From Flavobacterium phragmitis (GTDB taxonomy: Bacteria; Bacteroidota; Bacteroidia; Flavobacteriales; Flavobacteriaceae): a stretch of 64,000 nucleotides of DNA. Below are positions 1-64,000 of the stretch, piece by piece. The notes beneath the pieces are model-generated. The model had not been told where the DNA came from. It did no database searches and was given only the letters and a program-made list of their open reading frames with translations. Position 1 is the first letter of the stretch, and each line of letters starts with the position of its first letter. The stretch spans positions 62,001-126,000 of the forward strand of contig NZ_FOMH01000003.1 in the NCBI RefSeq assembly GCF_900112575.1, given 5' to 3'. The position numbers and the translations under genes were made by a program.

Positions 1-124
1 TTCGGGCGTTCATTTAAAATAAATCCTTAAATTCGCAAGCACAAATAACAAAAGAATAAATCGAAAGATGAGTTTCGGAATTGTAGACTTCATTTTTCGA
101 TAGTTAATACTAAAAGCAAAAAAA

Positions 125-1513
125 ATGAAATACGACGTTATTGTTTTAGGAAGTGGTCCTGGCGGATATGTAACAGCAATTAGAGCTTCACAATTGGGCT
201 TTAAAACTGCTGTAGTAGAAAAAGAAAACCTTGGTGGTGTATGTTTAAACTGGGGATGTATCCCAACAAAAGCACTTTTAAAATCTGCTCAGGTTTTTGA
301 TTATTTAAAACACGCTTCTGACTACGGATTAAAAGTTTCTGAATTCGATAAAGATTTCCCTGCTGTTATTCAACGCAGCCGTGGTGTTGCTGAAGGAATG
401 AGCAAAGGTGTTCAATTCTTGATGAAAAAAAACAAAATTGACGTTATCGAAGGTTTTGGAAAACTAAAACCAGGAAAAAAACTTGACGTTACTGATAAAG
501 ACAATAAAGTTACAGAATATAGCGCTGATCACATTATCATCGCAACTGGTGCTCGTTCTCGTGAGTTACCAAACTTACCTCAAGATGGTGTAAAAGTAAT
601 TGGATACCGTCAGGCAATGACATTGCCAACTCAACCAAAATCTATGATTATTGTTGGTTCTGGAGCAATCGGAGTTGAGTTCGCTCACTTCTACAACTCA
701 ATGGGAACAGATGTTACTATCGTAGAATTTATGCCAAACGTTGTTCCTGTTGAAGACGAAGATATCTCTAAACAATTTGAGCGTTCTTTGAAAAAATCTG
801 GAATTAAAGTAATGACGAACTCTTCTGTTGAGCGTATTGACACAACTGGAGCTGGAGTTAAAGCTTTCGTTAAAACAGCAAAAGGAGAAGAAGTTTTAGA
901 AGCTGACATCGTACTTTCTGCAGTGGGAATCAAAACAAACATTGAAAACATCGGATTAGAAGAAGTTGGAATCGCTGTTGACAGAGATAAAATCTTAGTA
1001 AACGCTTACAACGCAACTAATATTCCAGGATACTACGCAATTGGAGACGTTACTCCAGGTCAGGCTTTAGCTCACGTAGCTTCTGCTGAAGGAATCAACT
1101 GTGTAGAAAAAATTAAAGGTTTACACGTAGACCCAATCGATTACGGAAACGTTCCGGGTTGTACTTATGCAACTCCAGAAATCGCTTCTGTAGGTTTAAC
1201 AGAAAAACAAGCAAAAGAAAAAGGTTACGAATTAAAAATTGGTAAATTCCCATTCTCAGCTTCTGGAAAAGCAAAAGCTGCTGGAAATGCGGACGGATTC
1301 GTAAAAGTAATCTTCGATGCTAAATATGGAGAATGGTTAGGATGCCACATGATTGGTGCTGGTGTTACAGATATGATTGCTGAAGCAGTTGTAGCTCGTA
1401 AACTGGAAACAACTGGTCACGAAATCCTTAAATCTATCCACCCTCACCCAACAATGAGCGAGGCTGTTATGGAAGCTGTAGCTGATGCTTACGGCGAAGT
1501 AATTCACTTATAA
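125..1513 (+). CDS. lpdA: Dihydrolipoyl dehydrogenase (E3)
   Basis: FAD-dependent E3 subunit that reoxidises dihydrolipoamide in the pyruvate, 2-oxoglutarate or branched-chain dehydrogenase complexes, or the glycine cleavage system, producing NADH in the cytoplasm. Visible are the FAD-binding GSGPGG (residues 9-14), the redox disulfide C40-LNWG-C45, a second dinucleotide motif GSGAIG near residue 183, and the C-terminal catalytic pair H441 and E446 in HPHPTMSEAV. The length of 462 residues is normal for the family. It stands alone with its own terminator, and no E1 or E2 gene is in the window, so the partner complex cannot be assigned. Codons are regular, as in a well-expressed gene. Confidence 0.97.
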   Translation: MKYDVIVLGSGPGGYVTAIRASQLGFKTAVVEKENLGGVCLNWGCIPTKALLKSAQVFDYLKHASDYGLKVSEFDKDFPAVIQRSRGVAEGMSKGVQFLMKKNKIDVIEGFGKLKPGKKLDVTDKDNKVTEYSADHIIIATGARSRELPNLPQDGVKVIGYRQAMTLPTQPKSMIIVGSGAIGVEFAHFYNSMGTDVTIVEFMPNVVPVEDEDISKQFERSLKKSGIKVMTNSSVERIDTTGAGVKAFVKTAKGEEVLEADIVLSAVGIKTNIENIGLEEVGIAVDRDKILVNAYNATNIPGYYAIGDVTPGQALAHVASAEGINCVEKIKGLHVDPIDYGNVPGCTYATPEIASVGLTEKQAKEKGYELKIGKFPFSASGKAKAAGNADGFVKVIFDAKYGEWLGCHMIGAGVTDMIAEAVVARKLETTGHEILKSIHPHPTMSEAVMEAVADAYGEVIHL

Positions 1514-1555
1514 AAATATACCGTTTTACGGTTATATATAATTTTTCAATTTATA

Positions 1556-1590
1556 AAATCCGATTTGTGAAAACAGATCGGATTTTTTTT
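1556..1590 (+). terminator. Rho-independent terminator of lpdA
   Basis: Arms AAATCCGAT (1556-1564) and ATCGGATTT (1577-1585) form a perfect 9-bp hairpin followed by a T run, 43 bases after the lpdA stop codon. Confidence 0.85.
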
Positions 1591-1844
1591 GTTTTCATGT
1601 TTTTTTGTCATTTCGCCCAAAGGGAGAAATCTCCACAAGTAGCTCTACAAAGATTGGTATCTCATTTTAGTGAAAATCTGATTTTTATCCAAAACAGTCT
1701 TTTATATGTAAATCCATTCACAAACCATTCTTCACAATCCATAGTGAAAACATAACCAAACAAAAATTTGTTTAAAACTTTACGTAAGAAAATTTTGTCA
1801 TCATTTCTAATTCCTTATTTTTATTCTCTATAAATAAGAAAGTA
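1591..1844. other. Gene-free spacer with a degenerate palindromic element
   Basis: No convincing gene. Bases 1606-1665 hold a half-copy of the repeat that is complete at 48639-48738: a TGTCATTTCG arm, GGAGAAATC, and CAAAGATTGG, which matches the reverse complement of that element's loop. The rest is AT-rich leader of the SPFH gene. Confidence 0.5.
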
Positions 1845-2798
1845 ATGAAACTACCTTTTATAGAAATAATCGAATCCACGACAAGCAACCCTAATTTATT
1901 AATGTGGAAGTACTTCGACGAAGACAAAGAAATAAAAAACGGTGCAAAATTAACGGTACGAGAAAGCCAGCAGGCCATGCTCTTAAACGAAGGACAACTT
2001 GCCGATGTATTCTCTCCAGGACTTCATACCTTATCTACAGAAAATATTCCCATTTTAAGTAAACTAAAAGGCTGGAAATACGGTTTCGAAAGTCCGTTTA
2101 AGGCTGATGTTTATTTTTTCAACACACATCAATTCATTAATAACAAATGGGGAACTCCTGCTCCTATCTTGATGAATGATCCGCAATTCGGCCAAATTAG
2201 AATTCGAGCTTTTGGAAGTTTTGATCTTAAAATAGCCGATGCTGCCAAATTCTTTCGCCAATACGCTGGAACTTACAAACAGCTGACCATTTTTGAACTC
2301 CAAAGTCAATTAAGAGATTTTGTTGCTCCAAAATTCGGAGAAGTTTTAGCCAATGAAAACATAACCGTTACCGATGTCGCGGGAAACATTACACAGTTAG
2401 GCAAGAAAATCGAGCCTTACCTAAAACCTTATTTCGAGCAATTAGGAATCGAACTGACTCAGTTTGTCATTACAAGCGTAACCTTACCAGAAGAAGTTAC
2501 CGCACATTACGATAAAATCACCAATATGAATATGGTAACCGACATGGATAAATTTACCAAATTCAATACTGCAACTGCGATTGGTGATAAAGAAAACGGA
2601 CTTCACGATGCGACTCAAAATGCAGTAAGCATGGGAATTCTTTTCAATCAACTACAACAAAATAAAGAAACGCCAAAACAGGAAACGGGAGACGACATTA
2701 CTTCTAAACTTCAAAAACTGAAATCATTATTTGATGCAGGTTTAATAGATGAAGATGAATTTAAAACCAAAAAAGCGGCACTTTTAAGTCAATTATAA
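1845..2798 (+). CDS. SPFH-domain protein with C-terminal SHOCT motif
   Basis: A stomatin/prohibitin-like (SPFH) protein of 317 residues related to the bacterial 'virion core protein' group (B. subtilis YdjI type). The SPFH core occupies roughly residues 30-260. A short SHOCT helix pair fills about 285-316 (LKSLFDAGLIDEDEFKTKK). There is no signal peptide or clear transmembrane helix, so it is probably a peripheral scaffold on the cytoplasmic membrane face. Many relatives carry a zinc ribbon at the C-terminus. Here a separate 80-residue zinc-ribbon gene starts on the last base of this stop codon, as if the domain had been split off. First gene of a four-gene unit. The membrane-stress role is inferred from relatives. 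Confidence 0.85.
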   Translation: MKLPFIEIIESTTSNPNLLMWKYFDEDKEIKNGAKLTVRESQQAMLLNEGQLADVFSPGLHTLSTENIPILSKLKGWKYGFESPFKADVYFFNTHQFINNKWGTPAPILMNDPQFGQIRIRAFGSFDLKIADAAKFFRQYAGTYKQLTIFELQSQLRDFVAPKFGEVLANENITVTDVAGNITQLGKKIEPYLKPYFEQLGIELTQFVITSVTLPEEVTAHYDKITNMNMVTDMDKFTKFNTATAIGDKENGLHDATQNAVSMGILFNQLQQNKETPKQETGDDITSKLQKLKSLFDAGLIDEDEFKTKKAALLSQL

Positions 2799-3040
2799 TG
2801 GAAGAAAAAAAAGTAAATTCATTTTTGAGCAGACTTAAAGAAAATGCTCAAAAACAGACTAATTACGGAGGCGAGTTTGAAACAACCGAAGCCAAAATGA
2901 GCGCCAAAGACTGTCCAAACTGCGGTGCAGGAAGAGCTAAAGAAGATGGCGTAACACATTGCGCCTACTGTGGATTTGAGTTTTTAAACGTAAAACTTAC
3001 TGACGGATTATATATTAAAAAAGAAGACAATTCAATTTAA
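2798..3040 (+). CDS. Small zinc-ribbon protein
   Basis: An 80-residue protein with one treble C4 zinc ribbon: C39-PN-C42 and C55-AY-C58. The N-terminal 35 residues are charged and probably helical. It overlaps the upstream SPFH stop by one base, which indicates translational coupling. In related SPFH proteins a similar ribbon is fused at the C-terminus, so this is likely a detached partner domain. No catalytic motif is visible. Function unknown. Confidence 0.8.
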   Translation: MEEKKVNSFLSRLKENAQKQTNYGGEFETTEAKMSAKDCPNCGAGRAKEDGVTHCAYCGFEFLNVKLTDGLYIKKEDNSI

Positions 3041-3051
3041 AACAACATAAG

Positions 3052-3999
3052 GTGTTCGGATTATTTAATAAATCAAAAGACAAAAACGAAGGAAGCAAAC
3101 AGTCATATCCGGAATGGTATGCCGAACTTCAAGAATCACAGCAAAGATGGTTTTCTTTTTTAGAAAAATTAGAAGCTAAAATGGAAGAATTGGCAACAGC
3201 TTCAATTCCGGAATTAAAACAGCTTTTACAAGAAGACGAAGATTTATATAAAAGAACTTTTCATAGAGTTTATTCTGGAGTAAACGGTCAACTAAATAAT
3301 ATCCGTGAAAAAGCCAGAGATATTTACGAAGAAAAGGTAAATGATCTTTATTACAATATCAATTCACAGATTTCTGTTTTGGATAAACATCACGATTTAC
3401 TTTCTGATTTTAGAAGTGCATGTTCCAATCGTTACAACGAATTTGATGACAAATATGATTATTGGAGAAAACAAATTGAAAAAACACAGGAACGTGATCT
3501 TGAAATCGAATATCAGAAAATATTAAATGAATTTGAAACCATCAAAGATAAGTTCAGCTGTAAACAATGTGGTGGAAATATTCTGATTGAAAAAATCTTT
3601 TTAATCGAAACTTACATTTCCTGTCCTTATTGCCACACACAAAACACATTTGCGCCAAGCACATTGGGAAGAAACCTTCAGAATATTGCCAGAGAATTGG
3701 CAGAACAGAGAACCGCTCATTTACATGAAGCTTACGAAAACGAAAAAGACAAAGAGCGTGACTTGTACCATCAGCGCCATGAATTAAGTTTGAGCATTAT
3801 TCATGAATCAAATAAAAAAGTAGTAAGCGAAGTTCAGTCCAAAATGGATGATTTGGAAGAACAAAGACAATTTGCGATTCAAAATGCTCCAAAATTACGT
3901 GAGGTCTATTTGAGAGCAATGTATGACGAGTGGAATAAAATTACACCAGATTTAAAAGAACACAACGAAAAAATGTATCAGAATCAATTGAAATATTAA
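3052..3999 (+). CDS. Coiled-coil zinc-ribbon protein, function unknown
   Basis: A 315-residue cytoplasmic protein. Long charged helices (about 20-165 and 205-310, likely coiled coil) flank a central zinc ribbon, C170-KQ-C173 and C191-PY-C194. The start is GTG at 3052, 11 bases after the preceding stop; no ATG in frame fits better. The N-terminus (MFGLFNKSK) resembles that of the next protein (MFKKLFG), suggesting a shared amphipathic membrane-touching start. Third gene of the SPFH operon. I do not recognise a characterised family. The arrangement suggests a scaffold or adaptor working with the SPFH protein. Confidence 0.75.
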   Translation: MFGLFNKSKDKNEGSKQSYPEWYAELQESQQRWFSFLEKLEAKMEELATASIPELKQLLQEDEDLYKRTFHRVYSGVNGQLNNIREKARDIYEEKVNDLYYNINSQISVLDKHHDLLSDFRSACSNRYNEFDDKYDYWRKQIEKTQERDLEIEYQKILNEFETIKDKFSCKQCGGNILIEKIFLIETYISCPYCHTQNTFAPSTLGRNLQNIARELAEQRTAHLHEAYENEKDKERDLYHQRHELSLSIIHESNKKVVSEVQSKMDDLEEQRQFAIQNAPKLREVYLRAMYDEWNKITPDLKEHNEKMYQNQLKY

Positions 4000-4025
4000 A
4001 TTTTATTAACCCTAAAAATCGACAA

Positions 4026-4982
4026 ATGTTTAAAAAACTTTTTGGAGCTCTAACAGGAGACAAACAGGAAAACCAAAATTATGAAGCACAGACTTCAAAT
4101 GACAATTATGAAAATGATTATGAGGATAATTATAAAGAAGTAGAATACGATCCGGAAACTTTACACGGAACACATTATACAGTAGAAGATTTTGATAACG
4201 AAGTGGAAGCAAGAGCAGAAGCCTGGATTGCAGATGAACGTGCAAGTGGTGAGAACTTAGACGAAAAAGACATTCAAAACATTTATTTCAACTACAGAAG
4301 AACAGTTTACACAGAATGGAACAACTGTGATTCTGATCAAATGATTCGGTTTGAACACGCAAATTCTTTAAAATACAGTGGCATCCAGACTTCAGGATTT
4401 GTAAAAGTGGATGACAATAACCCGTTTTTAGAACCTGTTCATGGTGTAGATTTGAGAACTTATACGGCAATGTGTCTTAAAATCAGTGCTGGAATTGATT
4501 ATCTAGAAGTTTGTAAAGCAATGGGATTTGAACCAATTGTTTGGGAAGAACTAAATACAATCTGGCCACAGCGTATGGGTGAAGATACATCATTTACAGT
4601 TACCACGCTTTTCGGTCAATATTATGCTGAAAATGTAACGGTTCCGCAATTGGAAAACTTAAAAGCGGAGATTTCTGAAGAAGGTGCTGCAAACTTAGAA
4701 AGAATGAAAACCGATCGTTATTTCTACGAAGAATTAGCTGGAGCAAGACAAGCGGCTTACGAATACGGAATTGATGGCGCACAATGGATTCTAGAAAACT
4801 TCGGAATCAATCTGGCCGATTTCCAATCTGTAGCCATGCAATGGATGACGGAGCAAAACCAAAACTGGAATTCTCAAGACATTATCGAGTTTTCTAATTA
4901 TCAACAGGAAAAACAAAAAGAATACGCTGCAAAATTCGCCACGGAACAAGGCGGAAATATCGCAGACGACGTAAATTTCTAA
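4026..4982 (+). CDS. Conserved hypothetical protein of the SPFH operon
   Basis: A soluble acidic protein of 318 residues. It has a low-complexity Asn/Glu/Asp/Tyr-rich linker at about 13-45, then a globular helical region rich in Trp and Tyr. No signal peptide, membrane helix or metal-binding motif is seen, and I cannot assign a family with confidence. It starts 26 bases after the coiled-coil zinc-ribbon gene and ends before a hairpin terminator, so it is the last gene of the unit. Its N-terminus (MFKKLFGALTGDK) could form an amphipathic helix. Confidence 0.7.
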   Translation: MFKKLFGALTGDKQENQNYEAQTSNDNYENDYEDNYKEVEYDPETLHGTHYTVEDFDNEVEARAEAWIADERASGENLDEKDIQNIYFNYRRTVYTEWNNCDSDQMIRFEHANSLKYSGIQTSGFVKVDDNNPFLEPVHGVDLRTYTAMCLKISAGIDYLEVCKAMGFEPIVWEELNTIWPQRMGEDTSFTVTTLFGQYYAENVTVPQLENLKAEISEEGAANLERMKTDRYFYEELAGARQAAYEYGIDGAQWILENFGINLADFQSVAMQWMTEQNQNWNSQDIIEFSNYQQEKQKEYAAKFATEQGGNIADDVNF

Positions 4983-5038
4983 ATTTATTTTATGAATATT
5001 CGCTACTTACATTAATTTTAAAAAACAGCACACAGATG

Positions 5039-5125
5039 ATATTGATTCGCTAACGCAAAGACACGGATTAAGACGGATTTTTTTATTAATCTGTATAAAA
5101 TCCATTTTATCCGCGTCATCAATAT
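5039..5125. repeat. Imperfect intergenic palindrome
   Basis: Outer arms ATATTGAT (5039-5046) and ATCAATAT (5118-5125) enclose nested imperfect arms of the 'cGGATtaagacGGATTTT' type. Related text occurs at 62809-62856. It lies after the SPFH operon and upstream of a terminator hairpin. Confidence 0.6.
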
Positions 5126-5180
5126 TTTTTAGTAAATTACTAATCTATTTAGCGGATAGTCATATTTATTTTTGATGATA

Positions 5181-5220
5181 AAAAAAACCGATTTGCAAAA
5201 AAAAACAAATCGGTTTTTTA
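5181..5220 (+). terminator. Hairpin terminator between the SPFH operon and the DUF2314 gene
   Basis: Arms AAAAACCGATTTG (5183-5195) and CAAATCGGTTTTT (5206-5218) form a 13-bp perfect stem flanked by A and T runs, so it could work in both directions. Confidence 0.8.
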
Positions 5221-5268
5221 TTCGTTCAAAACAACTTATAATTTGAATTAAATTAAACATTACATACC

Positions 5269-6018
5269 ATGGAAGAAACAAAAATATTCTACGCCGACGG
5301 AGAAAATCCAAAAATGATTGAAGCTTACAAAAGAGCACAGGAAACCTTTAAATATTTCTGGAGAGAATTATCTTGGGAATACCGCCGAATAGTTCCAGGT
5401 CTTGACGTAGCCTGTGTAAAACTAGCTTTTACTCAAGAAATTGACAACGAAACTGTCGTAGAACATATGTGGATAAATGATGTAAATTTTGACGGCGAAA
5501 ACATATACGGCATTTTGGTAAATGATCCAAATGAGTTGACAAATGTGGCTAACGGAGACGAAATTGCAATTCCGCTAAATCAAATCAGTGATTGGTTGTT
5601 TGCCATTAACGGACAAACTTACGGTGCTTTTACCATTCAAGCGATGCGTTCTGAAATGAGTGAAGACGAAAGAGATGCTCATGACGATGCTTGGGGATTA
5701 GATTTTGGTGATTTTAATGACATTTTGGTTGTAAACGAACAAAAAGAAAAACCAGAAAACCTGATCGAGCATCCAATGAGCAAAAACATGAAAGAAAGTC
5801 TTATTGAATTTGTAGCCAATAATCCTGAAGAAGTAACACATCAAGATGAATTAGGCTATACTTTTTTACATCGTGAAACCATTGCCGGAAATCAGACTTC
5901 AGTTGAAGTTTTATTAAAATCAGGCGCCGATAAAAATGCTAAAACCGAAAGCGGTAAAACCGCTTTGGATTTTGCCAAAGAACTAAAATGGGATCATTTA
6001 CTACCATTACTTCAATAA
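5269..6018 (+). CDS. DUF2314 domain protein with C-terminal ankyrin repeats
   Basis: A 249-residue soluble protein. Residues about 15-150 match the DUF2314 pattern (HMWINDVNFDGENIYGILVNDP, then a conserved I..W...), a family found next to ankyrin and immunity-type domains. Residues about 185-245 form roughly two ankyrin repeats (GYTFLHRETIAGN, then GADKNAKTESGKTALDFA). Monocistronic between two terminators. Possible roles are protein-protein interaction or immunity to a polymorphic toxin, but no toxin gene is nearby, so the function is unknown. Confidence 0.8.
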   Translation: MEETKIFYADGENPKMIEAYKRAQETFKYFWRELSWEYRRIVPGLDVACVKLAFTQEIDNETVVEHMWINDVNFDGENIYGILVNDPNELTNVANGDEIAIPLNQISDWLFAINGQTYGAFTIQAMRSEMSEDERDAHDDAWGLDFGDFNDILVVNEQKEKPENLIEHPMSKNMKESLIEFVANNPEEVTHQDELGYTFLHRETIAGNQTSVEVLLKSGADKNAKTESGKTALDFAKELKWDHLLPLLQ

Positions 6019-6026
6019 AACCTCAC

Positions 6027-6060
6027 AAATCCGATTTATCAAGATAAATCGGATTTTTCT
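6027..6060 (+). terminator. Rho-independent terminator of the DUF2314-ankyrin gene
   Basis: A 14-bp perfect stem (6027-6040 with 6043-6056), a two-base loop and a T-rich tail, 8 bases after the stop codon. Confidence 0.85.
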
Positions 6061-6082
6061 TATTTTTATATAAATTAAATTT

Positions 6083-6090
6083 TAATTTTG
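6083..6090 (+). promoter_or_regulatory. Bacteroidota -7 element (TAATTTTG)
   Basis: An exact TAnnTTTG match 26 bases before the ATG of the lipoprotein gene at 6116. The -33 element is not clear. Confidence 0.6.
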
Positions 6091-6115
6091 TGAACTATTT
6101 CATAAAGTTTACAAA

Positions 6116-6640
6116 ATGATTCTCCAGTCTTCAATACTTTGCAAAAAAATCTTAACAAAACTATTTGTTACTCTTTTGTTTATATCTTTTATTCTCTTAT
6201 TTAATTCCTGCTATTCATATAAAGTTTATCCAAAGGAATATCGAAAAATTCAAACTAAGCAAAACAAAGAAACAGTATATATCCTAAACGATTCCTTAAA
6301 AAAAGAAGTTAAAATTTTGAAGAAATCAAACCTCTTTACTTTTACCACCGACAGTACGCAGGCAGATTTGAAAATCCAACTTTATCCAATAAAGCAATAT
6401 CCATCGTGTGGGAATCCGCTTGTTGCCCAATTCATTACACTAGGACAATTACCTGTCTATTTACCAAACAATTATGAATATCAATTTGATAGAGTAAAAA
6501 AGGGAGAAATTACATCACAGACATTTAATTTACAAATTACTCAAAGATATTGGTTTTGGGATCTTTTTACATTTAATAAAAATTTTGTTAAAAAGGCAGG
6601 ACAAGTATTATCAGCAAAATATCAGGAAGGGAAAAATTAA
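6116..6640 (+). CDS. Putative lipoprotein of unknown function
   Basis: A 174-residue protein with a long hydrophobic signal (residues 12-30) ending in the lipobox LFNS-C32, so it is probably a lipid-anchored envelope protein. The mature part contains a Tyr/Lys-rich strand region and an aromatic C-terminal patch (RYWFWDLFTF). No family recognised. Monocistronic, with its own TAnnTTTG promoter and a terminator upstream. The first ATG is used because it lies just downstream of the promoter; M1-K11 makes a long n-region. Confidence 0.75.
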   Translation: MILQSSILCKKILTKLFVTLLFISFILLFNSCYSYKVYPKEYRKIQTKQNKETVYILNDSLKKEVKILKKSNLFTFTTDSTQADLKIQLYPIKQYPSCGNPLVAQFITLGQLPVYLPNNYEYQFDRVKKGEITSQTFNLQITQRYWFWDLFTFNKNFVKKAGQVLSAKYQEGKN

Positions 6641-6727
6641 TAAAGTGGCTTTAAATATAAAAAGGTGTTTTTTCATTTAAAAACAAAAAACTAATCTTTT
6701 TTTCATCTGTTTCAGATAAAGATATAC

Positions 6728-6735
6728 TACTTTTG
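6728..6735 (+). promoter_or_regulatory. Bacteroidota -7 element (TACTTTTG)
   Basis: An exact TAnnTTTG match 25 bases before the ATG at 6760. It overlaps the upstream TTG at 6733, which shows that this TTG is not the start codon of the TPM gene. Confidence 0.65.
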
Positions 6736-6759
6736 CGCCACCCAAATCAGATATCTGCC

Positions 6760-7251
6760 ATGAAAAAAATATTGTTTTTATTTGCAATAGTTCTTTTTTT
6801 ACCAAATCATTTCTATGCACAAACAGCAGCAGATGCTTCTGCAATGTTTGCTAAATCGTACGATTATATGAATGACTTCGAAAAAATTCTTACTTCAAGT
6901 CAGGTAAAAACTTTAAATGATTTTTTAAAATCGAGCGAGACTAAGACCACTAGCAAAATTCTTATTGTCACGACCTCTTCTATAGCTCCTTATACTGATT
7001 TAAGTGATTATTCTTTGGCTTTAGATAAATATATGCTTTCACAGCTAAAAATTGATACTTCTATTTTAATTGTAATCAGCAAACAATTAAGACAAATTCA
7101 GGTTCAAGGTGTCGAAAAAGTACGTTCAAAAATGAGCGATCAAGAACTAAAAGACATCATAACGACTTATGTAGTTCCAGAATTAAAAAAAGGAGATTAC
7201 TATAAAGGTTTAGAACTGGGCGTAAAACAGCTTTTAAAAAAAATAGAATAA
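6760..7251 (+). CDS. Secreted TPM-domain protein
   Basis: A 163-residue protein from the ATG at 6760. It has a signal peptide (MKKILFLFAIVLFLPNHFYAQ) and a TPM domain (about residues 40-160 of the mature form) recognisable by KILIVTTSS, the LKIDTSILIVISKQLRQIQVQ strand pair and a C-terminal helix GLELGVKQLLKK. TPM proteins are envelope proteins, some with reported phosphatase activity or roles in photosystem or membrane-protein repair. This copy lacks the usual C-terminal membrane helix and Gly-rich tail, so it should be periplasmic. Monocistronic with a terminator. Confidence 0.8.
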   Translation: MKKILFLFAIVLFLPNHFYAQTAADASAMFAKSYDYMNDFEKILTSSQVKTLNDFLKSSETKTTSKILIVTTSSIAPYTDLSDYSLALDKYMLSQLKIDTSILIVISKQLRQIQVQGVEKVRSKMSDQELKDIITTYVVPELKKGDYYKGLELGVKQLLKKIE

Positions 7252-7256
7252 AAAAC

Positions 7257-7293
7257 AAAATCCGATCTGTTGTTATAGGTCGGATTTTTTTTT
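7257..7293 (+). terminator. Rho-independent terminator of the TPM gene
   Basis: Arms AAAATCCGA (7257-7265) and TCGGATTTT (7280-7288) are followed by T9, directly after the stop codon. Confidence 0.85.
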
Positions 7294-7361
7294 ATCAGAA
7301 ATTCTCTATTCTGTAATAAAAGCAATATCTTGTATATTCTATAAACTAAAAAACCATTCGT

Positions 7362-8006
7362 ATGAATTTAGAAGATTATAAAAAAGAGTTTTCAGAAGAT
7401 GATGCTGTAGGCTGGTTAGAAATCGATAAGGAATTTGACCGTTTGTATCCTGATCAGGAACCTAAACACTTTGCTCCTCCGCTTCCGTATATGCTTGGTG
7501 GTGATAGTCCGCTGGATGGAGTAAGTTATTACGAAAGTGAAAAACAGGAAGATCATTATCATTTTATTACCTATGGATTTTCGGAGTTATATTATAACGA
7601 AGAAAAAGTAAATGGAGAATTCAGCAAGTGGGGATTTGAACTGACTTTTAGACTAAAACCTTATGAAGCCGATAATGGAAACCCAAGCTGGGCTGTAGCT
7701 TTATTGCAAAATATTGCCAAATATGTTTTTAGTAGCGGTAAATGGTTTGAAGAATTTCATTATATGCCGGCAAACGGGCCAATTCGTTTAGGAACCGATA
7801 CCGAAATTACTGCACTAGTATTTATAAATGATCCCGAAATAGCTAAAAAACAAACGCCACATGGCGAAGTATCTTTTCTTCAAATTGTTGGAATTACAAC
7901 TGCAGAATATGATCAGATAAAAAATAACGAAACAACAGTTGAAGAGTTGATCAATAAATTAAAAGAAGACAATCCGTTACTTATAACTAACTTAAACAGA
8001 AAATAA
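7362..8006 (+). CDS. Suppressor-of-fused (SUFU) domain protein
   Basis: A 214-residue protein whose first 195 residues match the bacterial SUFU domain: the start GWLEIDKEFDRLYP, PLPYMLGGDSPLDGVSYY, HYHFITYGFSELYY and the W-containing FSKWGFELTFRLK. Bacterial SUFU proteins are mostly of unknown function; Aravind and colleagues list SUFU among immunity proteins of polymorphic toxin systems. It is coupled to the next gene (the ATG overlaps the stop), but no toxin, T6SS or Rhs gene is in the window. Cytoplasmic, with no signal peptide. Confidence 0.88.
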   Translation: MNLEDYKKEFSEDDAVGWLEIDKEFDRLYPDQEPKHFAPPLPYMLGGDSPLDGVSYYESEKQEDHYHFITYGFSELYYNEEKVNGEFSKWGFELTFRLKPYEADNGNPSWAVALLQNIAKYVFSSGKWFEEFHYMPANGPIRLGTDTEITALVFINDPEIAKKQTPHGEVSFLQIVGITTAEYDQIKNNETTVEELINKLKEDNPLLITNLNRK

Positions 8007-8416
8007 TGGCTAATAGTTTTTATTCTTATGCCGCTTATATATTACCCTCTTCAAATGCAAATATTACGGCCTTAAAAGAGTATTTAGAAGAATTTTATCA
8101 GAATTCAGACGCTGGAGATCAGCCAGAAATTACTCTTAGCGATAATCAGATTACCATACTTTTTAATGATGAATATCGTTTTTATGTTTATCTATCAGAG
8201 GAAAAACATGTAAATGAAGAAGCTTTGGAAATTGCCGAAGATTTAGAAGAAGATTGGAATGAAGAGCCTTTTGATAAAGAAAAATTAAAAACGGCTCAAA
8301 AACGATTTGAAATGTGGGGAGACCAGGATTATGATATGGATTATTTTAATGATAGTTTGTTTATAATAGATCAGATAGAAAAATTTTCAGACATTATTAT
8401 TTTTCAAAATAGTTAA
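8006..8416 (+). CDS. Hypothetical protein coupled to the SUFU gene
   Basis: A 136-residue acidic cytoplasmic protein, rich in Asp/Glu and Tyr. It starts on the last base of the SUFU stop codon (TAATG), so the two are translationally coupled and probably work together. No family or motif recognised. Its size and charge resemble immunity proteins, but that is only an analogy. Confidence 0.7.
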   Translation: MANSFYSYAAYILPSSNANITALKEYLEEFYQNSDAGDQPEITLSDNQITILFNDEYRFYVYLSEEKHVNEEALEIAEDLEEDWNEEPFDKEKLKTAQKRFEMWGDQDYDMDYFNDSLFIIDQIEKFSDIIIFQNS

Positions 8417-8473
8417 AAACAGCTTTAAAGAGCCTCAATTTGATTCAAGGAGCATAAAATTTCATATCACAAA

Positions 8474-8812
8474 ATGATTAATTACAACAACAAGACTTTT
8501 AAACCAGTAAGCAATACTGAAAACGGAGAAACTTCCAATGAAACAACATTTCTCTACAAACAGGAAAACAATATTTTAACTTCTGAATATTCGGGAGGAA
8601 AAATTATTTCAGGTCATTTAATAGGTTTGGTTGATGAAAATGGAAACATCGAAATACGTTACCATCAAATAAATGAAAAAGGGGAATTAATGACAGGAAT
8701 CTGTAATTCTAAACCCGAAATTTTAGAAAATGGAAAAATAAGACTTCACGAAACTTGGCAGTGGACATCGGGAGATTATTCCAAAGGAAATTCAATAATC
8801 GAAGAACAATAA
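8474..8812 (+). CDS. Small conserved protein of unknown function
   Basis: A 112-residue soluble protein, beta-rich by pattern (repeated turn motifs NNK, ENG, GEL). It resembles proteins that I recall being labelled 'n-acetylglutamate synthase' in Flavobacterium genomes, but it has no GNAT or amino-acid-kinase features and is far too short, so that label should not be used. It lies 57 bases after the SUFU-coupled gene and 16 bases before the next, so it may belong to the same transcript. Confidence 0.7.
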   Translation: MINYNNKTFKPVSNTENGETSNETTFLYKQENNILTSEYSGGKIISGHLIGLVDENGNIEIRYHQINEKGELMTGICNSKPEILENGKIRLHETWQWTSGDYSKGNSIIEEQ

Positions 8813-8828
8813 CATCAAATTTTATAAA

Positions 8829-9275
8829 ATGAAAAAAATTCTTGTACTCTTTCTTTTTCTGGCGAATATTACCTATTCTCAAACTAAAAAAGAAACACTT
8901 GTAGGAAACTGGAGCGCAACAGATAACAAAGGCATAAAAAACAAAATGGTTTTTAGTAATGACGATTTCGTTTCTATGACTATCAACGGTGAATTTATTG
9001 ATGGAAAAAATTTCGTTGTGAAAGGTGGCAAAAATAACGGACAGAAAGGTACTTTAAAATATGAAATAGACGAGTCTACTGTACCAATGAAAATGGATAT
9101 TATCGCTTCTGCCATTGAGAAAGGAAAAGCTGTTGAAAAAGGAAGGCTTTTGGCTATTTTAGATTTTATAAATAATGATGAAATTAAAATCAATATCAGC
9201 CTTAACCAAAACAGAGCTTCTGAATTTAACGAGGCCAATGAAGACAGTACCATTTTACTTCAAAGAGAAAAATAA
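8829..9275 (+). CDS. Secreted hypothetical protein
   Basis: A 148-residue protein with a signal peptide (MKKILVLFLFLANITYSQ). The mature part starts LVGNWSATDNKG, the G-x-W motif typical of lipocalin-like or DUF4488-type beta barrels, followed by alternating strands. Probably periplasmic, ligand unknown. 16 bases after the preceding small gene. Confidence 0.7.
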   Translation: MKKILVLFLFLANITYSQTKKETLVGNWSATDNKGIKNKMVFSNDDFVSMTINGEFIDGKNFVVKGGKNNGQKGTLKYEIDESTVPMKMDIIASAIEKGKAVEKGRLLAILDFINNDEIKINISLNQNRASEFNEANEDSTILLQREK

Positions 9276-9361
9276 TTCTCTGGAACTTCAATAAAACAAC
9301 TCTTAAAGAATCCTAAAACATTGATTTAGAAAAGACATGATATAACTAAATAACGGCAATC

Positions 9362-9763
9362 ATGAATCAGGACATTCAAAATTACAATGACTCTCAAACA
9401 GAATCGGACAAAGCAATTTGCGATATTCTTTGTAAAATTATAACCGAAAACTTAGCTGGCGCCGAAAACAAAATCTGGCATGCACATCCCGTCTGGTTTT
9501 TAGACGGAAATCCGATTGTTGGTTACAGCAAATTAAAAGGTTCCGTGAGATTGCTTTTTTGGAGCGGACAATCTTTTGATGAAGAACAGCTGCAAAACGA
9601 AGGCTCTTTTAAAGCAGCCGAAATGCGCTATACAAATTCCGATCAAATCAATGAAGAAGATTTAAAACGATGGCTCAAAAAAGGTATTGAAATTCAGTGG
9701 GATTATAAAAATATTGTAAAACGCAAAGGAGTTCTAATCCGTTTAATGACCAAACCCTATTAA
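9362..9763 (+). CDS. DUF1801 domain protein (copy 1)
   Basis: A 133-residue cytoplasmic protein of the DUF1801 fold (related to YdhG/frataxin-like 'iron chaperone' proteins): ICDILCKIITENL, KIWHAHPVWFLDGNPIVGYSKLKGSVRLLFW. The biochemical role is not established. Two more DUF1801 genes occur at 16237 and 22543, so the family is enriched here. Appears monocistronic. Confidence 0.8.
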   Translation: MNQDIQNYNDSQTESDKAICDILCKIITENLAGAENKIWHAHPVWFLDGNPIVGYSKLKGSVRLLFWSGQSFDEEQLQNEGSFKAAEMRYTNSDQINEEDLKRWLKKGIEIQWDYKNIVKRKGVLIRLMTKPY

Positions 9764-9793
9764 CCCGAAACCAAATTAAACCAAAAAACCAAA

Positions 9794-10528
9794 ATGAAAT
9801 TTTTTCCTTTAACTGCCTTATTACTTTTAACCTCAATAACTTTTTCACAAACTAAAATGCGACCAGTAAACGAACTTATAGATCAAAACGATTCTGGATG
9901 GAAACTCGTAAAAGAATGGATTGATACAGCCAAAAACAAAGTAGAAATTCTTCCCGCCGATCCGCAAAAAGCCAAAGATGCTTTGTATCAAACACAAGTA
10001 ACTACGAGTTCACCAATGGGAGCCGTAATCTACAAAACGGGCGGCATTCTAATTGATAACGGCTGGATCAGGATTTTAGGTTCGGGAAGTTCCAAATTGA
10101 ACCGAAGCCTGCCAGATTGGAACAAAGGGAAATCTTTTACAAATGTCGGCGAAAGTCCGTCTTTTCTTCTTATTGCCGATGATGCATTGGGTGGTTTTTA
10201 TCTGTTAAACGGTGGTGCTTTCGGAAAAGATATTGGCAAAGTATACTATTTCTCTCCCGATAATTTAGAATATGAAGCCCTTGATATTACGTATTCAGAA
10301 TTCTTAGGATTCTGTTTTTCTAATGACTTGGATAAATTTTATGCAGGAAGCAGATGGAATGACTGGAAAAAAGAAGTTTCTGAATTACCTGGTGATCAAG
10401 TCTTTAATTTTTATCCGTTTTTATGGAGCAAAGAAGGAAGTGACATTAATAAAGTCAGCAGAAAACCAATTCCTGTAGAAGAGCAATACAGTCTTAATCT
10501 CGATTTAAGAAAACAATTAGGACATTAA
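9794..10528 (+). CDS. DUF2625 family secreted protein
   Basis: A 244-residue protein with a cleavable signal peptide (about residues 1-19, ending FSQ), then the DUF2625 domain starting MRPVNELIDQNDSGWKLVKEWI and continuing through the TTSSPMGAVIYKTGGILIDNGWIRILGSG core. DUF2625 resembles SUKH/SMI1-like domains in style but is uncharacterised. The signal peptide suggests periplasmic location, unusual for a family whose members are often cytoplasmic. 30 bases after the DUF1801 gene. Confidence 0.85.
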   Translation: MKFFPLTALLLLTSITFSQTKMRPVNELIDQNDSGWKLVKEWIDTAKNKVEILPADPQKAKDALYQTQVTTSSPMGAVIYKTGGILIDNGWIRILGSGSSKLNRSLPDWNKGKSFTNVGESPSFLLIADDALGGFYLLNGGAFGKDIGKVYYFSPDNLEYEALDITYSEFLGFCFSNDLDKFYAGSRWNDWKKEVSELPGDQVFNFYPFLWSKEGSDINKVSRKPIPVEEQYSLNLDLRKQLGH

Positions 10529-10726
10529 GATTTATAATTTGGGCGTTCTGCACCGGACTTTCCACTAAATTCCCGATTAATAAAAGCTATGATTAAAAAG
10601 TCTTGTTTTGTTAATCGGGAGATACCACTTTCATCTCTAATGCATCCCATTTTCAAAAGAATATTTTGTGTTAAAATAATTAGTATTTTAGTAAGACCAG
10701 AACTACAATCTAAAACCCTGTAAATC

Positions 10727-11407
10727 ATGCTAAAACAAATTATTTTCCTCCTTATTTTTTGTTTCGGGATTCAAATGAATTCCCAAGAAACTGGTTTTAC
10801 AACTCCTGATTATAAAGCCATCGAAAAAGAAATAAACGATAAAAATTCGAAGTTTTTCTACCCCAAGTTAATGGAAAGGCTCACAAAAAATGATACACTT
10901 TTAACGCATGAAGAATACCGCCATTTGTACCTAGGTTATGTTTTCCAGCCTAAATATGATGCTTTTTGGAAATCTCCAGATGAAGAAAAACTAAACGCAC
11001 TTTACAATAAAGAAAAATTGGAAACTTCGGATTACGATGAAATCATTAAATTATCAAATCATTCCTTAAGTGACTTCCCTTTTGATTTAAGACAGCTGAA
11101 TTATCTTTCTTATATCTATCATTTAAAAGGAGACGAAGCGGCTTCAAAAATTGCTTCTTTCAAATTTCATAGCATTATGAATGTCATTCTATCGTCAGGT
11201 GACGGAAAAAAATGTGAAACAGGTTTTCATGTTTTACTGGTCGAACATGAATATGTACTTCTAAATCTTTTCGAATTGGAATCAAAAGGACAGTCTTTAG
11301 TCAAAAATTGTGACTATCTCAGTTTTGAAAAAGGCGCGTACAATGTCGAGGGAATTTATTTCAATATTGAAAAAATGCTAGAGAACGAAAGGAAAATGCT
11401 TCGCTAA
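10727..11407 (+). CDS. DUF4919 family protein
   Basis: A 226-residue protein with a signal peptide (LKQIIFLLIFCFGIQMNSQ) and the DUF4919 pattern: PDYKAIEKEI, then HEEYRHLYLGYVFQPKYDAFW, KCETGFHVLLVEHEYVLLNLFEL. A Bacteroidota-specific envelope family with no known activity. Monocistronic with a terminator 39 bases downstream. Confidence 0.82.
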   Translation: MLKQIIFLLIFCFGIQMNSQETGFTTPDYKAIEKEINDKNSKFFYPKLMERLTKNDTLLTHEEYRHLYLGYVFQPKYDAFWKSPDEEKLNALYNKEKLETSDYDEIIKLSNHSLSDFPFDLRQLNYLSYIYHLKGDEAASKIASFKFHSIMNVILSSGDGKKCETGFHVLLVEHEYVLLNLFELESKGQSLVKNCDYLSFEKGAYNVEGIYFNIEKMLENERKMLR

Positions 11408-11445
11408 ATAAAACTCGAAATAACTATTATTAAAAATATTTCTGA

Positions 11446-11480
11446 AACTTCAACAATAATCTTGTTGGAGTTTTTTTTTT
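11446..11480 (+). terminator. Rho-independent terminator after the DUF4919 gene
   Basis: Stem AACTTCAACA (11446-11455) with TGTTGGAGTT (11463-11472), one G-U pair, then a T10 run. Confidence 0.8.
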
Positions 11481-11556
11481 GATTAAAATTATATTTTTAT
11501 TGTTTATCAATAAATTTTTATTAATTTAGCATCATAAACTTTTAATCTAGCTACAA

Positions 11557-12099
11557 ATGGAAATTAAAATAGGAACGCCACAGATTCTGAAAATTTTGAA
11601 TATTTTATCGTGGATCATTTTTATCGGGTTATGTGTAGAAGCCGGAATGTATCTCTTCAACGGAATTTATACCCTGACTATAAATTCGTACAATGCCCGT
11701 TTTTTGAATTTACTTGATATTTATAATTACAATGTTTCTTTTTACATTCAGGAAATATGTTTTATTAGTATTGTTGCCATCTTAAAAGCAATTATGTTTT
11801 ATTTAATTGTGAAGCTACTGCACGAGAAAAAACTAAATATAAAGCAACCATTTACAGCAGAAACCGGACGTTTTATATCTTATCTTTCTTATCTGGCTTT
11901 CGGAATTGGTTTGTTCTCTCTTTGGGCTGAAAAATTCAATAGCTGGCTAATTACAAATAATGTAAAAGTTCCGACATTGGAGAGTTTAAATCTGGAAGGG
12001 GGCGGTGTATGGATATTTATGGCAATTGTATTATTTGTTATTGGACAGATTTTTAAGAGAGGAATCGAAATACAATCTGAAATTGAACTAACCGTTTAA
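11557..12099 (+). CDS. DUF2975 membrane protein
   Basis: A 180-residue inner-membrane protein with four predicted transmembrane helices (about 14-34, 62-85, 104-125, 150-168) and the DUF2975 layout. In many Gram-positive and Bacteroidota genomes DUF2975 is followed directly by a small XRE/YozG-type regulator, and exactly that is found here (11-base gap). The pair probably forms a sensor/regulator module. The signal is unknown. Confidence 0.85.
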   Translation: MEIKIGTPQILKILNILSWIIFIGLCVEAGMYLFNGIYTLTINSYNARFLNLLDIYNYNVSFYIQEICFISIVAILKAIMFYLIVKLLHEKKLNIKQPFTAETGRFISYLSYLAFGIGLFSLWAEKFNSWLITNNVKVPTLESLNLEGGGVWIFMAIVLFVIGQIFKRGIEIQSEIELTV

Positions 12100-12110
12100 A
12101 CGAAAAAATT

Positions 12111-12317
12111 ATGCCTATAATAGTAAATTTAGACGTCATGATGGCTAAAAGAAAAATGTCATTAAATGAACTTTCAGAAAAAGTAGATTTAACTTTGTCG
12201 AATCTTTCGATTTTAAAAACAGGAAAAGCAAAAGCCATTCGTTTCAGTACTTTGGAAGCTATTTGCAAGGTTTTAAACTGCCAGCCCGGAGATATTTTAG
12301 AATTTTCTGAAAAATAA
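12111..12317 (+). CDS. XRE/Cro-type helix-turn-helix regulator (YozG-like)
   Basis: A 68-residue single-domain DNA-binding protein: MAKRKMSLNELSEKVDLTLSNLS (helices 1-3) and TLEAICKVLNCQPGDILEF, the typical HTH_26 ending. No sensor domain. Placed 11 bases after the DUF2975 gene, its usual partner, so it probably regulates that pair and perhaps neighbours. Confidence 0.92.
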   Translation: MPIIVNLDVMMAKRKMSLNELSEKVDLTLSNLSILKTGKAKAIRFSTLEAICKVLNCQPGDILEFSEK

Positions 12318-12386
12318 CCTATTTATACATTTTATATATTTAATTTGTGTTTTCTTACAAAAAATTAAATCTCAAATCTATAAATA

Positions 12387-12830
12387 ATGTCAACAGAAGA
12401 AAATATAGAAAAATCGGTTTTTGAAGAAATCCCAACCGAAAAAATTTACTCAGAAAAAGCTATTCGCATTGCAACATTTTTGGCTGGTCCGCTTGTAGCA
12501 GGTTATTGCATTGCAGAAAATTTCAGAGTTTTCAATGATAAAGAAAAAGCTCAAAAAACCTGGATAATTACTGGTATAGCTTCCTTTTTTATAATTTGTT
12601 TGGTTTTTCTTTTACCTGAAAATTTCCCTTCCATAATTTTCCCGATAGTTTACTCTTTTATTGCTTCTTATTTCCTAAAAACATATCAGGAAAAAAACAT
12701 TCAAAATCATATGAGTAATGGTGGCGAAACTTATAGCGGCTGGAGAATGACTCTAATTGGACTGATTAGTCTTTTAACTTTTTTAGCCATAATTATGAGT
12801 CTTCTTTTTATAGTTGGCGATAATTTCTAA
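12387..12830 (+). CDS. Membrane protein of unknown function
   Basis: A 147-residue protein with a soluble N-terminus (1-25) and about four hydrophobic segments (28-42, 57-76, 78-96, 118-143). Weakly resembles small Bacteroidota membrane proteins with no function. It is followed 27 bases later by another membrane gene. Confidence 0.65.
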   Translation: MSTEENIEKSVFEEIPTEKIYSEKAIRIATFLAGPLVAGYCIAENFRVFNDKEKAQKTWIITGIASFFIICLVFLLPENFPSIIFPIVYSFIASYFLKTYQEKNIQNHMSNGGETYSGWRMTLIGLISLLTFLAIIMSLLFIVGDNF

Positions 12831-12857
12831 ATGCAACTGAGAAAAAAAGTTTAGAAA

Positions 12858-13316
12858 ATGAATCTTCGAAAAATAAAAGTTTATCATTTATTTTGGTTTA
12901 TTGCTATCTTAATTTTAGCTATTGGAATTACGCAAAACAATAATCCTTTGGCAACGATGGATATAAATATCCATGATACTTACTTTGTTGTTAGAAATAT
13001 AGAAAGCACCATATTTCTTTTTCTTTGTTATTTTTTAATGGGATTAGGATATTGGTTGATTCAAAAAGTTTTCGATAAACAACTTGTACAATTTCTAACG
13101 GCAATTCATTCTGTTTTATTAATTGGAAGTTTTATTTTTTATTGGATTATTTTCTTTTGTAACCCACAATATCAGGTAAACAGTAATTTCCCTTTATATG
13201 ATGATTATGTGTCTGTTAATACAGTTTTACTTATTGAATTTTTGCTAATAATTTTTGCAGCAACACCAATTTACATTATCAATTTACTAATTGGTGTTTT
13301 TAGAAAAAACAAATAA
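12858..13316 (+). CDS. Small membrane protein with a cytochrome-oxidase-like HDTYFVV motif
   Basis: A 152-residue, four-helix membrane protein. After the first helix it carries DINIHDTYFVV followed by a hydrophobic helix ending GYWLI. This resembles the helix VIII region of haem-copper oxidase subunit I (LHDTYYVVAHFHY...YYW). The other haem and copper histidines of a real oxidase are absent, so it cannot be a complete catalytic subunit. Either it is a reduced relative or the motif arose independently. Last gene before a terminator-like hairpin. Confidence 0.65.
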   Translation: MNLRKIKVYHLFWFIAILILAIGITQNNNPLATMDINIHDTYFVVRNIESTIFLFLCYFLMGLGYWLIQKVFDKQLVQFLTAIHSVLLIGSFIFYWIIFFCNPQYQVNSNFPLYDDYVSVNTVLLIEFLLIIFAATPIYIINLLIGVFRKNK

Positions 13317-13345
13317 AAAGGATTATATACAGATTTCGATAAAAA

Positions 13346-13376
13346 AACCCGACAGGCTTTAAAAACCTGTTGGGTT
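13346..13376 (+). terminator. Terminator-like hairpin
   Basis: Stem AACCCGACAGG (13346-13356) with CCTGTTGGGTT (13366-13376), one G-U pair. Only a short T tract follows, so termination may be weak. Confidence 0.6.
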
Positions 13377-13490
13377 TGCTATTCAAGATAAATATTGTCC
13401 GAAACACACCTTAATTTTGTCTTTTAACCACCTTAACTATTTGATTTACATATTATAAATTTACTTTTCAAATTTCTAAATCAATTTAAG

Positions 13491-13979
13491 ATGAGTGTAC
13501 ATGATTTTACCACAACATTACTAGTCGATCAATCTCCGGAAGAAGTTTTCAAAGCTGTGCAAAACGTTCGAGGCTGGTGGTCAGAAGAAATTGAAGGAAA
13601 AACAGCCAATTTGAATGATGAATTTGATTATCATTACGAAGATGTTCACCGCTGTAAAATAAAACTGATTGAAGTAATTCTGAACCAAAAAATCGTATGG
13701 TTTATTGTACAGAACTATTTCAAATTCACAGAGGACAAAACCGAATGGACAGGAACAAAACCTACTTTTGAAATCAAACCAAAAGAAGGAAAAACAGAAC
13801 TCACTTTCACTCATTTCGGATTAGTTCCAGAATACGAATGTTTCGACATCTGTCGTGATGCTTGGACAAACTATATCCAGAACAGTTTGAAAAAACTTAT
13901 TGAAACTGGAAAAGGCGAACCCAACGCTACAGGAAAACCACAAACAGAAAATGAGAAGAAGTTATCAGCAAGAGATTAA
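13491..13979 (+). CDS. SRPBCC (START-like) family protein, copy 1
   Basis: A 162-residue soluble protein of the AHSA1/SRPBCC helix-grip fold: FTTTLLVDQSPEEVFKAVQNVRGWWSE at the start and the C-terminal helix with CRDAWTNYIQNSLKKLIETGKG. The fold binds hydrophobic ligands in a deep cavity. No ligand can be assigned. It lies 37 bases before a small membrane gene. Confidence 0.85.
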   Translation: MSVHDFTTTLLVDQSPEEVFKAVQNVRGWWSEEIEGKTANLNDEFDYHYEDVHRCKIKLIEVILNQKIVWFIVQNYFKFTEDKTEWTGTKPTFEIKPKEGKTELTFTHFGLVPEYECFDICRDAWTNYIQNSLKKLIETGKGEPNATGKPQTENEKKLSARD

Positions 13980-14016
13980 TTTTTCATAAATTCGTTGTAC
14001 TAAAACACGAAAAATT

Positions 14017-14430
14017 ATGAACCCCCTTTTTAGAAACACTTTGGCAGTTCTTGCCGGTCTTGTTGTTGGAAGCATTGTCAACATGAGTATTATATCAATA
14101 AGTGGTTCTATAATTCCGCCTCCAAACGGCGCCGATGTTACAACTCCAGAAGGTTTAAAGGCCACCATGCATTTATTTGAAGCCAAACATTTTCTGTTTC
14201 CTTTCTTAGCACATGCCATAGGAACTTTTGCTGGTGCATTGACAACTGCATTGATCGCCGCTTCAAACAAAACAAAACTGGCGTTTTTTATCGGGGCTTT
14301 CTTTTTGTTTGGAGGAATTGTAATGGTTTATACTTTGCCATCGCCAGTTTGGTTTAGCATTATTGATTTAGTTTTTGCTTATATCCCAACGGCTTATCTC
14401 GCATCTAAAATTACTGTAAAAAAGAAATAA
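14017..14430 (+). CDS. Small four-helix membrane protein
   Basis: A 137-residue inner-membrane protein with hydrophobic segments at about 6-28, 58-80, 86-103 and 108-131. No charged channel or carrier motif seen. It is followed after only 2 bases by the small ArsR-like gene, so the two are probably co-translated. Confidence 0.7.
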   Translation: MNPLFRNTLAVLAGLVVGSIVNMSIISISGSIIPPPNGADVTTPEGLKATMHLFEAKHFLFPFLAHAIGTFAGALTTALIAASNKTKLAFFIGAFFLFGGIVMVYTLPSPVWFSIIDLVFAYIPTAYLASKITVKKK

Positions 14431-14432
14431 TC

Positions 14433-14645
14433 ATGAGTACCGAATCTTCTATAAAACCTGCCAAAAAATGCTATGAGCATTTAGGTGGCAAACTAGGTGA
14501 ATTGCTTTTGGAAAACTTTACCGACAAAAAATGGATTGCCAAAAAATCTGCTTCAGATAAACATTTTTATATTACCGAATTGGGAGAAAAAGAACTCACT
14601 AAACTCGGTATAGACCTTTCAAAAATCAAATCGGAAGCCATTTAA
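14433..14645 (+). CDS. ArsR-like C-terminal domain without a DNA-binding domain
   Basis: A 70-residue protein: CYEHLGGKLGELL, W-I-AKK, FYITELGEKELTKLGI. This pattern matches the C-terminal tail found after the winged helix in certain ArsR-family regulators (C.dHLgGkLG......G...l..LGI). The HTH that should precede it is missing, and no coding potential for one lies upstream, since the membrane gene ends 2 bases before. Either a naturally stand-alone domain or a relic. Coupled to the membrane gene. Confidence 0.6.
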   Translation: MSTESSIKPAKKCYEHLGGKLGELLLENFTDKKWIAKKSASDKHFYITELGEKELTKLGIDLSKIKSEAI

Positions 14646-14725
14646 TTTTATAAAATTCAATTCCTTTTCTGCAATAATTATAGCGCTGAATTTCATACCT
14701 TAGTTAGCTTTAAAATCATTGAATT

Positions 14726-15094
14726 ATGACTAAGAAAGAAATCGCTAGAAACTTCCTGAATCTTGCCGCAAAAGGGCATTCTCACGAAGGTTTTCGATTA
14801 TATATCGGAAAGAATTTCAAACATCATAACGCTCATTTCAAAGGCGACGCACAAACTTTAATGCTCGCCATGGAAGAATCAGCACGAACAAATCCGAACA
14901 AGATTTTTAAAATTCATCATATACTCGAAGACGAAAATTTGGTTGCGGTACATTCGCACTTAAAACAAAGTCCCACAGACATTGGTTTTGCTGTAGTTCA
15001 CATCCTAAAATTCAAAGAGGATAAAATCGTAGAACTTTGGGATTTAGGACAGCCAATTCCGAAAGAAACTATTAACGAAAATGGAATGTTTTAG
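14726..15094 (+). CDS. SnoaL-like / NTF2-fold protein
   Basis: A 122-residue cytoplasmic protein with the nuclear-transport-factor-2 fold typical of SnoaL-like polypeptides: ARNFLNLAAKGHSHEGFRLYIG, FKHHNAHFKGDAQTL, VAVHSHLKQSP and the final strand KIVELWDLGQPIP. The substrate is unknown. Monocistronic; a palindromic repeat follows it. Confidence 0.85.
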   Translation: MTKKEIARNFLNLAAKGHSHEGFRLYIGKNFKHHNAHFKGDAQTLMLAMEESARTNPNKIFKIHHILEDENLVAVHSHLKQSPTDIGFAVVHILKFKEDKIVELWDLGQPIPKETINENGMF

Positions 15095-15175
15095 TTTGCA
15101 GTCTCAGTTTGCAGTTATAAACCGCAAACTGCAACTGAGACTGAGACTGTGACTGTAAACTGCGACTATAAACTA
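15095..15175. repeat. Palindromic 'cagtctcagttt' repeat
   Basis: A low-complexity inverted repeat built of CAGT/CTCAG words: cagtctcagtttgcagt near the left edge pairs with actgcaactgagactg. Same family as 37988-38116 and 45184-45253. It lies between two plus-strand genes. Confidence 0.7.
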
Positions 15176-15185
15176 AAAAAACAAA

Positions 15186-16229
15186 ATGAACTTTATTCCT
15201 AAAATCTCCTTATTATTACTTTTTATTCTTTCCAGCTTTCATTCATCGGCACAAAAAAAAGACGATTACAAAAAAAGCATTGACAGCTTAATTCAAAATA
15301 CCACCAATCCAGTTTTTAACGGCGTTGTACTTATTTCGCAAAATGGCAAAATAGTATATTCGAAAACTAAAGGATATTCGAATTTTGAGACTAAAAAATC
15401 TTTGACATTAGACAGTCAATTTGAAATCATGTCACTTACCAGACAAATTACGGCTGCTTTGATTTTGAAAGAAGTTGAAAAAGGTAAAATTGATCTTCAT
15501 ACTCCAATAAAAAAATACCTTCCCAATTTAAAACAAACATGGGCAGATACTATAACAATTCATCAGTTATTAAATCATTCGCATGGGATCACTGATTTAC
15601 AAAAACCTTTGCTTTTTAAACCTGGAAGTGATTTTAAATATGGTAATGAAGGTTATCCAATACTCGGTCAGATTCTGGAATCTGTGTCAAAGAAAAGTTA
15701 TTCAGAACTGGCTAGTAATTTGTTCAAAAAGCTTAAAATGAACAATACCTTTTGTTATTCAAATGATAAAGACAGGAATTTAGTTACTGGATATATGAAT
15801 AATAGTGGTACTTTAGAAAAAGAGGAGAATAATTTAATATCACCTTACAAAGTGCCTTCGAGCGGTCTTATTTCTACTGTTAATGATCTTTTAATCTGGA
15901 ATAATAACCTTCATAAAGGAAAAATTCTAAAACCCGAATCATACAAATTGATGACATCATATACGATTAAAAATCAGCATAATTTCTTTGGCAAAGAGAA
16001 AGAAGGCTATGGTTATGGTTTAAGAATTATCGAAAAAGAACCCATAAAATATTTTGGGCATACTGGTCTTGGTAACGGATTTTCTGCTGTAAATTTGTAT
16101 TTCCCCGAAAGTGATGTCAGTTTGATTGTTTTAGAAAATCAGATGCCTGAAGATTCTAATTTGTTTTATGCATCAGAATTTAAAATCAAAAACATTCTTT
16201 TTAAAAGTGATTTATTAAATAAAAAATAA
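15186..16229 (+). CDS. Beta-lactamase-like serine hydrolase with an altered SxxK motif
   Basis: A 347-residue exported protein (signal peptide about 1-22, ending SSAQ) of the class C beta-lactamase / penicillin-binding fold. The YxN motif is present (Y152-G-N154) and the third motif is H292-T-G. The nucleophile motif reads S83-L-T-R86, with Arg in place of the general-base Lys of SxxK; the codon is AGA, one base from the Lys codon AAA. It may therefore be inactive or altered, acting for instance as a binding protein. Monocistronic; a DUF1801 gene follows 7 bases later. Confidence 0.85.
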   Translation: MNFIPKISLLLLFILSSFHSSAQKKDDYKKSIDSLIQNTTNPVFNGVVLISQNGKIVYSKTKGYSNFETKKSLTLDSQFEIMSLTRQITAALILKEVEKGKIDLHTPIKKYLPNLKQTWADTITIHQLLNHSHGITDLQKPLLFKPGSDFKYGNEGYPILGQILESVSKKSYSELASNLFKKLKMNNTFCYSNDKDRNLVTGYMNNSGTLEKEENNLISPYKVPSSGLISTVNDLLIWNNNLHKGKILKPESYKLMTSYTIKNQHNFFGKEKEGYGYGLRIIEKEPIKYFGHTGLGNGFSAVNLYFPESDVSLIVLENQMPEDSNLFYASEFKIKNILFKSDLLNKK

Positions 16230-16236
16230 ACTCAAA

Positions 16237-16659
16237 ATGGCTGTCAATAAAACCACCGAAACCACAAACAGCGTTACCGATTTTATTAATACTGTTGAAA
16301 ATGAAGCCAAAAGAAACGACGCTTTTGAACTTCTTAAAATTATACAGGAAATAACTGGTTTTGAACCCAAAATGTGGGGACCAAGCATCATTGGTTTCGG
16401 AAGTTATCATTACAAATATGATAGCGGACATGAAGGCGATGCACCTTTAGCTGGGTTTTCGCCAAGAAAAACAGCCATGACAGTTTATTTTTATCTTCCT
16501 GAAAAAGAAAGAGAAGAACTTTTACCAAAACTAGGAAAACATACTTCCTCTAAAGCTTGCATTTACATCAAAAAATTAGCTGATATCGACATGGAAATCT
16601 TAAAAAAGATAATTTTACTGTCGAAAGAATTTACTCAAAAATTATATCCCTCCAAATAA
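16237..16659 (+). CDS. DUF1801 domain protein (copy 2)
   Basis: A 140-residue cytoplasmic protein: an N-terminal helix (SVTDFINTVENEAKRNDAFELLKIIQE), then the DUF1801 strand PKMWGPSIIGFGSYHYKYDSG and the C-terminal KLADIDMEILKKIILLS. It sits 7 bases after the beta-lactamase-like gene, and its stop codon directly abuts the start of the MBL hydrolase gene, so these three form an operon. Function unknown. Confidence 0.85.
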   Translation: MAVNKTTETTNSVTDFINTVENEAKRNDAFELLKIIQEITGFEPKMWGPSIIGFGSYHYKYDSGHEGDAPLAGFSPRKTAMTVYFYLPEKEREELLPKLGKHTSSKACIYIKKLADIDMEILKKIILLSKEFTQKLYPSK

Positions 16660-17763
16660 ATGATTACATTTTTAATTCTATTAGCACTAATAGCATTTGC
16701 TCTTTACCGATTTTTAGAACACCCAAAATTCGGAAAAGCACCTTCTGGGGAAAGACTGACTTTAATTCAGAATTCGCCTCAATATAAAAACGGGAAATTC
16801 GAAAATCAGAGCTTTACCCCCGATCTTGCCGAAGGAGCAAGCATGACTGGAGTTTTGTTTGAATTTTTCTTTAAAAAAGTAGATCGAAAAACCCCAACCG
16901 ATTTAATTCCGTCCGTAAAAACCAATTTACATGAATTACCAATTGATCTGGATGTCCTGGTTTGGTTCGGGCATTCATCATATTTTATTCAGCTTGAAGG
17001 AAAACGTTTTTTAATTGATCCTGTTTTCAGTGGCAATGCCTCTCCTATTCCAGGTACTACAAAATCATTCAAAGGAAGTGATGTTTATACGGTTGATGAT
17101 CTTCCTGAAATTGATTATTTATTGATTACCCACGATCATTATGACCATTTGGATTATGAGACGATTTTAAAATTAAAACCGAAAACAAAAAAAATAATCA
17201 CAGCTCTTGGAGTTGGTTCTCATTTTGAATTCTGGGGATTTCCAGCTGAAAATATTATTGAAAAAGACTGGTTTTCTACAATAGAACTGGATGAAAATTT
17301 AACGCTTCATACCGCACCTTCCAGACATTTCTCTGGAAGAAGTTTTAAAAGATGCAACACGCTTTGGACTTCTTTTATTTTAGAAACTAAAGATTTCAAA
17401 ATGTATCTGGGTGGAGACAGCGGTTATGATAAACATTTTGCAGAAATAGGCGAAAAATACGGTCCGTTTGATATTGCTTTACTGGATAATGGCCAATACA
17501 ACGAAAAATGGAAATACATTCACAATATGCCCGAAGACGTTATAAAAGCCATAAAAGACTTGAAAGCAAAAAGAGTATTTCCAGTTCATTCGTCTAAATT
17601 TGCTCTTTCACTACATTCTTGGGATGCACCTTTAATCAAAGTAACCGAACTAAATAGTTTAAGCGAAAATCCTGTTCCATTAATAACCCCAATGATTGGC
17701 GAAAAAGTGGAACTGAAAAACGAAAAACAGGAATTTAAGCAATGGTGGCGTAATATTCGTTAA
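16660..17763 (+). CDS. MBL-fold metallo-hydrolase (UlaG / NAPE-PLD-like)
   Basis: A 367-residue protein with one N-terminal hydrophobic anchor (about 1-16) and a metallo-beta-lactamase domain. The metal motif is H158-D-H-Y-D162-H163. Further motifs are WFGHSSYFIQLEGKRFLIDPVF, LGGDSGYDKHF and VFPVHSSKFALSLHSWDAP. This is the pattern of the COG2220 group (L-ascorbate-6-phosphate lactonases, NAPE-phospholipase D). A membrane-anchored phosphodiesterase or lactonase is likely, substrate unknown. Its ATG follows the previous stop with no gap. Confidence 0.88.
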   Translation: MITFLILLALIAFALYRFLEHPKFGKAPSGERLTLIQNSPQYKNGKFENQSFTPDLAEGASMTGVLFEFFFKKVDRKTPTDLIPSVKTNLHELPIDLDVLVWFGHSSYFIQLEGKRFLIDPVFSGNASPIPGTTKSFKGSDVYTVDDLPEIDYLLITHDHYDHLDYETILKLKPKTKKIITALGVGSHFEFWGFPAENIIEKDWFSTIELDENLTLHTAPSRHFSGRSFKRCNTLWTSFILETKDFKMYLGGDSGYDKHFAEIGEKYGPFDIALLDNGQYNEKWKYIHNMPEDVIKAIKDLKAKRVFPVHSSKFALSLHSWDAPLIKVTELNSLSENPVPLITPMIGEKVELKNEKQEFKQWWRNIR

Positions 17764-17769
17764 TTGCAA

Positions 17770-17836
17770 TGTCACCCTGAGCGGAGTCGAAGGGCATTCC
17801 AATTGGAACGGGGCTTCGACTTCGCTCAGCCTGACA
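17770..17836. repeat. Imperfect palindrome with 'ctgagcg-agtcgaag' arms
   Basis: The left arm (tgtca-cc-ctgagcggagtcgaag) and right arm (cttcgacttcgctcag-cc-tgaca) differ at about five positions. The centre is a perfect 12-base palindrome TTCCAATTGGAA. I recall this as a common intergenic hairpin in Flavobacteriaceae. It lies between two plus-strand genes and could stabilise or terminate transcripts. Confidence 0.75.
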
Positions 17837-17847
17837 ATTCGGTCAAA

Positions 17848-17876
17848 CTTGAAACCTGAAACCTGAAACCTGAAAC
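17848..17876. repeat. Tandem 'cctgaaa' repeat
   Basis: A seven-base unit (cctgaaa) in about four copies directly upstream of the lactonase gene. It lies 13 bases before the ATG, so changes in copy number would alter leader length. Confidence 0.75.
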
Positions 17877-17889
17877 AAAAAAACTAAAA

Positions 17890-19014
17890 ATGAACCTAAA
17901 AAACCTCATAATAACCATAACCTTTCTCCTTAGTTGTAATCTGTTTTCACAGAACACTTATGTCTTTCTAGGATCATACAATCGTGATAAATCGGCAGAA
18001 GCGATTCAGGTGTATCAATTGGATACTATAAATGGGAAATTGACAAAATTCACTTCGGTTAAAAATATCATCAATCCTTCTTATTTAACGGTTTCACCAA
18101 ACGGAAAATACGTTTATGCCTGTACCGATACCAAAACACCAAATGCAGGAAGTATCAGCAGTTTTGAATTTAATCCTTCAAATAAAACTCTGACTTTTCT
18201 AAACAGTCAGCGAAGCGGTGGCGAAAACCCTGTTTATGTTTCGGTTCATAAAAGCGGAAAATGGATTGCAAATGCTAATTATACAGAAGGAAGTGTTTCT
18301 GTTTTTCCGATTTTAGAAAATGGTAAAATTGATTCGATTGCACAGAATTTCCAATATATGGAGGGAAGTGCACATAAAGAAAGACAAACCAGATCGCACG
18401 TTCATTCGGCTGTATTTTCGCCTGAATGCGATTATTTGTTTTTACCCGATTTAGGAGCTGATAAAATTCGTTGTTATGCTTTTGATAAAAACCAGAAAAA
18501 ACCTTTAGTGGAAACGAAAAATCCATTCACCAAAACCGATTTAGAAGCTGGCCCGAGACATTTTACTTTTCATCCTAATCAAAAATTTGGATATTGTATT
18601 GAAGAAATGGCAGGACAAATAAGTGTTTATAATTATGAAAATGGAGTTTTAAATAAAATCCAGCGTATTGCCACGCATCCTGAGAAAATTAAAGATGGTT
18701 TTGAAAGTTCAGACGTTCACATTTCGCCAGACGGAAAATTTCTTTACGCTACAAACAGAGGAAAAGAAAACAACATTGCAATTTTCTCAATAGACGAAAA
18801 AGGATTGTTGAAAAACATTGGGTATCAATCTACTTTAGGAAAACATCCGAGAGTTTTTGCCATTGATGAAAGCGGAAAATTTTTAGTTGCATCGAATGTT
18901 CAAACAGGAAATGTAATTGTTTTTAAGAGAGACCCAAAAACAGGATTATTGAAAAAAGCTGGAAAAGAAGTAAAAATGGAAAACGTTTCCTGTGTTCAGA
19001 TCAAAAGGATTTAA
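17890..19014 (+). CDS. Secreted lactonase-family seven-bladed beta-propeller (Pgl-like)
   Basis: A 374-residue protein with a signal peptide (about 1-20, ending LFSQ) followed by a YbhE/6-phosphogluconolactonase-type beta-propeller: TYVFLGSYNRDKSAEAIQVY, repeated blades (SPNGKYVYACTD, SPDGKFLYATNRG, ESGKFLVASN) and HSAVFSPECDYLFLPDLG. The cytoplasmic relatives hydrolyse 6-phosphogluconolactone. This copy is exported, so a sugar lactone from the environment is more likely. Length is normal. Monocistronic. Confidence 0.87.
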   Translation: MNLKNLIITITFLLSCNLFSQNTYVFLGSYNRDKSAEAIQVYQLDTINGKLTKFTSVKNIINPSYLTVSPNGKYVYACTDTKTPNAGSISSFEFNPSNKTLTFLNSQRSGGENPVYVSVHKSGKWIANANYTEGSVSVFPILENGKIDSIAQNFQYMEGSAHKERQTRSHVHSAVFSPECDYLFLPDLGADKIRCYAFDKNQKKPLVETKNPFTKTDLEAGPRHFTFHPNQKFGYCIEEMAGQISVYNYENGVLNKIQRIATHPEKIKDGFESSDVHISPDGKFLYATNRGKENNIAIFSIDEKGLLKNIGYQSTLGKHPRVFAIDESGKFLVASNVQTGNVIVFKRDPKTGLLKKAGKEVKMENVSCVQIKRI

Positions 19015-19065
19015 TTTTTTCATTCTGACAAACTAACCAAAAAAGAAACCACAAAAACTATAAAA

Positions 19066-19590
19066 ATGACAACATCAAATTTCAATTTACAGCCTGATAT
19101 CTTAGAAAACGAAATCACAAAATTGATTCCGTTAGAAGAAAAACATTTTGAAGAATTGTTCAAAGTTGCCTCAGACCCTTTAATTTGGGAACAACATCCT
19201 TCAAAAGACAGGTATCATAGAGAAGGTTTTACTGCTTTTTTTGAAATGGCTATAAATTCAAAAGGTTCATTTTTAATTCTTGATAAACAAACAAACGAAA
19301 TAATAGGCACAACTCGTTTTTATGAGTACAATCCCGAAAAATCTAGTGTTGCAATTGGATATACTTTTCTAGCTCGTAAATTTTGGGGTGGTCCTTACAA
19401 TAAATCAAATAAAAAACTTCTGATTGATTATGCCTTTCAGTATGTTGATTCAATATTTTTCCATGTCGGAGCCGAAAACTTCCGATCTCAAAAAGCCGTT
19501 CTAAAACTTGGAGCTGAAAAGGTAAGAGACATGATTCTAACAGCAAATGGAATTGATATGCCTTATTTTGAATATGAATTAAAAAAGTAA
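19066..19590 (+). CDS. GNAT family N-acetyltransferase
   Basis: A 174-residue acetyl-CoA-dependent transferase of the RimJ/RimL-like GNAT group: ITKLIPLEEKHFEELFKVAS, the strand-4/5 region IIGTTRFYEYNPEKSSVAIGYTFLARKFWGGPYNK and the C-terminal GAENFRSQKAVLKLGAEKV. The pyrophosphate-binding loop (normally Q/RxxGxG/A) is poorly conserved here, as in many RimL-type members. Substrate unknown. Confidence 0.9.
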   Translation: MTTSNFNLQPDILENEITKLIPLEEKHFEELFKVASDPLIWEQHPSKDRYHREGFTAFFEMAINSKGSFLILDKQTNEIIGTTRFYEYNPEKSSVAIGYTFLARKFWGGPYNKSNKKLLIDYAFQYVDSIFFHVGAENFRSQKAVLKLGAEKVRDMILTANGIDMPYFEYELKK

Positions 19591-19600
19591 TACGTTAAAG

Positions 19601-19664
19601 GTTATGAGTTATGAGTTACGAGTTTGAACCATTAACGCATAACTCATAACTCATAACTCATAAC
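19601..19664. repeat. Palindrome built of 'ataactc' tandem units
   Basis: The left arm repeats gttatgagttatgagtta and the right arm has about four units of ataactc, giving a long AT-rich hairpin between two plus-strand genes. Confidence 0.75.
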
Positions 19665-19679
19665 ATTTAATAATAAAAA

Positions 19680-20261
19680 ATGAAAAGAATTACAGTATTC
19701 TGTGCCTCTAGTTTTGGTACAGAAAAAATATATGAAGAGCAAGCAACCGCATTAGGAAAAACACTTGCAGAACAAAATATCGAATTAGTTTACGGAGGCG
19801 CAAACGTAGGTTTAATGGGCGCTGTTGCAGACGGTGCTTTAAGTGCTGGCGGAAAAGTAATTGGCGTTCTCCCAAACTTTTTGAGATCAAAAGAAATTGC
19901 ACATTTGGGTTTAACCGAATTAATTTTGGTTGAAAGTATGCATGAAAGAAAAACCAAAATGAACGATTTATGCGACGGCGTAATTGCTCTGCCAGGCGGT
20001 TTTGGAACTCTCGAAGAACTTTTCGAAATGCTGACTTGGGCACAATTAGGACTTCATAAAAAACCTATTGCCGTTTTGAATGTTAATGGTTTTTATGACT
20101 CTCTTATGGAATTACTTAAAACCATGACTTCCAAAGGGTTGCTTAAAGAAGTAAATAGAGAAATGCTTTTAGTGAGTGATAGTATTGATGATTTGCTACA
20201 TCAAATGAGAAATTATACGCCACCAATAGTTGGAAAATGGATTGAGAAAGATAAAACTTAA
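19680..20261 (+). CDS. LOG family protein (cytokinin riboside 5'-monophosphate phosphoribohydrolase-like)
   Basis: A 193-residue Rossmann-fold protein (TIGR00730) with the signature PGGFGTLEELFEMLTW near residue 104 and the start ITVFCASSFGTEKIYEEQATALG, plus the ELVYGGANVGLMGAVADGAL loop. LOG enzymes cleave the N-glycosidic bond of nucleoside 5'-monophosphates; in non-plant bacteria the role is usually nucleotide scavenging or salvage. Length is normal. Monocistronic. Confidence 0.93.
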   Translation: MKRITVFCASSFGTEKIYEEQATALGKTLAEQNIELVYGGANVGLMGAVADGALSAGGKVIGVLPNFLRSKEIAHLGLTELILVESMHERKTKMNDLCDGVIALPGGFGTLEELFEMLTWAQLGLHKKPIAVLNVNGFYDSLMELLKTMTSKGLLKEVNREMLLVSDSIDDLLHQMRNYTPPIVGKWIEKDKT

Positions 20262-20299
20262 AAAGTTTTTTTTTGAGATTATTTAAATGAAAATTCTTA

Positions 20300-20307
20300 T
20301 ATATTTG
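20300..20307 (+). promoter_or_regulatory. Bacteroidota -7 element (TATATTTG)
   Basis: An exact TAnnTTTG match 44 bases upstream of the barrel gene's ATG at 20352. TTTG at 20272-20275 is a possible -33 element, with a spacing slightly longer than usual. Confidence 0.6.
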
Positions 20308-20351
20308 CCCGCGAATAACATTTAAATTCAAAAATTTCAAACTAACCCAAA

Positions 20352-21539
20352 ATGATTAAAAAACTAACTTTATTAATTTTACTTTCTTTCTTAAGCTTTC
20401 ATTCCTACTCTCAAATTGTTTTCGAAAAAGCCTACTACATTGATAACAACAACACAAAAGTCAACTGTTTAATTAGAAATCAGGATTGGATAAAAACACC
20501 AAAGGAATTTCAATATAAACTTACAGAGACTGAACAACCGCAAACTTTAACTATTCAGCAAGTCAAAGAATTTGGTTTTGAAAACGACACAAAATATCAG
20601 AGATATACTGTAAAAATTGATAGATCCAGTGAAATTATGCGTAATATGAGTTATGTTAAAAATCCTGAATTCAATGAAGAAACATTATTTTTAAAGGTCT
20701 TAGTTGAAGGAAAAGCAAGTTTGTACCAATATGATGAAAACGACCTAAAAAGATTTTTCTTTAAAACCGATGATGTAGCAATAACCCAATTAGTTTATAA
20801 AAGCTATAAGATTAACGAATCAGAAATTGGTCATAACAACCATTACAAACAACAGCTCGCAAATGCTTTGCAAGACAATTCTATTTCTGACAAAAACATT
20901 AAGAATCTAACATATAGTAAAGATAAGTTAGTTGCGTTTTTTTCGAAATATAATCATTCAATCGATCCAAAAATTGAAACAACAGAAGTCAAAGAGAAAA
21001 AAGATTTATTCAACTTAAATGTTCGCGGGGGAATAAGCAACAGTAAAGCATCAATAAAAAGACAAAACACATCTGTATACGATGTAGATTTTGACAATAA
21101 AACGCAAGTAAGATTAGGCGTAGAGGCTGAATTTATTTTTGGCTTTAATAGAAACAAATGGGCTTTTATTGTAGAACCTACTTATCAATCTTACAGTGAT
21201 GAAAAAACAGTAAGAAATGCAAATGTATCTATTGACTACAAATCTATTGAATTACCTTTGGGAATTAGATATTATTCCTTCTTAAACAACAATTCTAAAC
21301 TCTTTGTGAATTTTCAATATATAGTAGAATTTCAGTTAAATTCAGAAGTTAAATTTCCTCCTTTTGGTAATTTAGATGTTAGAAGTACTAAGTCTATAGC
21401 AATGGGGCTTGGTTATAAATACAAAAACAAATATAGTTTAGAATTAAGATACTCTACAAAAGATATTCTCAACGAAGGGGTTTATTTTTCATCAAAACTC
21501 GCATCGACCTCTATCATTTTTGGATATACAATATTCTAA
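20352..21539 (+). CDS. Outer-membrane beta-barrel protein
   Basis: A 395-residue exported protein. Signal peptide about 1-21 (FLSFHSYSQ). An N-terminal soluble domain covers about 22-205; the C-terminal 165 residues have amphipathic strands typical of PorT/OmpW-like barrels: FNLNVRGGISNS, RLGVEAEFIFGFNRNKWAFIVEPTYQSY, IELPLGIRYYSF and final SIIFGYTIF with a terminal aromatic residue. Ligand and function unknown. It has its own promoter and terminator. Confidence 0.85.
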   Translation: MIKKLTLLILLSFLSFHSYSQIVFEKAYYIDNNNTKVNCLIRNQDWIKTPKEFQYKLTETEQPQTLTIQQVKEFGFENDTKYQRYTVKIDRSSEIMRNMSYVKNPEFNEETLFLKVLVEGKASLYQYDENDLKRFFFKTDDVAITQLVYKSYKINESEIGHNNHYKQQLANALQDNSISDKNIKNLTYSKDKLVAFFSKYNHSIDPKIETTEVKEKKDLFNLNVRGGISNSKASIKRQNTSVYDVDFDNKTQVRLGVEAEFIFGFNRNKWAFIVEPTYQSYSDEKTVRNANVSIDYKSIELPLGIRYYSFLNNNSKLFVNFQYIVEFQLNSEVKFPPFGNLDVRSTKSIAMGLGYKYKNKYSLELRYSTKDILNEGVYFSSKLASTSIIFGYTIF

Positions 21540-21560
21540 AGGTTTAATTTAAATAGCATT

Positions 21561-21597
21561 AATCCAGATGAGAAAAATCTTGTCTGGATTTTTTTTA
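21561..21597 (+). terminator. Rho-independent terminator of the barrel gene
   Basis: Arms AATCCAGA (21561-21568) and TCTGGATT (21583-21590) and a T8 run, 21 bases after the stop codon. Confidence 0.8.
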
Positions 21598-21676
21598 TCC
21601 TAATTTTAAAATTTTCTTTCTTAAATTAGAAGTCCAAAAAATAACTTACTATTACCTCACATATTTTACACTAATC

Positions 21677-22144
21677 ATGAAAACAGAAAATAACAAATTT
21701 GCAAAGGCCGAAATGCTAATTCGGAAACCTGTTTCAGAAGTTTTTAAAGCTTTTATTGACCCACAGATTACGAGTAAATTTTGGTTTACAAAAGGATCCG
21801 GAAAATTAGAAGAAAACCAAAAAACCGAATGGACATGGGAAATGTATGGTTTTTCGCTTTCGGTTAAAACTTTGGTTTTACAAGAAAATAAAAAAATTGT
21901 TATTGAATGGGGAAATCCCGATGAACTTACTTTAGTTGAATGGATTTTTAATCCGTTGAACGAAAATGAAACTTTTGTAAGTGTTACCAATTCGGGCTTT
22001 CAAGGAGACTCAGACAAAATAATAGATCAGGTTCGTAATTCTACTGAAGGATTTACATTGGTTTTAGCTGGAGCTAAAGCATTTTTAGAACATAATTTAC
22101 AATTGAATTTAGTATTAGATAGATTCCCGAAAGGATTAGCTTAA
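21677..22144 (+). CDS. SRPBCC (AHSA1-like) family protein, copy 2
   Basis: A 155-residue START-fold protein: AKAEMLIRKPVSEVFKAFIDPQITSKFWFTKGSG, the WTWEMYGFSLSVKTLVLQENKKIVIEWG strand pair and the long C-terminal helix. It belongs to the 'activator of Hsp90 ATPase' C-terminal-like group, whose bacterial members have no agreed function. A long palindromic repeat region follows it. Confidence 0.87.
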   Translation: MKTENNKFAKAEMLIRKPVSEVFKAFIDPQITSKFWFTKGSGKLEENQKTEWTWEMYGFSLSVKTLVLQENKKIVIEWGNPDELTLVEWIFNPLNENETFVSVTNSGFQGDSDKIIDQVRNSTEGFTLVLAGAKAFLEHNLQLNLVLDRFPKGLA

Positions 22145-22542
22145 AATAAATTTAACCGCAAAATCTGTGTGTTTTTTTTACCGCAAAGAGCGCAAAGATT
22201 TACGCAAAGTACGCGAAGTTTTTTTTGAGAATCATTAAATGAAAAAGTTCGCAAAGCATTATCTATACAAAGCTTTGCGAACTTAATATATAGATAATGC
22301 TTAGTCTAGCAATTAAAAATAACTTAGCGTACTTTGCGGTAAAAAACACAAACTGATTTAACCGCAAAGAACGCAAGAGATTTACGCAAAGCACGCGAAG
22401 TTTTTATACTGTTGCGAATTAGTCTTGCAAAGACGCTAAGGCGCAAAGATTTTTTTATATAATCGTGTAAAAACAACTTTTGCGACTTAGCGACTTTGCG
22501 AGATTCTAAACAAAACAAACTTTAAATTAATTTTTAGCCCGA
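22145..22542. repeat. Composite palindromic repeat region (398 bp, no gene)
   Basis: Left text ending in accgcaaag (about 22165-22188) pairs with ctttgcggt (22332-22340) and its A/C-rich flank, making a large outer palindrome. Its centre holds two interlocking perfect inverted repeats: 22245-22257 with 22272-22284 (13 bp) and 22254-22267 with 22289-22302 (14 bp). A second palindrome follows at about 22424-22503 (cgctaaggcgcaaag against cgacttagcgactttgcg). No ORF with gene-like features is present. Confidence 0.75.
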
Positions 22543-22911
22543 ATGGAAACAAAGAAACCCGAAAATATAGACGAATACATTGGCGGATTTCCCAATGATG
22601 TTCAGGAAATTTTGGAGAAAGTCCGAATGACAATTCAAAAAGCAGCACCCGAAGCCAAAGAAAAAATCAGTTATTCGATGCCAGCGTTTGAGCAGAACGG
22701 AATTGTGGTTTATTTTGCTGCTTTCAAAAACCATATCGGACTTTATGCACTTCCAAGTGGTCATGAAGCTTTTAGAGAAGAGTTGTCAAAATATAAATCA
22801 GGAAAAGGTTCTGTACAATTTCCGTTGAAAGAAAAAATGCCTTATGATTTGATTACGAAAATTGTAAAATTTAGAGTGAAAGAAAATCTTGAAAAAGTAA
22901 AAAAGAAATAA
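22543..22911 (+). CDS. DUF1801 / YdhG-type 'iron chaperone' protein (copy 3)
   Basis: A 122-residue cytoplasmic protein and the most canonical DUF1801 of the three: ENIDEYIGGFPNDVQEILEKVRMTIQKAAPEAKEKISYSMPAFEQNGIVVYFAAFKNHIGLY, FPLKEKMPYDLITKIVKFRV. It is frataxin-like in fold and often labelled iron chaperone, but the label is weakly founded. The next gene starts 7 bases after its stop, so they form an operon. Confidence 0.9.
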   Translation: METKKPENIDEYIGGFPNDVQEILEKVRMTIQKAAPEAKEKISYSMPAFEQNGIVVYFAAFKNHIGLYALPSGHEAFREELSKYKSGKGSVQFPLKEKMPYDLITKIVKFRVKENLEKVKKK

Positions 22912-22918
22912 TCGAATA

Positions 22919-23602
22919 ATGAATTTAACCGAACACTACAATCAACTTTATAAAACATCTTCTGAAACTATTGCAACAGGGAAATATGTGATTGATTCAG
23001 AAATAAAAAACGAATCTGATTCGCGGTTCGGAATAACTTTATTAATTCGTCCAAACGATGAAATAAAAGCCAATATACAGCATTTTATCAATGAATTGAA
23101 AAAAGTAGAACCTGAGCAATATTTTTATCCAGATTCTGACATTCATATCACCGTAATGTCTATCATTTCATGTTCTACCGAGTTCAATTTAAATATGATT
23201 TCACCAAATGAATATATTGAATTGATCTGTAGAAGTCTTGTGGATGTCAATAAAATTAAAATTCATTACAAAGGTATAACAGCTTCTCCATCAGCAATAA
23301 TGATTCAGGGATTTCCAAGTGATGAGACTTTGAATAATTTAAGAAACAGACTTCGTGAAAACTTCAAAAATTCCAATCTGCAACAAAGCATTGACAGCCG
23401 ATATGAAATTTCTACGGCACATTCGACTATAATGCGTTTTCAGGACAAACTTCATGATCCCAAAAAACTAATTGAAACTGCTGCAAAATTCCGCGATTAT
23501 GATTTTGGAGAATTTGATGTAAAAAGCATCGAATTAGTTTACAATGATTGGTATCAGCGAAAAAGCACTACTCGTGTTTTGGGTGATTTTGGATTGAGAT
23601 AG
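22919..23602 (+). CDS. 2H phosphoesterase / 2'-5' RNA ligase-like protein
   Basis: A 227-residue protein with the two H-x-T/S motifs of the 2H superfamily: H76-I-T78 in DIHITVMSII and H168-S-T170 in STAHSTIMRF. Members hydrolyse 2',3'-cyclic or 2'-5' phosphodiester bonds. Length and motif spacing (92 residues) are normal for 2H enzymes. Co-transcribed with the DUF1801 gene. The true substrate (RNA end or nucleotide) is unknown. Confidence 0.85.
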   Translation: MNLTEHYNQLYKTSSETIATGKYVIDSEIKNESDSRFGITLLIRPNDEIKANIQHFINELKKVEPEQYFYPDSDIHITVMSIISCSTEFNLNMISPNEYIELICRSLVDVNKIKIHYKGITASPSAIMIQGFPSDETLNNLRNRLRENFKNSNLQQSIDSRYEISTAHSTIMRFQDKLHDPKKLIETAAKFRDYDFGEFDVKSIELVYNDWYQRKSTTRVLGDFGLR

Positions 23603-23712
23603 GTCTTTCTTTTTGTTAGCCACGAATTCACGAATTTAAGCGATTCTCTTTTGAAGTCAAATTGCTTCAAATGATTTCCTATTACTCAAATTTTTCGAAA
23701 CCAAATATTAAA

Positions 23713-24075
23713 TTATTTAAACTTTCCAAAATGCCATAAAACGCCTGACGGATCGTGTAGAAAACATTCACTTCCCCAGTCTAAATATCGAATTGGAGTC
23801 AGCTTTGCTCCTTCATATTTTTGAGGAAGGTTTAAAGATAAAAGTTCACTATAATAACGTTCTACATCATCAACTTCTACAAAAATCATGGTATTGTCAA
23901 TCCAGTCTTTTACGTAAGCATCTTGAAGATAGAAAGCCGTTTCATTTGCTTTAAAAACAGACATTTTTGCATCTAAAACAATTTCTTCAAAACCTAAATC
24001 ACGGTAGAAACTTCTTGAGATTTCAAAATTTTTAGAACCTATAAAAGGACGGATTGATTTTATGTTGTGATTCAT
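23713..24075 (-). CDS. VOC (glyoxalase/bleomycin resistance-like) protein
   Basis: A 120-residue single VOC domain: SIRPFIGSKNFEISRSFYRDLGFEEI, FYLQDAY, IFVEVDDVERYYSELLSL and ECFLHDPSGVLWHFGKF. It resembles bleomycin-resistance-type binding proteins that dimerise to form two ligand pockets. Last of three minus-strand genes (antiporter, SUKH, VOC). Ligand unknown. Confidence 0.88.
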   Translation of the reverse strand: MNHNIKSIRPFIGSKNFEISRSFYRDLGFEEIVLDAKMSVFKANETAFYLQDAYVKDWIDNTMIFVEVDDVERYYSELLSLNLPQKYEGAKLTPIRYLDWGSECFLHDPSGVLWHFGKFK

Positions 24076-24090
24076 ACTTGTTATTTTAGA

Positions 24091-24519
24091 TTATGAAAAC
24101 CATTCAATTCCATTATCAAGTCTAACAAGGAAATCAGTAAATGAGTTTCCGATTTCGACATGATACTGGGTATTTAAATCCATAAAAGGAGAAAGAATAA
24201 TTTTTATACCATTATTATCCTCAAATTCAATTCCGATAAATTCACCACTTCCGTTTGTTCCGATAGCTAGTGTCTGTGGTAATTTTTCGAAAATATGATA
24301 CTCTAAATTAGCATCAATAATTTCCTCTAAACTCCAAAGTTTTATGAATTCAGCTCCAATAAATTGATCAATTCCTAAATAATTTTCGACATAAAAAACA
24401 TAGTCTTCCGGAAGATCAAATTTTAGATGCATTTGAATATCTTCAATCTCGACCGAAGAATTCTCATCGCGTTTTGGAAAATCATACTTTCTAAAAATCC
24501 CTTTTAATTCTTCTGTCAT
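24091..24519 (-). CDS. SMI1/KNR4 (SUKH) domain protein
   Basis: A 142-residue soluble SUKH-1 protein: the FDLPEDYVFYVENYLG signature, LWSLEEIIDAN and AIGTNGSGEFIGIEF. In bacteria SUKH proteins are largely immunity proteins that neutralise nuclease or deaminase toxins of polymorphic systems. Here it lies 18 bases after an antiporter gene and 15 bases before a VOC gene on the same strand, with no toxin gene near, so its role is open. Confidence 0.88.
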   Translation of the reverse strand: MTEELKGIFRKYDFPKRDENSSVEIEDIQMHLKFDLPEDYVFYVENYLGIDQFIGAEFIKLWSLEEIIDANLEYHIFEKLPQTLAIGTNGSGEFIGIEFEDNNGIKIILSPFMDLNTQYHVEIGNSFTDFLVRLDNGIEWFS

Positions 24520-24537
24520 AAAATGATAAATAAGTTT

Positions 24538-26685
24538 TTACCCTTTCTTCAAAATACTTCCCAAACCACGCCCAATTTGTTCTATGGCTTCTATACCTTT
24601 TGCCAAAGGCGATGCGGTAAAATCTTCGTAGGCATCCATGGCACTTTCCTTACGGTCGTCTTGCGGATAAACCAAAATCACATTATTGTCATTGAAAAAC
24701 TTTTCAATTTTTTGTGGCAATCTATCAAAAATCGATTGATATGAAACAGAACCTTTCCTTGAAAGATTGAAGACAATTAAATCGGTTGGTTTCATTTCAT
24801 CAGAAATAGACTCAAAATCTTCCCAATCTGAAACATTTTTAAATCCTAATTTGGCATTTAACTTCAAATTATTAGCAATTTGCTGAATAGTTTCGTAAGT
24901 TTTATATTCGGCATGAATTACGATTGAAATACTTAATTCCTGAGATAAACGACAGATTTTCTGCAATAATACCAAGAAGCCAGCTCCTCTTTCTGAGAAT
25001 GGCGGACAAACAAAAACCAATCTTTTTTCTTCTATAAAATTCTTTTGAAATCGGCAGATGAACAAACTCTTATCAACATTATTAATAATCGAATCTACAT
25101 TTTCTCCAAAAATTTTATCGATAAAACCTGTTTTTCTAGGCCAGCCAACAATCACAATATCCGACATAATTTCCTTAGAAGTTCTTGCAATTCCGCTTGC
25201 AGGATTATGATCGATTCTGGCAATTGTATTAATTTTCACTTCTGAAGCAGAACCTTGAATGACAAATTTATCAGCGGCTTTTCTGTATTTTAGAATGTTC
25301 TTTTCTGCCTGATTATTGTTAGGAACAATAGTCAATAGTGTCACTGGATTAGAAGATTTTTTATCCTTAATTAAAAGTGCAAAATCTAATAAACTTGCTG
25401 CAGCAGAGGTTTTCGCCAATGGAATCAAAATATGTTCATCCAAAATTTGGTCTCTTCCTGGATCTTCCGGTGAAATTTCTTCTTCGCAGATGGCAATTTT
25501 CTTAGCTGCTTTTTCAGTAGCAAAAGAAGCTACAATACACGTAATCAGAATTAGGATAATCGTTCCGTTTAAGATGTTTTCATCCAGGATTTTGGCTTTA
25601 AAACCAACTAGAATTACGGCCAAAGTTGCTGCAGCGTGCGCACTGCTCAATCCAAAAATAAGCTGTCTTTCGGTTCTCGTATATTTAAAAACAATCTGCG
25701 TAAAAAAAGCTGCAATCCATTTTCCGAAAATAGCCACAATGCTCAACGTTCCCGCTACAATCAAAGCTGTTGGTCCGCTTAAAATCACGCTTACATCTAC
25801 CAGCATTCCTACCGAAATTAAGAAAAACGGAATAAACAACGAGTTTCCAATAAATTCAATTCGATTCATCAAAGCTGACGAATGCGGAATTAAAGGATTC
25901 AATGCCAAACCTGCAACGAATGCTCCAATAATAGGCTCTACTCCTGCTACTTCGGCTAAAAAGGCTGCAAAGAAAACTACAGAAAGTACAAAAATATAAT
26001 GGGCATGTTTTTCACTTTCCAGTTTTTTAAAAAACCATTTAGCAATTCTTGGAATAACCAAAAACATAATGGCCGAAAAAATCGCCAATGAAATGGTCAA
26101 TTTAATCCAGAAAGCTTGATTTAGACTTCCCTGTGCACTTCCCATAATTACAGCAAGAATAATCAAAACCGCAGTATCGGTCAAAATTGTTCCTCCAACC
26201 GTAATGGCAACGGCCTGATTTTTGGCAATTCCTAATTTACTTACAATCGGATAGGCTACTAATGTATGTGTTGCAAACATACTTGCCGTTAAAAAACTGG
26301 CATTAAAATCATATTGCAACAAATAAAAACAAACTGGAAATCCTATCGAAAGCGGTAAAATGAAAGTAAAAAATCCAAATAGTAAACTCTTATTTCGATT
26401 GGCTTTAAACTCATTCATATCCAATTCTAGACCGGCAATAAACATAATATACAAAAGCCCGATGGTCGAAAATAAATCGACTGCTGAGTTTTTTGCTAAA
26501 ATATTTAATCCGTGTGGACCAATAATAACTCCCGAAATAATTAGACCTATAATTCCTGGAATATTTATTTTTTTAAGTAAAATTGGAGAAAGCAGAATTA
26601 TAAAAAGTATTAACGAAAAAATCAATACGGGATTGCTAAGTGGTAATTCGAATTCTTGTAATAGATGTTTGAAAAATTCTATCAT
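24538..26685 (-). CDS. CPA2-family cation:proton antiporter with C-terminal USP-like domain
   Basis: A 715-residue inner-membrane protein. About 12 transmembrane helices occupy residues 15-400, with the Na+/H+ exchanger motifs GLLYIMFIAGLELD, FATHTLVAYPIVSKLG, GTILTDTAVLI and EPIIGAFVAGLALNP. Residues about 415-700 form a cytoplasmic regulatory part resembling tandem universal-stress domains. It exchanges K+ or Na+ for protons. First gene of a minus-strand unit with SUKH and VOC genes. Divergent from sdaA. Confidence 0.93.
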   Translation of the reverse strand: MIEFFKHLLQEFELPLSNPVLIFSLILFIILLSPILLKKINIPGIIGLIISGVIIGPHGLNILAKNSAVDLFSTIGLLYIMFIAGLELDMNEFKANRNKSLLFGFFTFILPLSIGFPVCFYLLQYDFNASFLTASMFATHTLVAYPIVSKLGIAKNQAVAITVGGTILTDTAVLIILAVIMGSAQGSLNQAFWIKLTISLAIFSAIMFLVIPRIAKWFFKKLESEKHAHYIFVLSVVFFAAFLAEVAGVEPIIGAFVAGLALNPLIPHSSALMNRIEFIGNSLFIPFFLISVGMLVDVSVILSGPTALIVAGTLSIVAIFGKWIAAFFTQIVFKYTRTERQLIFGLSSAHAAATLAVILVGFKAKILDENILNGTIILILITCIVASFATEKAAKKIAICEEEISPEDPGRDQILDEHILIPLAKTSAAASLLDFALLIKDKKSSNPVTLLTIVPNNNQAEKNILKYRKAADKFVIQGSASEVKINTIARIDHNPASGIARTSKEIMSDIVIVGWPRKTGFIDKIFGENVDSIINNVDKSLFICRFQKNFIEEKRLVFVCPPFSERGAGFLVLLQKICRLSQELSISIVIHAEYKTYETIQQIANNLKLNAKLGFKNVSDWEDFESISDEMKPTDLIVFNLSRKGSVSYQSIFDRLPQKIEKFFNDNNVILVYPQDDRKESAMDAYEDFTASPLAKGIEAIEQIGRGLGSILKKG

Positions 26686-26955
26686 ATTGTAACTTTATCT
26701 TCTTGTGGTATTATAATTTGTAAAAAGACATTTTCTGAATTAGAACAAAATCCCTGAAGTATTAATATTAATGAATCGAGTCGTTTTTTTAAGATCGTTT
26801 CTTTACAAAAATACCGAAAAAACGCGAACTTTCTACGAAAACTGCATATTAAGGATTTAAATTTATTTCATTGCTGAATTATTAAAATTTAATATTTTTT
26901 TTAACAAATATTCAAGATTAACAATCAAAAATAACTATCCATTGCGTTATTCAAT

Positions 26956-26963
26956 TATCTTTG
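26956..26963 (+). promoter_or_regulatory. Bacteroidota -7 element of sdaA (TATCTTTG)
   Basis: An exact TAnnTTTG match 19 bases before the sdaA ATG. The 297-bp divergent space to the antiporter gene is otherwise AT-rich with no gene. Confidence 0.65.
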
Positions 26964-26982
26964 TCTTAACAAAAAACGAACA

Positions 26983-28410
26983 ATGGAAGAATGTATCTCA
27001 GTTTTTGATATGCTTAAAATTGGCGTTGGCCCTTCAAGCTCACATACTTTGGGACCTTGGAGAGCTGCCGAACGCTTTCTGGAAGAGCTTAAAGAGGAAG
27101 CAATTTTAGAAAATATTACGAGAGTAAAAGTCGATTTATACGGCTCTTTATCTTTAACAGGAAAAGGCCATGCAACAGATCTTGCCGTTATGCTGGGTTT
27201 GAGCGGTCAAGATCCTGAATATATTCCGGTTGAAGATATTGCAGGAATTATTAAAAAAATTGAAACGAACAACGAAATCAATTTAGGAAACCAGAAACTG
27301 ATTCCGTTTTATTTTCTTCAAGACATTGTTTTCAATAAAGATTTCCTTCCTTTTCATGCCAATGGATTGAAATTTACGGCTTACAAATCGGATGATTCTG
27401 AATACGAATCTACTTTTTATTCTATTGGAGGCGGATTTGTGGTAAAAGAAGAACGTACCAATGCTAAACAAAAAGAAGCTATAAAATGTGCCTTTCCTTA
27501 TCCGGTTCAAAACGCTGCAGAATTATTAGCTTATACCGTTTCTGAAAACAAATCAATTTCTGAAATCGTTTATGAAAACGAAATTTCAATGCGTCCAGAA
27601 GCAGAAGTACATTCAGAATTAATGCGTATTTGGAATACCATGCTGGAATGTATGTATATTGGTTGTCATTCTGAAGGCATACTTCCTGGCGGACTTCACG
27701 TTCGCAGAAGGGCTTTTGATATGCACCAAAATCTTATCGGATTATCTAATTATACCGATCCTCAGAGCTGGCTGGAAGAAATTAGAAAAACTGAAGTTAA
27801 ATTTCGCCAGATTTTAAAATGGGTAAGCTGTTTTGCATTGGCCGTGAATGAAGTAAATGCATCTTTAGGACGTGTGGTAACGGCTCCGACTAACGGAAGT
27901 TCTGGTGTTATTCCTGCTGTTTTAATGTATTATATGGTAATTGAAAATCACAATGCAGGCGAAAAAGAAATCAAACAATTCCTAATGGTTGCCGGAGAAA
28001 TTGGAAGTATTTTCAAAAAAGGCTCTACCATTTCTGCTGCTATGGGTGGCTGTCAGGCAGAAATTGGCGTTTCGTCATCGATGGCTGCTGCTGCACTTTG
28101 CGAATTAATGGGTGGTACTCCTGCTCAGGTTTTGATGGCAGCCGAAATTGCTATGGAACATCATTTAGGTTTAACCTGTGATCCAATTGGTGGTTTAGTA
28201 CAGATTCCTTGCATTGAAAGAAATACAATGGGAGCCATAAAAGCTATAAACGCAGCTGAACTGGCATTAGAAACGGATTCTAAAAATGCTAAAGTTCCAT
28301 TAGACAAAGTAATCAATACCATGTGGGAAACAGCAAAAGACATGAATTCCAAATACAAAGAAACCTCAGAAGGAGGCCTTGCAGTCGCAGTAAATATGGC
28401 TGATTGTTAA
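26983..28410 (+). CDS. sdaA: L-serine ammonia-lyase (single-chain, [4Fe-4S])
   Basis: Deaminates L-serine to pyruvate and ammonia in the cytoplasm. 475 residues: N-terminal beta domain ([40 protein letters not shown]) and C-terminal alpha domain with the cluster cysteines C357 (MGGCQAE), C399 (LTCDPIGG) and C410 (IPCIERN). Fused beta-alpha layout as in E. coli SdaA rather than the split Gram-positive form. Monocistronic, with a TAnnTTTG promoter and a long palindrome after it. Confidence 0.96.
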
Positions 28411-28422
28411 AAATTTAAGTTG

Positions 28423-28568
28423 GCCACAGATTAAAAGGATTAAAAATGATTTTTCACGCAGATTTTGCAAATTTCAGCAGATTTAAAATAAAAAATCTGC
28501 ATATATCTGCCTAAATCTTTTTAAATCTGCGTGAAATAAAAATCTGTGTAAATCCTTTAATCTGTGGC
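28423..28568. repeat. Palindrome of the 'gccacagatt' family
   Basis: The outer arms gccacagattaaaaggatt and aatcctttaatctgtggc are near-complementary. Inner arms of the ttcacgcagattt / aaatctgcgtgaa type form a nested hairpin. It fills the sdaA-SH3 intergenic space. Same family as 46907-47047. Confidence 0.8.
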
Positions 28569-28588
28569 TAAAACCATAAATCAACTTC

Positions 28589-29779
28589 ATGAAAAAACTT
28601 TACTTTTTACTTTTTTTCTGTTCTGTTTTACTTCATTCGCAAGAACGTTATTTTCTAAATTCAAACACAAGATTGTATATTTCTCCTAACTCGACTTCTT
28701 TTAGAGGTTATTTTAAGTATGGAGCAGAAGTTCGTTTATTGGGAGAAAGTCAAAATGGCTGGTGCAAAATACAGGCAGATAATTTTAACGAAGGTTTTAT
28801 TCAAGAGAAATATATTGCCAAAAGCCTTAATGCTAGAGACATAAAAGTTAGAGATACTGAAAATCCAATTTTAGAAGGCGGAGACACCTATTATGGTGGC
28901 AATCATCTTTTTGTAATTGTTGCGGGACTTAAAGCAAGAGCTCTACCAGATAAAAATGCAAAAATTAGAGAAATCCTTTTCAATGGAGATCCTGTTCCTG
29001 TAAATTACATTCCTGTAAATCCAGACGAATGGGTTAATATCAACGGGAGTTTTAATGAAGAATATGCGAAATTTACACTTCAAAAATTTCTAGGACAAAG
29101 ACCGAATTTAGAAACGCTTATAAAAGATTTTGACAAACTAGATGTCAATGCAATTCCTGAACGCAAAACACTCAGCGAAAGAATTGTTGAATTGGCTTGG
29201 AATAGCAATTACAATGATTTGGTTCCTGCATATCAAAGATATTATGAAGTTGTAAAACAAATTAACGATCCAAAATTAATCTCCGATACGGAATTGAACA
29301 TGGCTTTAGCCAAAGCATTATCCAAACATAAACTGCCAGAACAAATCAGTTCTTTTATACAGAAATCGGAATATTCATTAAAAGGCGTTAAAACAAAATC
29401 ATTGTATTTAACACAAATACAATTGGTTAAAAGTTTTGGAAATCCACCGAAAAAGACTCGTATTTCAGATGAATGTGGTTTGTATTCTAGTGACCTATTT
29501 TATTATTATCCAGATTTAGAAGCTTCCGTTGATGAGAAACTAAATAAGGCCGAAATTATCAAAGTTTTCATTAACGAAAACAACAAATTTATTATCAATC
29601 CAAACGCTGTTTTGGATCATACACTGTCTGAAAAAGCTTTCATTGAAAAATATGGAACTTATGTCGAAGCTTCGTTAAAATCACCACATCAATACTTTAT
29701 CTTAATGGAAGACAGTCAATTCCGATTAGAATTCAAAGAAGGGAAATTATTTTCCATCGAAATATTCTATTATTGCTGA
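28589..29779 (+). CDS. Secreted SH3-domain protein
   Basis: A 396-residue exported protein (signal peptide about 1-18, ending LHSQ). It has two bacterial SH3-like (SH3b) segments: TRLYISPNSTSFRGYFKYGAEVRLLGESQNGWCKIQ (about 25-65) and GLKARALPDKNAKIREILFNGDPVPVNYI (about 112-150). The remaining 240 residues are helical with no known family. SH3b domains usually bind cell-wall or protein ligands. Envelope location likely, function unknown. Confidence 0.82.
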   Translation: MKKLYFLLFFCSVLLHSQERYFLNSNTRLYISPNSTSFRGYFKYGAEVRLLGESQNGWCKIQADNFNEGFIQEKYIAKSLNARDIKVRDTENPILEGGDTYYGGNHLFVIVAGLKARALPDKNAKIREILFNGDPVPVNYIPVNPDEWVNINGSFNEEYAKFTLQKFLGQRPNLETLIKDFDKLDVNAIPERKTLSERIVELAWNSNYNDLVPAYQRYYEVVKQINDPKLISDTELNMALAKALSKHKLPEQISSFIQKSEYSLKGVKTKSLYLTQIQLVKSFGNPPKKTRISDECGLYSSDLFYYYPDLEASVDEKLNKAEIIKVFINENNKFIINPNAVLDHTLSEKAFIEKYGTYVEASLKSPHQYFILMEDSQFRLEFKEGKLFSIEIFYYC

Positions 29780-29830
29780 TTCCTCATTTACAATTATTCA
29801 ATACTTTTACATATTCAAAAAAAACATAAA

Positions 29831-30649
29831 ATGTCAGTAGCAAAGAAAGATTATAAAAGAATCACAACAAAGTCATTAATTGAAATGAAAAGCAATGGAG
29901 AAAAAATCTCTATGCTTACGGCTTACGATTATACAATGGCAAAAATTGTTGACACTGCTGGTGTCGATGTAATTTTAGTGGGTGATTCTGCATCAAATGT
30001 TATGGCGGGTCACGAAACGACACTGCCAATTACGCTAGATCAAATGATTTATCATGCTTCATCTGTAGTTCGTGCTGTCGAAAGAGCTTTGGTTGTAGTA
30101 GATTTACCTTTTGGTAGTTACCAATCAGACCCAAAAGAAGCACTTCGTTCTTCTATCAGAATAATGAAAGAAAGCGGTGGACACGCAGTGAAATTAGAAG
30201 GCGGAAAAGAAATTAAAGAATCTATTAAAAAGATATTACATGCTGGAATTCCAGTTATGGGACATTTGGGTTTAACTCCTCAATCCATCTATAAATTCGG
30301 TACGTACAGTGTTCGTGCAAAAGAAGAAGAAGAAGCTGAAAAATTAATCGAAGACGCTCAAATGCTTGAAAAAGTAGGATGTTTTGCAGTTGTTTTGGAA
30401 AAAATACCAGCAGAACTTGCTAAAAAAGTAGCAGACAGTATTTCGATTCCTGTTATCGGAATTGGAGCTGGTGGAGGTGTTGACGGACAAGTTTTAGTTA
30501 TTCACGATATGTTAGGTATGAATAATGAGTTTAGTCCGCGTTTCTTGCGTCGTTACTTAAACTTATACGAAGAAATGACAAAAGCTATCGGTCAATATGC
30601 TGCTGATGTTAAGTCTCAGGATTTCCCTAACGAAAAAGAACAATATTAA
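29831..30649 (+). CDS. panB: 3-methyl-2-oxobutanoate hydroxymethyltransferase
   Basis: First enzyme of pantothenate (coenzyme A) synthesis: transfers a hydroxymethyl group from methylenetetrahydrofolate to 2-oxoisovalerate, Mg2+-dependent, as a cytoplasmic decamer. 272 residues with the family blocks [67 protein letters not shown] and [10 protein letters not shown]. Length is normal. The ATG follows an A-rich leader. panC is not in the window. Confidence 0.97.
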
Positions 30650-30655
30650 TTTTTG

Positions 30656-30800
30656 AGATACTAAGTTGCTAAGGTTCTAAGATACTAAGTTTTTTTAGTT
30701 CCAAAGGTTCAGAGTGACAAAGTTACAAAGGTTTTATAAATTGCCTCCAGCTTTAGCTGGAGGTTCATTTTTAAGCTTACTGGCAGGCTTTAGCCTAACT
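30656..30800. repeat. Intergenic repeats with two hairpins
   Basis: A run of ctaag/aaggtt words, then a perfect hairpin CCTCCAGCT (30744-30752) with AGCTGGAGG (30755-30763), then a smaller aggct/agcct hairpin. No T run directly follows the large stem, so it is more likely a dispersed repeat than a strong terminator. Confidence 0.65.
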
Positions 30801-30826
30801 TTTTGCCGTCTAAATTTCACACCAAA

Positions 30827-31516
30827 ATGAAAACTCTTTCAGATAAAAATAATCTCCAAATTCTTCATGAAGACAACCACTTAATTGTGGTCAATAAACG
30901 TGTTGGTGATATTGTTCAAGGTGACAAAACGGGTGACAAACCGCTGTCTGATATTGTGAGAGAATATATCAAAGAAAAATACAACAAACCGGGAGATGTT
31001 TTTTTGGGCGTAATTCATCGTTTGGACAGACCGACAACAGGAATTGTGGTTTTTGCCAGAACAAGCAAAGCTTTGTCTCGAATGAATGAACTGTTCAGTA
31101 ATCGTGAAACTAAAAAGACTTATTGGGCAGTTGTGAAAAACAAACCGAAAGAAGCTAAAGCAAAACTCGTTCATTATTTAAAAAGAAACGAAAAAAATAA
31201 TACTTCAAAAGCCCATTCAAAAGAAGTTCCGGATAGTAAATTAGCTAGTTTGGATTATACGACAATCAAAGAACTTCAAAATTATACGGCGCTGGAAATC
31301 AATTTACATACAGGACGTCATCATCAAATTCGGGCTCAGTTAACTGCAATTGGATCTCCTATAAAAGGCGATTTAAAATATGGCGCAGACAGAAGCAATC
31401 CTGACGGTGGTATTCATCTTCATGCCAGAAAACTAACGTTTGTTCATCCTGTTACAAAAGAGAATATTACAATTATTGCCCCTACTCCAGACGATCCAAT
31501 TTGGAATGCTGTCTGA
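30827..31516 (+). CDS. RluA-family 23S rRNA/tRNA pseudouridine synthase
   Basis: A 229-residue enzyme from the ATG at 30827; an upstream TTG at 30803 lies in repeat sequence and is less likely. It contains the catalytic block VIHRLDRPTTGIVVFARTSKA with the nucleophilic Asp, plus HTGRHHQIRAQLTAIGSPIKGDLKYGA and the final HARKLTFVHP. No N-terminal S4 domain, so it resembles the short RluA/RluC-like group. The target uridine cannot be told. Not obviously co-transcribed. Confidence 0.92.
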   Translation: MKTLSDKNNLQILHEDNHLIVVNKRVGDIVQGDKTGDKPLSDIVREYIKEKYNKPGDVFLGVIHRLDRPTTGIVVFARTSKALSRMNELFSNRETKKTYWAVVKNKPKEAKAKLVHYLKRNEKNNTSKAHSKEVPDSKLASLDYTTIKELQNYTALEINLHTGRHHQIRAQLTAIGSPIKGDLKYGADRSNPDGGIHLHARKLTFVHPVTKENITIIAPTPDDPIWNAV

Positions 31517-31592
31517 TTTTTATGATTTAATTGTTAATTTTTTAAATTTTATCGACTAACTTGCATAGAGAAAAAACAAGCTGATCGTAAAA

Positions 31593-32921
31593 ATGGATTA
31601 TAAAAGTGACATCGGATATCGAAAGGAAACACTGAAAAAGTTATTACATAACATTCAGAAAAATGAAGATTTGATTATCAAAGCCTTATACGATGACTTT
31701 AAAAAACCAGAATTTGAAGCTGTTGTTACAGAAACAAGTTATGTTATTTCGGACCTTAAAAACACGATCAAAAACATTACAACTTGGTCAAAACCTAAAC
31801 GCGTTTTTCCTTCTCTTCTTAATTTTCCTTCCAGCGATTATATTTACAAAGAACCTTACGGACATGTTTTAATAATTGCTCCTTGGAATTATCCTTTTCA
31901 ATTGGCTTTATGTCCACTTATTGCTGCTGTTGCTGCTGGAAATAGAGTTGCTTTAAAACCATCAGAACTTACCCCACACACATCGGCTATAATTGCAAAA
32001 ATTATCGAAAAAACATTTCACATTAATCATGTCGAAGTTTTTGAGGGCGGTGTAGAAGTTTCTAATAAATTATTAGCACAGCGCTGGGATTATATTTTCT
32101 TTACTGGAAGTGTCGCAGTTGGAAAAATTGTAGCCAAAGCTGCTGCCGAAAACCTGACTCCTGTAACCTTAGAATTAGGCGGAAAAAATCCTTGTATAGT
32201 TGATGAAACTGCCGATTTAAAACTTGCAGCAAAACGAATTGTCTGGGGAAAATTCATCAACGCAGGACAGACTTGTATCGCACCCGACTATGTTTTGGTT
32301 CAAAAAAACATGAAAGTCAATTTTATAACCTATTTAATCGAAGAAATCCTCAAAGCCTACGGAAAAAAAATAGACAAATCACCTGATTTTGCAAGAATTA
32401 TTAATACCAAAAATTGGTTTCGTTTAACCAATATGATTCAAAACGAAAATGTGTTGTTTGGAGGCGAAAGTGACGCTAACAAGTTATATATCGCTCCTAC
32501 TTTACTTGAAGAACCCGATTTAAAAAGTCCGGTTATGAAAGAAGAAATCTTTGGCCCTATCTTACCAATTCTCACTTATGAAACCGAAAATGACATCGAA
32601 AACGTCGTGAGCCGTTATGAGAAACCTCTTTCATTTTATATTTTCAGTGAAAATAATTCGTTTACCAAAAAATTAATCACCAAATACTCTTTTGGTGGCG
32701 GATCTGTAAACGACACCGTGATTCATTTCTCTAATAAAAGACTGCCTTTTGGCGGTGTTGGACATAGCGGCATCGGCGCATACCACGGCCAGCTGAGCTT
32801 TGATACTTTTTCTCATCATAAAGCTATTGTCAAAAAAGGTAATTGGCTCGACTTACCTATGCGTTATGCTCCTTACAAAGATAAATTGGCTTCAATCAGA
32901 CGAATTTTAGACTGGCTGTAA
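31593..32921 (+). CDS. Aldehyde dehydrogenase (class 3-like)
   Basis: A 442-residue NAD(P)+-dependent aldehyde dehydrogenase of the short class 3 type. Visible are IIAPWNYPFQLAL, VALKPSELTP, FFTGSVAVGK, the glutamate E194 in LELGGKNP and the catalytic C228 in INAGQTC, and the C-terminal PFGGVGHSGIGAYHG. Class 3-like enzymes oxidise medium to long chain or aromatic aldehydes. Monocistronic. Confidence 0.95.
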   Translation: MDYKSDIGYRKETLKKLLHNIQKNEDLIIKALYDDFKKPEFEAVVTETSYVISDLKNTIKNITTWSKPKRVFPSLLNFPSSDYIYKEPYGHVLIIAPWNYPFQLALCPLIAAVAAGNRVALKPSELTPHTSAIIAKIIEKTFHINHVEVFEGGVEVSNKLLAQRWDYIFFTGSVAVGKIVAKAAAENLTPVTLELGGKNPCIVDETADLKLAAKRIVWGKFINAGQTCIAPDYVLVQKNMKVNFITYLIEEILKAYGKKIDKSPDFARIINTKNWFRLTNMIQNENVLFGGESDANKLYIAPTLLEEPDLKSPVMKEEIFGPILPILTYETENDIENVVSRYEKPLSFYIFSENNSFTKKLITKYSFGGGSVNDTVIHFSNKRLPFGGVGHSGIGAYHGQLSFDTFSHHKAIVKKGNWLDLPMRYAPYKDKLASIRRILDWL

Positions 32922-33042
32922 AGGATTTAAAATCATTTTAGAATGTTTTATAGATTTTTATACGGAATTGATTAAAAATATTATATTTACGTCAAGATAC
33001 CCATATAATATTACAAGTCAATAAAACAATTTTACGTAAAAA

Positions 33043-33837
33043 ATGAAATCTACCCTTGCCCAAATTGAGGACATTAAAAAAAATGGCTATTCCCTTGATT
33101 TTGCTACCGTTTTTAATCATGCCTTTGAAAACTATAAAAAAATAGCCCTTTATTCTGGACTTATCATCTTGGTTTTTTCTATTCTTTTTGCAATGGCGTT
33201 TGCAGGAGTAATGGTCGCTTATTTTGGAATAGGAAGCATTACCAAGGAATTTTTACTGGATTTAGAAAACCAGAAATTTACCGCAATAGAACTTGTCATA
33301 CAAACTGTTGTTATTTCGGCAGTTGCTGGAATCACAGCTCCTTTTGGCGCAGGTTTCCTTAAAATGGCAGATTCAGCAGATAAAGATATTGAATTCAATG
33401 TTTCTACAATTTTCAGCTACTACAGAGCTCCTTATTTTGGACAAGTTTTTGTTGCTGCTTTTATTCCTGCTCTTGTTGGAACCGCTCTTTCTAATTTTAT
33501 TGAGAGTTTTGAAGTTTTATATGTTGGCAACGTAATTTCCTTTATGGTATCTTACTTTATGTATTTATCGATTCCGTTAGTTGTATTCGGTAATTTGAAT
33601 GCAATAGACGCCATCAAATCAAGTATTGTTGTTGTAACTAAAAATCCACTAAACATATTTGCATTCTTTATCATAGGTTTTATCGGCTCATTAATTGGTA
33701 TTTTTGCGTGCTGCGTGGGAATTATTTTTACTGTCGTTTTTAACAGCTCTATGATTTATGCCACTTATTTTGGAATTTTTGGAATGAATGAAGAAGAAGA
33801 TTCAATTGATTCAATTGGAAAATATAATGTAGATTAA
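33043..33837 (+). CDS. Six-helix membrane protein of unknown function
   Basis: A 264-residue protein with a cytoplasmic N-terminus (1-34) and about six hydrophobic segments (37-60, 85-108, 133-150, 160-178, 183-200, 208-245). Similar Flavobacterium proteins are, as I recall, often given carotenoid-cleavage names without basis. No catalytic motif seen. It precedes the hybrid histidine kinase by 92 bases and could be a membrane partner, but that is a guess. Confidence 0.7.
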   Translation: MKSTLAQIEDIKKNGYSLDFATVFNHAFENYKKIALYSGLIILVFSILFAMAFAGVMVAYFGIGSITKEFLLDLENQKFTAIELVIQTVVISAVAGITAPFGAGFLKMADSADKDIEFNVSTIFSYYRAPYFGQVFVAAFIPALVGTALSNFIESFEVLYVGNVISFMVSYFMYLSIPLVVFGNLNAIDAIKSSIVVVTKNPLNIFAFFIIGFIGSLIGIFACCVGIIFTVVFNSSMIYATYFGIFGMNEEEDSIDSIGKYNVD

Positions 33838-33929
33838 AATAGAGAAACTGTATTGAAAGAGAAATTAACCAATTCTTTTTAAGGTTTTTCAAAAGACTGT
33901 TTACACTAAACCAACATACCCCAAATTCT

Positions 33930-36900
33930 ATGGCAACTGACTATAGTTTTTTCAATTCGGTTATTTCAGGAATTACCAGCCTTGGTAATACCTTAGAATC
34001 AATTATGACCGCATGGTATGTATTCGACTCCGACATTATTTTTTATAATAACCCTAAACTTATCGTTTTAGGGTTATCTCTTTTTGCATTTCTTTCATTG
34101 CTTGTATATCAGTTTTTTAAGATTAAAGCAAAGATTGGATATTTCATAGAAAAGAAAAAAGAACAAGACACCATCAGCAGAGAATACCAGCTTTATATCT
34201 TGTTTTTTGGTATTGCTGTAATCGTAATTGAAATCATCAATGAAATTTTCAAAATTAGACCCAAAAGTCTCTTAGTTGTAAATGTTTCAATTGGTGTTGC
34301 TGTACTTTTAATTTATTCGATAACAGATAAAATAAAATGGTTTAGAGAACATATTCAGCAGATTTTTATTTCCAGTTTTTTTATTTACATCTCCTATGTC
34401 GCATTCAATATTGTAATGCTTTCCAATGATGTTGTTCCAATTATTGTTTTCTTAATTTCATTTTTCTTTTCCTATAGCATTCTTAAACCAATTAAAATCT
34501 ATTGTTTTTTTGTTGGACTTACTTTTGTTTTTTTAATTGCAACGATAACATTTCAGCTTATCCCAATAAAGTCTTCTATTTTACTAATTAATTTTTGCAT
34601 CTTAATTTTTATCATTAACCAAGTAAAATATGCTGTATTACTAAATAATCGTGATAATTTCAGGTTTGCCAGCGAAATTGTTCATAAGGGAAATTCCTTA
34701 ACGATTGCTTCCAATCAAAAAGGTGAAATTTTATTCTGCAGCGAGACTGTTACAGCTATTTTAGGTTATCAGCCCGAACAATTAATGGGGCTAAAATACT
34801 GGGAACTAACGCAGGATCCTGAATTCATAGAAAAAACAAATCCCATCAATAATGAAGAGAACAAACTTTACATCAGAAAACTAAAAACTGAAAATGGAGA
34901 GTTTAAATACATTCAATGGAAAGATAAAAAGTTCTCAGAAGATTTAATTATCAGTATTGGTCAAGATGTTACGGAGCAGATTATCGTTCAGGATCAATAT
35001 AAAAATCTAATTCAGACCGCAACCGATATTATTTTTGAAATTGATGCCGAAGGACATTTTACTTTTATAAATGAATTTGGTTTTTCTATTCTTGGTTATT
35101 CTGAAAACGAAATCATTAGAAAGCATTACTCTAATATCATTCATGAACATTATATTAATAGTGCTGTTGATTTTTACGAAAATCTAGTTCTGAATGAAAA
35201 CAATTATCCGATTATTGAAATTCCGATTCTAAAGAAAAACGGTGAAGAAATATGGATTTCCCAAAAAATTATTGTCCGTAAAAATGATTTAGGACAAACG
35301 ACTGGTTTTTCTGGAATTGCACGAGATATTACAGAGAAAAAAACTATCGAAAAAGAGAAAAAAAAACGTCTCAAAAAAATTGAAGCTTATAATAATTCTA
35401 CCAAAAAATTATCTACCACCGATTTCAGTAAATATGACAAACTCAATACTGTTATTGATCTAATTTTAAAAGAAGCAGCAACCATTAGTCGTGTTAATCG
35501 TGTTAGTTTTTGGAAATACCATAAAGACCTTATTCAATGCAAAAACCTTTACAGTCTTGACAATCAAAACTTAAGCGATAAGAATATTTTAAACAAAGAA
35601 TCTTACCCTATATATTTTGAAACTTTAAGCAAAAAAGCCATCATTAATGCACCGGATGTATTCAATAAACTAGAAACATCCGAATTTGAAAAACTATACT
35701 TTACTAAAAACAATATCAAATCAATGCTTGATGTTCCTATTTTTTTATCGGGACAATTAGCTGGAGTCGTTTGTTTTGAAAGCACTGAAAAAAAACGCGA
35801 ATGGGATAATGAAGACATTAATTATGCTAGAACCATTTCAGATGTAATTTCGCTTGCTATTTCTTCTCAGATGCGTTTAGAAGCCGAAAGAAAACTAGAA
35901 TTCAAAAGTCAGCTTTTATCTGCTCTTTCTTTATGTACCGAAAAATTCCTGCTCAGCAAGACCACACAGCAGATGTTTCAGGAGACGTATGATATAATAG
36001 GAAAAGCCGCAAAAGTAGATCATATGTACTATTACGAAAAAGATCCTGTTTACAACACTGTATATCAAAAATACAAATGGTCACGTGAAGGAGTAATACA
36101 TCAAATTACGCCTTTACGTCATATGACGGAAGATAATTTAAAAGAAATTTACGAAGCGGCACAACAGAAAAAAATCCTCAATACCTTAACTAGAAATCTG
36201 GATGAAGGATTTTTCAAAACTCTTTTAATCAACAATGAGATTAAATCAATTTTGATTCTACCTCTTTACATCAATGATATTTTTACTGGTTTTATTGGTT
36301 TTGACGATTGCACAAAAGAAAAAAGATGGTCCGAAGAAGAAATATATATTTTTCAGGTATTAGCCAATAATATTTCTTCTGCATTAGAAAGAAATCGAAA
36401 CGAAACTAAAATCATAGAAAGCGAAGAAAAATTCAAACTGATTGCAAATAATATTCCAGGAACTGTTTATCTATCTAAATTTGATGCATTCTCTACCAAA
36501 ATCTTCTTAAATGACGAAGTTTTAAATTTGACAGGTTATTCAAAATCAGAATTTATAGAAAACAATTTATCTTTTCTTTCTTTAATCCATCATGATGATA
36601 AAGAAGAAGTCATCAACAATCAGATCGACAATTTACAAAAAGGAATGCCTCTTCATAATGTCTACCGGATTAAGCGAAAAACCGGCGAATATATTTGGGT
36701 TGAGGAATTTGGAGATGTAATTAAAAGAGATGACGAGATTGAATTTGTTGGTGGTATTTACTTCGATATTACAAACAAAAAAGAAATTGAAGACGCTATA
36801 AAAGCCAAACAATTGGCTGAAGCGGCAAATAAATCTAAATCTGATTTCCTAGCCAATATGTCGCATGAAATTAGAACTCCGCTTAACGGAATTATCGGTT

Positions 36901-37982
36901 TTACTCATTTATTGATGAAAACCAATTTAGAAGAAATTCAGGAAAAGTACATGACAACGATTAATCAATCAGCACATTCACTACTTGAAATTATCAATGA
37001 TATTCTGGATTTCTCTAAAATTGAAGCTGGAAAATTAGAACTCTTCATTGATCTTTATGACATTAAAAAAGTTCTTGGACAGGTTTTCGACTTGATTGTT
37101 TACGAATCCAATCAGAAAAATCTGGAACTGGAATTAAATATTGATCCTGATGTACCTAAATACATTTGGACAGATATTGTCAGAATCAAACAGATTTTGA
37201 TTAATCTTCTTTCTAACGCAGTAAAATTCACAACAGAAGGTTCTATCAAATTAAACGTAACAGTCTTAGAAAAGAAAAAGAACAACAATCATGTGATTCG
37301 TTTTTCGGTAGTGGATACAGGAATAGGAATTTTGGAAAAAAATCAGAAGAAAATATTCAAAGCTTTTTCACAGGAAGATAGTTCTACAACTAGAAAATTT
37401 GGAGGAACCGGCTTAGGTTTAACCATTTCTAATCAGCTTCTTGCTTTGATGGAAAGTCGTTTACAACTAGAAAGTGAAATTGGTGTAGGAAGTAATTTTT
37501 TCTTTGATTTAAATTTAAAAACCAGCAACCAAAGCATTAACGACAAATACAATGCTGAATTAAAAAGTTTAAACATTGAACTGGATCCTGATAATATGGA
37601 ACCAAACGAAAATACCATCACTTTTTTAATTGTTGAAGACAACAAAGTAAATATGTTACTGTTAAAGACAATTATAAAAAACCTTTACAACAACGCTTAT
37701 ATTCACGAATGTGAAAACGGATACGAAGCCATTCAGCAGTTTGAGAAAATAAATCCAACTATTGTTTTTATGGACATTCAAATGCCTATTATGAACGGGT
37801 ACGAAACCACAAGAGCAATCCGAAACACCAAAAAAGGAAGAGATATTCCGATTATCGCAGTTACAGCAGGAGCAGAAAAAGACGAACGAAACAAATGTAT
37901 TTCTGCCGGAATGGACGATTATATTTCGAAACCCATTATGAAAGGCAGTGTCGAAGAGACGCTGATTAAGTGGCTAGGGTAA
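33930..37982 (+). CDS. Membrane-bound hybrid histidine kinase (PAS-PAS-GAF-GAF-PAS-HisKA-HATPase-REC)
   Basis: A 1350-residue sensor kinase. The N-terminal 235 residues hold about seven transmembrane helices. Then follow two PAS domains (about 240-350 and 355-475), two GAF domains (about 500-655 and 660-835), a third PAS with PAC (about 840-965), a HisKA dimerisation domain with phospho-acceptor H979 (MSHEIRTPLNG), a HATPase with the G boxes VVDTGIGI and FGGTGLGLTIS, and a C-terminal receiver domain with phospho-acceptor D1282 (VFMDIQMPIMNG). No separate response regulator with an output domain is adjacent, so the phosphate must go to a distant partner. Ligands unknown. Confidence 0.93.
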   Translation: MATDYSFFNSVISGITSLGNTLESIMTAWYVFDSDIIFYNNPKLIVLGLSLFAFLSLLVYQFFKIKAKIGYFIEKKKEQDTISREYQLYILFFGIAVIVIEIINEIFKIRPKSLLVVNVSIGVAVLLIYSITDKIKWFREHIQQIFISSFFIYISYVAFNIVMLSNDVVPIIVFLISFFFSYSILKPIKIYCFFVGLTFVFLIATITFQLIPIKSSILLINFCILIFIINQVKYAVLLNNRDNFRFASEIVHKGNSLTIASNQKGEILFCSETVTAILGYQPEQLMGLKYWELTQDPEFIEKTNPINNEENKLYIRKLKTENGEFKYIQWKDKKFSEDLIISIGQDVTEQIIVQDQYKNLIQTATDIIFEIDAEGHFTFINEFGFSILGYSENEIIRKHYSNIIHEHYINSAVDFYENLVLNENNYPIIEIPILKKNGEEIWISQKIIVRKNDLGQTTGFSGIARDITEKKTIEKEKKKRLKKIEAYNNSTKKLSTTDFSKYDKLNTVIDLILKEAATISRVNRVSFWKYHKDLIQCKNLYSLDNQNLSDKNILNKESYPIYFETLSKKAIINAPDVFNKLETSEFEKLYFTKNNIKSMLDVPIFLSGQLAGVVCFESTEKKREWDNEDINYARTISDVISLAISSQMRLEAERKLEFKSQLLSALSLCTEKFLLSKTTQQMFQETYDIIGKAAKVDHMYYYEKDPVYNTVYQKYKWSREGVIHQITPLRHMTEDNLKEIYEAAQQKKILNTLTRNLDEGFFKTLLINNEIKSILILPLYINDIFTGFIGFDDCTKEKRWSEEEIYIFQVLANNISSALERNRNETKIIESEEKFKLIANNIPGTVYLSKFDAFSTKIFLNDEVLNLTGYSKSEFIENNLSFLSLIHHDDKEEVINNQIDNLQKGMPLHNVYRIKRKTGEYIWVEEFGDVIKRDDEIEFVGGIYFDITNKKEIEDAIKAKQLAEAANKSKSDFLANMSHEIRTPLNGIIGFTHLLMKTNLEEIQEKYMTTINQSAHSLLEIINDILDFSKIEAGKLELFIDLYDIKKVLGQVFDLIVYESNQKNLELELNIDPDVPKYIWTDIVRIKQILINLLSNAVKFTTEGSIKLNVTVLEKKKNNNHVIRFSVVDTGIGILEKNQKKIFKAFSQEDSSTTRKFGGTGLGLTISNQLLALMESRLQLESEIGVGSNFFFDLNLKTSNQSINDKYNAELKSLNIELDPDNMEPNENTITFLIVEDNKVNMLLLKTIIKNLYNNAYIHECENGYEAIQQFEKINPTIVFMDIQMPIMNGYETTRAIRNTKKGRDIPIIAVTAGAEKDERNKCISAGMDDYISKPIMKGSVEETLIKWLG

Positions 37983-37987
37983 TTTTT

Positions 37988-38116
37988 AGTTTTCAGTCTC
38001 AGTCACAGTTTTCAGTTTGAAACTGAGACTGAAAACTGGAAACTGAGACTGAAAACTGAGACTGAAAACTGAGACTGAAAACTGAGACTGAAAACTGAGA
38101 CCGAGACTGAAAACTA
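37988..38116. repeat. Tandem 13-bp repeat inside a palindrome
   Basis: The left part (tttcagtctcagt...cagttttcagttt) is complementary to the right part, which is a tandem array of the 13-base unit aaaactgagactg, about five copies. It lies between the kinase and metallopeptidase genes. Confidence 0.8.
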
Positions 38117-38197
38117 AATTCACCTAAATCTAAATTTTTTCACAAAAAATCTATAAATTCGTATACCCCTTTATAATAAGTTTAAAAACAATTCAAT

Positions 38198-39049
38198 ATG
38201 AAATGGCAAGGCAGAAGACAAAGTGATAATGTAGAAGACCGCAGATCAATTTCTGGTGGTGGCAAAGCCATAATTGGTGGCGGCGTAATTGGTATTATTG
38301 TTTTACTTCTGAACCTTTTTGGAGGTGAAACTGGTCAGCAGATAGCCCCAATTTTAGAACAAATGCAAGGTGGAGGTCAACAGACTGAGGCTGCAGCTCC
38401 CTTAAGCAAAGAAGATGAAGAAATGGGAAATTTCGTAAGAGTTGTTTTGGCAGATAATGAGGACATTTGGAGTAAGATTTTCGCAGAACACGGCATGACC
38501 TATGAAAAGCCAAAACTAGTTCTTTTCAAAGGAGGTGTACAAACAGCATGTGGCGGTGCATCGTCGGCCTCTGGACCGTTTTATTGTCCCGGCGATCGTA
38601 AAGTGTATATGGATTTGGGCTTTTTTGAAGAATTGAAAACCAAATTTGGCGCAAAAGGAGGCGATTTCGCTATCGCCTATGTAATTGCACACGAAATTGG
38701 TCATCATATACAAACTTTACTGGGAACGTCTGCCAAAATGCGTCAGGAACAACAAGGGAAAAGCGAAGCTGCAGCAAATAAATTATCTGTAGCATTAGAA
38801 TTACAAGCAGACTTTTATGCTGGAGTTTGGGCGCATTATAATCAAGAAAATTTAGATACCGGAGATATTGAAGAAGCATTAAGTGCTGCAAACGCAGTTG
38901 GAGATGATGCCATTCAAAGTAAAATGCAGGGACATGTTGTTCCCGATTCTTTTACACACGGAACCTCCGAACAGAGAATGTATTGGTTTAATAAAGGTTA
39001 TAAAACTGGAGATATTAAACAAGGTACTACATTTGAAGAAATTAGATAA
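38198..39049 (+). CDS. Neutral zinc metallopeptidase (YpfJ/Zn_peptidase family)
   Basis: A 283-residue protein. A short N-terminal basic region is followed by one glycine-rich transmembrane helix (about 24-43), then the Zn_peptidase domain: GGASSASGPFYCPGDRKVYMDLGFF, the zinc motif H165-E166-I-G-H169-H170 and SVALELQADFYAGVWAH. Probably anchored in the inner membrane with the catalytic domain outside. Substrate unknown. Monocistronic with a terminator. Confidence 0.92.
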   Translation: MKWQGRRQSDNVEDRRSISGGGKAIIGGGVIGIIVLLLNLFGGETGQQIAPILEQMQGGGQQTEAAAPLSKEDEEMGNFVRVVLADNEDIWSKIFAEHGMTYEKPKLVLFKGGVQTACGGASSASGPFYCPGDRKVYMDLGFFEELKTKFGAKGGDFAIAYVIAHEIGHHIQTLLGTSAKMRQEQQGKSEAAANKLSVALELQADFYAGVWAHYNQENLDTGDIEEALSAANAVGDDAIQSKMQGHVVPDSFTHGTSEQRMYWFNKGYKTGDIKQGTTFEEIR

Positions 39050-39079
39050 TACATAAAACCAAATATATTAACCACCAGA

Positions 39080-39110
39080 AAAGCCCGACTTTACAATCGG
39101 GCTTTTTTTT
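39080..39110 (+). terminator. Rho-independent terminator of the metallopeptidase gene
   Basis: AAAGCCCGA (39080-39088) pairs with TCGGGCTTT (39097-39105), followed by a T8 run. Confidence 0.88.
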
Positions 39111-39319
39111 AAAAAATGTTCTTTGCCATAACTCACATTTTATCTCTATTTATTGACTAAATTTTCGTGACAATTTGTCCGATGTTTTCTACAAGAATAC
39201 CAGAAGCAGAATTAAATTGAGAATGTTAGGCAATTTCATAGAACAGAATTTCAGCTGGATTTATCACTATTATTGGGCATAACCATTTCGATTCCTACCT
39301 AATAACCTGATTCTTTTTT

Positions 39320-40678
39320 TTAGTTATACAATGGATTCTGAACTAACATTCCTCCGCTGATATTTATCTCAACTTGTGGAATTGGCAATAATAAATCTTT
39401 TGGCCCTTGAAAAGTAGATGAATAGGCAGATAGTACGCTTTGCGCCATATCAAACCTAATTAGATCATACAACCTTTGATTTTCATAGGCAAGTTCAGCT
39501 CTTCTTTGATTTAACAAAGCGATTTTTGTTATTGAAGTACTTGTTACCGGAATTGCAAATGCTCTATTGCGTACTTTATCATAGTATTTAATTGCATTGG
39601 CATCTGTTGTAGATGTGGCAGTTCCCATAATCGCTTCCGTATACATTAAATACACATCGGCTAAACGTAAAACAAGCCAATCATTTCCGGCCAATCTAGG
39701 CGAAGTTGATGTACGTAAATATTTTCCGTTTTGAGTTGGTATCGCAGGATTAATATTTACTGCTATACGCTTATCAAGAGGATCGGCTTTCATAAAAGCA
39801 GCAAAATCATCTGTTACAAAGTTTAAACCACTTGCCTGACCTACTGTCATTTCATAAGAAAAACTCTGGCTTTCTGTAGCGCTATCATTAGAATACGGAA
39901 TAGCAAATAGAATTTCATCGTTTTTCTCGTTATAGAAAATATCTTTATAGTTCGCCTGTAAGCTGTATTGCGTATCTGCAACTAATGTCGTCAATAATGG
40001 CAATGCTAAATCGTATTTTTTTTGTGTCAAATATACTTTTGCTAATATTCCTTGAGCAGCCTGTTTTGTAGCTCTTCCAAAAGAAGTAGCCGATTTTACA
40101 GGAAGTTCATTAATAGCAGTAATCAAATCACTCTGAATTAAGTCATATACTTCTGTAAGCGATTTCTTTGCAAAATATTTGGTGTCTTTAATTCCAACTA
40201 CTTTATCAATTACAGGAACTTCCCCAAAAGCACGAACTAAATTAAAATGTGCCAATGCTCTTGCAAATTTCGCTTCTCCATCATAATTCATTTTTTTAGT
40301 TGCATCAGAAACCACATTTAAATGTTCCAAAACTGTATTTGCCCTAAAAATAACATTATAATTTACACTCCAATATCCCGCAACCACAGAATTGGTTGGA
40401 AGTACTTCAAAAGTTTCTAATTGTTTCCATTCTCCTTCATGCAAAGCTGTCTTCCCATTATCTGATCGCATTTCGGTTAATGCAAATTCATTCATTGGCA
40501 CAGCTTGTAATCCATCGTAAATTGCAATAACAGCCCCTAAAACATCTGAATCGTTATTAAAATATTTTGTATCTGATATAGCTGATATTGGTGCTAAGTC
40601 CAAGTCTTCTTTAGAGCAGGAAACTGAAAAACCTAAAATCATTAATAATCCAAAAAATTTATACTTTGTATTTTTCAT
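39320..40678 (-). CDS. SusD/RagB-family nutrient-binding outer-membrane lipoprotein
   Basis: A 452-residue surface lipoprotein (lipobox SVS-C21) that caps the partner SusC channel and helps capture glycans or peptides. Contains the SusD start (LDLAPISAISDTKYFNNDSDVLGAVIAIYDGLQ), TPR-like helices (AKFARALAHFNLVRAFGEVP, KQAAQGILAKVYLTQKKYDLALP) and the C-terminal LNQRRAELAYENQRLYDLIRF. It starts 11 bases after the susC stop. No glycoside hydrolase, sensor or sigma factor gene is adjacent, so the substrate cannot be inferred. Confidence 0.95.
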   Translation of the reverse strand: MKNTKYKFFGLLMILGFSVSCSKEDLDLAPISAISDTKYFNNDSDVLGAVIAIYDGLQAVPMNEFALTEMRSDNGKTALHEGEWKQLETFEVLPTNSVVAGYWSVNYNVIFRANTVLEHLNVVSDATKKMNYDGEAKFARALAHFNLVRAFGEVPVIDKVVGIKDTKYFAKKSLTEVYDLIQSDLITAINELPVKSATSFGRATKQAAQGILAKVYLTQKKYDLALPLLTTLVADTQYSLQANYKDIFYNEKNDEILFAIPYSNDSATESQSFSYEMTVGQASGLNFVTDDFAAFMKADPLDKRIAVNINPAIPTQNGKYLRTSTSPRLAGNDWLVLRLADVYLMYTEAIMGTATSTTDANAIKYYDKVRNRAFAIPVTSTSITKIALLNQRRAELAYENQRLYDLIRFDMAQSVLSAYSSTFQGPKDLLLPIPQVEINISGGMLVQNPLYN

Positions 40679-40689
40679 TTTCTTAATTT

Positions 40690-43600
40690 TTAAAATTCAA
40701 CATTTAAACCAATTGATACTGTTTTGTAAATTGGCGCTGCTCCTTTTTGATAACCATAAGTTATTGGAGATGAAGGAAGCGATCCTGCACCCGTTGCAGG
40801 TAAAATTCCTTCTGGGTTATATCCTTCATAATTTTTTGCCATGATATATAATAAATTCTGGGCAGCGGTATATAAACGAAGTCGGCTTATTCCGAAATTT
40901 TTAAGATTATCTTTTGAAAAGCTATACCCTAAATTGATATTTCGTAAGGCAATATAAGATGCATCCTGAATATCCAAATTCGTGTAAATTCTTTCTCTTA
41001 CTAAGCCTGTATCCGGAAAACTTGAGACAGTTCCTGCATTATTACCAAATTCGTTTTTAATATATTGCGAGTCTATGTTTCTAACTTTAGCACCATGAGA
41101 TCCTTGAAACATAAAACTAAAATCAATATTTTTATATTTTAGGTTGTTGGAAAAACTCCACACTAAATCTGGATAAGGATTTCCTAAAATAGTTCGGTCA
41201 TCTCCATCAATTTTACCATCTCCATTCAAATCTTTTACATAAACAGACTGTGATTGCGAATTGATTGGATAAAGCGGATTTTTAATATACTGAGGCTGAA
41301 TTTCTTTTGAAACCACATAACCATAAAACGAAGATATAGGATGACCTTCAAGAGCAATCCATTCAGCTGGACGTTTTGATTCAATTACACTAATCAGACC
41401 GTTTGAACCAGCAAAATCAAGTAAGGTATTCTTATTATGAGTAAATAAAGCTGAGGCATTCCAAGAGAAATTTTCATTTTTAAGAATGGTAGAACGCAAT
41501 TCCAACTCAAAACCGCGGTTTTCAACTTTACCTTTATTTACTAAAGCGCTGTTAAATCCTGTTACTCCAGGAACCGGAAGATCTAATAATAAATCTTTAC
41601 TCGTTCTGATATAGTAATCAAGTGATATATTTAAAATGCCTCCAAAAATACTGGCATCTAATCCTGGGTTAAATTCTACTAATTTTTCCCATCCTAAATC
41701 TGGATTTGAAATATTAGAAACATTATATCCGTTTGAAACACCTGTTAACGAAGTACTAATAGGATTTACCAATCCAAGATGTGCATATTCTCCAATTCCT
41801 GAGTTGCTTCCCGTTTGTCCATAACTCACTCGTAATTTAAGATCTTTAACAAAATTACTTTCTTTTAAGAACTGCTCATTTGACACTCTCCATCCCAAAG
41901 AAGCTGCAGGGAAGTATCCGAATTTCTTATTCGGTCCAAATTTAGAGCTTCCGTCCGACCTGAAACTTACAGACAGTAGATATCTATCATCGAAAGAATA
42001 ATTAACTCTTGTTAAATAAGAAACTAATTTTTCTTCTGTTTTAGACATAGAACCGCCACCAACACCAACATTTGCAGAAGGAATAGTTTCTATATAATCA
42101 TTTACATACCCTGATCCTCTTAAATTCACAAACTCAGAATTCCAGTGTTCAAAAGTAAAACCAGCAACAGCAGCTATAGAGTGTCTCCCAAAATCATTAT
42201 TATAACTAAAAATACTCTCTCCAGCAACGTGGTTTACAGTAGTAGAGTTATAGGAAGTACTTGCATCACCGGCATAGTTTTTTGTTGCCAAAACTCCAGT
42301 ACGGTTATCATTTACAATGTTTCTGTAATCGCCCCCAATAGTTTGTTTAAAATTAAAATGATCTGTGAAATTAAATTTAAAATAAGTATTACCAATAAGT
42401 TTAGTCTGGCGTGTCTCATAATCTGCTTCTACCAATGAAGCATAAGGATTTCCATCGCCTGTAACACCAATAGAAGTTCCAAGTTTATCTGCTCTTGGTT
42501 TCCCTGTAGCCAGATCATAGTTTACAAAGAAACGTTCTTCGGCATAATCCCCCACTTTTACATTAGGAAATTGGTAAGTATTTACAAACTGAATAGAATG
42601 CTCATCTAAACGAATAGGAAGCCAAGGCTGCTGGCGAATAGCATTTAAATTTGAATTTGCCAAAGATCTTTGTTGTGTAATCGATGGGTTAAGCATAATG
42701 CCAAACTCTAATTTATCTGCTTTGGAATCTAAATTCACACTGGCATTCATTTTTTTATAGTTATCAGTCAACTGCACACCTTCGTCATTTGTATATCCTA
42801 ATGATGCTCTAAATTTTGTGTTTTTTGTACCACCGCTGACCGATAAATTATGATCTGTAATATAACCTCCATCATATATTTCTTTCTCCCAGTTTGTATA
42901 AGTGCCTAATGCCTGAACCATTTTCATTTCATCTGTCAAAACACCATTATTACTGCTTGATACATATTGAGCCCATTTATCTGGAGTAGATAAAATAGTT
43001 GTTCTTGGCACAAACTTGTACCCCGTATAAGTATTGTAATTAAACTTGGTTGGTCCTTCTTTACCTTTTTTAGTAGTAATCATTATAACTCCGTTAGCAC
43101 CTCTGGAACCGTAAATAGAAGATGATGAGGCATCTTTTAAAACTTCAACAGATTCGACCGTATTCATATCAATACTCCCCAAGAAATCTCCATCATTGCC
43201 AACTGCAATTCCATCTAATACAATTAACGGATTAGCATTAAAAGAAATAGATCCCTGCCCCCTAACTTTAATAGTTGGAGCTGCCCCAGCCGCTGGGTTT
43301 GTCTGCTGGATATTTACACCCGAAACTTGTCCCTGTAAAGCATCATCAACACGTGAAACCGGAATTTGATCTAAGTCTTTATTGGTTACTTTGGATACAG
43401 AACCCGTGATATTTTTCTTCTTTTGAGTACCGTAACCAATTACAACCACTTGGTCTAATTGATTTTGAGCTTCTGCCAAAGTCACATTCAAAACGGTTTG
43501 ATTGGTAATTGTAATAGTTTGTGAAGTATAGCCTATACAGCTAAATTGTACTTTATCTCCAGCTGAAACTGAAATTGAATAAACGCCGTCAAAATCAGTA

Positions 43601-43760
43601 GTGGTTCCTCCCTTAGAATTTGTTACCACTACATTGGCTCCTGGAATGGGAGTCTTGTCTGAAGCTGAAGTTATTTTTCCTTTTAATGCATATTTGCTTT
43701 GAGCAAATATGCATTAAACAGTAAAATAATGAGCAATGAAAATTTAACCTTTAAATTCAT
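40690..43760 (-). CDS. SusC/RagA-family TonB-dependent transporter, 5' end frameshifted
   Basis: Outer-membrane TonB-dependent importer of about 1020 residues, partner of the SusD gene. It has a carboxypeptidase-like N-terminal domain (GKITSASDKTPIPGANVVV..), a TonB-box region (LDQVVVIGYGTQKK), a plug (SVEVLKDASSSSIYGSRGANGVIMITTKKG) and a 22-strand barrel. The ATG at 43760-43758 starts a signal peptide (MNLKVKFSLLIILLFN..), but that frame stops at 43683-43685. The mature frame (..YALKGKITS..) is closed on its upstream side by a stop at 43714-43716. One base is missing between these points. The GTG at 43629 would give a protein without a signal peptide. Either a true null mutation, phase-variable, or an assembly error. 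Confidence 0.88.
43683..43717. repeat. Perfect 16-bp palindrome at the susC frameshift
   Basis: TTAATGCATATTTGCT (43683-43698), the three-base loop ttg, then AGCAAATATGCATTAA (43702-43717). It coincides with the interval in which the susC frame must change. Confidence 0.95.
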
Positions 43761-44263
43761 AATTTACTTTTTTGGTTTGTTTTTTAGTTAGCAAGCAATA
43801 TAATTGTACATCCTTCCAGTTTTAAAGTGATGAAAGAAAATCAATTCAAATTATTTTGGTTTTCCAAATTGGTTTTCCAATTTAAAAAACCAAATATAAG
43901 CTCTTTTTTCCAATAAAAAAATAAATCGATTTTTTTAACAAAAAGTGTACAGCTAAAGAGTGAAATAAAACTTAGGATAATGAAATGGATATGCTGTTTC
44001 CTTAAATCTTCATGAAGAATTTAAGAATAGAAACTAAAACATTAGTAAGTAAAGTGTTTTCTATAATAAATGCATTATGAAAATATTGGAGGTGCATGAA
44101 AGTAACTCTTTGGAATAATTACTTCAAGTCAGTACTTTCAAAAACCTTTAAATCAAATTTGATTTAGTTAATATTAAAAAATACAAAACGATAGTATTTT
44201 CCTTTTTGGATTCTATGGTTGTTTGAAATTAGGGATTTTGAATATTGAAATTTGTTTTCGGGC
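43761..44263. other. SusC leader and gene-free spacer
   Basis: About 500 bp without a convincing gene. It holds the susC promoter (-7 on the minus strand at 43891-43898) and a near-tandem 13-base repeat starting ggttttccaa (43858 and 43871). No anti-sigma, sigma or hybrid regulator gene is found here. Confidence 0.6.
43891..43898 (-). promoter_or_regulatory. Bacteroidota -7 element of susC (TATATTTG on the minus strand)
   Basis: Plus-strand CAAATATA reads TATATTTG on the minus strand, an exact TAnnTTTG. It would give a leader of about 125 bases before the susC ATG. Confidence 0.55.
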
Positions 44264-44299
44264 GAAAACAAAAAAAGCCTTGAATTTCTTCAAGGCTTT
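44264..44299 (-). terminator. Rho-independent terminator of tRNA-His
   Basis: Arms 44274-44284 (AAAGCCTTGAA) and 44289-44299 (TTCAAGGCTTT) form a perfect 11-bp stem. Read leftward it is followed by a T run, directly after the tRNA. Confidence 0.85.
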
Positions 44300-44306
44300 A
44301 AATCTG

Positions 44307-44381
44307 GGTGGCTGACCGGGTTCGAACCGGCGACCCGCGGCACCACAAACCGCTACTCTAACCAGCTGAGCTACAACCACC
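44307..44381 (-). tRNA. tRNA-His (anticodon GTG)
   Basis: On the minus strand the acceptor stem GTGGTTG pairs with CAGCCAC. The D arm is TAGCTCAGCTGG, the anticodon stem-loop is GCGGT-TTGTGGT-GCCGC with anticodon GTG, and the T arm has GGTTCGAACC. The base before the first pair is G (44381) opposite C73, the G-1:C73 identity pair of tRNA-His. The full CCA end is not encoded. A hairpin terminator follows immediately. Confidence 0.96.
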
Positions 44382-44457
44382 ATTTTTGCTTAGCGAGTGC
44401 AAATATAGAACAAAGGTTGAGTTCTACAAAGAAAAAAATGAAAAATTTTCATAAAAA

Positions 44458-45174
44458 TTACATCAAATCTTCTAAGCTATTGACTGCCAAACACCTTTCA
44501 ACTGTAAAACCTTCGGCAAAATCTTTCCCAACTAACCTTCCTAAGTCCTGCGCACGATAATTTAAGCTTTCAAAGAAGTTTTTGCTCGTAATAGGTGTTG
44601 CAGGTTCGTTTGAATTTGGATCATAAAATTGAGTTTTATAAGCCATAATCGCTTCTACTTTCTTTTCTTCAAATCCTGTAATGTCAACTACAAAATCTGG
44701 AGTAATATTTTTCCACTGAATATAATGATATACCACTTTTGGCCGCCAAGCTTCTTGTGGCTCGCCATCAATTGAAGTTTCGATTTTCATTAAACCTGAA
44801 AGAAAACAAGCATCAGAAACTAATTTGCTTCCTCTTCCGTGATCGATATGACGATCGTCAATTGCATTGCACAATACAATTTCGGGTTTGTACTTACGAA
44901 TCATTTTAATGACTTCTAATTGATGCTTTTCATCATTCACAAAAAATCCGTCACGCATTGCCAGATTTTCACGAACTAGAACTCCTAAAATCTTTGCTGC
45001 ATCTTTTGCTTCCTGATCTCTAATTTCTGCCGTACCACGTGTTCCTAATTCGCCACGAGTCAAATCTACAATACCAACTTTTTTCCCAAGCGATACTTCT
45101 TTTAAAATTGTTCCAGCACAACCTAATTCTACGTCGTCTGGATGTGCGCCAAAGGCTAATATGTCTAGTTTCAT
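44458..45174 (-). CDS. bshB1: Bacillithiol biosynthesis deacetylase BshB1
   Basis: Zinc-dependent LmbE-like deacetylase that converts GlcNAc-malate to GlcN-malate in bacillithiol synthesis. 238 residues with the metal motif AFGAHPDDVELG (H11, D14), GIVDLTRGELGTRGTAEIRDQEA and the second metal block DDRHIDHGRGS. The start and length are typical of BshB1 rather than BshB2. bshA and bshC are not in the window. It follows menF on the same strand, separated by a palindrome. Confidence 0.95.
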   Translation of the reverse strand: MKLDILAFGAHPDDVELGCAGTILKEVSLGKKVGIVDLTRGELGTRGTAEIRDQEAKDAAKILGVLVRENLAMRDGFFVNDEKHQLEVIKMIRKYKPEIVLCNAIDDRHIDHGRGSKLVSDACFLSGLMKIETSIDGEPQEAWRPKVVYHYIQWKNITPDFVVDITGFEEKKVEAIMAYKTQFYDPNSNEPATPITSKNFFESLNYRAQDLGRLVGKDFAEGFTVERCLAVNSLEDLM

Positions 45175-45183
45175 TATCTATAT

Positions 45184-45253
45184 TTAAGTCTCAGTTTACA
45201 GTCGCAGTATTCAGTCTCAGCAAAACTGGAAACTGTGACTGCGACTGCAAACT
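45184..45253. repeat. Palindrome of the 'cagtctcag' family
   Basis: agtctcagtttacagtcgcag on the left is largely complementary to ctgtgactgcgactgcaaact on the right. Same word composition as 15095-15175 and 37988-38116. It lies between menF and bshB1. Confidence 0.75.
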
Positions 45254-45258
45254 TGTTT

Positions 45259-46326
45259 TTAAGTTATTTTCAATACTCTTTTCATCGTCATTGATTTATT
45301 GACGCTTTCTTCCCATTCTTTTTCGGGAATACTTTCTTTTGTAATGCCGCATCCCATATATAAAATCGCTTTATCTTCCTGAATCTGCATGCATCGTAAA
45401 TTTACAAATAAATCAGAACTTGCATTATTTCCTGCAAAAGTGCTGTTTAATTCGCCTAAAAAACCAGTATAGAAAGTTCTGTCGTAATTTTCGTTTTCCA
45501 GAATAAATGCTTTTGATTTCTTTTTTGGAAGTCCGCAAACGGCGGGCGTTGGATGTAATGTATCAATAACTTCTTCCAAAGTTGAGTTGTCTTTTAAAAC
45601 ACCCGAAATATCAGTCTTAATATGCCAGATTGATCCCGCTTTTAAACTATATGGTTCAGAAACGACAACCGAAGCGGTAAATTCCCGAAGCCTTTTCACA
45701 ATAAAATCAGTTACAAATTGCTGTTCGTCTTTTTCTTTTTGCTGCCAAACAATTTCTGTTTCCTGAGTATCTTTTTGCGTTCCTGCCAAAGCCATGGTTT
45801 CAAATACATTTCCTTTTGCTTTTAGCAGTTTTTCTGGTGTTGCTCCCATCCAAAGCCCATTTTTTGGATGAAAAAAACAATAACAAAAAGTGGCAGGATA
45901 TAACTGAACCAAGTGCTGAAAAGTTTCAATAAAATCAAATTCGGATAAAAGCACTTCTTCACTTCGCGATAAAACTACTTTTTTGAATTCTTCATTTTTG
46001 ATGGCATGAATTCCCTGAGCTACTAAATATTCATATTGAAATTTAGCTTCAGGATCAAAATTCAAATCATCAATTTCGATTGGTTCAAATGAAGTTGTCT
46101 CTTTTTCGGCAGTAATAATTTCAGATTCGTTTTCTGGAATCAAGATTAATTGTTTTTCATCAAAAGAAGCAAAAACAAATCCTTTCTCGCTATAATCCAA
46201 AACCGTGTTTAAATTATTATTTAGCTGTAAAATCCCAACATATTTTTCTGAATTGGGTTTTGAATAGAGCACAAAGGGTAAATTTTGCTCTTTATGATTT
46301 TTAATTTTTAAGAAAAATGCATTCAT
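45259..46326 (-). CDS. menF: Isochorismate synthase (chorismate-binding enzyme)
   Basis: Converts chorismate to isochorismate, the entry step to menaquinone. 355 residues with the chorismate-binding C-terminal domain: KNEEFKKVVLSRSEEVLL, FHPKNGLWMGATPEKLL, ETMALAGTQ, HPTPAVCGLPKKKS, YDRTFYTGFLGELN and AILYMGCGITKESIPEKEWEE. The N-terminal third is shorter than in E. coli MenF. It starts 3 bases after the MenI-like gene, which supports a menaquinone rather than a siderophore role. Menaquinone is also the likely electron acceptor for the hydrogenase in this window. Confidence 0.92.
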   Translation of the reverse strand: MNAFFLKIKNHKEQNLPFVLYSKPNSEKYVGILQLNNNLNTVLDYSEKGFVFASFDEKQLILIPENESEIITAEKETTSFEPIEIDDLNFDPEAKFQYEYLVAQGIHAIKNEEFKKVVLSRSEEVLLSEFDFIETFQHLVQLYPATFCYCFFHPKNGLWMGATPEKLLKAKGNVFETMALAGTQKDTQETEIVWQQKEKDEQQFVTDFIVKRLREFTASVVVSEPYSLKAGSIWHIKTDISGVLKDNSTLEEVIDTLHPTPAVCGLPKKKSKAFILENENYDRTFYTGFLGELNSTFAGNNASSDLFVNLRCMQIQEDKAILYMGCGITKESIPEKEWEESVNKSMTMKRVLKIT

Positions 46327-46329
46327 AAT

Positions 46330-46761
46330 TTATTCACTTTTCTTTCTATCCAAAACCATATTCGTCAGTTTGCAAAGCGAAACCAAATTTCCTTCTTCGT
46401 CAGTAATTTTAATTTCCCAAAGATGAAGGCTTCTTCCTTTATGAATAATTCTGGCAGTACCAAAAACATAACCTTCACGAATACTTTTTAGATGATTTGC
46501 CGAAATTTCGATTCCTCTCACCTCCTGCTCTTTTGGATTGATAAAAAAGAATGAAGCTGCACTCCCGACACTTTCTGCCAAAGCTACAGAAGCTCCGCCG
46601 TGCAGTAAACCCATTGGTTGATGAACGCTTGGATTTACAGGCATTTTTGCAGTTAAAAAATCTTCTCCGGCGTCGATATATTCAATTTTCAGCGTTTCCA
46701 TTAATGTGTTTTTAGAAAACTCATTACAGCGCGCCAAAATCTGTTCTTTTGTATAATTCAT
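46330..46761 (-). CDS. menI: Hotdog-fold thioesterase, probable DHNA-CoA hydrolase
   Basis: A 143-residue hotdog thioesterase (PaaI-type) that closely follows the E. coli YdiI/MenI pattern: NTLMETLKIEYIDAGEDFLTAKMPVNPSVHQPMGLLHGGASVALAESVGS, ISANHLKSIREGYV. MenI removes CoA from 1,4-dihydroxy-2-naphthoyl-CoA in menaquinone synthesis. The menF gene starts 3 bases after its stop, which supports this. A general acyl-CoA thioesterase cannot be ruled out from sequence alone. Confidence 0.82.
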   Translation of the reverse strand: MNYTKEQILARCNEFSKNTLMETLKIEYIDAGEDFLTAKMPVNPSVHQPMGLLHGGASVALAESVGSAASFFFINPKEQEVRGIEISANHLKSIREGYVFGTARIIHKGRSLHLWEIKITDEEGNLVSLCKLTNMVLDRKKSE

Positions 46762-46906
46762 TAAAATAAACTTTAAAAACGTAAAATTAAAGAAAGATAA
46801 GACACAAATTGAAAAATCGGTTTCTAAAATTAAAAATCAATCATAAACTTGTCAGTTTTTTGCTATTTTTACAAAAACAATCAAAATCAATCTTTGGCTA
46901 TTTTTT

Positions 46907-47047
46907 GCCACAGATTACACAGATTAGAAGGATTTACTTTTTTTTGAAATAGCCACGAATTGCACAAATTTTCTCGAATTAAATTGAATAAAAATTTGTG
47001 AAAATTTGTGCAATTCGTGGCGAAAAAAAATCATTTTAATCTGTGGC
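46907..47047. repeat. Nested palindrome with a perfect 21-bp inner stem
   Basis: The outer arms (gccacagatt... and ...aatctgtggc) enclose a perfect 21-bp inverted repeat, 46952-46972 with 47001-47021 (gccacgaattgcac...). It lies in the promoter-side space of the beta-helix gene. A GTG at 47043 in the right outer arm is not the start of that gene. Confidence 0.85.
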
Positions 47048-47063
47048 TAAAAAAAACATTCAA

Positions 47064-48575
47064 ATGCGTCAATACTTTGCAATCTTTATTCTGGCTTTAA
47101 TTTTAGTTTTTAGTTCGTGTAGAACTGACTTTGATACCGTTGCCAGCACTGGAGATTTAAAGTTTTCAAGAGACACTGTTTATTTGGATACTGTTTTTAA
47201 AAACATCGGTTCAAGCACCTATCAATTAAAAGTATATAATCGAAGTAAAAACGACATTTCAATTCCGATTATCCAGCTTAAAAAAGGTTTGAGTTCCAAA
47301 TACCGAATGACGGTTGACGGAATGGCCGGCAACAACGGAAAAATTTTTAAAGATGTTACGCTTTTAGCAAAAGACAGTTTATACATTTTTATTGAAACTA
47401 CCGCAGATATTACAGACGCTAACCCGACTGATTTTTTATATACTGATGAAATTGAATTTGACAGCGGTGTCAATCTGCAAAAAGTAGCTTTGGTCACTTT
47501 GATTCAGGATGCCGTTTTTTTATATCCGAACCAAAATCCAGACGGTACAAAAGAAAAAATAAAAATTGAAGGTAAAGATGTTGACGGATTTTATCTAAAT
47601 GAAAACGACCCTGAAAATGGAAACGAACTCATTTTTACCAAGCAAAAACCTTATGTAATATACGGCTATGCTGGAGTTTCGGAAAACAAAACCGTAATTT
47701 TTGAAGCTGGTGCAAGAGTGCACTTCCATGCCAATTCTGGTTTATATATTGGAGACAAGGCTTCTTTACAAATTAACGGAACAGCTTCTACAACCGAAAA
47801 ACTTGAAAACGAAGTTATTTTTGAAGGCGATCGTTTAGAATCGCTGTATTCTGACATTCCAGGACAATGGAAGTCGGTTCTATTTGCGAACGGAAGCATG
47901 AATCATAATATCAATCATCTGACTTTGAAAAATGCAGTTGTTGGTTTAGATTTCAAAAATCCTTATAACAATATCACCATCCAAAACACTCAGATTTACA
48001 ATTGTGTTGAGTATGGAATTTTAGCTCAAAACGCTCAGATTACGGGAGAAAACATTGTGATTAATTATGCTGGTTTAGCGAGTTTGTCTTGTGTTTATGG
48101 TGGAAACTATAAATTCACGCATTGCACTTTCAACAATAATTGGTCGACTCCTTCGCAATTTTCGGTTAGCTTGAGCAATTCGTTAACTGGAGCTGTTCCA
48201 GAATCAAATGCGCTAGCTCAAGCTACTTTTAACAACTGCATTATTTACGGTTCAAGTACAAACGAATTTAATCTGAACAAAAACTCTAATTCTCCTTTTG
48301 TTTATCAATTGAATAATTGTCTTTTAAAATTCAGCAGTTCATCTACAAATCCGCTTTATCAGTTTAAAACAGATACAGAACATTATAATAATATTATTCT
48401 AAACGAGAATCCGAAGTTTTATAAACCTTCTGAAAATAAATTCAATATTGATAAAACTTCTGCCGCTTTCGCGAAAGGGAATCAGGTGTATCTCATTCCG
48501 TTGGATATTTTAGGGATTGCAAGAACTTCTCCACCGGATTTGGGTGCTTATCAGAGTCAGGATTTCCCGAAGTAA
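47064..48575 (+). CDS. Right-handed beta-helix lipoprotein
   Basis: A 503-residue protein from the ATG at 47064, with a lipoprotein signal (MRQYFAIFILALILVFSS-C19). The N-terminal part (about 40-150) is beta-sandwich-like. The middle (about 210-430) has parallel-beta-helix style repeats: AGARVHFHANSGLYIGDKASLQINGTAS, HLTLKNAVVGLDF, ITIQNTQIYNCVEYGILAQNA, ATFNNCIIYGSSTNEFNLN. It ends DLGAYQSQDFPK, a common ending of such proteins. Surface-exposed carbohydrate-binding or lyase-like role possible; catalytic residues are not evident. Confidence 0.87.
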   Translation: MRQYFAIFILALILVFSSCRTDFDTVASTGDLKFSRDTVYLDTVFKNIGSSTYQLKVYNRSKNDISIPIIQLKKGLSSKYRMTVDGMAGNNGKIFKDVTLLAKDSLYIFIETTADITDANPTDFLYTDEIEFDSGVNLQKVALVTLIQDAVFLYPNQNPDGTKEKIKIEGKDVDGFYLNENDPENGNELIFTKQKPYVIYGYAGVSENKTVIFEAGARVHFHANSGLYIGDKASLQINGTASTTEKLENEVIFEGDRLESLYSDIPGQWKSVLFANGSMNHNINHLTLKNAVVGLDFKNPYNNITIQNTQIYNCVEYGILAQNAQITGENIVINYAGLASLSCVYGGNYKFTHCTFNNNWSTPSQFSVSLSNSLTGAVPESNALAQATFNNCIIYGSSTNEFNLNKNSNSPFVYQLNNCLLKFSSSSTNPLYQFKTDTEHYNNIILNENPKFYKPSENKFNIDKTSAAFAKGNQVYLIPLDILGIARTSPPDLGAYQSQDFPK

Positions 48576-48580
48576 TTTTT

Positions 48581-48803
48581 TAGCCACAAAGTCGCTAAGG
48601 CACAAATTTTTTATTTCAATCAAAGTATACAAATAGTTTGTCATTTCGACGAAGGAGAAATCACATTAGAAACTCCGCTTGCGAAATCGCCAATCTTTGT
48701 CGAATTACTAGTGCGATTTCTCCTTCGTCGAAATGACATAAAATGAGCAAAATCTTTCCGCTTTTGAGAAAAAAAACTTTGCGCCTTTGCGTCTTTGCGA
48801 GAT
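48581..48803. repeat. Nested palindromic element between the beta-helix gene and purL
   Basis: The inner stem is a perfect 24-bp inverted repeat, 48639-48662 with 48715-48738 (tgtcatttcgac...), with a 52-base loop. The outer arms (ccacaaagtcgctaaggcacaaa and tttgcgcctttgcgtctttgcg) are imperfectly complementary. A degenerate relative lies at 1606-1665. Confidence 0.85.
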
Positions 48804-49068
48804 TAAATTTCGTCTATTCTGCAAATTTCTCGGATTTACTTTAGAAAAATTTGTAATTAAACTTTAAGAATTCCTCTTCTTCATAAAGTGCTTTTTTTAT
48901 TCAAATTTGAAAAACAACAACAGTTTATAAGCAAAAATTAAAAGTCAAAAAATGTTAAATTTCAACTGAAACAAACAGCAAAAAAATTGCATTTTTAGGG
49001 CAAAAATGACGAAAAACAAATAATTAAAAAGGCATAGATTGTTGCTTTTTTTTTCGGTTTAGATTGAC
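48804..49068. other. Leader region of purL, no gene seen
   Basis: AT-rich spacer with no convincing ORF and no recognisable purine riboswitch. It contains A/T runs and ends in the purL promoter. Confidence 0.5.
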
Positions 49069-49076
49069 TAAATTTG
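49069..49076 (+). promoter_or_regulatory. Bacteroidota -7 element of purL (TAAATTTG)
   Basis: An exact TAnnTTTG match 25 bases before the purL ATG. TTG at 49042-49044 is a candidate -33 element at slightly long spacing. Confidence 0.65.
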
Positions 49077-49101
49077 CAGCTCAATACAACAAACTACACA
49101 A

Positions 49102-52100
49102 ATGATCCATTTCTTTGAAAACCAAAGCAAAACTGTTTTTGCCGTACAAACGCAAAACGAAATTTCAGCTCAAGACATTTCAAAATTAAACTGGCTTTTT
49201 GCCGACGCGAATAAGATTGAAAAATCTGCATTAACAGGTTTTTTTGTTGGCCCTCGCGCAACTATGATTACACCTTGGAGTACAAATGCTGTAGAAATTA
49301 CTCAAAACATGGGGATTTCTGGCATTATCAGAATCGAGGAATTTCATCCTGCAACGGAAGATTTTACTGATTTTGACCCAATGCTTTCTCAAAAATTCAA
49401 CGAATTAGATCAAGAAATCTTCACTATCAATATTCAGCCAGAACCAATTCTAGAAATTGATGATATTGCAGCTTATAACAAAGTTGAAGGTTTAGCTTTA
49501 AGCGAAGAAGAAGTTGAGTATTTAAATAATCTTTCGACTAAACTAGAAAGAAAATTAACTGACTCAGAGATTTTTGCTTTCTCACAAGCAAATTCAGAAC
49601 ACTGCCGTCACAAAATTTTCAACGGAACTTTTGTTATTGACGGTGAAGAAAAAGAAACTTCTCTTTTTAAATTAATCAAGAAAACATCTCAGGAAAACCC
49701 TAACGATATTGTTTCTGCTTACAAAGACAACGTTGCTTTTGTAAAAGGACCAAAAGTGCAGCAATTTGCACCAAAATCGGCAGATAAACCTGATTTTTAT
49801 GAAATAAAAGAATTTGATTCGGTAATCTCATTAAAAGCCGAAACACATAATTTCCCAACAACAGTTGAGCCTTTCAACGGAGCTGCAACAGGTTCTGGAG
49901 GAGAAATTCGTGACCGTTTAGCTGGAGGCCAAGGTTCTTTACCATTAGCAGGAACTGCAGTTTACATGACTTCATATTCTCGTTTGAACGATGATAGAAA
50001 ATGGGAAAATGCAGTTGAAGAAAGAAAATGGTTGTACCAAACACCAATGGATATTTTAATCAAAGCTTCAAACGGAGCTTCTGATTTTGGAAATAAATTT
50101 GGTCAACCGCTTATTACAGGTTCTGTTTTAACTTTTGAACACGAAGAAGAAAACCGTAAAATTGGTTACGACAAAGTAATCATGCAAGCGGGTGGAATTG
50201 GTTACGGAAAATTAGACCAATCTATCAAACACAAACCAAAAGAAGGCGATAAAATCGTAATTCTTGGAGGTGAAAATTATAGAATCGGAATGGGTGGTGC
50301 TGCGGTTTCGTCTGCAGATACAGGAGCTTTTGGTTCAGGAATTGAGTTGAATGCGATTCAGCGTTCAAATCCAGAAATGCAAAAACGTGCTGCTAATGCC
50401 ATTCGTGGTTTGGTTGAAAGTGACAATAACCCAATTGTTTCAATTCACGATCACGGTGCGGGAGGACACTTAAACTGTCTTTCTGAATTAGTTGAAGAAA
50501 CTGGAGGTTTGATCGATTTAGACAAATTGCCTGTTGGCGACCCTACTCTTTCTGCAAAAGAAATTATCGGTAACGAATCTCAGGAAAGAATGGGATTGGT
50601 TATTGGTCAAAAAGATATTGATACATTACAAAGAATTGCTGACAGAGAGCGTTCTCCAATGTATCAGGTTGGAGATGTAACGGGAGATCACCGTTTTACT
50701 TTCCAATCAAAAACTAACGGTTCAAAACCGATGGATTATGCTTTAGAAGATTTCTTCGGAAGTTCTCCAAAAACGGTTATGACTGACACTACAGTGGACA
50801 GAAAATATGCTGACGTTGCATACAACGCTGCAGATTTCGAATCATACTTAAAAGACGTTTTACGTTTAGAAGCTGTTGCATCTAAAGACTGGTTGACAAA
50901 CAAAGTGGATCGTTGCGTTGGAGGAAAAGTAGCAAAACAGCAAAATGCTGGTCCGTTACAATTGCCTTTGAATAATGTTGGAGTTATGGCTCTGGATTAT
51001 TTAGGTAAAGAAGGAATCGCAACCTCTATTGGACACGCTCCTATTGCTGCTTTGATTGATCCGGTTGCTGGATCTAGAAATGCCATTGCAGAATCATTAT
51101 CAAACATTGTTTGGGCTCCGATTAAAGACCAGTTGAAAGGAATTTCATTATCTGCAAACTGGATGTGGGCTTGTAAAAACGAAGGTGAAGACGCTCGTTT
51201 ATACGAAGCTGTACAAGGATGTTCAGATTTTGCTATTGAATTAGGAATCAATATTCCGACAGGAAAAGATTCACTTTCAATGAAACAAAAATATCCAAAC
51301 GACGAAGTAATCGCTCCAGGAACGGTTATTATTTCGGCTGCTGGAAACTGTACCGATATTAGAAAAGTTGTTGAACCAGTTTTACAGAAAAACGGAGATT
51401 CAATCTATTATATCAATTTATCTCAAGACGATTTCAAATTAGGAGGTTCATCTTTTGCACAAATCAGAAATACAATTGGAAATGAAACGTCTACAATTAA
51501 AGATGCTTCTTTCTTCAAAAATGCCTTTAATACCATTCAGGAATTAATTGGTGAAAACCAAATTTTAGCGGGTCACGATATCGGAAGCGGTGGTTTGATA
51601 ACAACTTTATTAGAATTGTGTTTTGCTGATGTGAATTTGGGTGCTAAAATTGATTTCAGCGCTTTCGCGGAAAAAGACTTATTGAAAATCCTTTTCGCAG
51701 AAAACATCGGAATCGTATTCCAAGCTAAATCTGATGCAACTGTTGAAGCTAAATTGAAAGCTAATAATATCGAATTCTTCAAAATTGGTTCAGTTCAAGA
51801 AACTGCAGTTTTAGAAGTTGGAGCTTATAAATTGGATATTCCAACTTACAGAGATGTATGGTTCGAAACTTCTTATTTATTAGATCAAAAACAATCTAAA
51901 AACGGAAGAGCTCAGGCACGTTTTGAAAACTATAAAAATCAAGTTTTAAATTATACTTTCCCTGCACACTTTACAGGAAAGAAACCAGAAATTGATAATT
52001 CTAAACCAAGACCAAAAGCGGCTATTATTCGTGAAAAAGGAAGTAATTCTGAGCGTGAAATGGCAAATGCTATGTACTTAGCAGGTTTTGATGTAAAAGA

Positions 52101-52755
52101 CGTTCACATGACAGACTTAATTTCTGGTCGTGAAACGCTTGAAGACATTCAGTTTATCGGAGCAGTTGGAGGATTCTCTAATTCTGACGTTTTAGGTTCT
52201 GCAAAAGGTTGGGCAGGCGCTTTCTTATATAACGAAAAAGCAAAAACAGCTTTAGATAATTTCTTCAAAAGAGAAGATACACTTTCTGTTGGAATCTGTA
52301 ACGGATGTCAGTTGTTTATGGAATTGGAAGTAATTAATCCAGAGCACGAAGTTCACGGAAAAATGCTTCATAACGAAAGCCAGAAACACGAAAGTATCTT
52401 TACTTCTGTAACAGTTCAGGAAAATAACTCAGTTATGTTGTCTACTTTAGCTGGAAGCACTTTAGGAGTTTGGGTTTCTCACGGTGAAGGTAAATTCAAA
52501 TTGCCTTATTCTGAAGATCAATACAATATTGTTTCGAAATACGCTTACGAAGGATATCCTGCAAATCCTAACGGTTCTGATTACAATACCGCTATGATGT
52601 GTGATAAAACAGGTAGACATTTGGTTATGATGCCTCACATTGAGCGTTCAACTTTCCAATGGAACTGGGCACATTATCCAAAAGACAGAAATGACGAGGT
52701 TTCACCTTGGCATGAAGCTTTTGTCAATGCCAGAAAATGGATTGAGAAAAACTAA
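49102..52755 (+). CDS. purL: Phosphoribosylformylglycinamidine synthase (large, fused form)
   Basis: Purine synthesis: converts FGAR, glutamine and ATP to FGAM in the cytoplasm. 1217 residues in the long fused form: a PurS-like N-terminus, the FGAM synthetase core (SEHCRHKIFNGTF, ETHNFPTTVEPFNGAATGSGGEIRDRL, GSVLTFEHEE, DHGAGGHLNCLSEL) and a C-terminal glutaminase with the nucleophile Cys in VGICNGCQLFMELE and SHGEGKF. Slightly shorter than E. coli PurL. Monocistronic with promoter and terminator. Confidence 0.98.
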   Translation: MIHFFENQSKTVFAVQTQNEISAQDISKLNWLFADANKIEKSALTGFFVGPRATMITPWSTNAVEITQNMGISGIIRIEEFHPATEDFTDFDPMLSQKFNELDQEIFTINIQPEPILEIDDIAAYNKVEGLALSEEEVEYLNNLSTKLERKLTDSEIFAFSQANSEHCRHKIFNGTFVIDGEEKETSLFKLIKKTSQENPNDIVSAYKDNVAFVKGPKVQQFAPKSADKPDFYEIKEFDSVISLKAETHNFPTTVEPFNGAATGSGGEIRDRLAGGQGSLPLAGTAVYMTSYSRLNDDRKWENAVEERKWLYQTPMDILIKASNGASDFGNKFGQPLITGSVLTFEHEEENRKIGYDKVIMQAGGIGYGKLDQSIKHKPKEGDKIVILGGENYRIGMGGAAVSSADTGAFGSGIELNAIQRSNPEMQKRAANAIRGLVESDNNPIVSIHDHGAGGHLNCLSELVEETGGLIDLDKLPVGDPTLSAKEIIGNESQERMGLVIGQKDIDTLQRIADRERSPMYQVGDVTGDHRFTFQSKTNGSKPMDYALEDFFGSSPKTVMTDTTVDRKYADVAYNAADFESYLKDVLRLEAVASKDWLTNKVDRCVGGKVAKQQNAGPLQLPLNNVGVMALDYLGKEGIATSIGHAPIAALIDPVAGSRNAIAESLSNIVWAPIKDQLKGISLSANWMWACKNEGEDARLYEAVQGCSDFAIELGINIPTGKDSLSMKQKYPNDEVIAPGTVIISAAGNCTDIRKVVEPVLQKNGDSIYYINLSQDDFKLGGSSFAQIRNTIGNETSTIKDASFFKNAFNTIQELIGENQILAGHDIGSGGLITTLLELCFADVNLGAKIDFSAFAEKDLLKILFAENIGIVFQAKSDATVEAKLKANNIEFFKIGSVQETAVLEVGAYKLDIPTYRDVWFETSYLLDQKQSKNGRAQARFENYKNQVLNYTFPAHFTGKKPEIDNSKPRPKAAIIREKGSNSEREMANAMYLAGFDVKDVHMTDLISGRETLEDIQFIGAVGGFSNSDVLGSAKGWAGAFLYNEKAKTALDNFFKREDTLSVGICNGCQLFMELEVINPEHEVHGKMLHNESQKHESIFTSVTVQENNSVMLSTLAGSTLGVWVSHGEGKFKLPYSEDQYNIVSKYAYEGYPANPNGSDYNTAMMCDKTGRHLVMMPHIERSTFQWNWAHYPKDRNDEVSPWHEAFVNARKWIEKN

Positions 52756-52772
52756 GAAATATATTTTTATTA

Positions 52773-52806
52773 AAAGCGCCCGAAATTTATCGGGCGTTTT
52801 TTTTTT
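52773..52806 (+). terminator. Rho-independent terminator of purL
   Basis: CGCCCGA (52777-52783) pairs with TCGGGCG (52790-52796), followed by a T10 run, 17 bases after the stop. Confidence 0.88.
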
Positions 52807-52810
52807 GATA

Positions 52811-52971
52811 GCCACGAATTACACGAATTTTCACTAATTTTTTTTAAAACCACTCCCAATAGCTATCGGAATAAAGGATTAAAATGATTTTTACGCAGTA
52901 AAAAAAATCTGTGAGAATCTGTGAAATCTGTGGCAAAAAAATAATTCGTGCCAATTCGTGTAATTTGTGGC
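52811..52971. repeat. Palindrome of the 'gccacgaatt' family
   Basis: The outer arms 52811-52828 and 52954-52971 are complementary with one mismatch. Inner words of the aatctgtgaaatctgtgg type add further partial arms. It fills the gap between purL and the convergent hypE gene. Confidence 0.8.
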
Positions 52972-52981
52972 TAAAAAAAAA

Positions 52982-53992
52982 TCAACAAATTCGTGGCAAC
53001 TGTTCTCCAACCAAAGGATTCACCACTCTTTTGCCTCCAAAAGCGCTTTCGATAATTATTTTTGATGGATGTTCCGCAGTAACAAAACCAATTTCTGATG
53101 CATTTGGATTTATCTTTTGCAGAATCTCTAATACCTCATCTTTGATTTCGGGTGCTGTGACGCAGACGAAAATCCCTTCATTCGCCACATACAGCGGGTC
53201 TAAACCTAATAATTCGCAAGCGCTTTTTACCTGATTTTCGACTTTTATATTTTCATCCAAAAGCGAAATTCCTAAATTAATTTCTGTCGTTATTTCGTGT
53301 AGAACTGAAGCCAGTCCGCCACGGGTGGCATCTCTTAAAAAATGAATTTTATTTCCGAATCGCTCAATTAAATCTAAAACTGTATGATTCAAATTGGTCG
53401 TATCACTCAAAATCTCGCTTTCAAATTCCAATCCTTCACGTTCAGACATAATGGCCATTCCGTGCGAAGCAATTGGGCCGTTTATGATTACAACATCATT
53501 TTCCTTAATGTTTTGAGTTTTAATGTTGGCTTTTTCATGAAGAACACCAATTCCCGAAGTATTAATATAAATTTTATCGCCTTTTCCTCTTTCGACTACT
53601 TTGGTATCTCCGGTAACGATTTGAACATTGGCTTTGTCCGCAGTTTGTTTTATTGATTTAATAATTTCTGTAAACTCATCCAAGCTCAAACCCTCTTCAA
53701 TAATCAAAGCCAGCGAAAGATATTTTGGAACTGCACCGCACATCGAAAGGTCATTGACAGTTCCGTTTACTGCCAATTCACCAATATTTCCGCCTTTAAA
53801 AAATACTGGCGAAATAACATAACTATCTGTCGAAAAAGCCAGATTTCCTTGTAAATTTAAAAATGCACCATCGTGACGAACTTCTAAAATATCATTTTTC
53901 AGAATCTTAAAAATTACTTCATTGAGGAGTTTAGTCATGTGTTCACCGCCACTTCCGTGGTGCAGGTGAATTACTTCCTGTTTATTTTCCAT
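52982..53992 (-). CDS. hypE: Hydrogenase maturation protein HypE
   Basis: With HypF makes the cyanide ligands of the [NiFe] centre: HypF carbamoylates the C-terminal Cys of HypE, which then dehydrates the group with ATP to a thiocyanate. 336 residues of the PurM-like AIR synthase fold, with HHGSGGEHMTKLL, STDSYVISPVFF, GDTKVVERGKGD, LRDATRGGLASVLHE and the essential C-terminal PRIC (C336). Last gene of the leftward hypA-B-C-E operon, 9 bases after hypC. Confidence 0.97.
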   Translation of the reverse strand: MENKQEVIHLHHGSGGEHMTKLLNEVIFKILKNDILEVRHDGAFLNLQGNLAFSTDSYVISPVFFKGGNIGELAVNGTVNDLSMCGAVPKYLSLALIIEEGLSLDEFTEIIKSIKQTADKANVQIVTGDTKVVERGKGDKIYINTSGIGVLHEKANIKTQNIKENDVVIINGPIASHGMAIMSEREGLEFESEILSDTTNLNHTVLDLIERFGNKIHFLRDATRGGLASVLHEITTEINLGISLLDENIKVENQVKSACELLGLDPLYVANEGIFVCVTAPEIKDEVLEILQKINPNASEIGFVTAEHPSKIIIESAFGGKRVVNPLVGEQLPRIC

Positions 53993-54001
53993 TGCACAGT
54001 T

Positions 54002-54238
54002 TTAAATCTCTTCGCCCATTTGTTTTAAAACCTCCATAGTTCTTTTGGCTTCGGCTTCATCAATAATTCCAATTGCTGCGCCTACATGAACCAAAAGATA
54101 ATCGCCTACTTTAGCTTCGGGAACTAAAGCTAAATTGACCTCTTTAATAATGCCTTCAAAAGAAACATTTCCAATTCTAAAAGTTTCATCAAGCTCTGCT
54201 GTCACTTTTTCAAGTCGGCCCGGAACTGCTAAACACAT
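54002..54238 (-). CDS. hypC: Hydrogenase maturation chaperone HypC
   Basis: A 78-residue chaperone beginning MCLAVPGRLEKV. The Cys exposed after removal of Met binds the Fe(CN)2CO unit together with HypD and delivers it to the large-subunit precursor. It has the HypC/HupF beta-barrel pattern (KVGDYLLVHVGAAIGIIDEAEAKRTME). The start is 2 bases after the hypB stop. Confidence 0.97.
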   Translation of the reverse strand: MCLAVPGRLEKVTAELDETFRIGNVSFEGIIKEVNLALVPEAKVGDYLLVHVGAAIGIIDEAEAKRTMEVLKQMGEEI

Positions 54239-54240
54239 AC

Positions 54241-55101
54241 TTATTTTTTTATAGATTGGGTTAAATAATCGTACCAGGCTGATAATCCTTCACCAGAAGT
54301 TGCCGAAACTTCAAAGAAAGTCAAATGCGGATTTACCTTTTTTGCATATTCTTTCAGTTTCTCCAAATCAAATTTCAAATACGGCAGTAAGTCAATTTTG
54401 TTGATAATACAGATTTGCGATCCCGAAAACATATCAGGATATTTTAGCGGTTTATCTTCGCCTTCTGTTACTGAAATGATAACAATTCGCTTCAATTCTC
54501 CTAAATCAAACATGGCAGGACAAACCAGATTTCCAACATTTTCAATCATCAAAACAGAATCCTGAACCGGTTTTAGTTCTTTTACTGCTCTTGATATCAT
54601 TTCGCTGTCTAAATGGCAACCTTTTCCTGTATTAATCTGAACTACGGGAACATTTAATTTATGAATCCTATCGGCATCATTTGTGGTCTGCTGGTCGCCT
54701 TCGATTACAGAAAAAGCAATTTTATCCTTTAAATCAGAAATAGTTCTCTCCAATAAAGAAGTTTTTCCGGAACCCGGCGAGCTTACCAAATTGACCGAAA
54801 AAATATTCAGAGCTTCAAAAAAACCTCTGTTTCTTTCGGCAGTAAGCTGGTTTTTATACAAAATATCTTTTTCAAGCTGTACTACGCTAATTTCATGAGA
54901 ATGTGAATGATTATGGAAATGATCATGATGGTGTTCGTGATCATCGTGATCATGGTCATGGTCAAAATGATGATCGTGGTGGTGGTCATGATTATGATCG
55001 TGAGTATGATAATGACCGGAATGAGAATGCAGCTGCTTCTCTCCTATTTTAGTAAACCTGATTTCATTTTCATCAGAACTGCAACCGCAAGTGGTACACA
55101 T
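54241..55101 (-). CDS. hypB: Nickel-inserting GTPase HypB with His-rich domain
   Basis: GTPase that delivers nickel to the hydrogenase large subunit with HypA. 286 residues: an N-terminal CTTCGC motif (high-affinity nickel site as in E. coli), a His-rich stretch at residues 25-69 with 24 histidines, and the GTPase domain with the P-loop SSPGSGKTSLLE, EGDQQTTNDADRI, and the base-specificity motif INKIDLLPY. The His-rich stretch suggests nickel storage, as in rhizobial HypB. It is preceded by hypA (7-base gap). Confidence 0.97.
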   Translation of the reverse strand: MCTTCGCSSDENEIRFTKIGEKQLHSHSGHYHTHDHNHDHHHDHHFDHDHDHDDHEHHHDHFHNHSHSHEISVVQLEKDILYKNQLTAERNRGFFEALNIFSVNLVSSPGSGKTSLLERTISDLKDKIAFSVIEGDQQTTNDADRIHKLNVPVVQINTGKGCHLDSEMISRAVKELKPVQDSVLMIENVGNLVCPAMFDLGELKRIVIISVTEGEDKPLKYPDMFSGSQICIINKIDLLPYLKFDLEKLKEYAKKVNPHLTFFEVSATSGEGLSAWYDYLTQSIKK

Positions 55102-55108
55102 AACTAAA

Positions 55109-55450
55109 CTATTTTATGATTATTTTCTTTATTTTTAATTCTTTGCCCGAGATTATTTCTTTAAACGGACTGTTGCAATTGGGGCAACTATCAAAAGTTT
55201 TTTCGATATGAAATTCGGTTTCACATTCGGCACAACGGGCTCGTCCGATTGGCTCTTCAACAAATAATTTTGTTTGCGCTAAAACATTTCCATTAATACA
55301 TTGTGGCCATACAAAATAAAAGGAATCCATTTCAACTCCTGATAATTTTCCTATTTCTAAATAAAGTTCCAAAACTGTTTTACCTTTTATTTTGTTTACT
55401 TCTTGCTGGACAATTTTAACAATAGAAGTAGCTACAGAAAGCTCATGCAT
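55109..55450 (-). CDS. hypA: Hydrogenase nickel chaperone HypA
   Basis: A 113-residue nickel metallochaperone. N-terminal MHELSVATSIV supplies the nickel ligand H2; a zinc site is formed by C73-AE-C76 and C89-PN-C92. Partner of HypB. First gene of the leftward hyp operon, starting 189 bp from the divergent hyaA. Confidence 0.96.
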   Translation of the reverse strand: MHELSVATSIVKIVQQEVNKIKGKTVLELYLEIGKLSGVEMDSFYFVWPQCINGNVLAQTKLFVEEPIGRARCAECETEFHIEKTFDSCPNCNSPFKEIISGKELKIKKIIIK

Positions 55451-55515
55451 ATTAACAGATTTTTAAAACATCGATTACAATCATTAAAAATACTTTACAT
55501 TATTCAAGAAAAACC

Positions 55516-55527
55516 TGATAATTATCA
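55516..55527. promoter_or_regulatory. Candidate Crp/Fnr-type operator TGATAATTATCA
   Basis: A perfect 12-base palindrome with the TGAT-N4-ATCA core of Fnr-type sites, in the hypA-hyaA intergenic region. Its centre lies about 40-42 bases upstream of the start predicted from the TAGTTTTG element at 55551, the class II activator position. It could serve both operons. Confidence 0.6.
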
Positions 55528-55550
55528 TCTTTAAAAAACAATTGTTTAAA

Positions 55551-55558
55551 TAGTTTTG
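55551..55558 (+). promoter_or_regulatory. Bacteroidota -7 element of the hydrogenase operon (TAGTTTTG)
   Basis: An exact TAnnTTTG match, giving a predicted start near 55562 and a leader of about 78 bases before the hyaA ATG. No good -33 TTG is present at normal spacing, which fits an activator-dependent promoter. Confidence 0.6.
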
Positions 55559-55639
55559 AAATACATTTTAACTAGCAAATAGTATTCGTTCTTTAATTAA
55601 TTTTCAAATAAAGCCAAACTTTCTTAAAATATAATCAGC

Positions 55640-56767
55640 ATGAAAAGTAAAGATAAAGTGAATGAGACCTATTACACCAGCATTGAAAGACAAGGCTATA
55701 ATAGAAGAGATTTTTTAAAATTTGTGGCTTATATTGGAGCTTACATGGGCGTACAAAGTTCTGCGATTGGCCAAATTACCAAAGCGCTTGAAACCACGCC
55801 GCGTCTCCCTGTAATCTGGGAGCATTTTCAGGAATGCACCTGTTGCAGTGAGTCGTTTATACGATCAGACCACCCAATTGTAGCCGATATTATTTTAGAT
55901 AAAATCTCTTTAGATTATACTTTAACACTTATGGCTGCTTCCGGACATCAGGCCGAAGCTGCAAAAAAAGCGACTATGGACAAATACAAAGGAGAATATA
56001 TTCTTTGTGTTGAAGGTTCTGTACCAATAGGTGCTGATGGAAATTACTGTTGTATAGGTGGACGAAGTGCTGTCGATATTTTGAAAGAATCTGCTGCTGG
56101 AGCAAAAGCTATTATTGCTTGGGGAAGCTGTGCTACAACAGGTTGTGTACAAGCGGCAAAACCAAATCCTACGGGAGCTGTGCCTATCAACAAAATTATT
56201 ACAGATAAACCAATAATAAATGTTCCGGGCTGTCCGCCAATTGGAGAAGTTATGGCTGGAATTATAGTACACGTTGTAGCATTTGGAAAATTACCAGAAT
56301 TAGACAGTGCTGGTCGTCCAAAAGCTTTTTATTCTAAAAGAGTTCACGATAGCTGTTATCGAAGACCTTATTTTGATGCAGGATTATTTGCCGAAAATTT
56401 TGATGACGAAAACGCTAAAAAAGGATATTGCTTATATAAAGTAGGTTGTAAAGGGCCAAGTACTTACAATGCTTGTGGCAATATGAAATGGAATGGCGGT
56501 GTCAGTTATCCAATTCAATCTGGTCACGGTTGTTTGGGCTGTAGTGCCAAAGACTTTTGGGATGCAGGAAGTTTTTACAGCAGAGATGCTTCTGTAAATG
56601 CTGGTAGCATTGAAGGAAATGCGGATACTTTGGGTAAAATCGCTCTTGGAGGCGTAGCCGCAGGTATTGGAACTCATGCTATTCTTTCAAACATATCAAA
56701 AAGAAAAGAATTAAAAAATAGAATTACTCAGGCAACTGAAAATGAGAAACATTTAGACGATTTATAA
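55640..56767 (+). CDS. hyaA: [NiFe] hydrogenase small subunit, O2-tolerant type
   Basis: Electron-transfer subunit carrying three Fe-S clusters. 375 residues: an N-terminal twin-arginine signal with R22-R23-DFLKF, then the proximal cluster ligands C66, C68, C69, C164, C169 and C198. C68 and C169 are the two extra cysteines (ECTCCSES; WGSCATTGC) that mark the [4Fe-3S] cluster of O2-tolerant enzymes; standard enzymes have glycine there. Further ligands: H236/C239/C264/C270 and C279/C298/C301. A C-terminal helix (about 331-349) anchors it in the membrane. Exported folded with the large subunit. Confidence 0.97.
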   Translation: MKSKDKVNETYYTSIERQGYNRRDFLKFVAYIGAYMGVQSSAIGQITKALETTPRLPVIWEHFQECTCCSESFIRSDHPIVADIILDKISLDYTLTLMAASGHQAEAAKKATMDKYKGEYILCVEGSVPIGADGNYCCIGGRSAVDILKESAAGAKAIIAWGSCATTGCVQAAKPNPTGAVPINKIITDKPIINVPGCPPIGEVMAGIIVHVVAFGKLPELDSAGRPKAFYSKRVHDSCYRRPYFDAGLFAENFDDENAKKGYCLYKVGCKGPSTYNACGNMKWNGGVSYPIQSGHGCLGCSAKDFWDAGSFYSRDASVNAGSIEGNADTLGKIALGGVAAGIGTHAILSNISKRKELKNRITQATENEKHLDDL

Positions 56768-56783
56768 GCTAAAAAGAGATAAA

Positions 56784-58520
56784 ATGGCAAAGAGAATAGT
56801 TGTTGACCCTATTACCAGAATAGAAGGGCATTTAAGAGCCGAAGTAGAAATATCAGACGGTACAATCCAAGAAGCATTCCTATCATCAACAATGGTTAGA
56901 GGGCTGGAAAATATCGTGAAAGACAGAAACCCTAAAGATGTTTGGGCATTTGTACAAAGAACCTGCGGAGTTTGTACGGCAACCCATGCCACAGCATCTG
57001 TAAGGGCAGTTGAAGATGCACTTGGAATTGTTGTTCCTCCCAATGCAGAAATTGTTAGAAATCTAATGCTTGGGGCATTGTATATACATGACCACGTTGT
57101 ACATTTTTATCATTTACATGCCTTCGACTGGGTTGATGTCGTAAGTGGTTTAAATGCTGATCCTGTAAAAACGTCACAATTAGCACAATCAATTTCAAAT
57201 TGGCCAAAAAGTTCACCAGGCTATTTTTCTGACTTACAAAAGAGATTGAAAAGATTTGTCTCCAGTGGTCAATTAGGAATTTTTGCTAATGGCTATTGGG
57301 GACATCCTCAAATGAAATTGCCTCCCGAAGCGAATTTAATGGCTACAGCACATTATCTTGAAGCGCTGGAATGGCAAAAAGAAATTGTAAAAGTGCATGC
57401 TATTTTTGGCGGTAAAAATCCGCATCCTAATTTTTTGGTTGGAGGAATGGCATGCTCTATAAATCTCGATGACGCAAGCGGTTTAAATGCTGAGAGACTT
57501 GCTTTTGTGAGACAATTGCTAGAAGAGGGAAAACGTTTTGTAGAACAAGTTTATCTTCCTGATGTTCTTACTATCGCTGGTTTTTATAAAGATTGGGGAG
57601 CTATTGGGGGTTTTCATAATTTTATGACATTTGGTGATTTCCCTACTCAAGGGCATAATAATACGAACAACAATACTTTTAAATTTCCCGCTGGAGTTAT
57701 TTTAAATAAAGACCTGACAAAAGTCCATGATTTAGATTTAAGAAATCTTAAAACCGTTGAAGAATATGTAAATAATTCCTGGTATGATTATGAGGGCGAC
57801 GGAAACTTAGGTAAACAACCTTGGTCTGGAGAAACTAAAATAAATTATACAGGACCAAAACCGCCTTACACACATTTAAATGTTGACGAAAAATACAGTT
57901 TCATCAAAACACCAAGATGGAAAGGTCATGCAATGGAAGTTGGTCCACTGGCAAGAATGCTGGTTGGCTATGCCTCAGGAAGAGAAGAATTTAAAGAAAT
58001 AGTCGATTCAACCTTATCAAAACTTCAAGTTCCTGTTGGGGCACTATTCTCTACTTTAGGAAGAACGGCCACCAGAGCCTTAGAATCACAATTGGTTGCC
58101 AATTGGAATTTAGAATTTTTTGATAATTTGATTGATAATATCAAAAAAGGTGATACTAAAATGGCTAACATGGAAAAATGGGAAACCTCAACCTGGCCAA
58201 AAGAAGCACAAGGAGTTGGTCTTGTAGAAGCACCAAGAGGAGCCCTAAGCCACTGGATTGTAATAAAAGATGCCAAAGTTGCCAACTATCAGCAAGTGGT
58301 TCCTTCAACATGGAATGCTTCTCCGAGAGATCCTAAAGGACAAAGGTCTCCTTATGAAAGTACCTTAATTAATACACCTGTTGCCAACCCCGAATTGCCT
58401 CTTGAAATTATTAGAACCATACATTCCTTTGATCCTTGCATCGCCTGCGCAGTGCATTTATATGATGAAAATGGCGATATCATTAAAGAAATAAATGACA
58501 TAACAATCTGCACCGTTTAA
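56784..58520 (+). CDS. hyaB: [NiFe] hydrogenase large subunit
   Basis: Catalytic subunit that splits H2 at the NiFe(CN)2CO centre. 578 residues with the N-terminal nickel ligands in R59-T-C61-G-V-C64 and the C-terminal ligands in D550-P-C552-IA-C555-AV-H558. The 20 residues after H558 are the maturation peptide removed by HyaD once nickel is in place. The protein has no signal peptide of its own and rides on the Tat signal of HyaA. It starts 16 bases after hyaA. Length is typical for group 1 enzymes. Confidence 0.98.
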   Translation: MAKRIVVDPITRIEGHLRAEVEISDGTIQEAFLSSTMVRGLENIVKDRNPKDVWAFVQRTCGVCTATHATASVRAVEDALGIVVPPNAEIVRNLMLGALYIHDHVVHFYHLHAFDWVDVVSGLNADPVKTSQLAQSISNWPKSSPGYFSDLQKRLKRFVSSGQLGIFANGYWGHPQMKLPPEANLMATAHYLEALEWQKEIVKVHAIFGGKNPHPNFLVGGMACSINLDDASGLNAERLAFVRQLLEEGKRFVEQVYLPDVLTIAGFYKDWGAIGGFHNFMTFGDFPTQGHNNTNNNTFKFPAGVILNKDLTKVHDLDLRNLKTVEEYVNNSWYDYEGDGNLGKQPWSGETKINYTGPKPPYTHLNVDEKYSFIKTPRWKGHAMEVGPLARMLVGYASGREEFKEIVDSTLSKLQVPVGALFSTLGRTATRALESQLVANWNLEFFDNLIDNIKKGDTKMANMEKWETSTWPKEAQGVGLVEAPRGALSHWIVIKDAKVANYQQVVPSTWNASPRDPKGQRSPYESTLINTPVANPELPLEIIRTIHSFDPCIACAVHLYDENGDIIKEINDITICTV

Positions 58521-58535
58521 TTTAAATTGAACAAA

Positions 58536-59306
58536 ATGCCAACAAAAACTAATGATTATAAAAGAGCTTACATCTGGCAATTGCCCATACGAATTTTTCA
58601 TTGGGTAAATGCTTGGGCTATTACCGGATTGGTAATTACTGGATTTATTATTGGAGATCCACCAGGAATTATATCAAATAAGGAAGCTTCAGGACAATTT
58701 TGGTTTGGATACATTCGTGAAATTCATTTCATCTGTGCCTACTTATTGATTGCTGTTATGCTTTTAAGGGTTTATTTTGCTTTTAAAGGAAATAAATATG
58801 CAAACTGGCGTGTTTTTTTTCCTTTCAAAAAAGAAGGATTCAAAAGAATGTGGCATGTCATTAAATATGATATTTTTTTACAGAATGAAGAAACACAAGG
58901 TTCTCCAACGGGAGCTGTCGGTCATAACAGTGTTGCGGCGGCCTCCTATTTATTCATGTTTTTAATGGCCCTTATTATGATTGCAACTGGCTTTGCAATG
59001 TATGCTCCTAATGCCACATGGTTTTTACCAAAAATGTTTGACTGGGTTGTAACTTTAGTTGGAGGTGATTTTAATGTTAGGATTATTCATCATTTTGTTT
59101 CCTGGACTTTCATTCTTTTTGCAATAGTTCACATTTATTTAGTATTCTTTCATGATTGGTTAGAGGGCTTAGGAGAGACATCAGCAATGGTAAGCGGTTA
59201 TAAATTTGTTCGAACCGAAAGAGTAAAAAAAGAACAAGAGGAAAATAAACTTTCTGAAATTGAACTGACAAATCAAAATTCTACACAGATAAAAGATATC
59301 AACTAA
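58536..59306 (+). CDS. hyaC: Hydrogenase b-type cytochrome subunit
   Basis: A 256-residue inner-membrane dihaem cytochrome b that anchors the hydrogenase and passes electrons to quinone. Four main transmembrane helices carry histidines at RIFHWVNAW, REIHFICAYLL and HHFVSWTFILFAIVHIYL. The ATG at 58536 is chosen over a TTG at 58527 because MPTKTNDYKRAYIWQLPIRIFHW matches the usual HupC start. The C-terminal tail is charged and cytoplasmic. Directly follows hyaB. Confidence 0.95.
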   Translation: MPTKTNDYKRAYIWQLPIRIFHWVNAWAITGLVITGFIIGDPPGIISNKEASGQFWFGYIREIHFICAYLLIAVMLLRVYFAFKGNKYANWRVFFPFKKEGFKRMWHVIKYDIFLQNEETQGSPTGAVGHNSVAAASYLFMFLMALIMIATGFAMYAPNATWFLPKMFDWVVTLVGGDFNVRIIHHFVSWTFILFAIVHIYLVFFHDWLEGLGETSAMVSGYKFVRTERVKKEQEENKLSEIELTNQNSTQIKDIN

Positions 59307-59312
59307 AAAAAT

Positions 59313-59819
59313 ATGGAAGTAGCAGTCAGCACAAGAAAAATAGACGAATTTCATTCTGATGGAAATACTATTTTAATACTCGGAATAGGGAATTATTTAA
59401 TGGGAGATGAAGGTGTCGGTGTGCATTTTATAAACAGGATAGATAAAACCCAATTCCCAGAAGGCATTTCTTTTATAGATGGCGGAACTGGTGGTTTTAC
59501 TTTAATTCCTTACATAGAAAATCATCAGAAAGTAATTATTGTAGATGCCACAATGGATGGCAAAGAAGAAGGAACTATTTCACTTTTGAAACCACGTTTT
59601 TCAGAAGATTTCCCCATTTCGTTAAGTGGACACAATTTTGGCCTTAAAGATATGGTCGAAATCTTGTCTATGCTCGATACCATGCCTGAAATCTATTTAT
59701 ACACCATTACCATTTTAAAAATGGAGCCAATGTGCATGCAACTTTCACCAAAAGTAGAAGCTTCAATAGAAAAAGTAACTGCAGAAATTATACAACAGAT
59801 AGAAAGATTTAAAAACTAA
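59313..59819 (+). CDS. hyaD: Hydrogenase maturation endopeptidase
   Basis: HybD/HupD-type protease that removes the C-terminal peptide of the large subunit after nickel insertion. 168 residues with GIGNYLMGDEGVG and the three nickel-recognition residues E33, D78 and H107. An 18-residue N-terminal extension precedes the core; an internal start is possible but no better candidate is seen. It lies 6 bases after hyaC and 3 bases before hypF. Confidence 0.95.
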   Translation: MEVAVSTRKIDEFHSDGNTILILGIGNYLMGDEGVGVHFINRIDKTQFPEGISFIDGGTGGFTLIPYIENHQKVIIVDATMDGKEEGTISLLKPRFSEDFPISLSGHNFGLKDMVEILSMLDTMPEIYLYTITILKMEPMCMQLSPKVEASIEKVTAEIIQQIERFKN

Positions 59820-59822
59820 AAA

Positions 59823-62105
59823 TTGCTTTTTTTGACGCCAACATTTCAAATAACCATTTCAGGCATTGTACAAGGTGTTGGTTTCCGGCCTTTTGTGTAC
59901 AATTTAGCAAATCAATTCAACATAAAAGGATATGTTTGCAATAATGAGGCTGGTGTTGTCATAATTGTTCAAAAAGAGAAAAAAATAATAGACGAATTCA
60001 TTTTTGATATAAAAAAAAGACATGCTAAAAAAGCTAAAATTAATACCATCCAAATCGAGGAAATCCAAATCGAGGAAAGATTTGACCTTTTTTTTATCAA
60101 ACAACCAGAAAAAGGAATTTCAATCAATGCACCTTTAACTCCCGATTTCGCCATCTGTAAAAACTGTAAAGAAGAGATTTTAGACCCGGAAAATATTCGT
60201 TACTACTACCCTTTTATTAGTTGCACTTCATGCGGACCACGCTATGCTATTGCTGAAAAATTTCCTTTTGAAAGAGAAAATACAAGTATGAACACTTTTA
60301 AAATGTGCAAAACTTGCCTGGAAGAATACAACAATCCTGAAGATATTCGCTTTCATTCTCAAACCAATTCATGTCCGGAATGTGGAATTCAAATCACCTT
60401 TACAGATAATAATGGAACCCTTACTTACGGAACAAACAAAGAAATTTTTGAATTTGTTTCGGAAAAATTAAATGAAGGAAAAATTATTGCCCTAAAAAAT
60501 ACTTCTGGTTATTTGCTTCTTTGTGATGCCACAAATGCCAAAACTGTTCAGGAATTACGAAATCGAAAAAAGCGTTTAACAAAACCTTTTGCCGTATTAT
60601 TTCGCGATTTTAAACAAATTAAAAAACATTTATTTTGTCATAAAACCGAAAAAAAATGGCTAAAATCAACTCAGGCGCCCATTGCAATTTTGCCTCTGAA
60701 AAATCAAAAAGATTTGGCAATAAACCAGATTGCTCCAAACATGAAAACTATCGGAGCAATGTTGCCCAATTCAGGAATGTTGTATTTAATTTCTAATGAA
60801 TTTCAAAAGCCTTTGGTCGCAACGAGTGGTAATTTTAATGGTTCGGCTCTTTTTTCTGATCAAGATGAAGCTGTTGCATCATTAAATTCTATAGCCGATT
60901 ATTTTTTACATCATAACTTAGAAATTCAAAATTCGCAAGATGATTCGGTCATTCGCTTTTCGGGAAAACATAAGCAAAAAATTATTTTAAGAAGCGCACG
61001 AGGTTTTGCTCCAAATCTGGATTCTACTTGTCTGGAAAAAACCTCTGAAAAAATACTCTGTTTGGGTGCGTCTTTAAAAAATACGATTACCATCACTTCA
61101 AATCAGCAAATTTACAAGAGTGAATATATTGGTAATTTATTTAATTATGATGCTTACAAACGGTTTGAAAGGAAGATAAAAAACTATCAGCGCTTTTTTG
61201 ATTTTGTTCCAAAAACCATTGTTTATGACCAACATCCAAATTACGAAAACAACAAAATTGTTTCTGAATTTTTAAAGGAAGATTCAGCCTTAAACACTAT
61301 AAAAATTCAGCATCATGAAGCTCATTTTGCTGCAATTTTGAGCGAAAAAAAACTTTGGAAAAAATCAAAAGTATTAGGCGTTATCTGGGACGGAACGGGT
61401 TTTGGAAGCGAAAACCAAATATATGGCGGAGAGTTTTTTACATATAATAACAGCCAAATTACCAGAATAGGACATCTGGAATATTATCCTTGGATTTTAG
61501 GAGATAAAATGCCCAAAAACCCTAAAATGACAGCACTTTCTATCTGCGAAAATGATACTTATTTTCGACAATACTTTAGTCAAAATGAATTGAAAATTTA
61601 TCCAAACCTCATTAAAAAGAGCGCTATAAAAACATCTTCAATGGGAAGATTAGTCGATGCGGTGGCTTTTACACTGGGCTTCCGAGAAGTCGTTTCGTTT
61701 GAAGGTGAAACCGGTATGTATCTGGAAAATCTGGCTCAAAAAGCATTTAATAAACCAAACTTAAAATTAAAGGATTATCTGAAAAACGAAAACATAACTA
61801 CTATAATCCCGACAAAAGAACTTTTACTGCAAATTGTTAAAGCTGTCGAAAAGAATACTAAACCAGAAAAAGTGGCTTTAGACTTTCATTACACTTTGGT
61901 AAAGTGCATTGAAAAAGTCGCTTTATTTTCAAAATCAAAAGAAATTGCTTTTAGCGGAGGCGTTTTTCAAAACTCGGTACTGGCTGATTTAATCATAGAT
62001 CACCTGAAACCAAATTACAAATTACATTTTCATGAAATACTTTCTCCAAATGACGAAAACATCTCATTTGGACAGCTCAATCATTATTTACACCTAAAAA
62101 AATAA
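59823..62105 (+). CDS. hypF: Carbamoyltransferase HypF
   Basis: Makes the carbamoyl group for HypE from carbamoyl phosphate and ATP. 760 residues: an acylphosphatase domain (GIVQGVGFRPFVYN), two zinc fingers (C112/C115/C134/C137 and C162/C165/C184/C187), a YrdC-like domain (about 205-385) and a Kae1/carbamoyltransferase domain with HHEAHFAAIL and FSGGVFQNSVL. There is no ATG: the start is TTG at 59823 (or TTG at 59832), 3 bases after hyaD, suggesting translational coupling and possibly low output. Confidence 0.96.
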   Translation: MLFLTPTFQITISGIVQGVGFRPFVYNLANQFNIKGYVCNNEAGVVIIVQKEKKIIDEFIFDIKKRHAKKAKINTIQIEEIQIEERFDLFFIKQPEKGISINAPLTPDFAICKNCKEEILDPENIRYYYPFISCTSCGPRYAIAEKFPFERENTSMNTFKMCKTCLEEYNNPEDIRFHSQTNSCPECGIQITFTDNNGTLTYGTNKEIFEFVSEKLNEGKIIALKNTSGYLLLCDATNAKTVQELRNRKKRLTKPFAVLFRDFKQIKKHLFCHKTEKKWLKSTQAPIAILPLKNQKDLAINQIAPNMKTIGAMLPNSGMLYLISNEFQKPLVATSGNFNGSALFSDQDEAVASLNSIADYFLHHNLEIQNSQDDSVIRFSGKHKQKIILRSARGFAPNLDSTCLEKTSEKILCLGASLKNTITITSNQQIYKSEYIGNLFNYDAYKRFERKIKNYQRFFDFVPKTIVYDQHPNYENNKIVSEFLKEDSALNTIKIQHHEAHFAAILSEKKLWKKSKVLGVIWDGTGFGSENQIYGGEFFTYNNSQITRIGHLEYYPWILGDKMPKNPKMTALSICENDTYFRQYFSQNELKIYPNLIKKSAIKTSSMGRLVDAVAFTLGFREVVSFEGETGMYLENLAQKAFNKPNLKLKDYLKNENITTIIPTKELLLQIVKAVEKNTKPEKVALDFHYTLVKCIEKVALFSKSKEIAFSGGVFQNSVLADLIIDHLKPNYKLHFHEILSPNDENISFGQLNHYLHLKK

Positions 62106-62108
62106 ACT

Positions 62109-62735
62109 ATGGATATTCTTGAATTATTAGGACACATTGGTAAAACCGAAGAAAAAGATAAAATTTCTTATTCAGCTGGAGTAGTAATGGCTTTAAGTTT
62201 GAAAGATATTGGATTTGAAGAAATAAAATATGAAGATTATGTAGACGGAATGAAATCTATTTTTGAAAAAACTACAGAAAAAATTTCTCCAAAACGTTCT
62301 ATTGAAATTTTTAATAATTATGTAGCGCTTCTTCAGGAAGAGTTAAAAGTTAAAAATGCAGAAATTGGAACTGCCTTTTTAGCAAAAAATGCTTCTAAAG
62401 AAAATATTATTTCATTGCCAAGCGGTTTACAATATGAAGTTTTAACGGAAGGAAATGGTAAAAAACCAAAAATTACCGATACCGTAAATGTTATCTATGA
62501 AGGTTATTTAATAAATAAAAATGTCTTTGATTCCACCAAAGACACAGGCCCTCAAAAAATGAGAGTTTTACAGACCATTAAAGGCTGGCAGGAAGCCCTG
62601 CAATTGATGCCCGAAGGTTCGCGCTGGAAAATTTATATTCCTCATCATTTAGCTTATGCCGAAATGGGAGCCCCACCAATAATTCAGCCCAATTCAACTT
62701 TGATATTCATTATTGAACTTCTAAATATTATTTAA
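62109..62735 (+). CDS. Cytoplasmic FKBP-type peptidyl-prolyl isomerase (FklB/Mip-like)
   Basis: A 208-residue protein with an N-terminal helical FKBP_N dimerisation domain (about 1-100) and an FKBP domain (about 105-208): VNVIYEGYLINKNVFDSTKDTG, IKGWQEALQLMPEGSRWKIYIP and AYAEMGAPPIIQPNSTLIFIIELL. It has no signal peptide, unlike secreted Mip proteins. It lies 3 bases after hypF and upstream of hypD, inside the maturation operon. In E. coli the FKBP SlyD aids nickel delivery with HypB, so a comparable folding role for hydrogenase is plausible. It lacks SlyD's His-rich tail. Confidence 0.9.
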   Translation: MDILELLGHIGKTEEKDKISYSAGVVMALSLKDIGFEEIKYEDYVDGMKSIFEKTTEKISPKRSIEIFNNYVALLQEELKVKNAEIGTAFLAKNASKENIISLPSGLQYEVLTEGNGKKPKITDTVNVIYEGYLINKNVFDSTKDTGPQKMRVLQTIKGWQEALQLMPEGSRWKIYIPHHLAYAEMGAPPIIQPNSTLIFIIELLNII

Positions 62736-62808
62736 GAGCCATATATATAAAAACTATTTCCATGAAAACTGTTTTAGCCTAAAGTAGTTTATGCGCAAAA
62801 ATTAAAAA

Positions 62809-62856
62809 ATCCGTATAATCCGTGTTTTCGCGATAGCGAATCCGTATAATCCGCGT
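62809..62856. repeat. Direct repeat with central hairpin
   Basis: Two copies of a 17-base unit starting atccgtataatcc (62809 and 62840) flank the hairpin TTCGC-gata-GCGAA. It fills part of the 199-bp FKBP-hypD gap and resembles text at 5039-5125. Confidence 0.75.
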
Positions 62857-62934
62857 CTAAAATTATGAGGTTGATTATAATGAAAGGTTAAGTGAATTAG
62901 TAACAAGTAAGTATAACTCGAAAAGTAATTTAAA

Positions 62935-64000
62935 ATGAAATACCTGTCTGAATATCGAAATCCCGAGCTGGTCAAACATTATATAAATGAGATCCATAAA
63001 ATAACGACAAAACCATGGAATATCATGGAAATTTGCGGTGGTCAGACACATTCATTGGTCAAAAACGGCCTTCTTGACTTATTACCAAAAAATATCCGAA
63101 TGATACACGGGCCAGGCTGTCCGGTTTGTGTTACGCCTATTTCGTTAATCGATAAAGCTATCGAGTTAATGAAGCAAGAAGTAATTCTTTGTTCATTTGG
63201 CGATATGATTCGGGTTCCCGGTTCCTCAAAGAGTTTACTGCAAGCCAAAGCCGAAGGAGGCGATTTGCGTATTTTATATTCGCCTTTGGAAGCTGTAAAT
63301 ATTGCATCAAAAAATCCGGATAAAGAAATTGTATTTTTTGCCGTTGGTTTTGAAACTACAGCGCCCAGCAATGCACTGGCAGTACTTCATGCAGAAAAAC
63401 TGGGTTTGACTAATTTTAGTTTATTGGTTTCACATGTATTAGTTCCGCCGGCAATGGAAGCCATTTTATCAGATGAGTTTTGTACCATAAATGCTTTTTT
63501 AGGCGCCGGACATGTGTGTACAATTGTTGGTCTGGAAGAATATTACCCAATTGCCGAAAAATATAAAATTCCGATTGTAGTTTCAGGATTTGAACCTGCC
63601 GATATGGTTCAGGCTATTTATCATGCTGTTTTGCAATTAGAACAAGGAAAATATGAGGTTGAAAACCAATATACCAGGTTGGTAAAAGAAGAAGGAAATG
63701 TTAGAGCAAAAGAGGTTGTAAATAGCGTTTTTACAATAGGAACTCAGGAATGGCGAGGCATTGGAGCAATTGAAAACAGCGGACTTGTATTGAGAGAAAA
63801 CTACAAAATGTATGATGCCAATACTAAATTTTCAATAAAAACAACGAATAACAAAACCTACAATTTGTGTATTGCTGGTCAGATTTTAACCGGAAACAAA
63901 AAACCGAATGAATGTCCTGAATTCGGAAAAAAATGCAAACCTTCAAATCCCCTTGGAGCACCTATGGTTTCGTCTGAAGGAGCTTGTGCTGCTTATTATA
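62935..64000 (+). CDS. hypD: Hydrogenase maturation protein HypD (3' end outside window)
   Basis: Iron-sulfur scaffold that with HypC assembles the Fe(CN)2CO unit. About 355 residues are present; the reading frame is open to the right edge, and full-length HypD is about 370-380 residues, so only a short tail is missing. It has the family motifs C34-GGQTH, HGPG-C62-PV-C65, SFGDMIRVPGS, FAVGFETTAP, SGFEPADM and the cluster region with cysteines in NECPEFGKKCKP. It starts at ATG 62935 after a 199-bp gap that contains repeats. Confidence 0.97.
   Translation, partial: MKYLSEYRNPELVKHYINEIHKITTKPWNIMEICGGQTHSLVKNGLLDLLPKNIRMIHGPGCPVCVTPISLIDKAIELMKQEVILCSFGDMIRVPGSSKSLLQAKAEGGDLRILYSPLEAVNIASKNPDKEIVFFAVGFETTAPSNALAVLHAEKLGLTNFSLLVSHVLVPPAMEAILSDEFCTINAFLGAGHVCTIVGLEEYYPIAEKYKIPIVVSGFEPADMVQAIYHAVLQLEQGKYEVENQYTRLVKEEGNVRAKEVVNSVFTIGTQEWRGIGAIENSGLVLRENYKMYDANTKFSIKTTNNKTYNLCIAGQILTGNKKPNECPEFGKKCKPSNPLGAPMVSSEGACAAYY

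What the first reader, a model, noticed from the sequence alone, without database searches (positions are those of the whole stretch)
55451..55639. Divergent hydrogenase promoter with an Fnr-like palindrome at an activator position
TGATAATTATCA is a perfect TGAT-N4-ATCA palindrome in the 189-bp gap shared by the hyp and hya operons. A TAnnTTTG element at 55551-55558 predicts a start about 41 bases downstream of its centre, the class II activator spacing. The lack of a -33 element fits activator dependence. This suggests O2/redox control of an H2-uptake system in a mainly aerobic genus.
Basis: partly seen in the sequence, partly recalled or inferred. Interest (0 to 1): 0.65.

Follow-up and report, generated by a model that had tools for sequence, protein, structure and literature searches.

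The report
Mirror-image promoter switch for hydrogenase genes
In this Flavobacterium-like bacterium and many relatives, one short DNA palindrome sits exactly midway between two opposite-facing promoters for the genes that build a hydrogen-consuming enzyme, so a single regulator, probably one that senses low oxygen, may switch on both sets of genes together.

Summary
In detail: TGATAATTATCA (55516-55527) and TAGTTTTG (55551-55558) lie in the 189-bp hypA/hyaA gap. Each motif alone is near chance in the window; comparison makes them real. TGAYNNNNRTCA occurs in 57 of 76 distinct gaps of relatives, against a Markov mean of 1.05 of 76. In 42 of 61 sites TAnnTTT starts exactly 29 bases from the centre, which is -41.5 (class II), given flavobacterial TAnnTTTG at -12..-5 (PMC9723704). 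One site is thus class II for both operons in 31 of 61 sites and in 7 of 16 previously unseen gaps. The likeliest regulator is FNR-like; the same palindrome lies upstream of its gene in 58 of 60 loci read, and the own-genome site set includes hemN, ccoS and nadA. It conserves four cysteines, not in canonical FNR spacing. O2 control is inferred. 34 of 92 distinct gaps lack the architecture; 17 of those 34 share another element. New variant of a known kind.

The parts
55451..55639 (.). hypA-hyaA divergent intergenic region, 189 bp
55516..55527 (.). TGATAATTATCA, proposed shared site of an FNR-like dimer; centre 55521.5
   Evidence: TGAYNNNNRTCA in 57 of 76 distinct gaps of relatives
55551..55558 (+). 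TAGTTTTG, proposed -12..-5 element of hyaA, 29 bases from the palindrome centre; predicted +1 at 55563 (77-nt leader)
   Evidence: position convention from PMC9723704; start site not mapped
55485..55492 (-). TATTTTTA, proposed mirror-image -12..-5 element of hypA, 29 bases from the centre; predicted +1 at 55480 (30-nt leader)
   Evidence: start site not mapped
55109..55450 (-). hypA
   Evidence: PF01155
54241..55101 (-). hypB
   Evidence: TIGR00073 over cut-off
54002..54238 (-). 78-aa ORF, hypC-like by eye (MCLAVPG start)
   Evidence: no family search made
52982..53992 (-). hypE
   Evidence: TIGR02124 over cut-off
55640..56767 (+). hyaA, hydrogenase small subunit
   Evidence: TIGR00391 over cut-off
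56784..58520 (+). hyaB, hydrogenase large subunit
   Evidence: PF00374
58527..59306 (+). hyaC, b-type cytochrome subunit
   Evidence: TIGR02125 over cut-off
59313..59819 (+). hydrogenase maturation protease
   Evidence: PF01750
59823..62105 (+). hypF
   Evidence: HypF domains
62109..62735 (+). FKBP-type peptidyl-prolyl isomerase between hypF and hypD
   Evidence: PF00254, PF01346
62935..64000 (+). hypD, runs a few bases past the window end
   Evidence: TIGR00075 over cut-off

Best explanation
The palindrome is the single binding site of an FNR-like Crp/Fnr-family dimer that activates both divergent hydrogenase operons from the class II position, centred at -41.5 relative to hyaA (predicted +1 at 55563) and to hypA (predicted +1 at 55480). 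Shown by sequence: the site, its conservation, the mirror-symmetric spacing, the own-genome site set, and a regulator gene whose homologues carry the same palindrome upstream. Inferred: binding, activation, the start sites, the regulator's identity, and that it senses falling O2 through four conserved cysteines. hypF and hypD lie on the hya arm and hypA, B, (C), E on the other, so both arms are needed to mature the enzyme, which a shared switch would ensure. The predicted starts are 83 bp apart, so two polymerases probably cannot occupy the site at once and the arms would fire in turn (inference).
For: 57 of 76 distinct gaps have exact TGAYNNNNRTCA, Markov mean 1.05. Spacing 29 on the hyaA side 42 of 61, on the hypA side 37 of 61 with TAnnnTT (10 of 61 with strict TAnnTTT), both 31 of 61. 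After thinning at 75% gap identity: 38 of 48 with the palindrome, 27 hyaA, 22 hypA, 19 both. Sixteen gaps not used before: 14 palindrome, 10 hyaA, 7 hypA, 7 both. Own-genome spacing peak 14 of 48 before hemN, ccoS, nadA and others. Pattern matches exceed the backwards-read control in 20 of 21 genomes. Palindrome upstream of the regulator gene in 29 of 30 and 29 of 30 loci, and of none of the other three Crp/Fnr genes of this genome. F. psychrophilum raises cbb3 oxidase and haem enzymes at low O2 (PMC9723704, passages).
Against: No experiment. 34 of 92 distinct gaps lack class II geometry on either side, among them Flavobacterium lineages L016/L091, L095 and L088. At 65% thinning only 8 (hyaA), 6 (hypA) and 4 (both) of 21 keep it. 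Near relatives in the genus often lack the hypA element at exactly 29 (L005-L011, L018, L020, L096), and the relaxed hypA pattern was chosen. Total own-genome matches over all spacers (48) barely exceed the control (38); one of 21 genomes has fewer matches than control (G345, 13 against 17). The regulator misses the Fnr model cut-off (82.7 of 228 bits), and its own gene mostly lacks class II spacing.
Confidence: 0.77

Rival explanations
1. The site is real, but another of the genome's Crp/Fnr-family proteins binds it, for example L004, and the signal is nitric oxide, sulfur redox state or another cue rather than O2.
For: Four HTH_Crp_2 proteins exist. L004 and L002 also have a recognition-helix E and R in the aligned place. 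L004 lies close to a palindrome with a spacer-24 element (L105).
Against: No TGAYNNNNRTCA within 300 bp upstream of L002, L003 or L004, whereas the L001 family has it upstream in 58 of 60 loci. L001 scores best against the Fnr model, 82.7 bits against 20.8, 42.2 and 43.6.
Confidence: 0.13
2. The palindrome activates only hyaA; hypA uses an independent promoter, and the mirror element is a by-product of A+T-rich sequence.
For: Strict TAnnTTT on the hypA side is at 29 in only 10 of 61 sites, and close genus relatives often lack it.
Against: TAnnnTT on that side peaks at exactly 29 (37 of 61, next best 7), again in 7 of 16 new gaps; in the window the strict form is present.
Confidence: 0.15
3. 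The bound protein represses rather than activates, or does both under different conditions.
For: The sign of control cannot be read from sequence; at the regulator's own gene the spacing is mostly not class II.
Against: -41.5 is the usual activating position: 19 of 23 E. coli FNR-activated promoters with known starts are centred within 4 nt of it (PMC3688515, passage); no full -33 element is present.
Confidence: 0.05
4. Chance palindrome.
For: Within the window alone its frequency is that expected by chance.
Against: Conservation and fixed spacing in relatives, and the own-genome spacing peak.
Confidence: 0.02

Closest known systems
Escherichia coli FNR-activated class II promoters (PMC3688515, passages seen)
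   Same: Palindromic TGAT-N4-ATCA core; centre at -41.5; regulon with respiratory and haem functions
   Different: Bacteroidota -7 element TAnnTTTG; outer bases ATGAY..RTCAT in the relatives rather than TTGAT..ATCAA (the latter recalled); one site serves two mirror-image promoters; regulator lacks one canonical cysteine position (canonical positions recalled)
Rhizobium leguminosarum hypBFCDEX promoter, FnrN type (PMC3534401, passages seen)
   Same: Fnr-type control of hydrogenase maturation genes under microaerobic conditions
   Different: There the structural genes hupSL have a separate NifA-dependent promoter; here one site appears to serve both arms
Flavobacterium psychrophilum sigma-A promoters and O2-limitation response (PMC9723704, abstract, passages and section 15 part 1 seen)
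   Same: TAnnTTTG at -12..-5; cbb3 oxidase and haem enzymes rise at low O2, like the site-bearing genes here
   Different: A find in the held main text gave no occurrence of Crp, Fnr, palindrom, TGAT or hydrogenase; its supplements were not seen

Membership tests
FNR-type class II promoter | Palindromic site with TGAT-N4-ATCA core | tested here: met
   TGATAATTATCA at 55516-55527
FNR-type class II promoter | Full TTGAT-N4-ATCAA consensus (recalled) including outer bases | tested here: not met
   2 mismatches, both outer bases (CTGATAATTATCAT)
FNR-type class II promoter | Site centred at -41.5 of the start | tested here: inconclusive
   Met for the predicted starts (29 bases to the -12 T on both sides); starts not mapped
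FNR-type class II promoter | Activator-dependent transcription | not testable with these tools
   needs reporter or deletion
FNR (regulator L001) | Crp/Fnr HTH with E and R in the recognition helix | tested here: met
   HTH_Crp_2 over cut-off; E191 and R195 in 60 of 60; equivalence to FNR E209/R213 recalled
FNR (regulator L001) | Score over the NCBIfam Fnr cut-off | tested here: not met
   82.7 bits, cut-off 228
FNR (regulator L001) | Four cluster cysteines at the canonical places (E. coli C20, C23, C29, C122, recalled) | tested here: not met
   C4, C7 and C106 fit three of the places by eye, the C29 place has no cysteine; C53 is the fourth conserved one; each present in 57 of 60 and absent from the same 3
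FNR (regulator L001) | O2-labile [4Fe-4S] cluster | not testable with these tools
   needs the purified protein

The most novel reading that the evidence does not exclude
One FNR-like dimer, probably holding an iron-sulfur cluster through an unusual cysteine set (C4, C7, C53, C106), sits at the exact mirror axis of two class II promoters. Polymerases facing opposite ways compete for the same activator, so the maturation arm and the structural arm fire alternately and in fixed proportion, and the hydrogenase is silent in air and on only when O2 runs low.
Probability: 0.35. Interest if true: 0.72.

Novelty: new variant of a known kind. Interest (0 to 1): 0.6.

Why it matters
It offers a testable reason why a flavobacterial uptake hydrogenase might look inactive in aerated culture. 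[quoted passage not shown] In the genus of R. marina, 6 of 10 genomes searched have a hyaA match, and all 6 have the mirror-image site; whether R. biformata is among them, and whether its enzyme is of the same kind, was not established. The symmetric layout is also a natural system for asking how one activator serves two opposed polymerases, and the regulator family has a noncanonical FNR-type cysteine set.

Tried and rejected
Rejected: chance palindrome. Less likely: activator for hyaA only. A Crp/Fnr gene beside the hydrogenase: tblastn with L001-L004 found none in the window, and among the 80 loci only L039 carries one, of the L003 type. Canonical FNR: model cut-off and one cysteine place not met. 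Class II autoregulation of the regulator gene: the spacing does not fit in most loci.

Literature, in the held open-access library only: flavobacteri/hydrogenase/fnr/promoter (2 papers, neither on this by title and abstract start); bacteroidetes/fnr/cbb3/palindrom; divergent promoters/class ii/fnr/single/binding site (one opened); flavobacterium/NiFe/hydrogenase/uptake/hyaa (84 hold at least 4 terms, 15 listed, none opened); bacteroid/fnr/oxygen/crp fnr/iron-sulfur cluster/microaerobic; crp fnr/bacteroid/regulon/binding motif/anaerobic. I saw no description of this promoter in those listings; that is not proof that none is in print. One search, on a Fur-type reading of the second element, listed 8 of 2,745 papers, none with the motif; none opened.

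Not done: a structure prediction of the regulator, because its loci came from the genome search, which the folding tool does not list among its allowed sources. The hydrogenase group (1d or 1l) was not determined.

Rows dropped: of 94 loci with hyaA (80, 14), 10 had no hypA hit (L017, L022, L039, L044, L052, L061, L069, L080, L093, L094) and 1 had it too far away (L024), leaving 83 gaps, 76 distinct. One search kept the best 80 of 321. In L010, L012, L019, L021, L023, L075 and L079 the hyaA end of the gap was extrapolated and does not fall on ATG. Palindrome columns of the anchored profile are fixed by construction. The TAnnnTT pattern was chosen after that profile; one search checks it on gaps of different sequence, but from the same family and partly the same genera. 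In one search I gave 40 of the 80 genomes plus that of L095, chosen to include most site-less ones. Regulator sequences were read only in the 30 best loci each; in L176-L178 the N-terminus was found by walking back to an ATG.

Full report
What was claimed and what is there. The window is contig 21, bases 62001-126000, of a 6.04-Mb genome. By hyaA its nearest named relatives are Flavobacterium (93% identity). The gap between hypA (55109-55450, minus) and hyaA (from 55640, plus) is 189 bp; TGATAATTATCA is at 55516-55527 and TAGTTTTG at 55551-55558, as reported. By frequency alone neither stands out: 3 found against 2.31 expected for TGATNNNNATCA, 97 against 100.58 for TAnnTTTG. The question had to be settled by comparison.

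Gene context. The minus arm is hypA, hypB, a hypC-like ORF (by eye) and hypE; the plus arm is hyaA, hyaB, hyaC, a maturation protease, hypF, an FKBP and hypD. Maturation genes are split over both arms, so enzyme assembly needs both.

Conservation. A scan of genome contigs kept the best 80 of 321 loci with a hyaA relative; 14 of 299 genus genomes have hyaA (own genome included). Of these 94 loci, 83 have a divergent hypA within 600 bp, giving 76 distinct gaps. Exact TGAYNNNNRTCA occurs in 57 of 76, against a mean of 1.05 and a maximum of 5 of 76 in 200 first-order Markov samplings.

Spacing. From the palindrome centre TAnnTTT begins exactly 29 bases away on the hyaA side in 42 of 61 sites; any other offset from 15 to 49 has at most 2. 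In F. psychrophilum the TAnnTTTG box lies at -12 to -5 (PMC9723704, section 15). That puts the palindrome centre at -41.5 and the window's hyaA start at 55563. In E. coli 19 of 23 FNR-activated promoters with known starts have the site within 4 nt of -41.5 (PMC3688515, passage).

The mirror half. On the hypA side TAnnnTT also peaks at exactly 29 bases (37 of 61, next best 7); strict TAnnTTT there is 10 of 61. Both sides 31 of 61, hyaA only 11, hypA only 6, neither 13. In the window the mirror element is TATTTTTA, 55485-55492 minus, predicting a hypA start at 55480; the own-genome search returned this one palindrome in both orientations. Thinned at 75% gap identity: 48 gaps, 38 with the palindrome, 27 with the hyaA element, 22 with the hypA element, 19 with both; at 65%: 21, 16, 8, 6 and 4. 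Because the relaxed hypA pattern was chosen after looking, I tested gaps not used before: of 27 loci from two further searches, 16 gaps were new; 14 have the palindrome, 10 the hyaA element, 7 the hypA element, 7 both. They are new sequences, but of the same family.

Genome-wide test. In the own genome, palindrome-N(8-38)-TAnnTTTR has 48 matches; 14 have spacer 23 (29 from the centre), 4 have 24, and each of the other 29 spacers has 0-3. The backwards-read control over all spacers gives 38, so the signal is the peak, not the total. In 20 of 21 genomes the pattern exceeds its control. After the 14 sites lie hyaA, hypA, hemN, ccoS, nadA, DHBP synthase, a Usp protein, a thioredoxin-like protein, a YceI protein, an outer-membrane protein and an ATP-cone/Mrr protein. 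Of the other three, one palindrome overlaps the end of an upstream ORF (L102) and two have no clear gene (L103, L109). A globin follows a spacer-24 site (L112). F. psychrophilum raises cbb3 oxidase and haem enzymes at low O2 (PMC9723704, passages).

Regulator. Four HTH_Crp_2 proteins exist in the genome. L001 lies beside a gene that resembles a copper P-type ATPase (weak family hits; CcoI-like by position, inferred). Its best family hit is Fnr, 82.7 bits against a cut-off of 228. Matches at E <= 1e-20 occur in 55 of 61 genus genomes. All 41 further genomes searched have some match, from close homologues to distant Crp/Fnr proteins. In the 60 best loci, TGAYNNNNRTCA lies within 260 bp upstream in 29 of 30 and 29 of 30, but not within 300 bp upstream of the other three Crp/Fnr genes of this genome. 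C4, C7, C53 and C106 are each in 57 of 60 and absent from the same 3 (L176-L178, about 40% identical); E191 and R195 are in 60 of 60. Joint loss suggests one cofactor; no cluster was shown. At the regulator's own gene the spacing is mostly not class II.

Against. 34 of 92 distinct gaps have no class II element on either side. Of these 34, 17 contain ATTCTAAAT, against 1 of 58 gaps with class II geometry; many have it within TTATTTTAAAACATTCTAAATTA or a near copy, in Lutibacter and similar loci. For 14 of those 17 the genome's L001-type locus was read, and all 14 have the four cysteines and a palindrome upstream. There the hydrogenase seems to have left this regulon while the regulon persists.

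Judgement. Observation and interpretation stand, extended: one site, two mirror-image class II promoters, and an FNR-like regulator as the likeliest binder. Binding, activation, start sites and O2 control remain inferred from the site set, the regulator family and the literature, including Fnr-type control of rhizobial hyp genes (PMC3534401, passages). A new variant of a known kind of promoter.

Noticed in passing
hypA-hyaA gaps of L016, L046, L047, L053, L057, L060, L068, L074, L077, L079, L081, L082, L083, L088, L095, L190, L196: 17 of 34 gaps without class II geometry contain ATTCTAAAT, often within TTATTTTAAAACATTCTAAATTA or a near copy, against 1 of 58 gaps with it. It looks like a different regulator's site; unidentified.
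   Followed up: partly
gaps of L046, L047, L057, L062: A second palindrome, GTAACAATTGTTAC, stands in four Lutibacter-type gaps.
   Followed up: no
L176, L177, L178 (genomes of L014, L013, L015): L001-like regulators that lack all four conserved cysteines but keep the recognition-helix residues; the gaps of L013, L014 and L015 have no class II spacing, and in L013 and L015 the palindrome is present.
   Followed up: partly
upstream regions of the L001-type gene, L119-L178: The palindrome upstream of the regulator gene is conserved, but TAnnTTT stands at 29 on the gene's side in only 5 cases and at 28 on the other side in 14, so the regulator may repress itself or the site may serve the neighbouring gene.
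   Followed up: partly
L116:1587-2414: An ATP-cone plus Mrr-type nuclease-domain protein has a spacer-23 site of this regulon; why such a gene would be in a low-oxygen regulon is unclear.
   Followed up: no
window 62109-62735: An FKBP-type peptidyl-prolyl isomerase gene lies between hypF and hypD in the plus arm; a role in hydrogenase assembly is possible but untested.
   Followed up: no
window 4328-4339 and 23545-23556: The only other TGATNNNNATCA matches in the window; their context was not examined.
   Followed up: no
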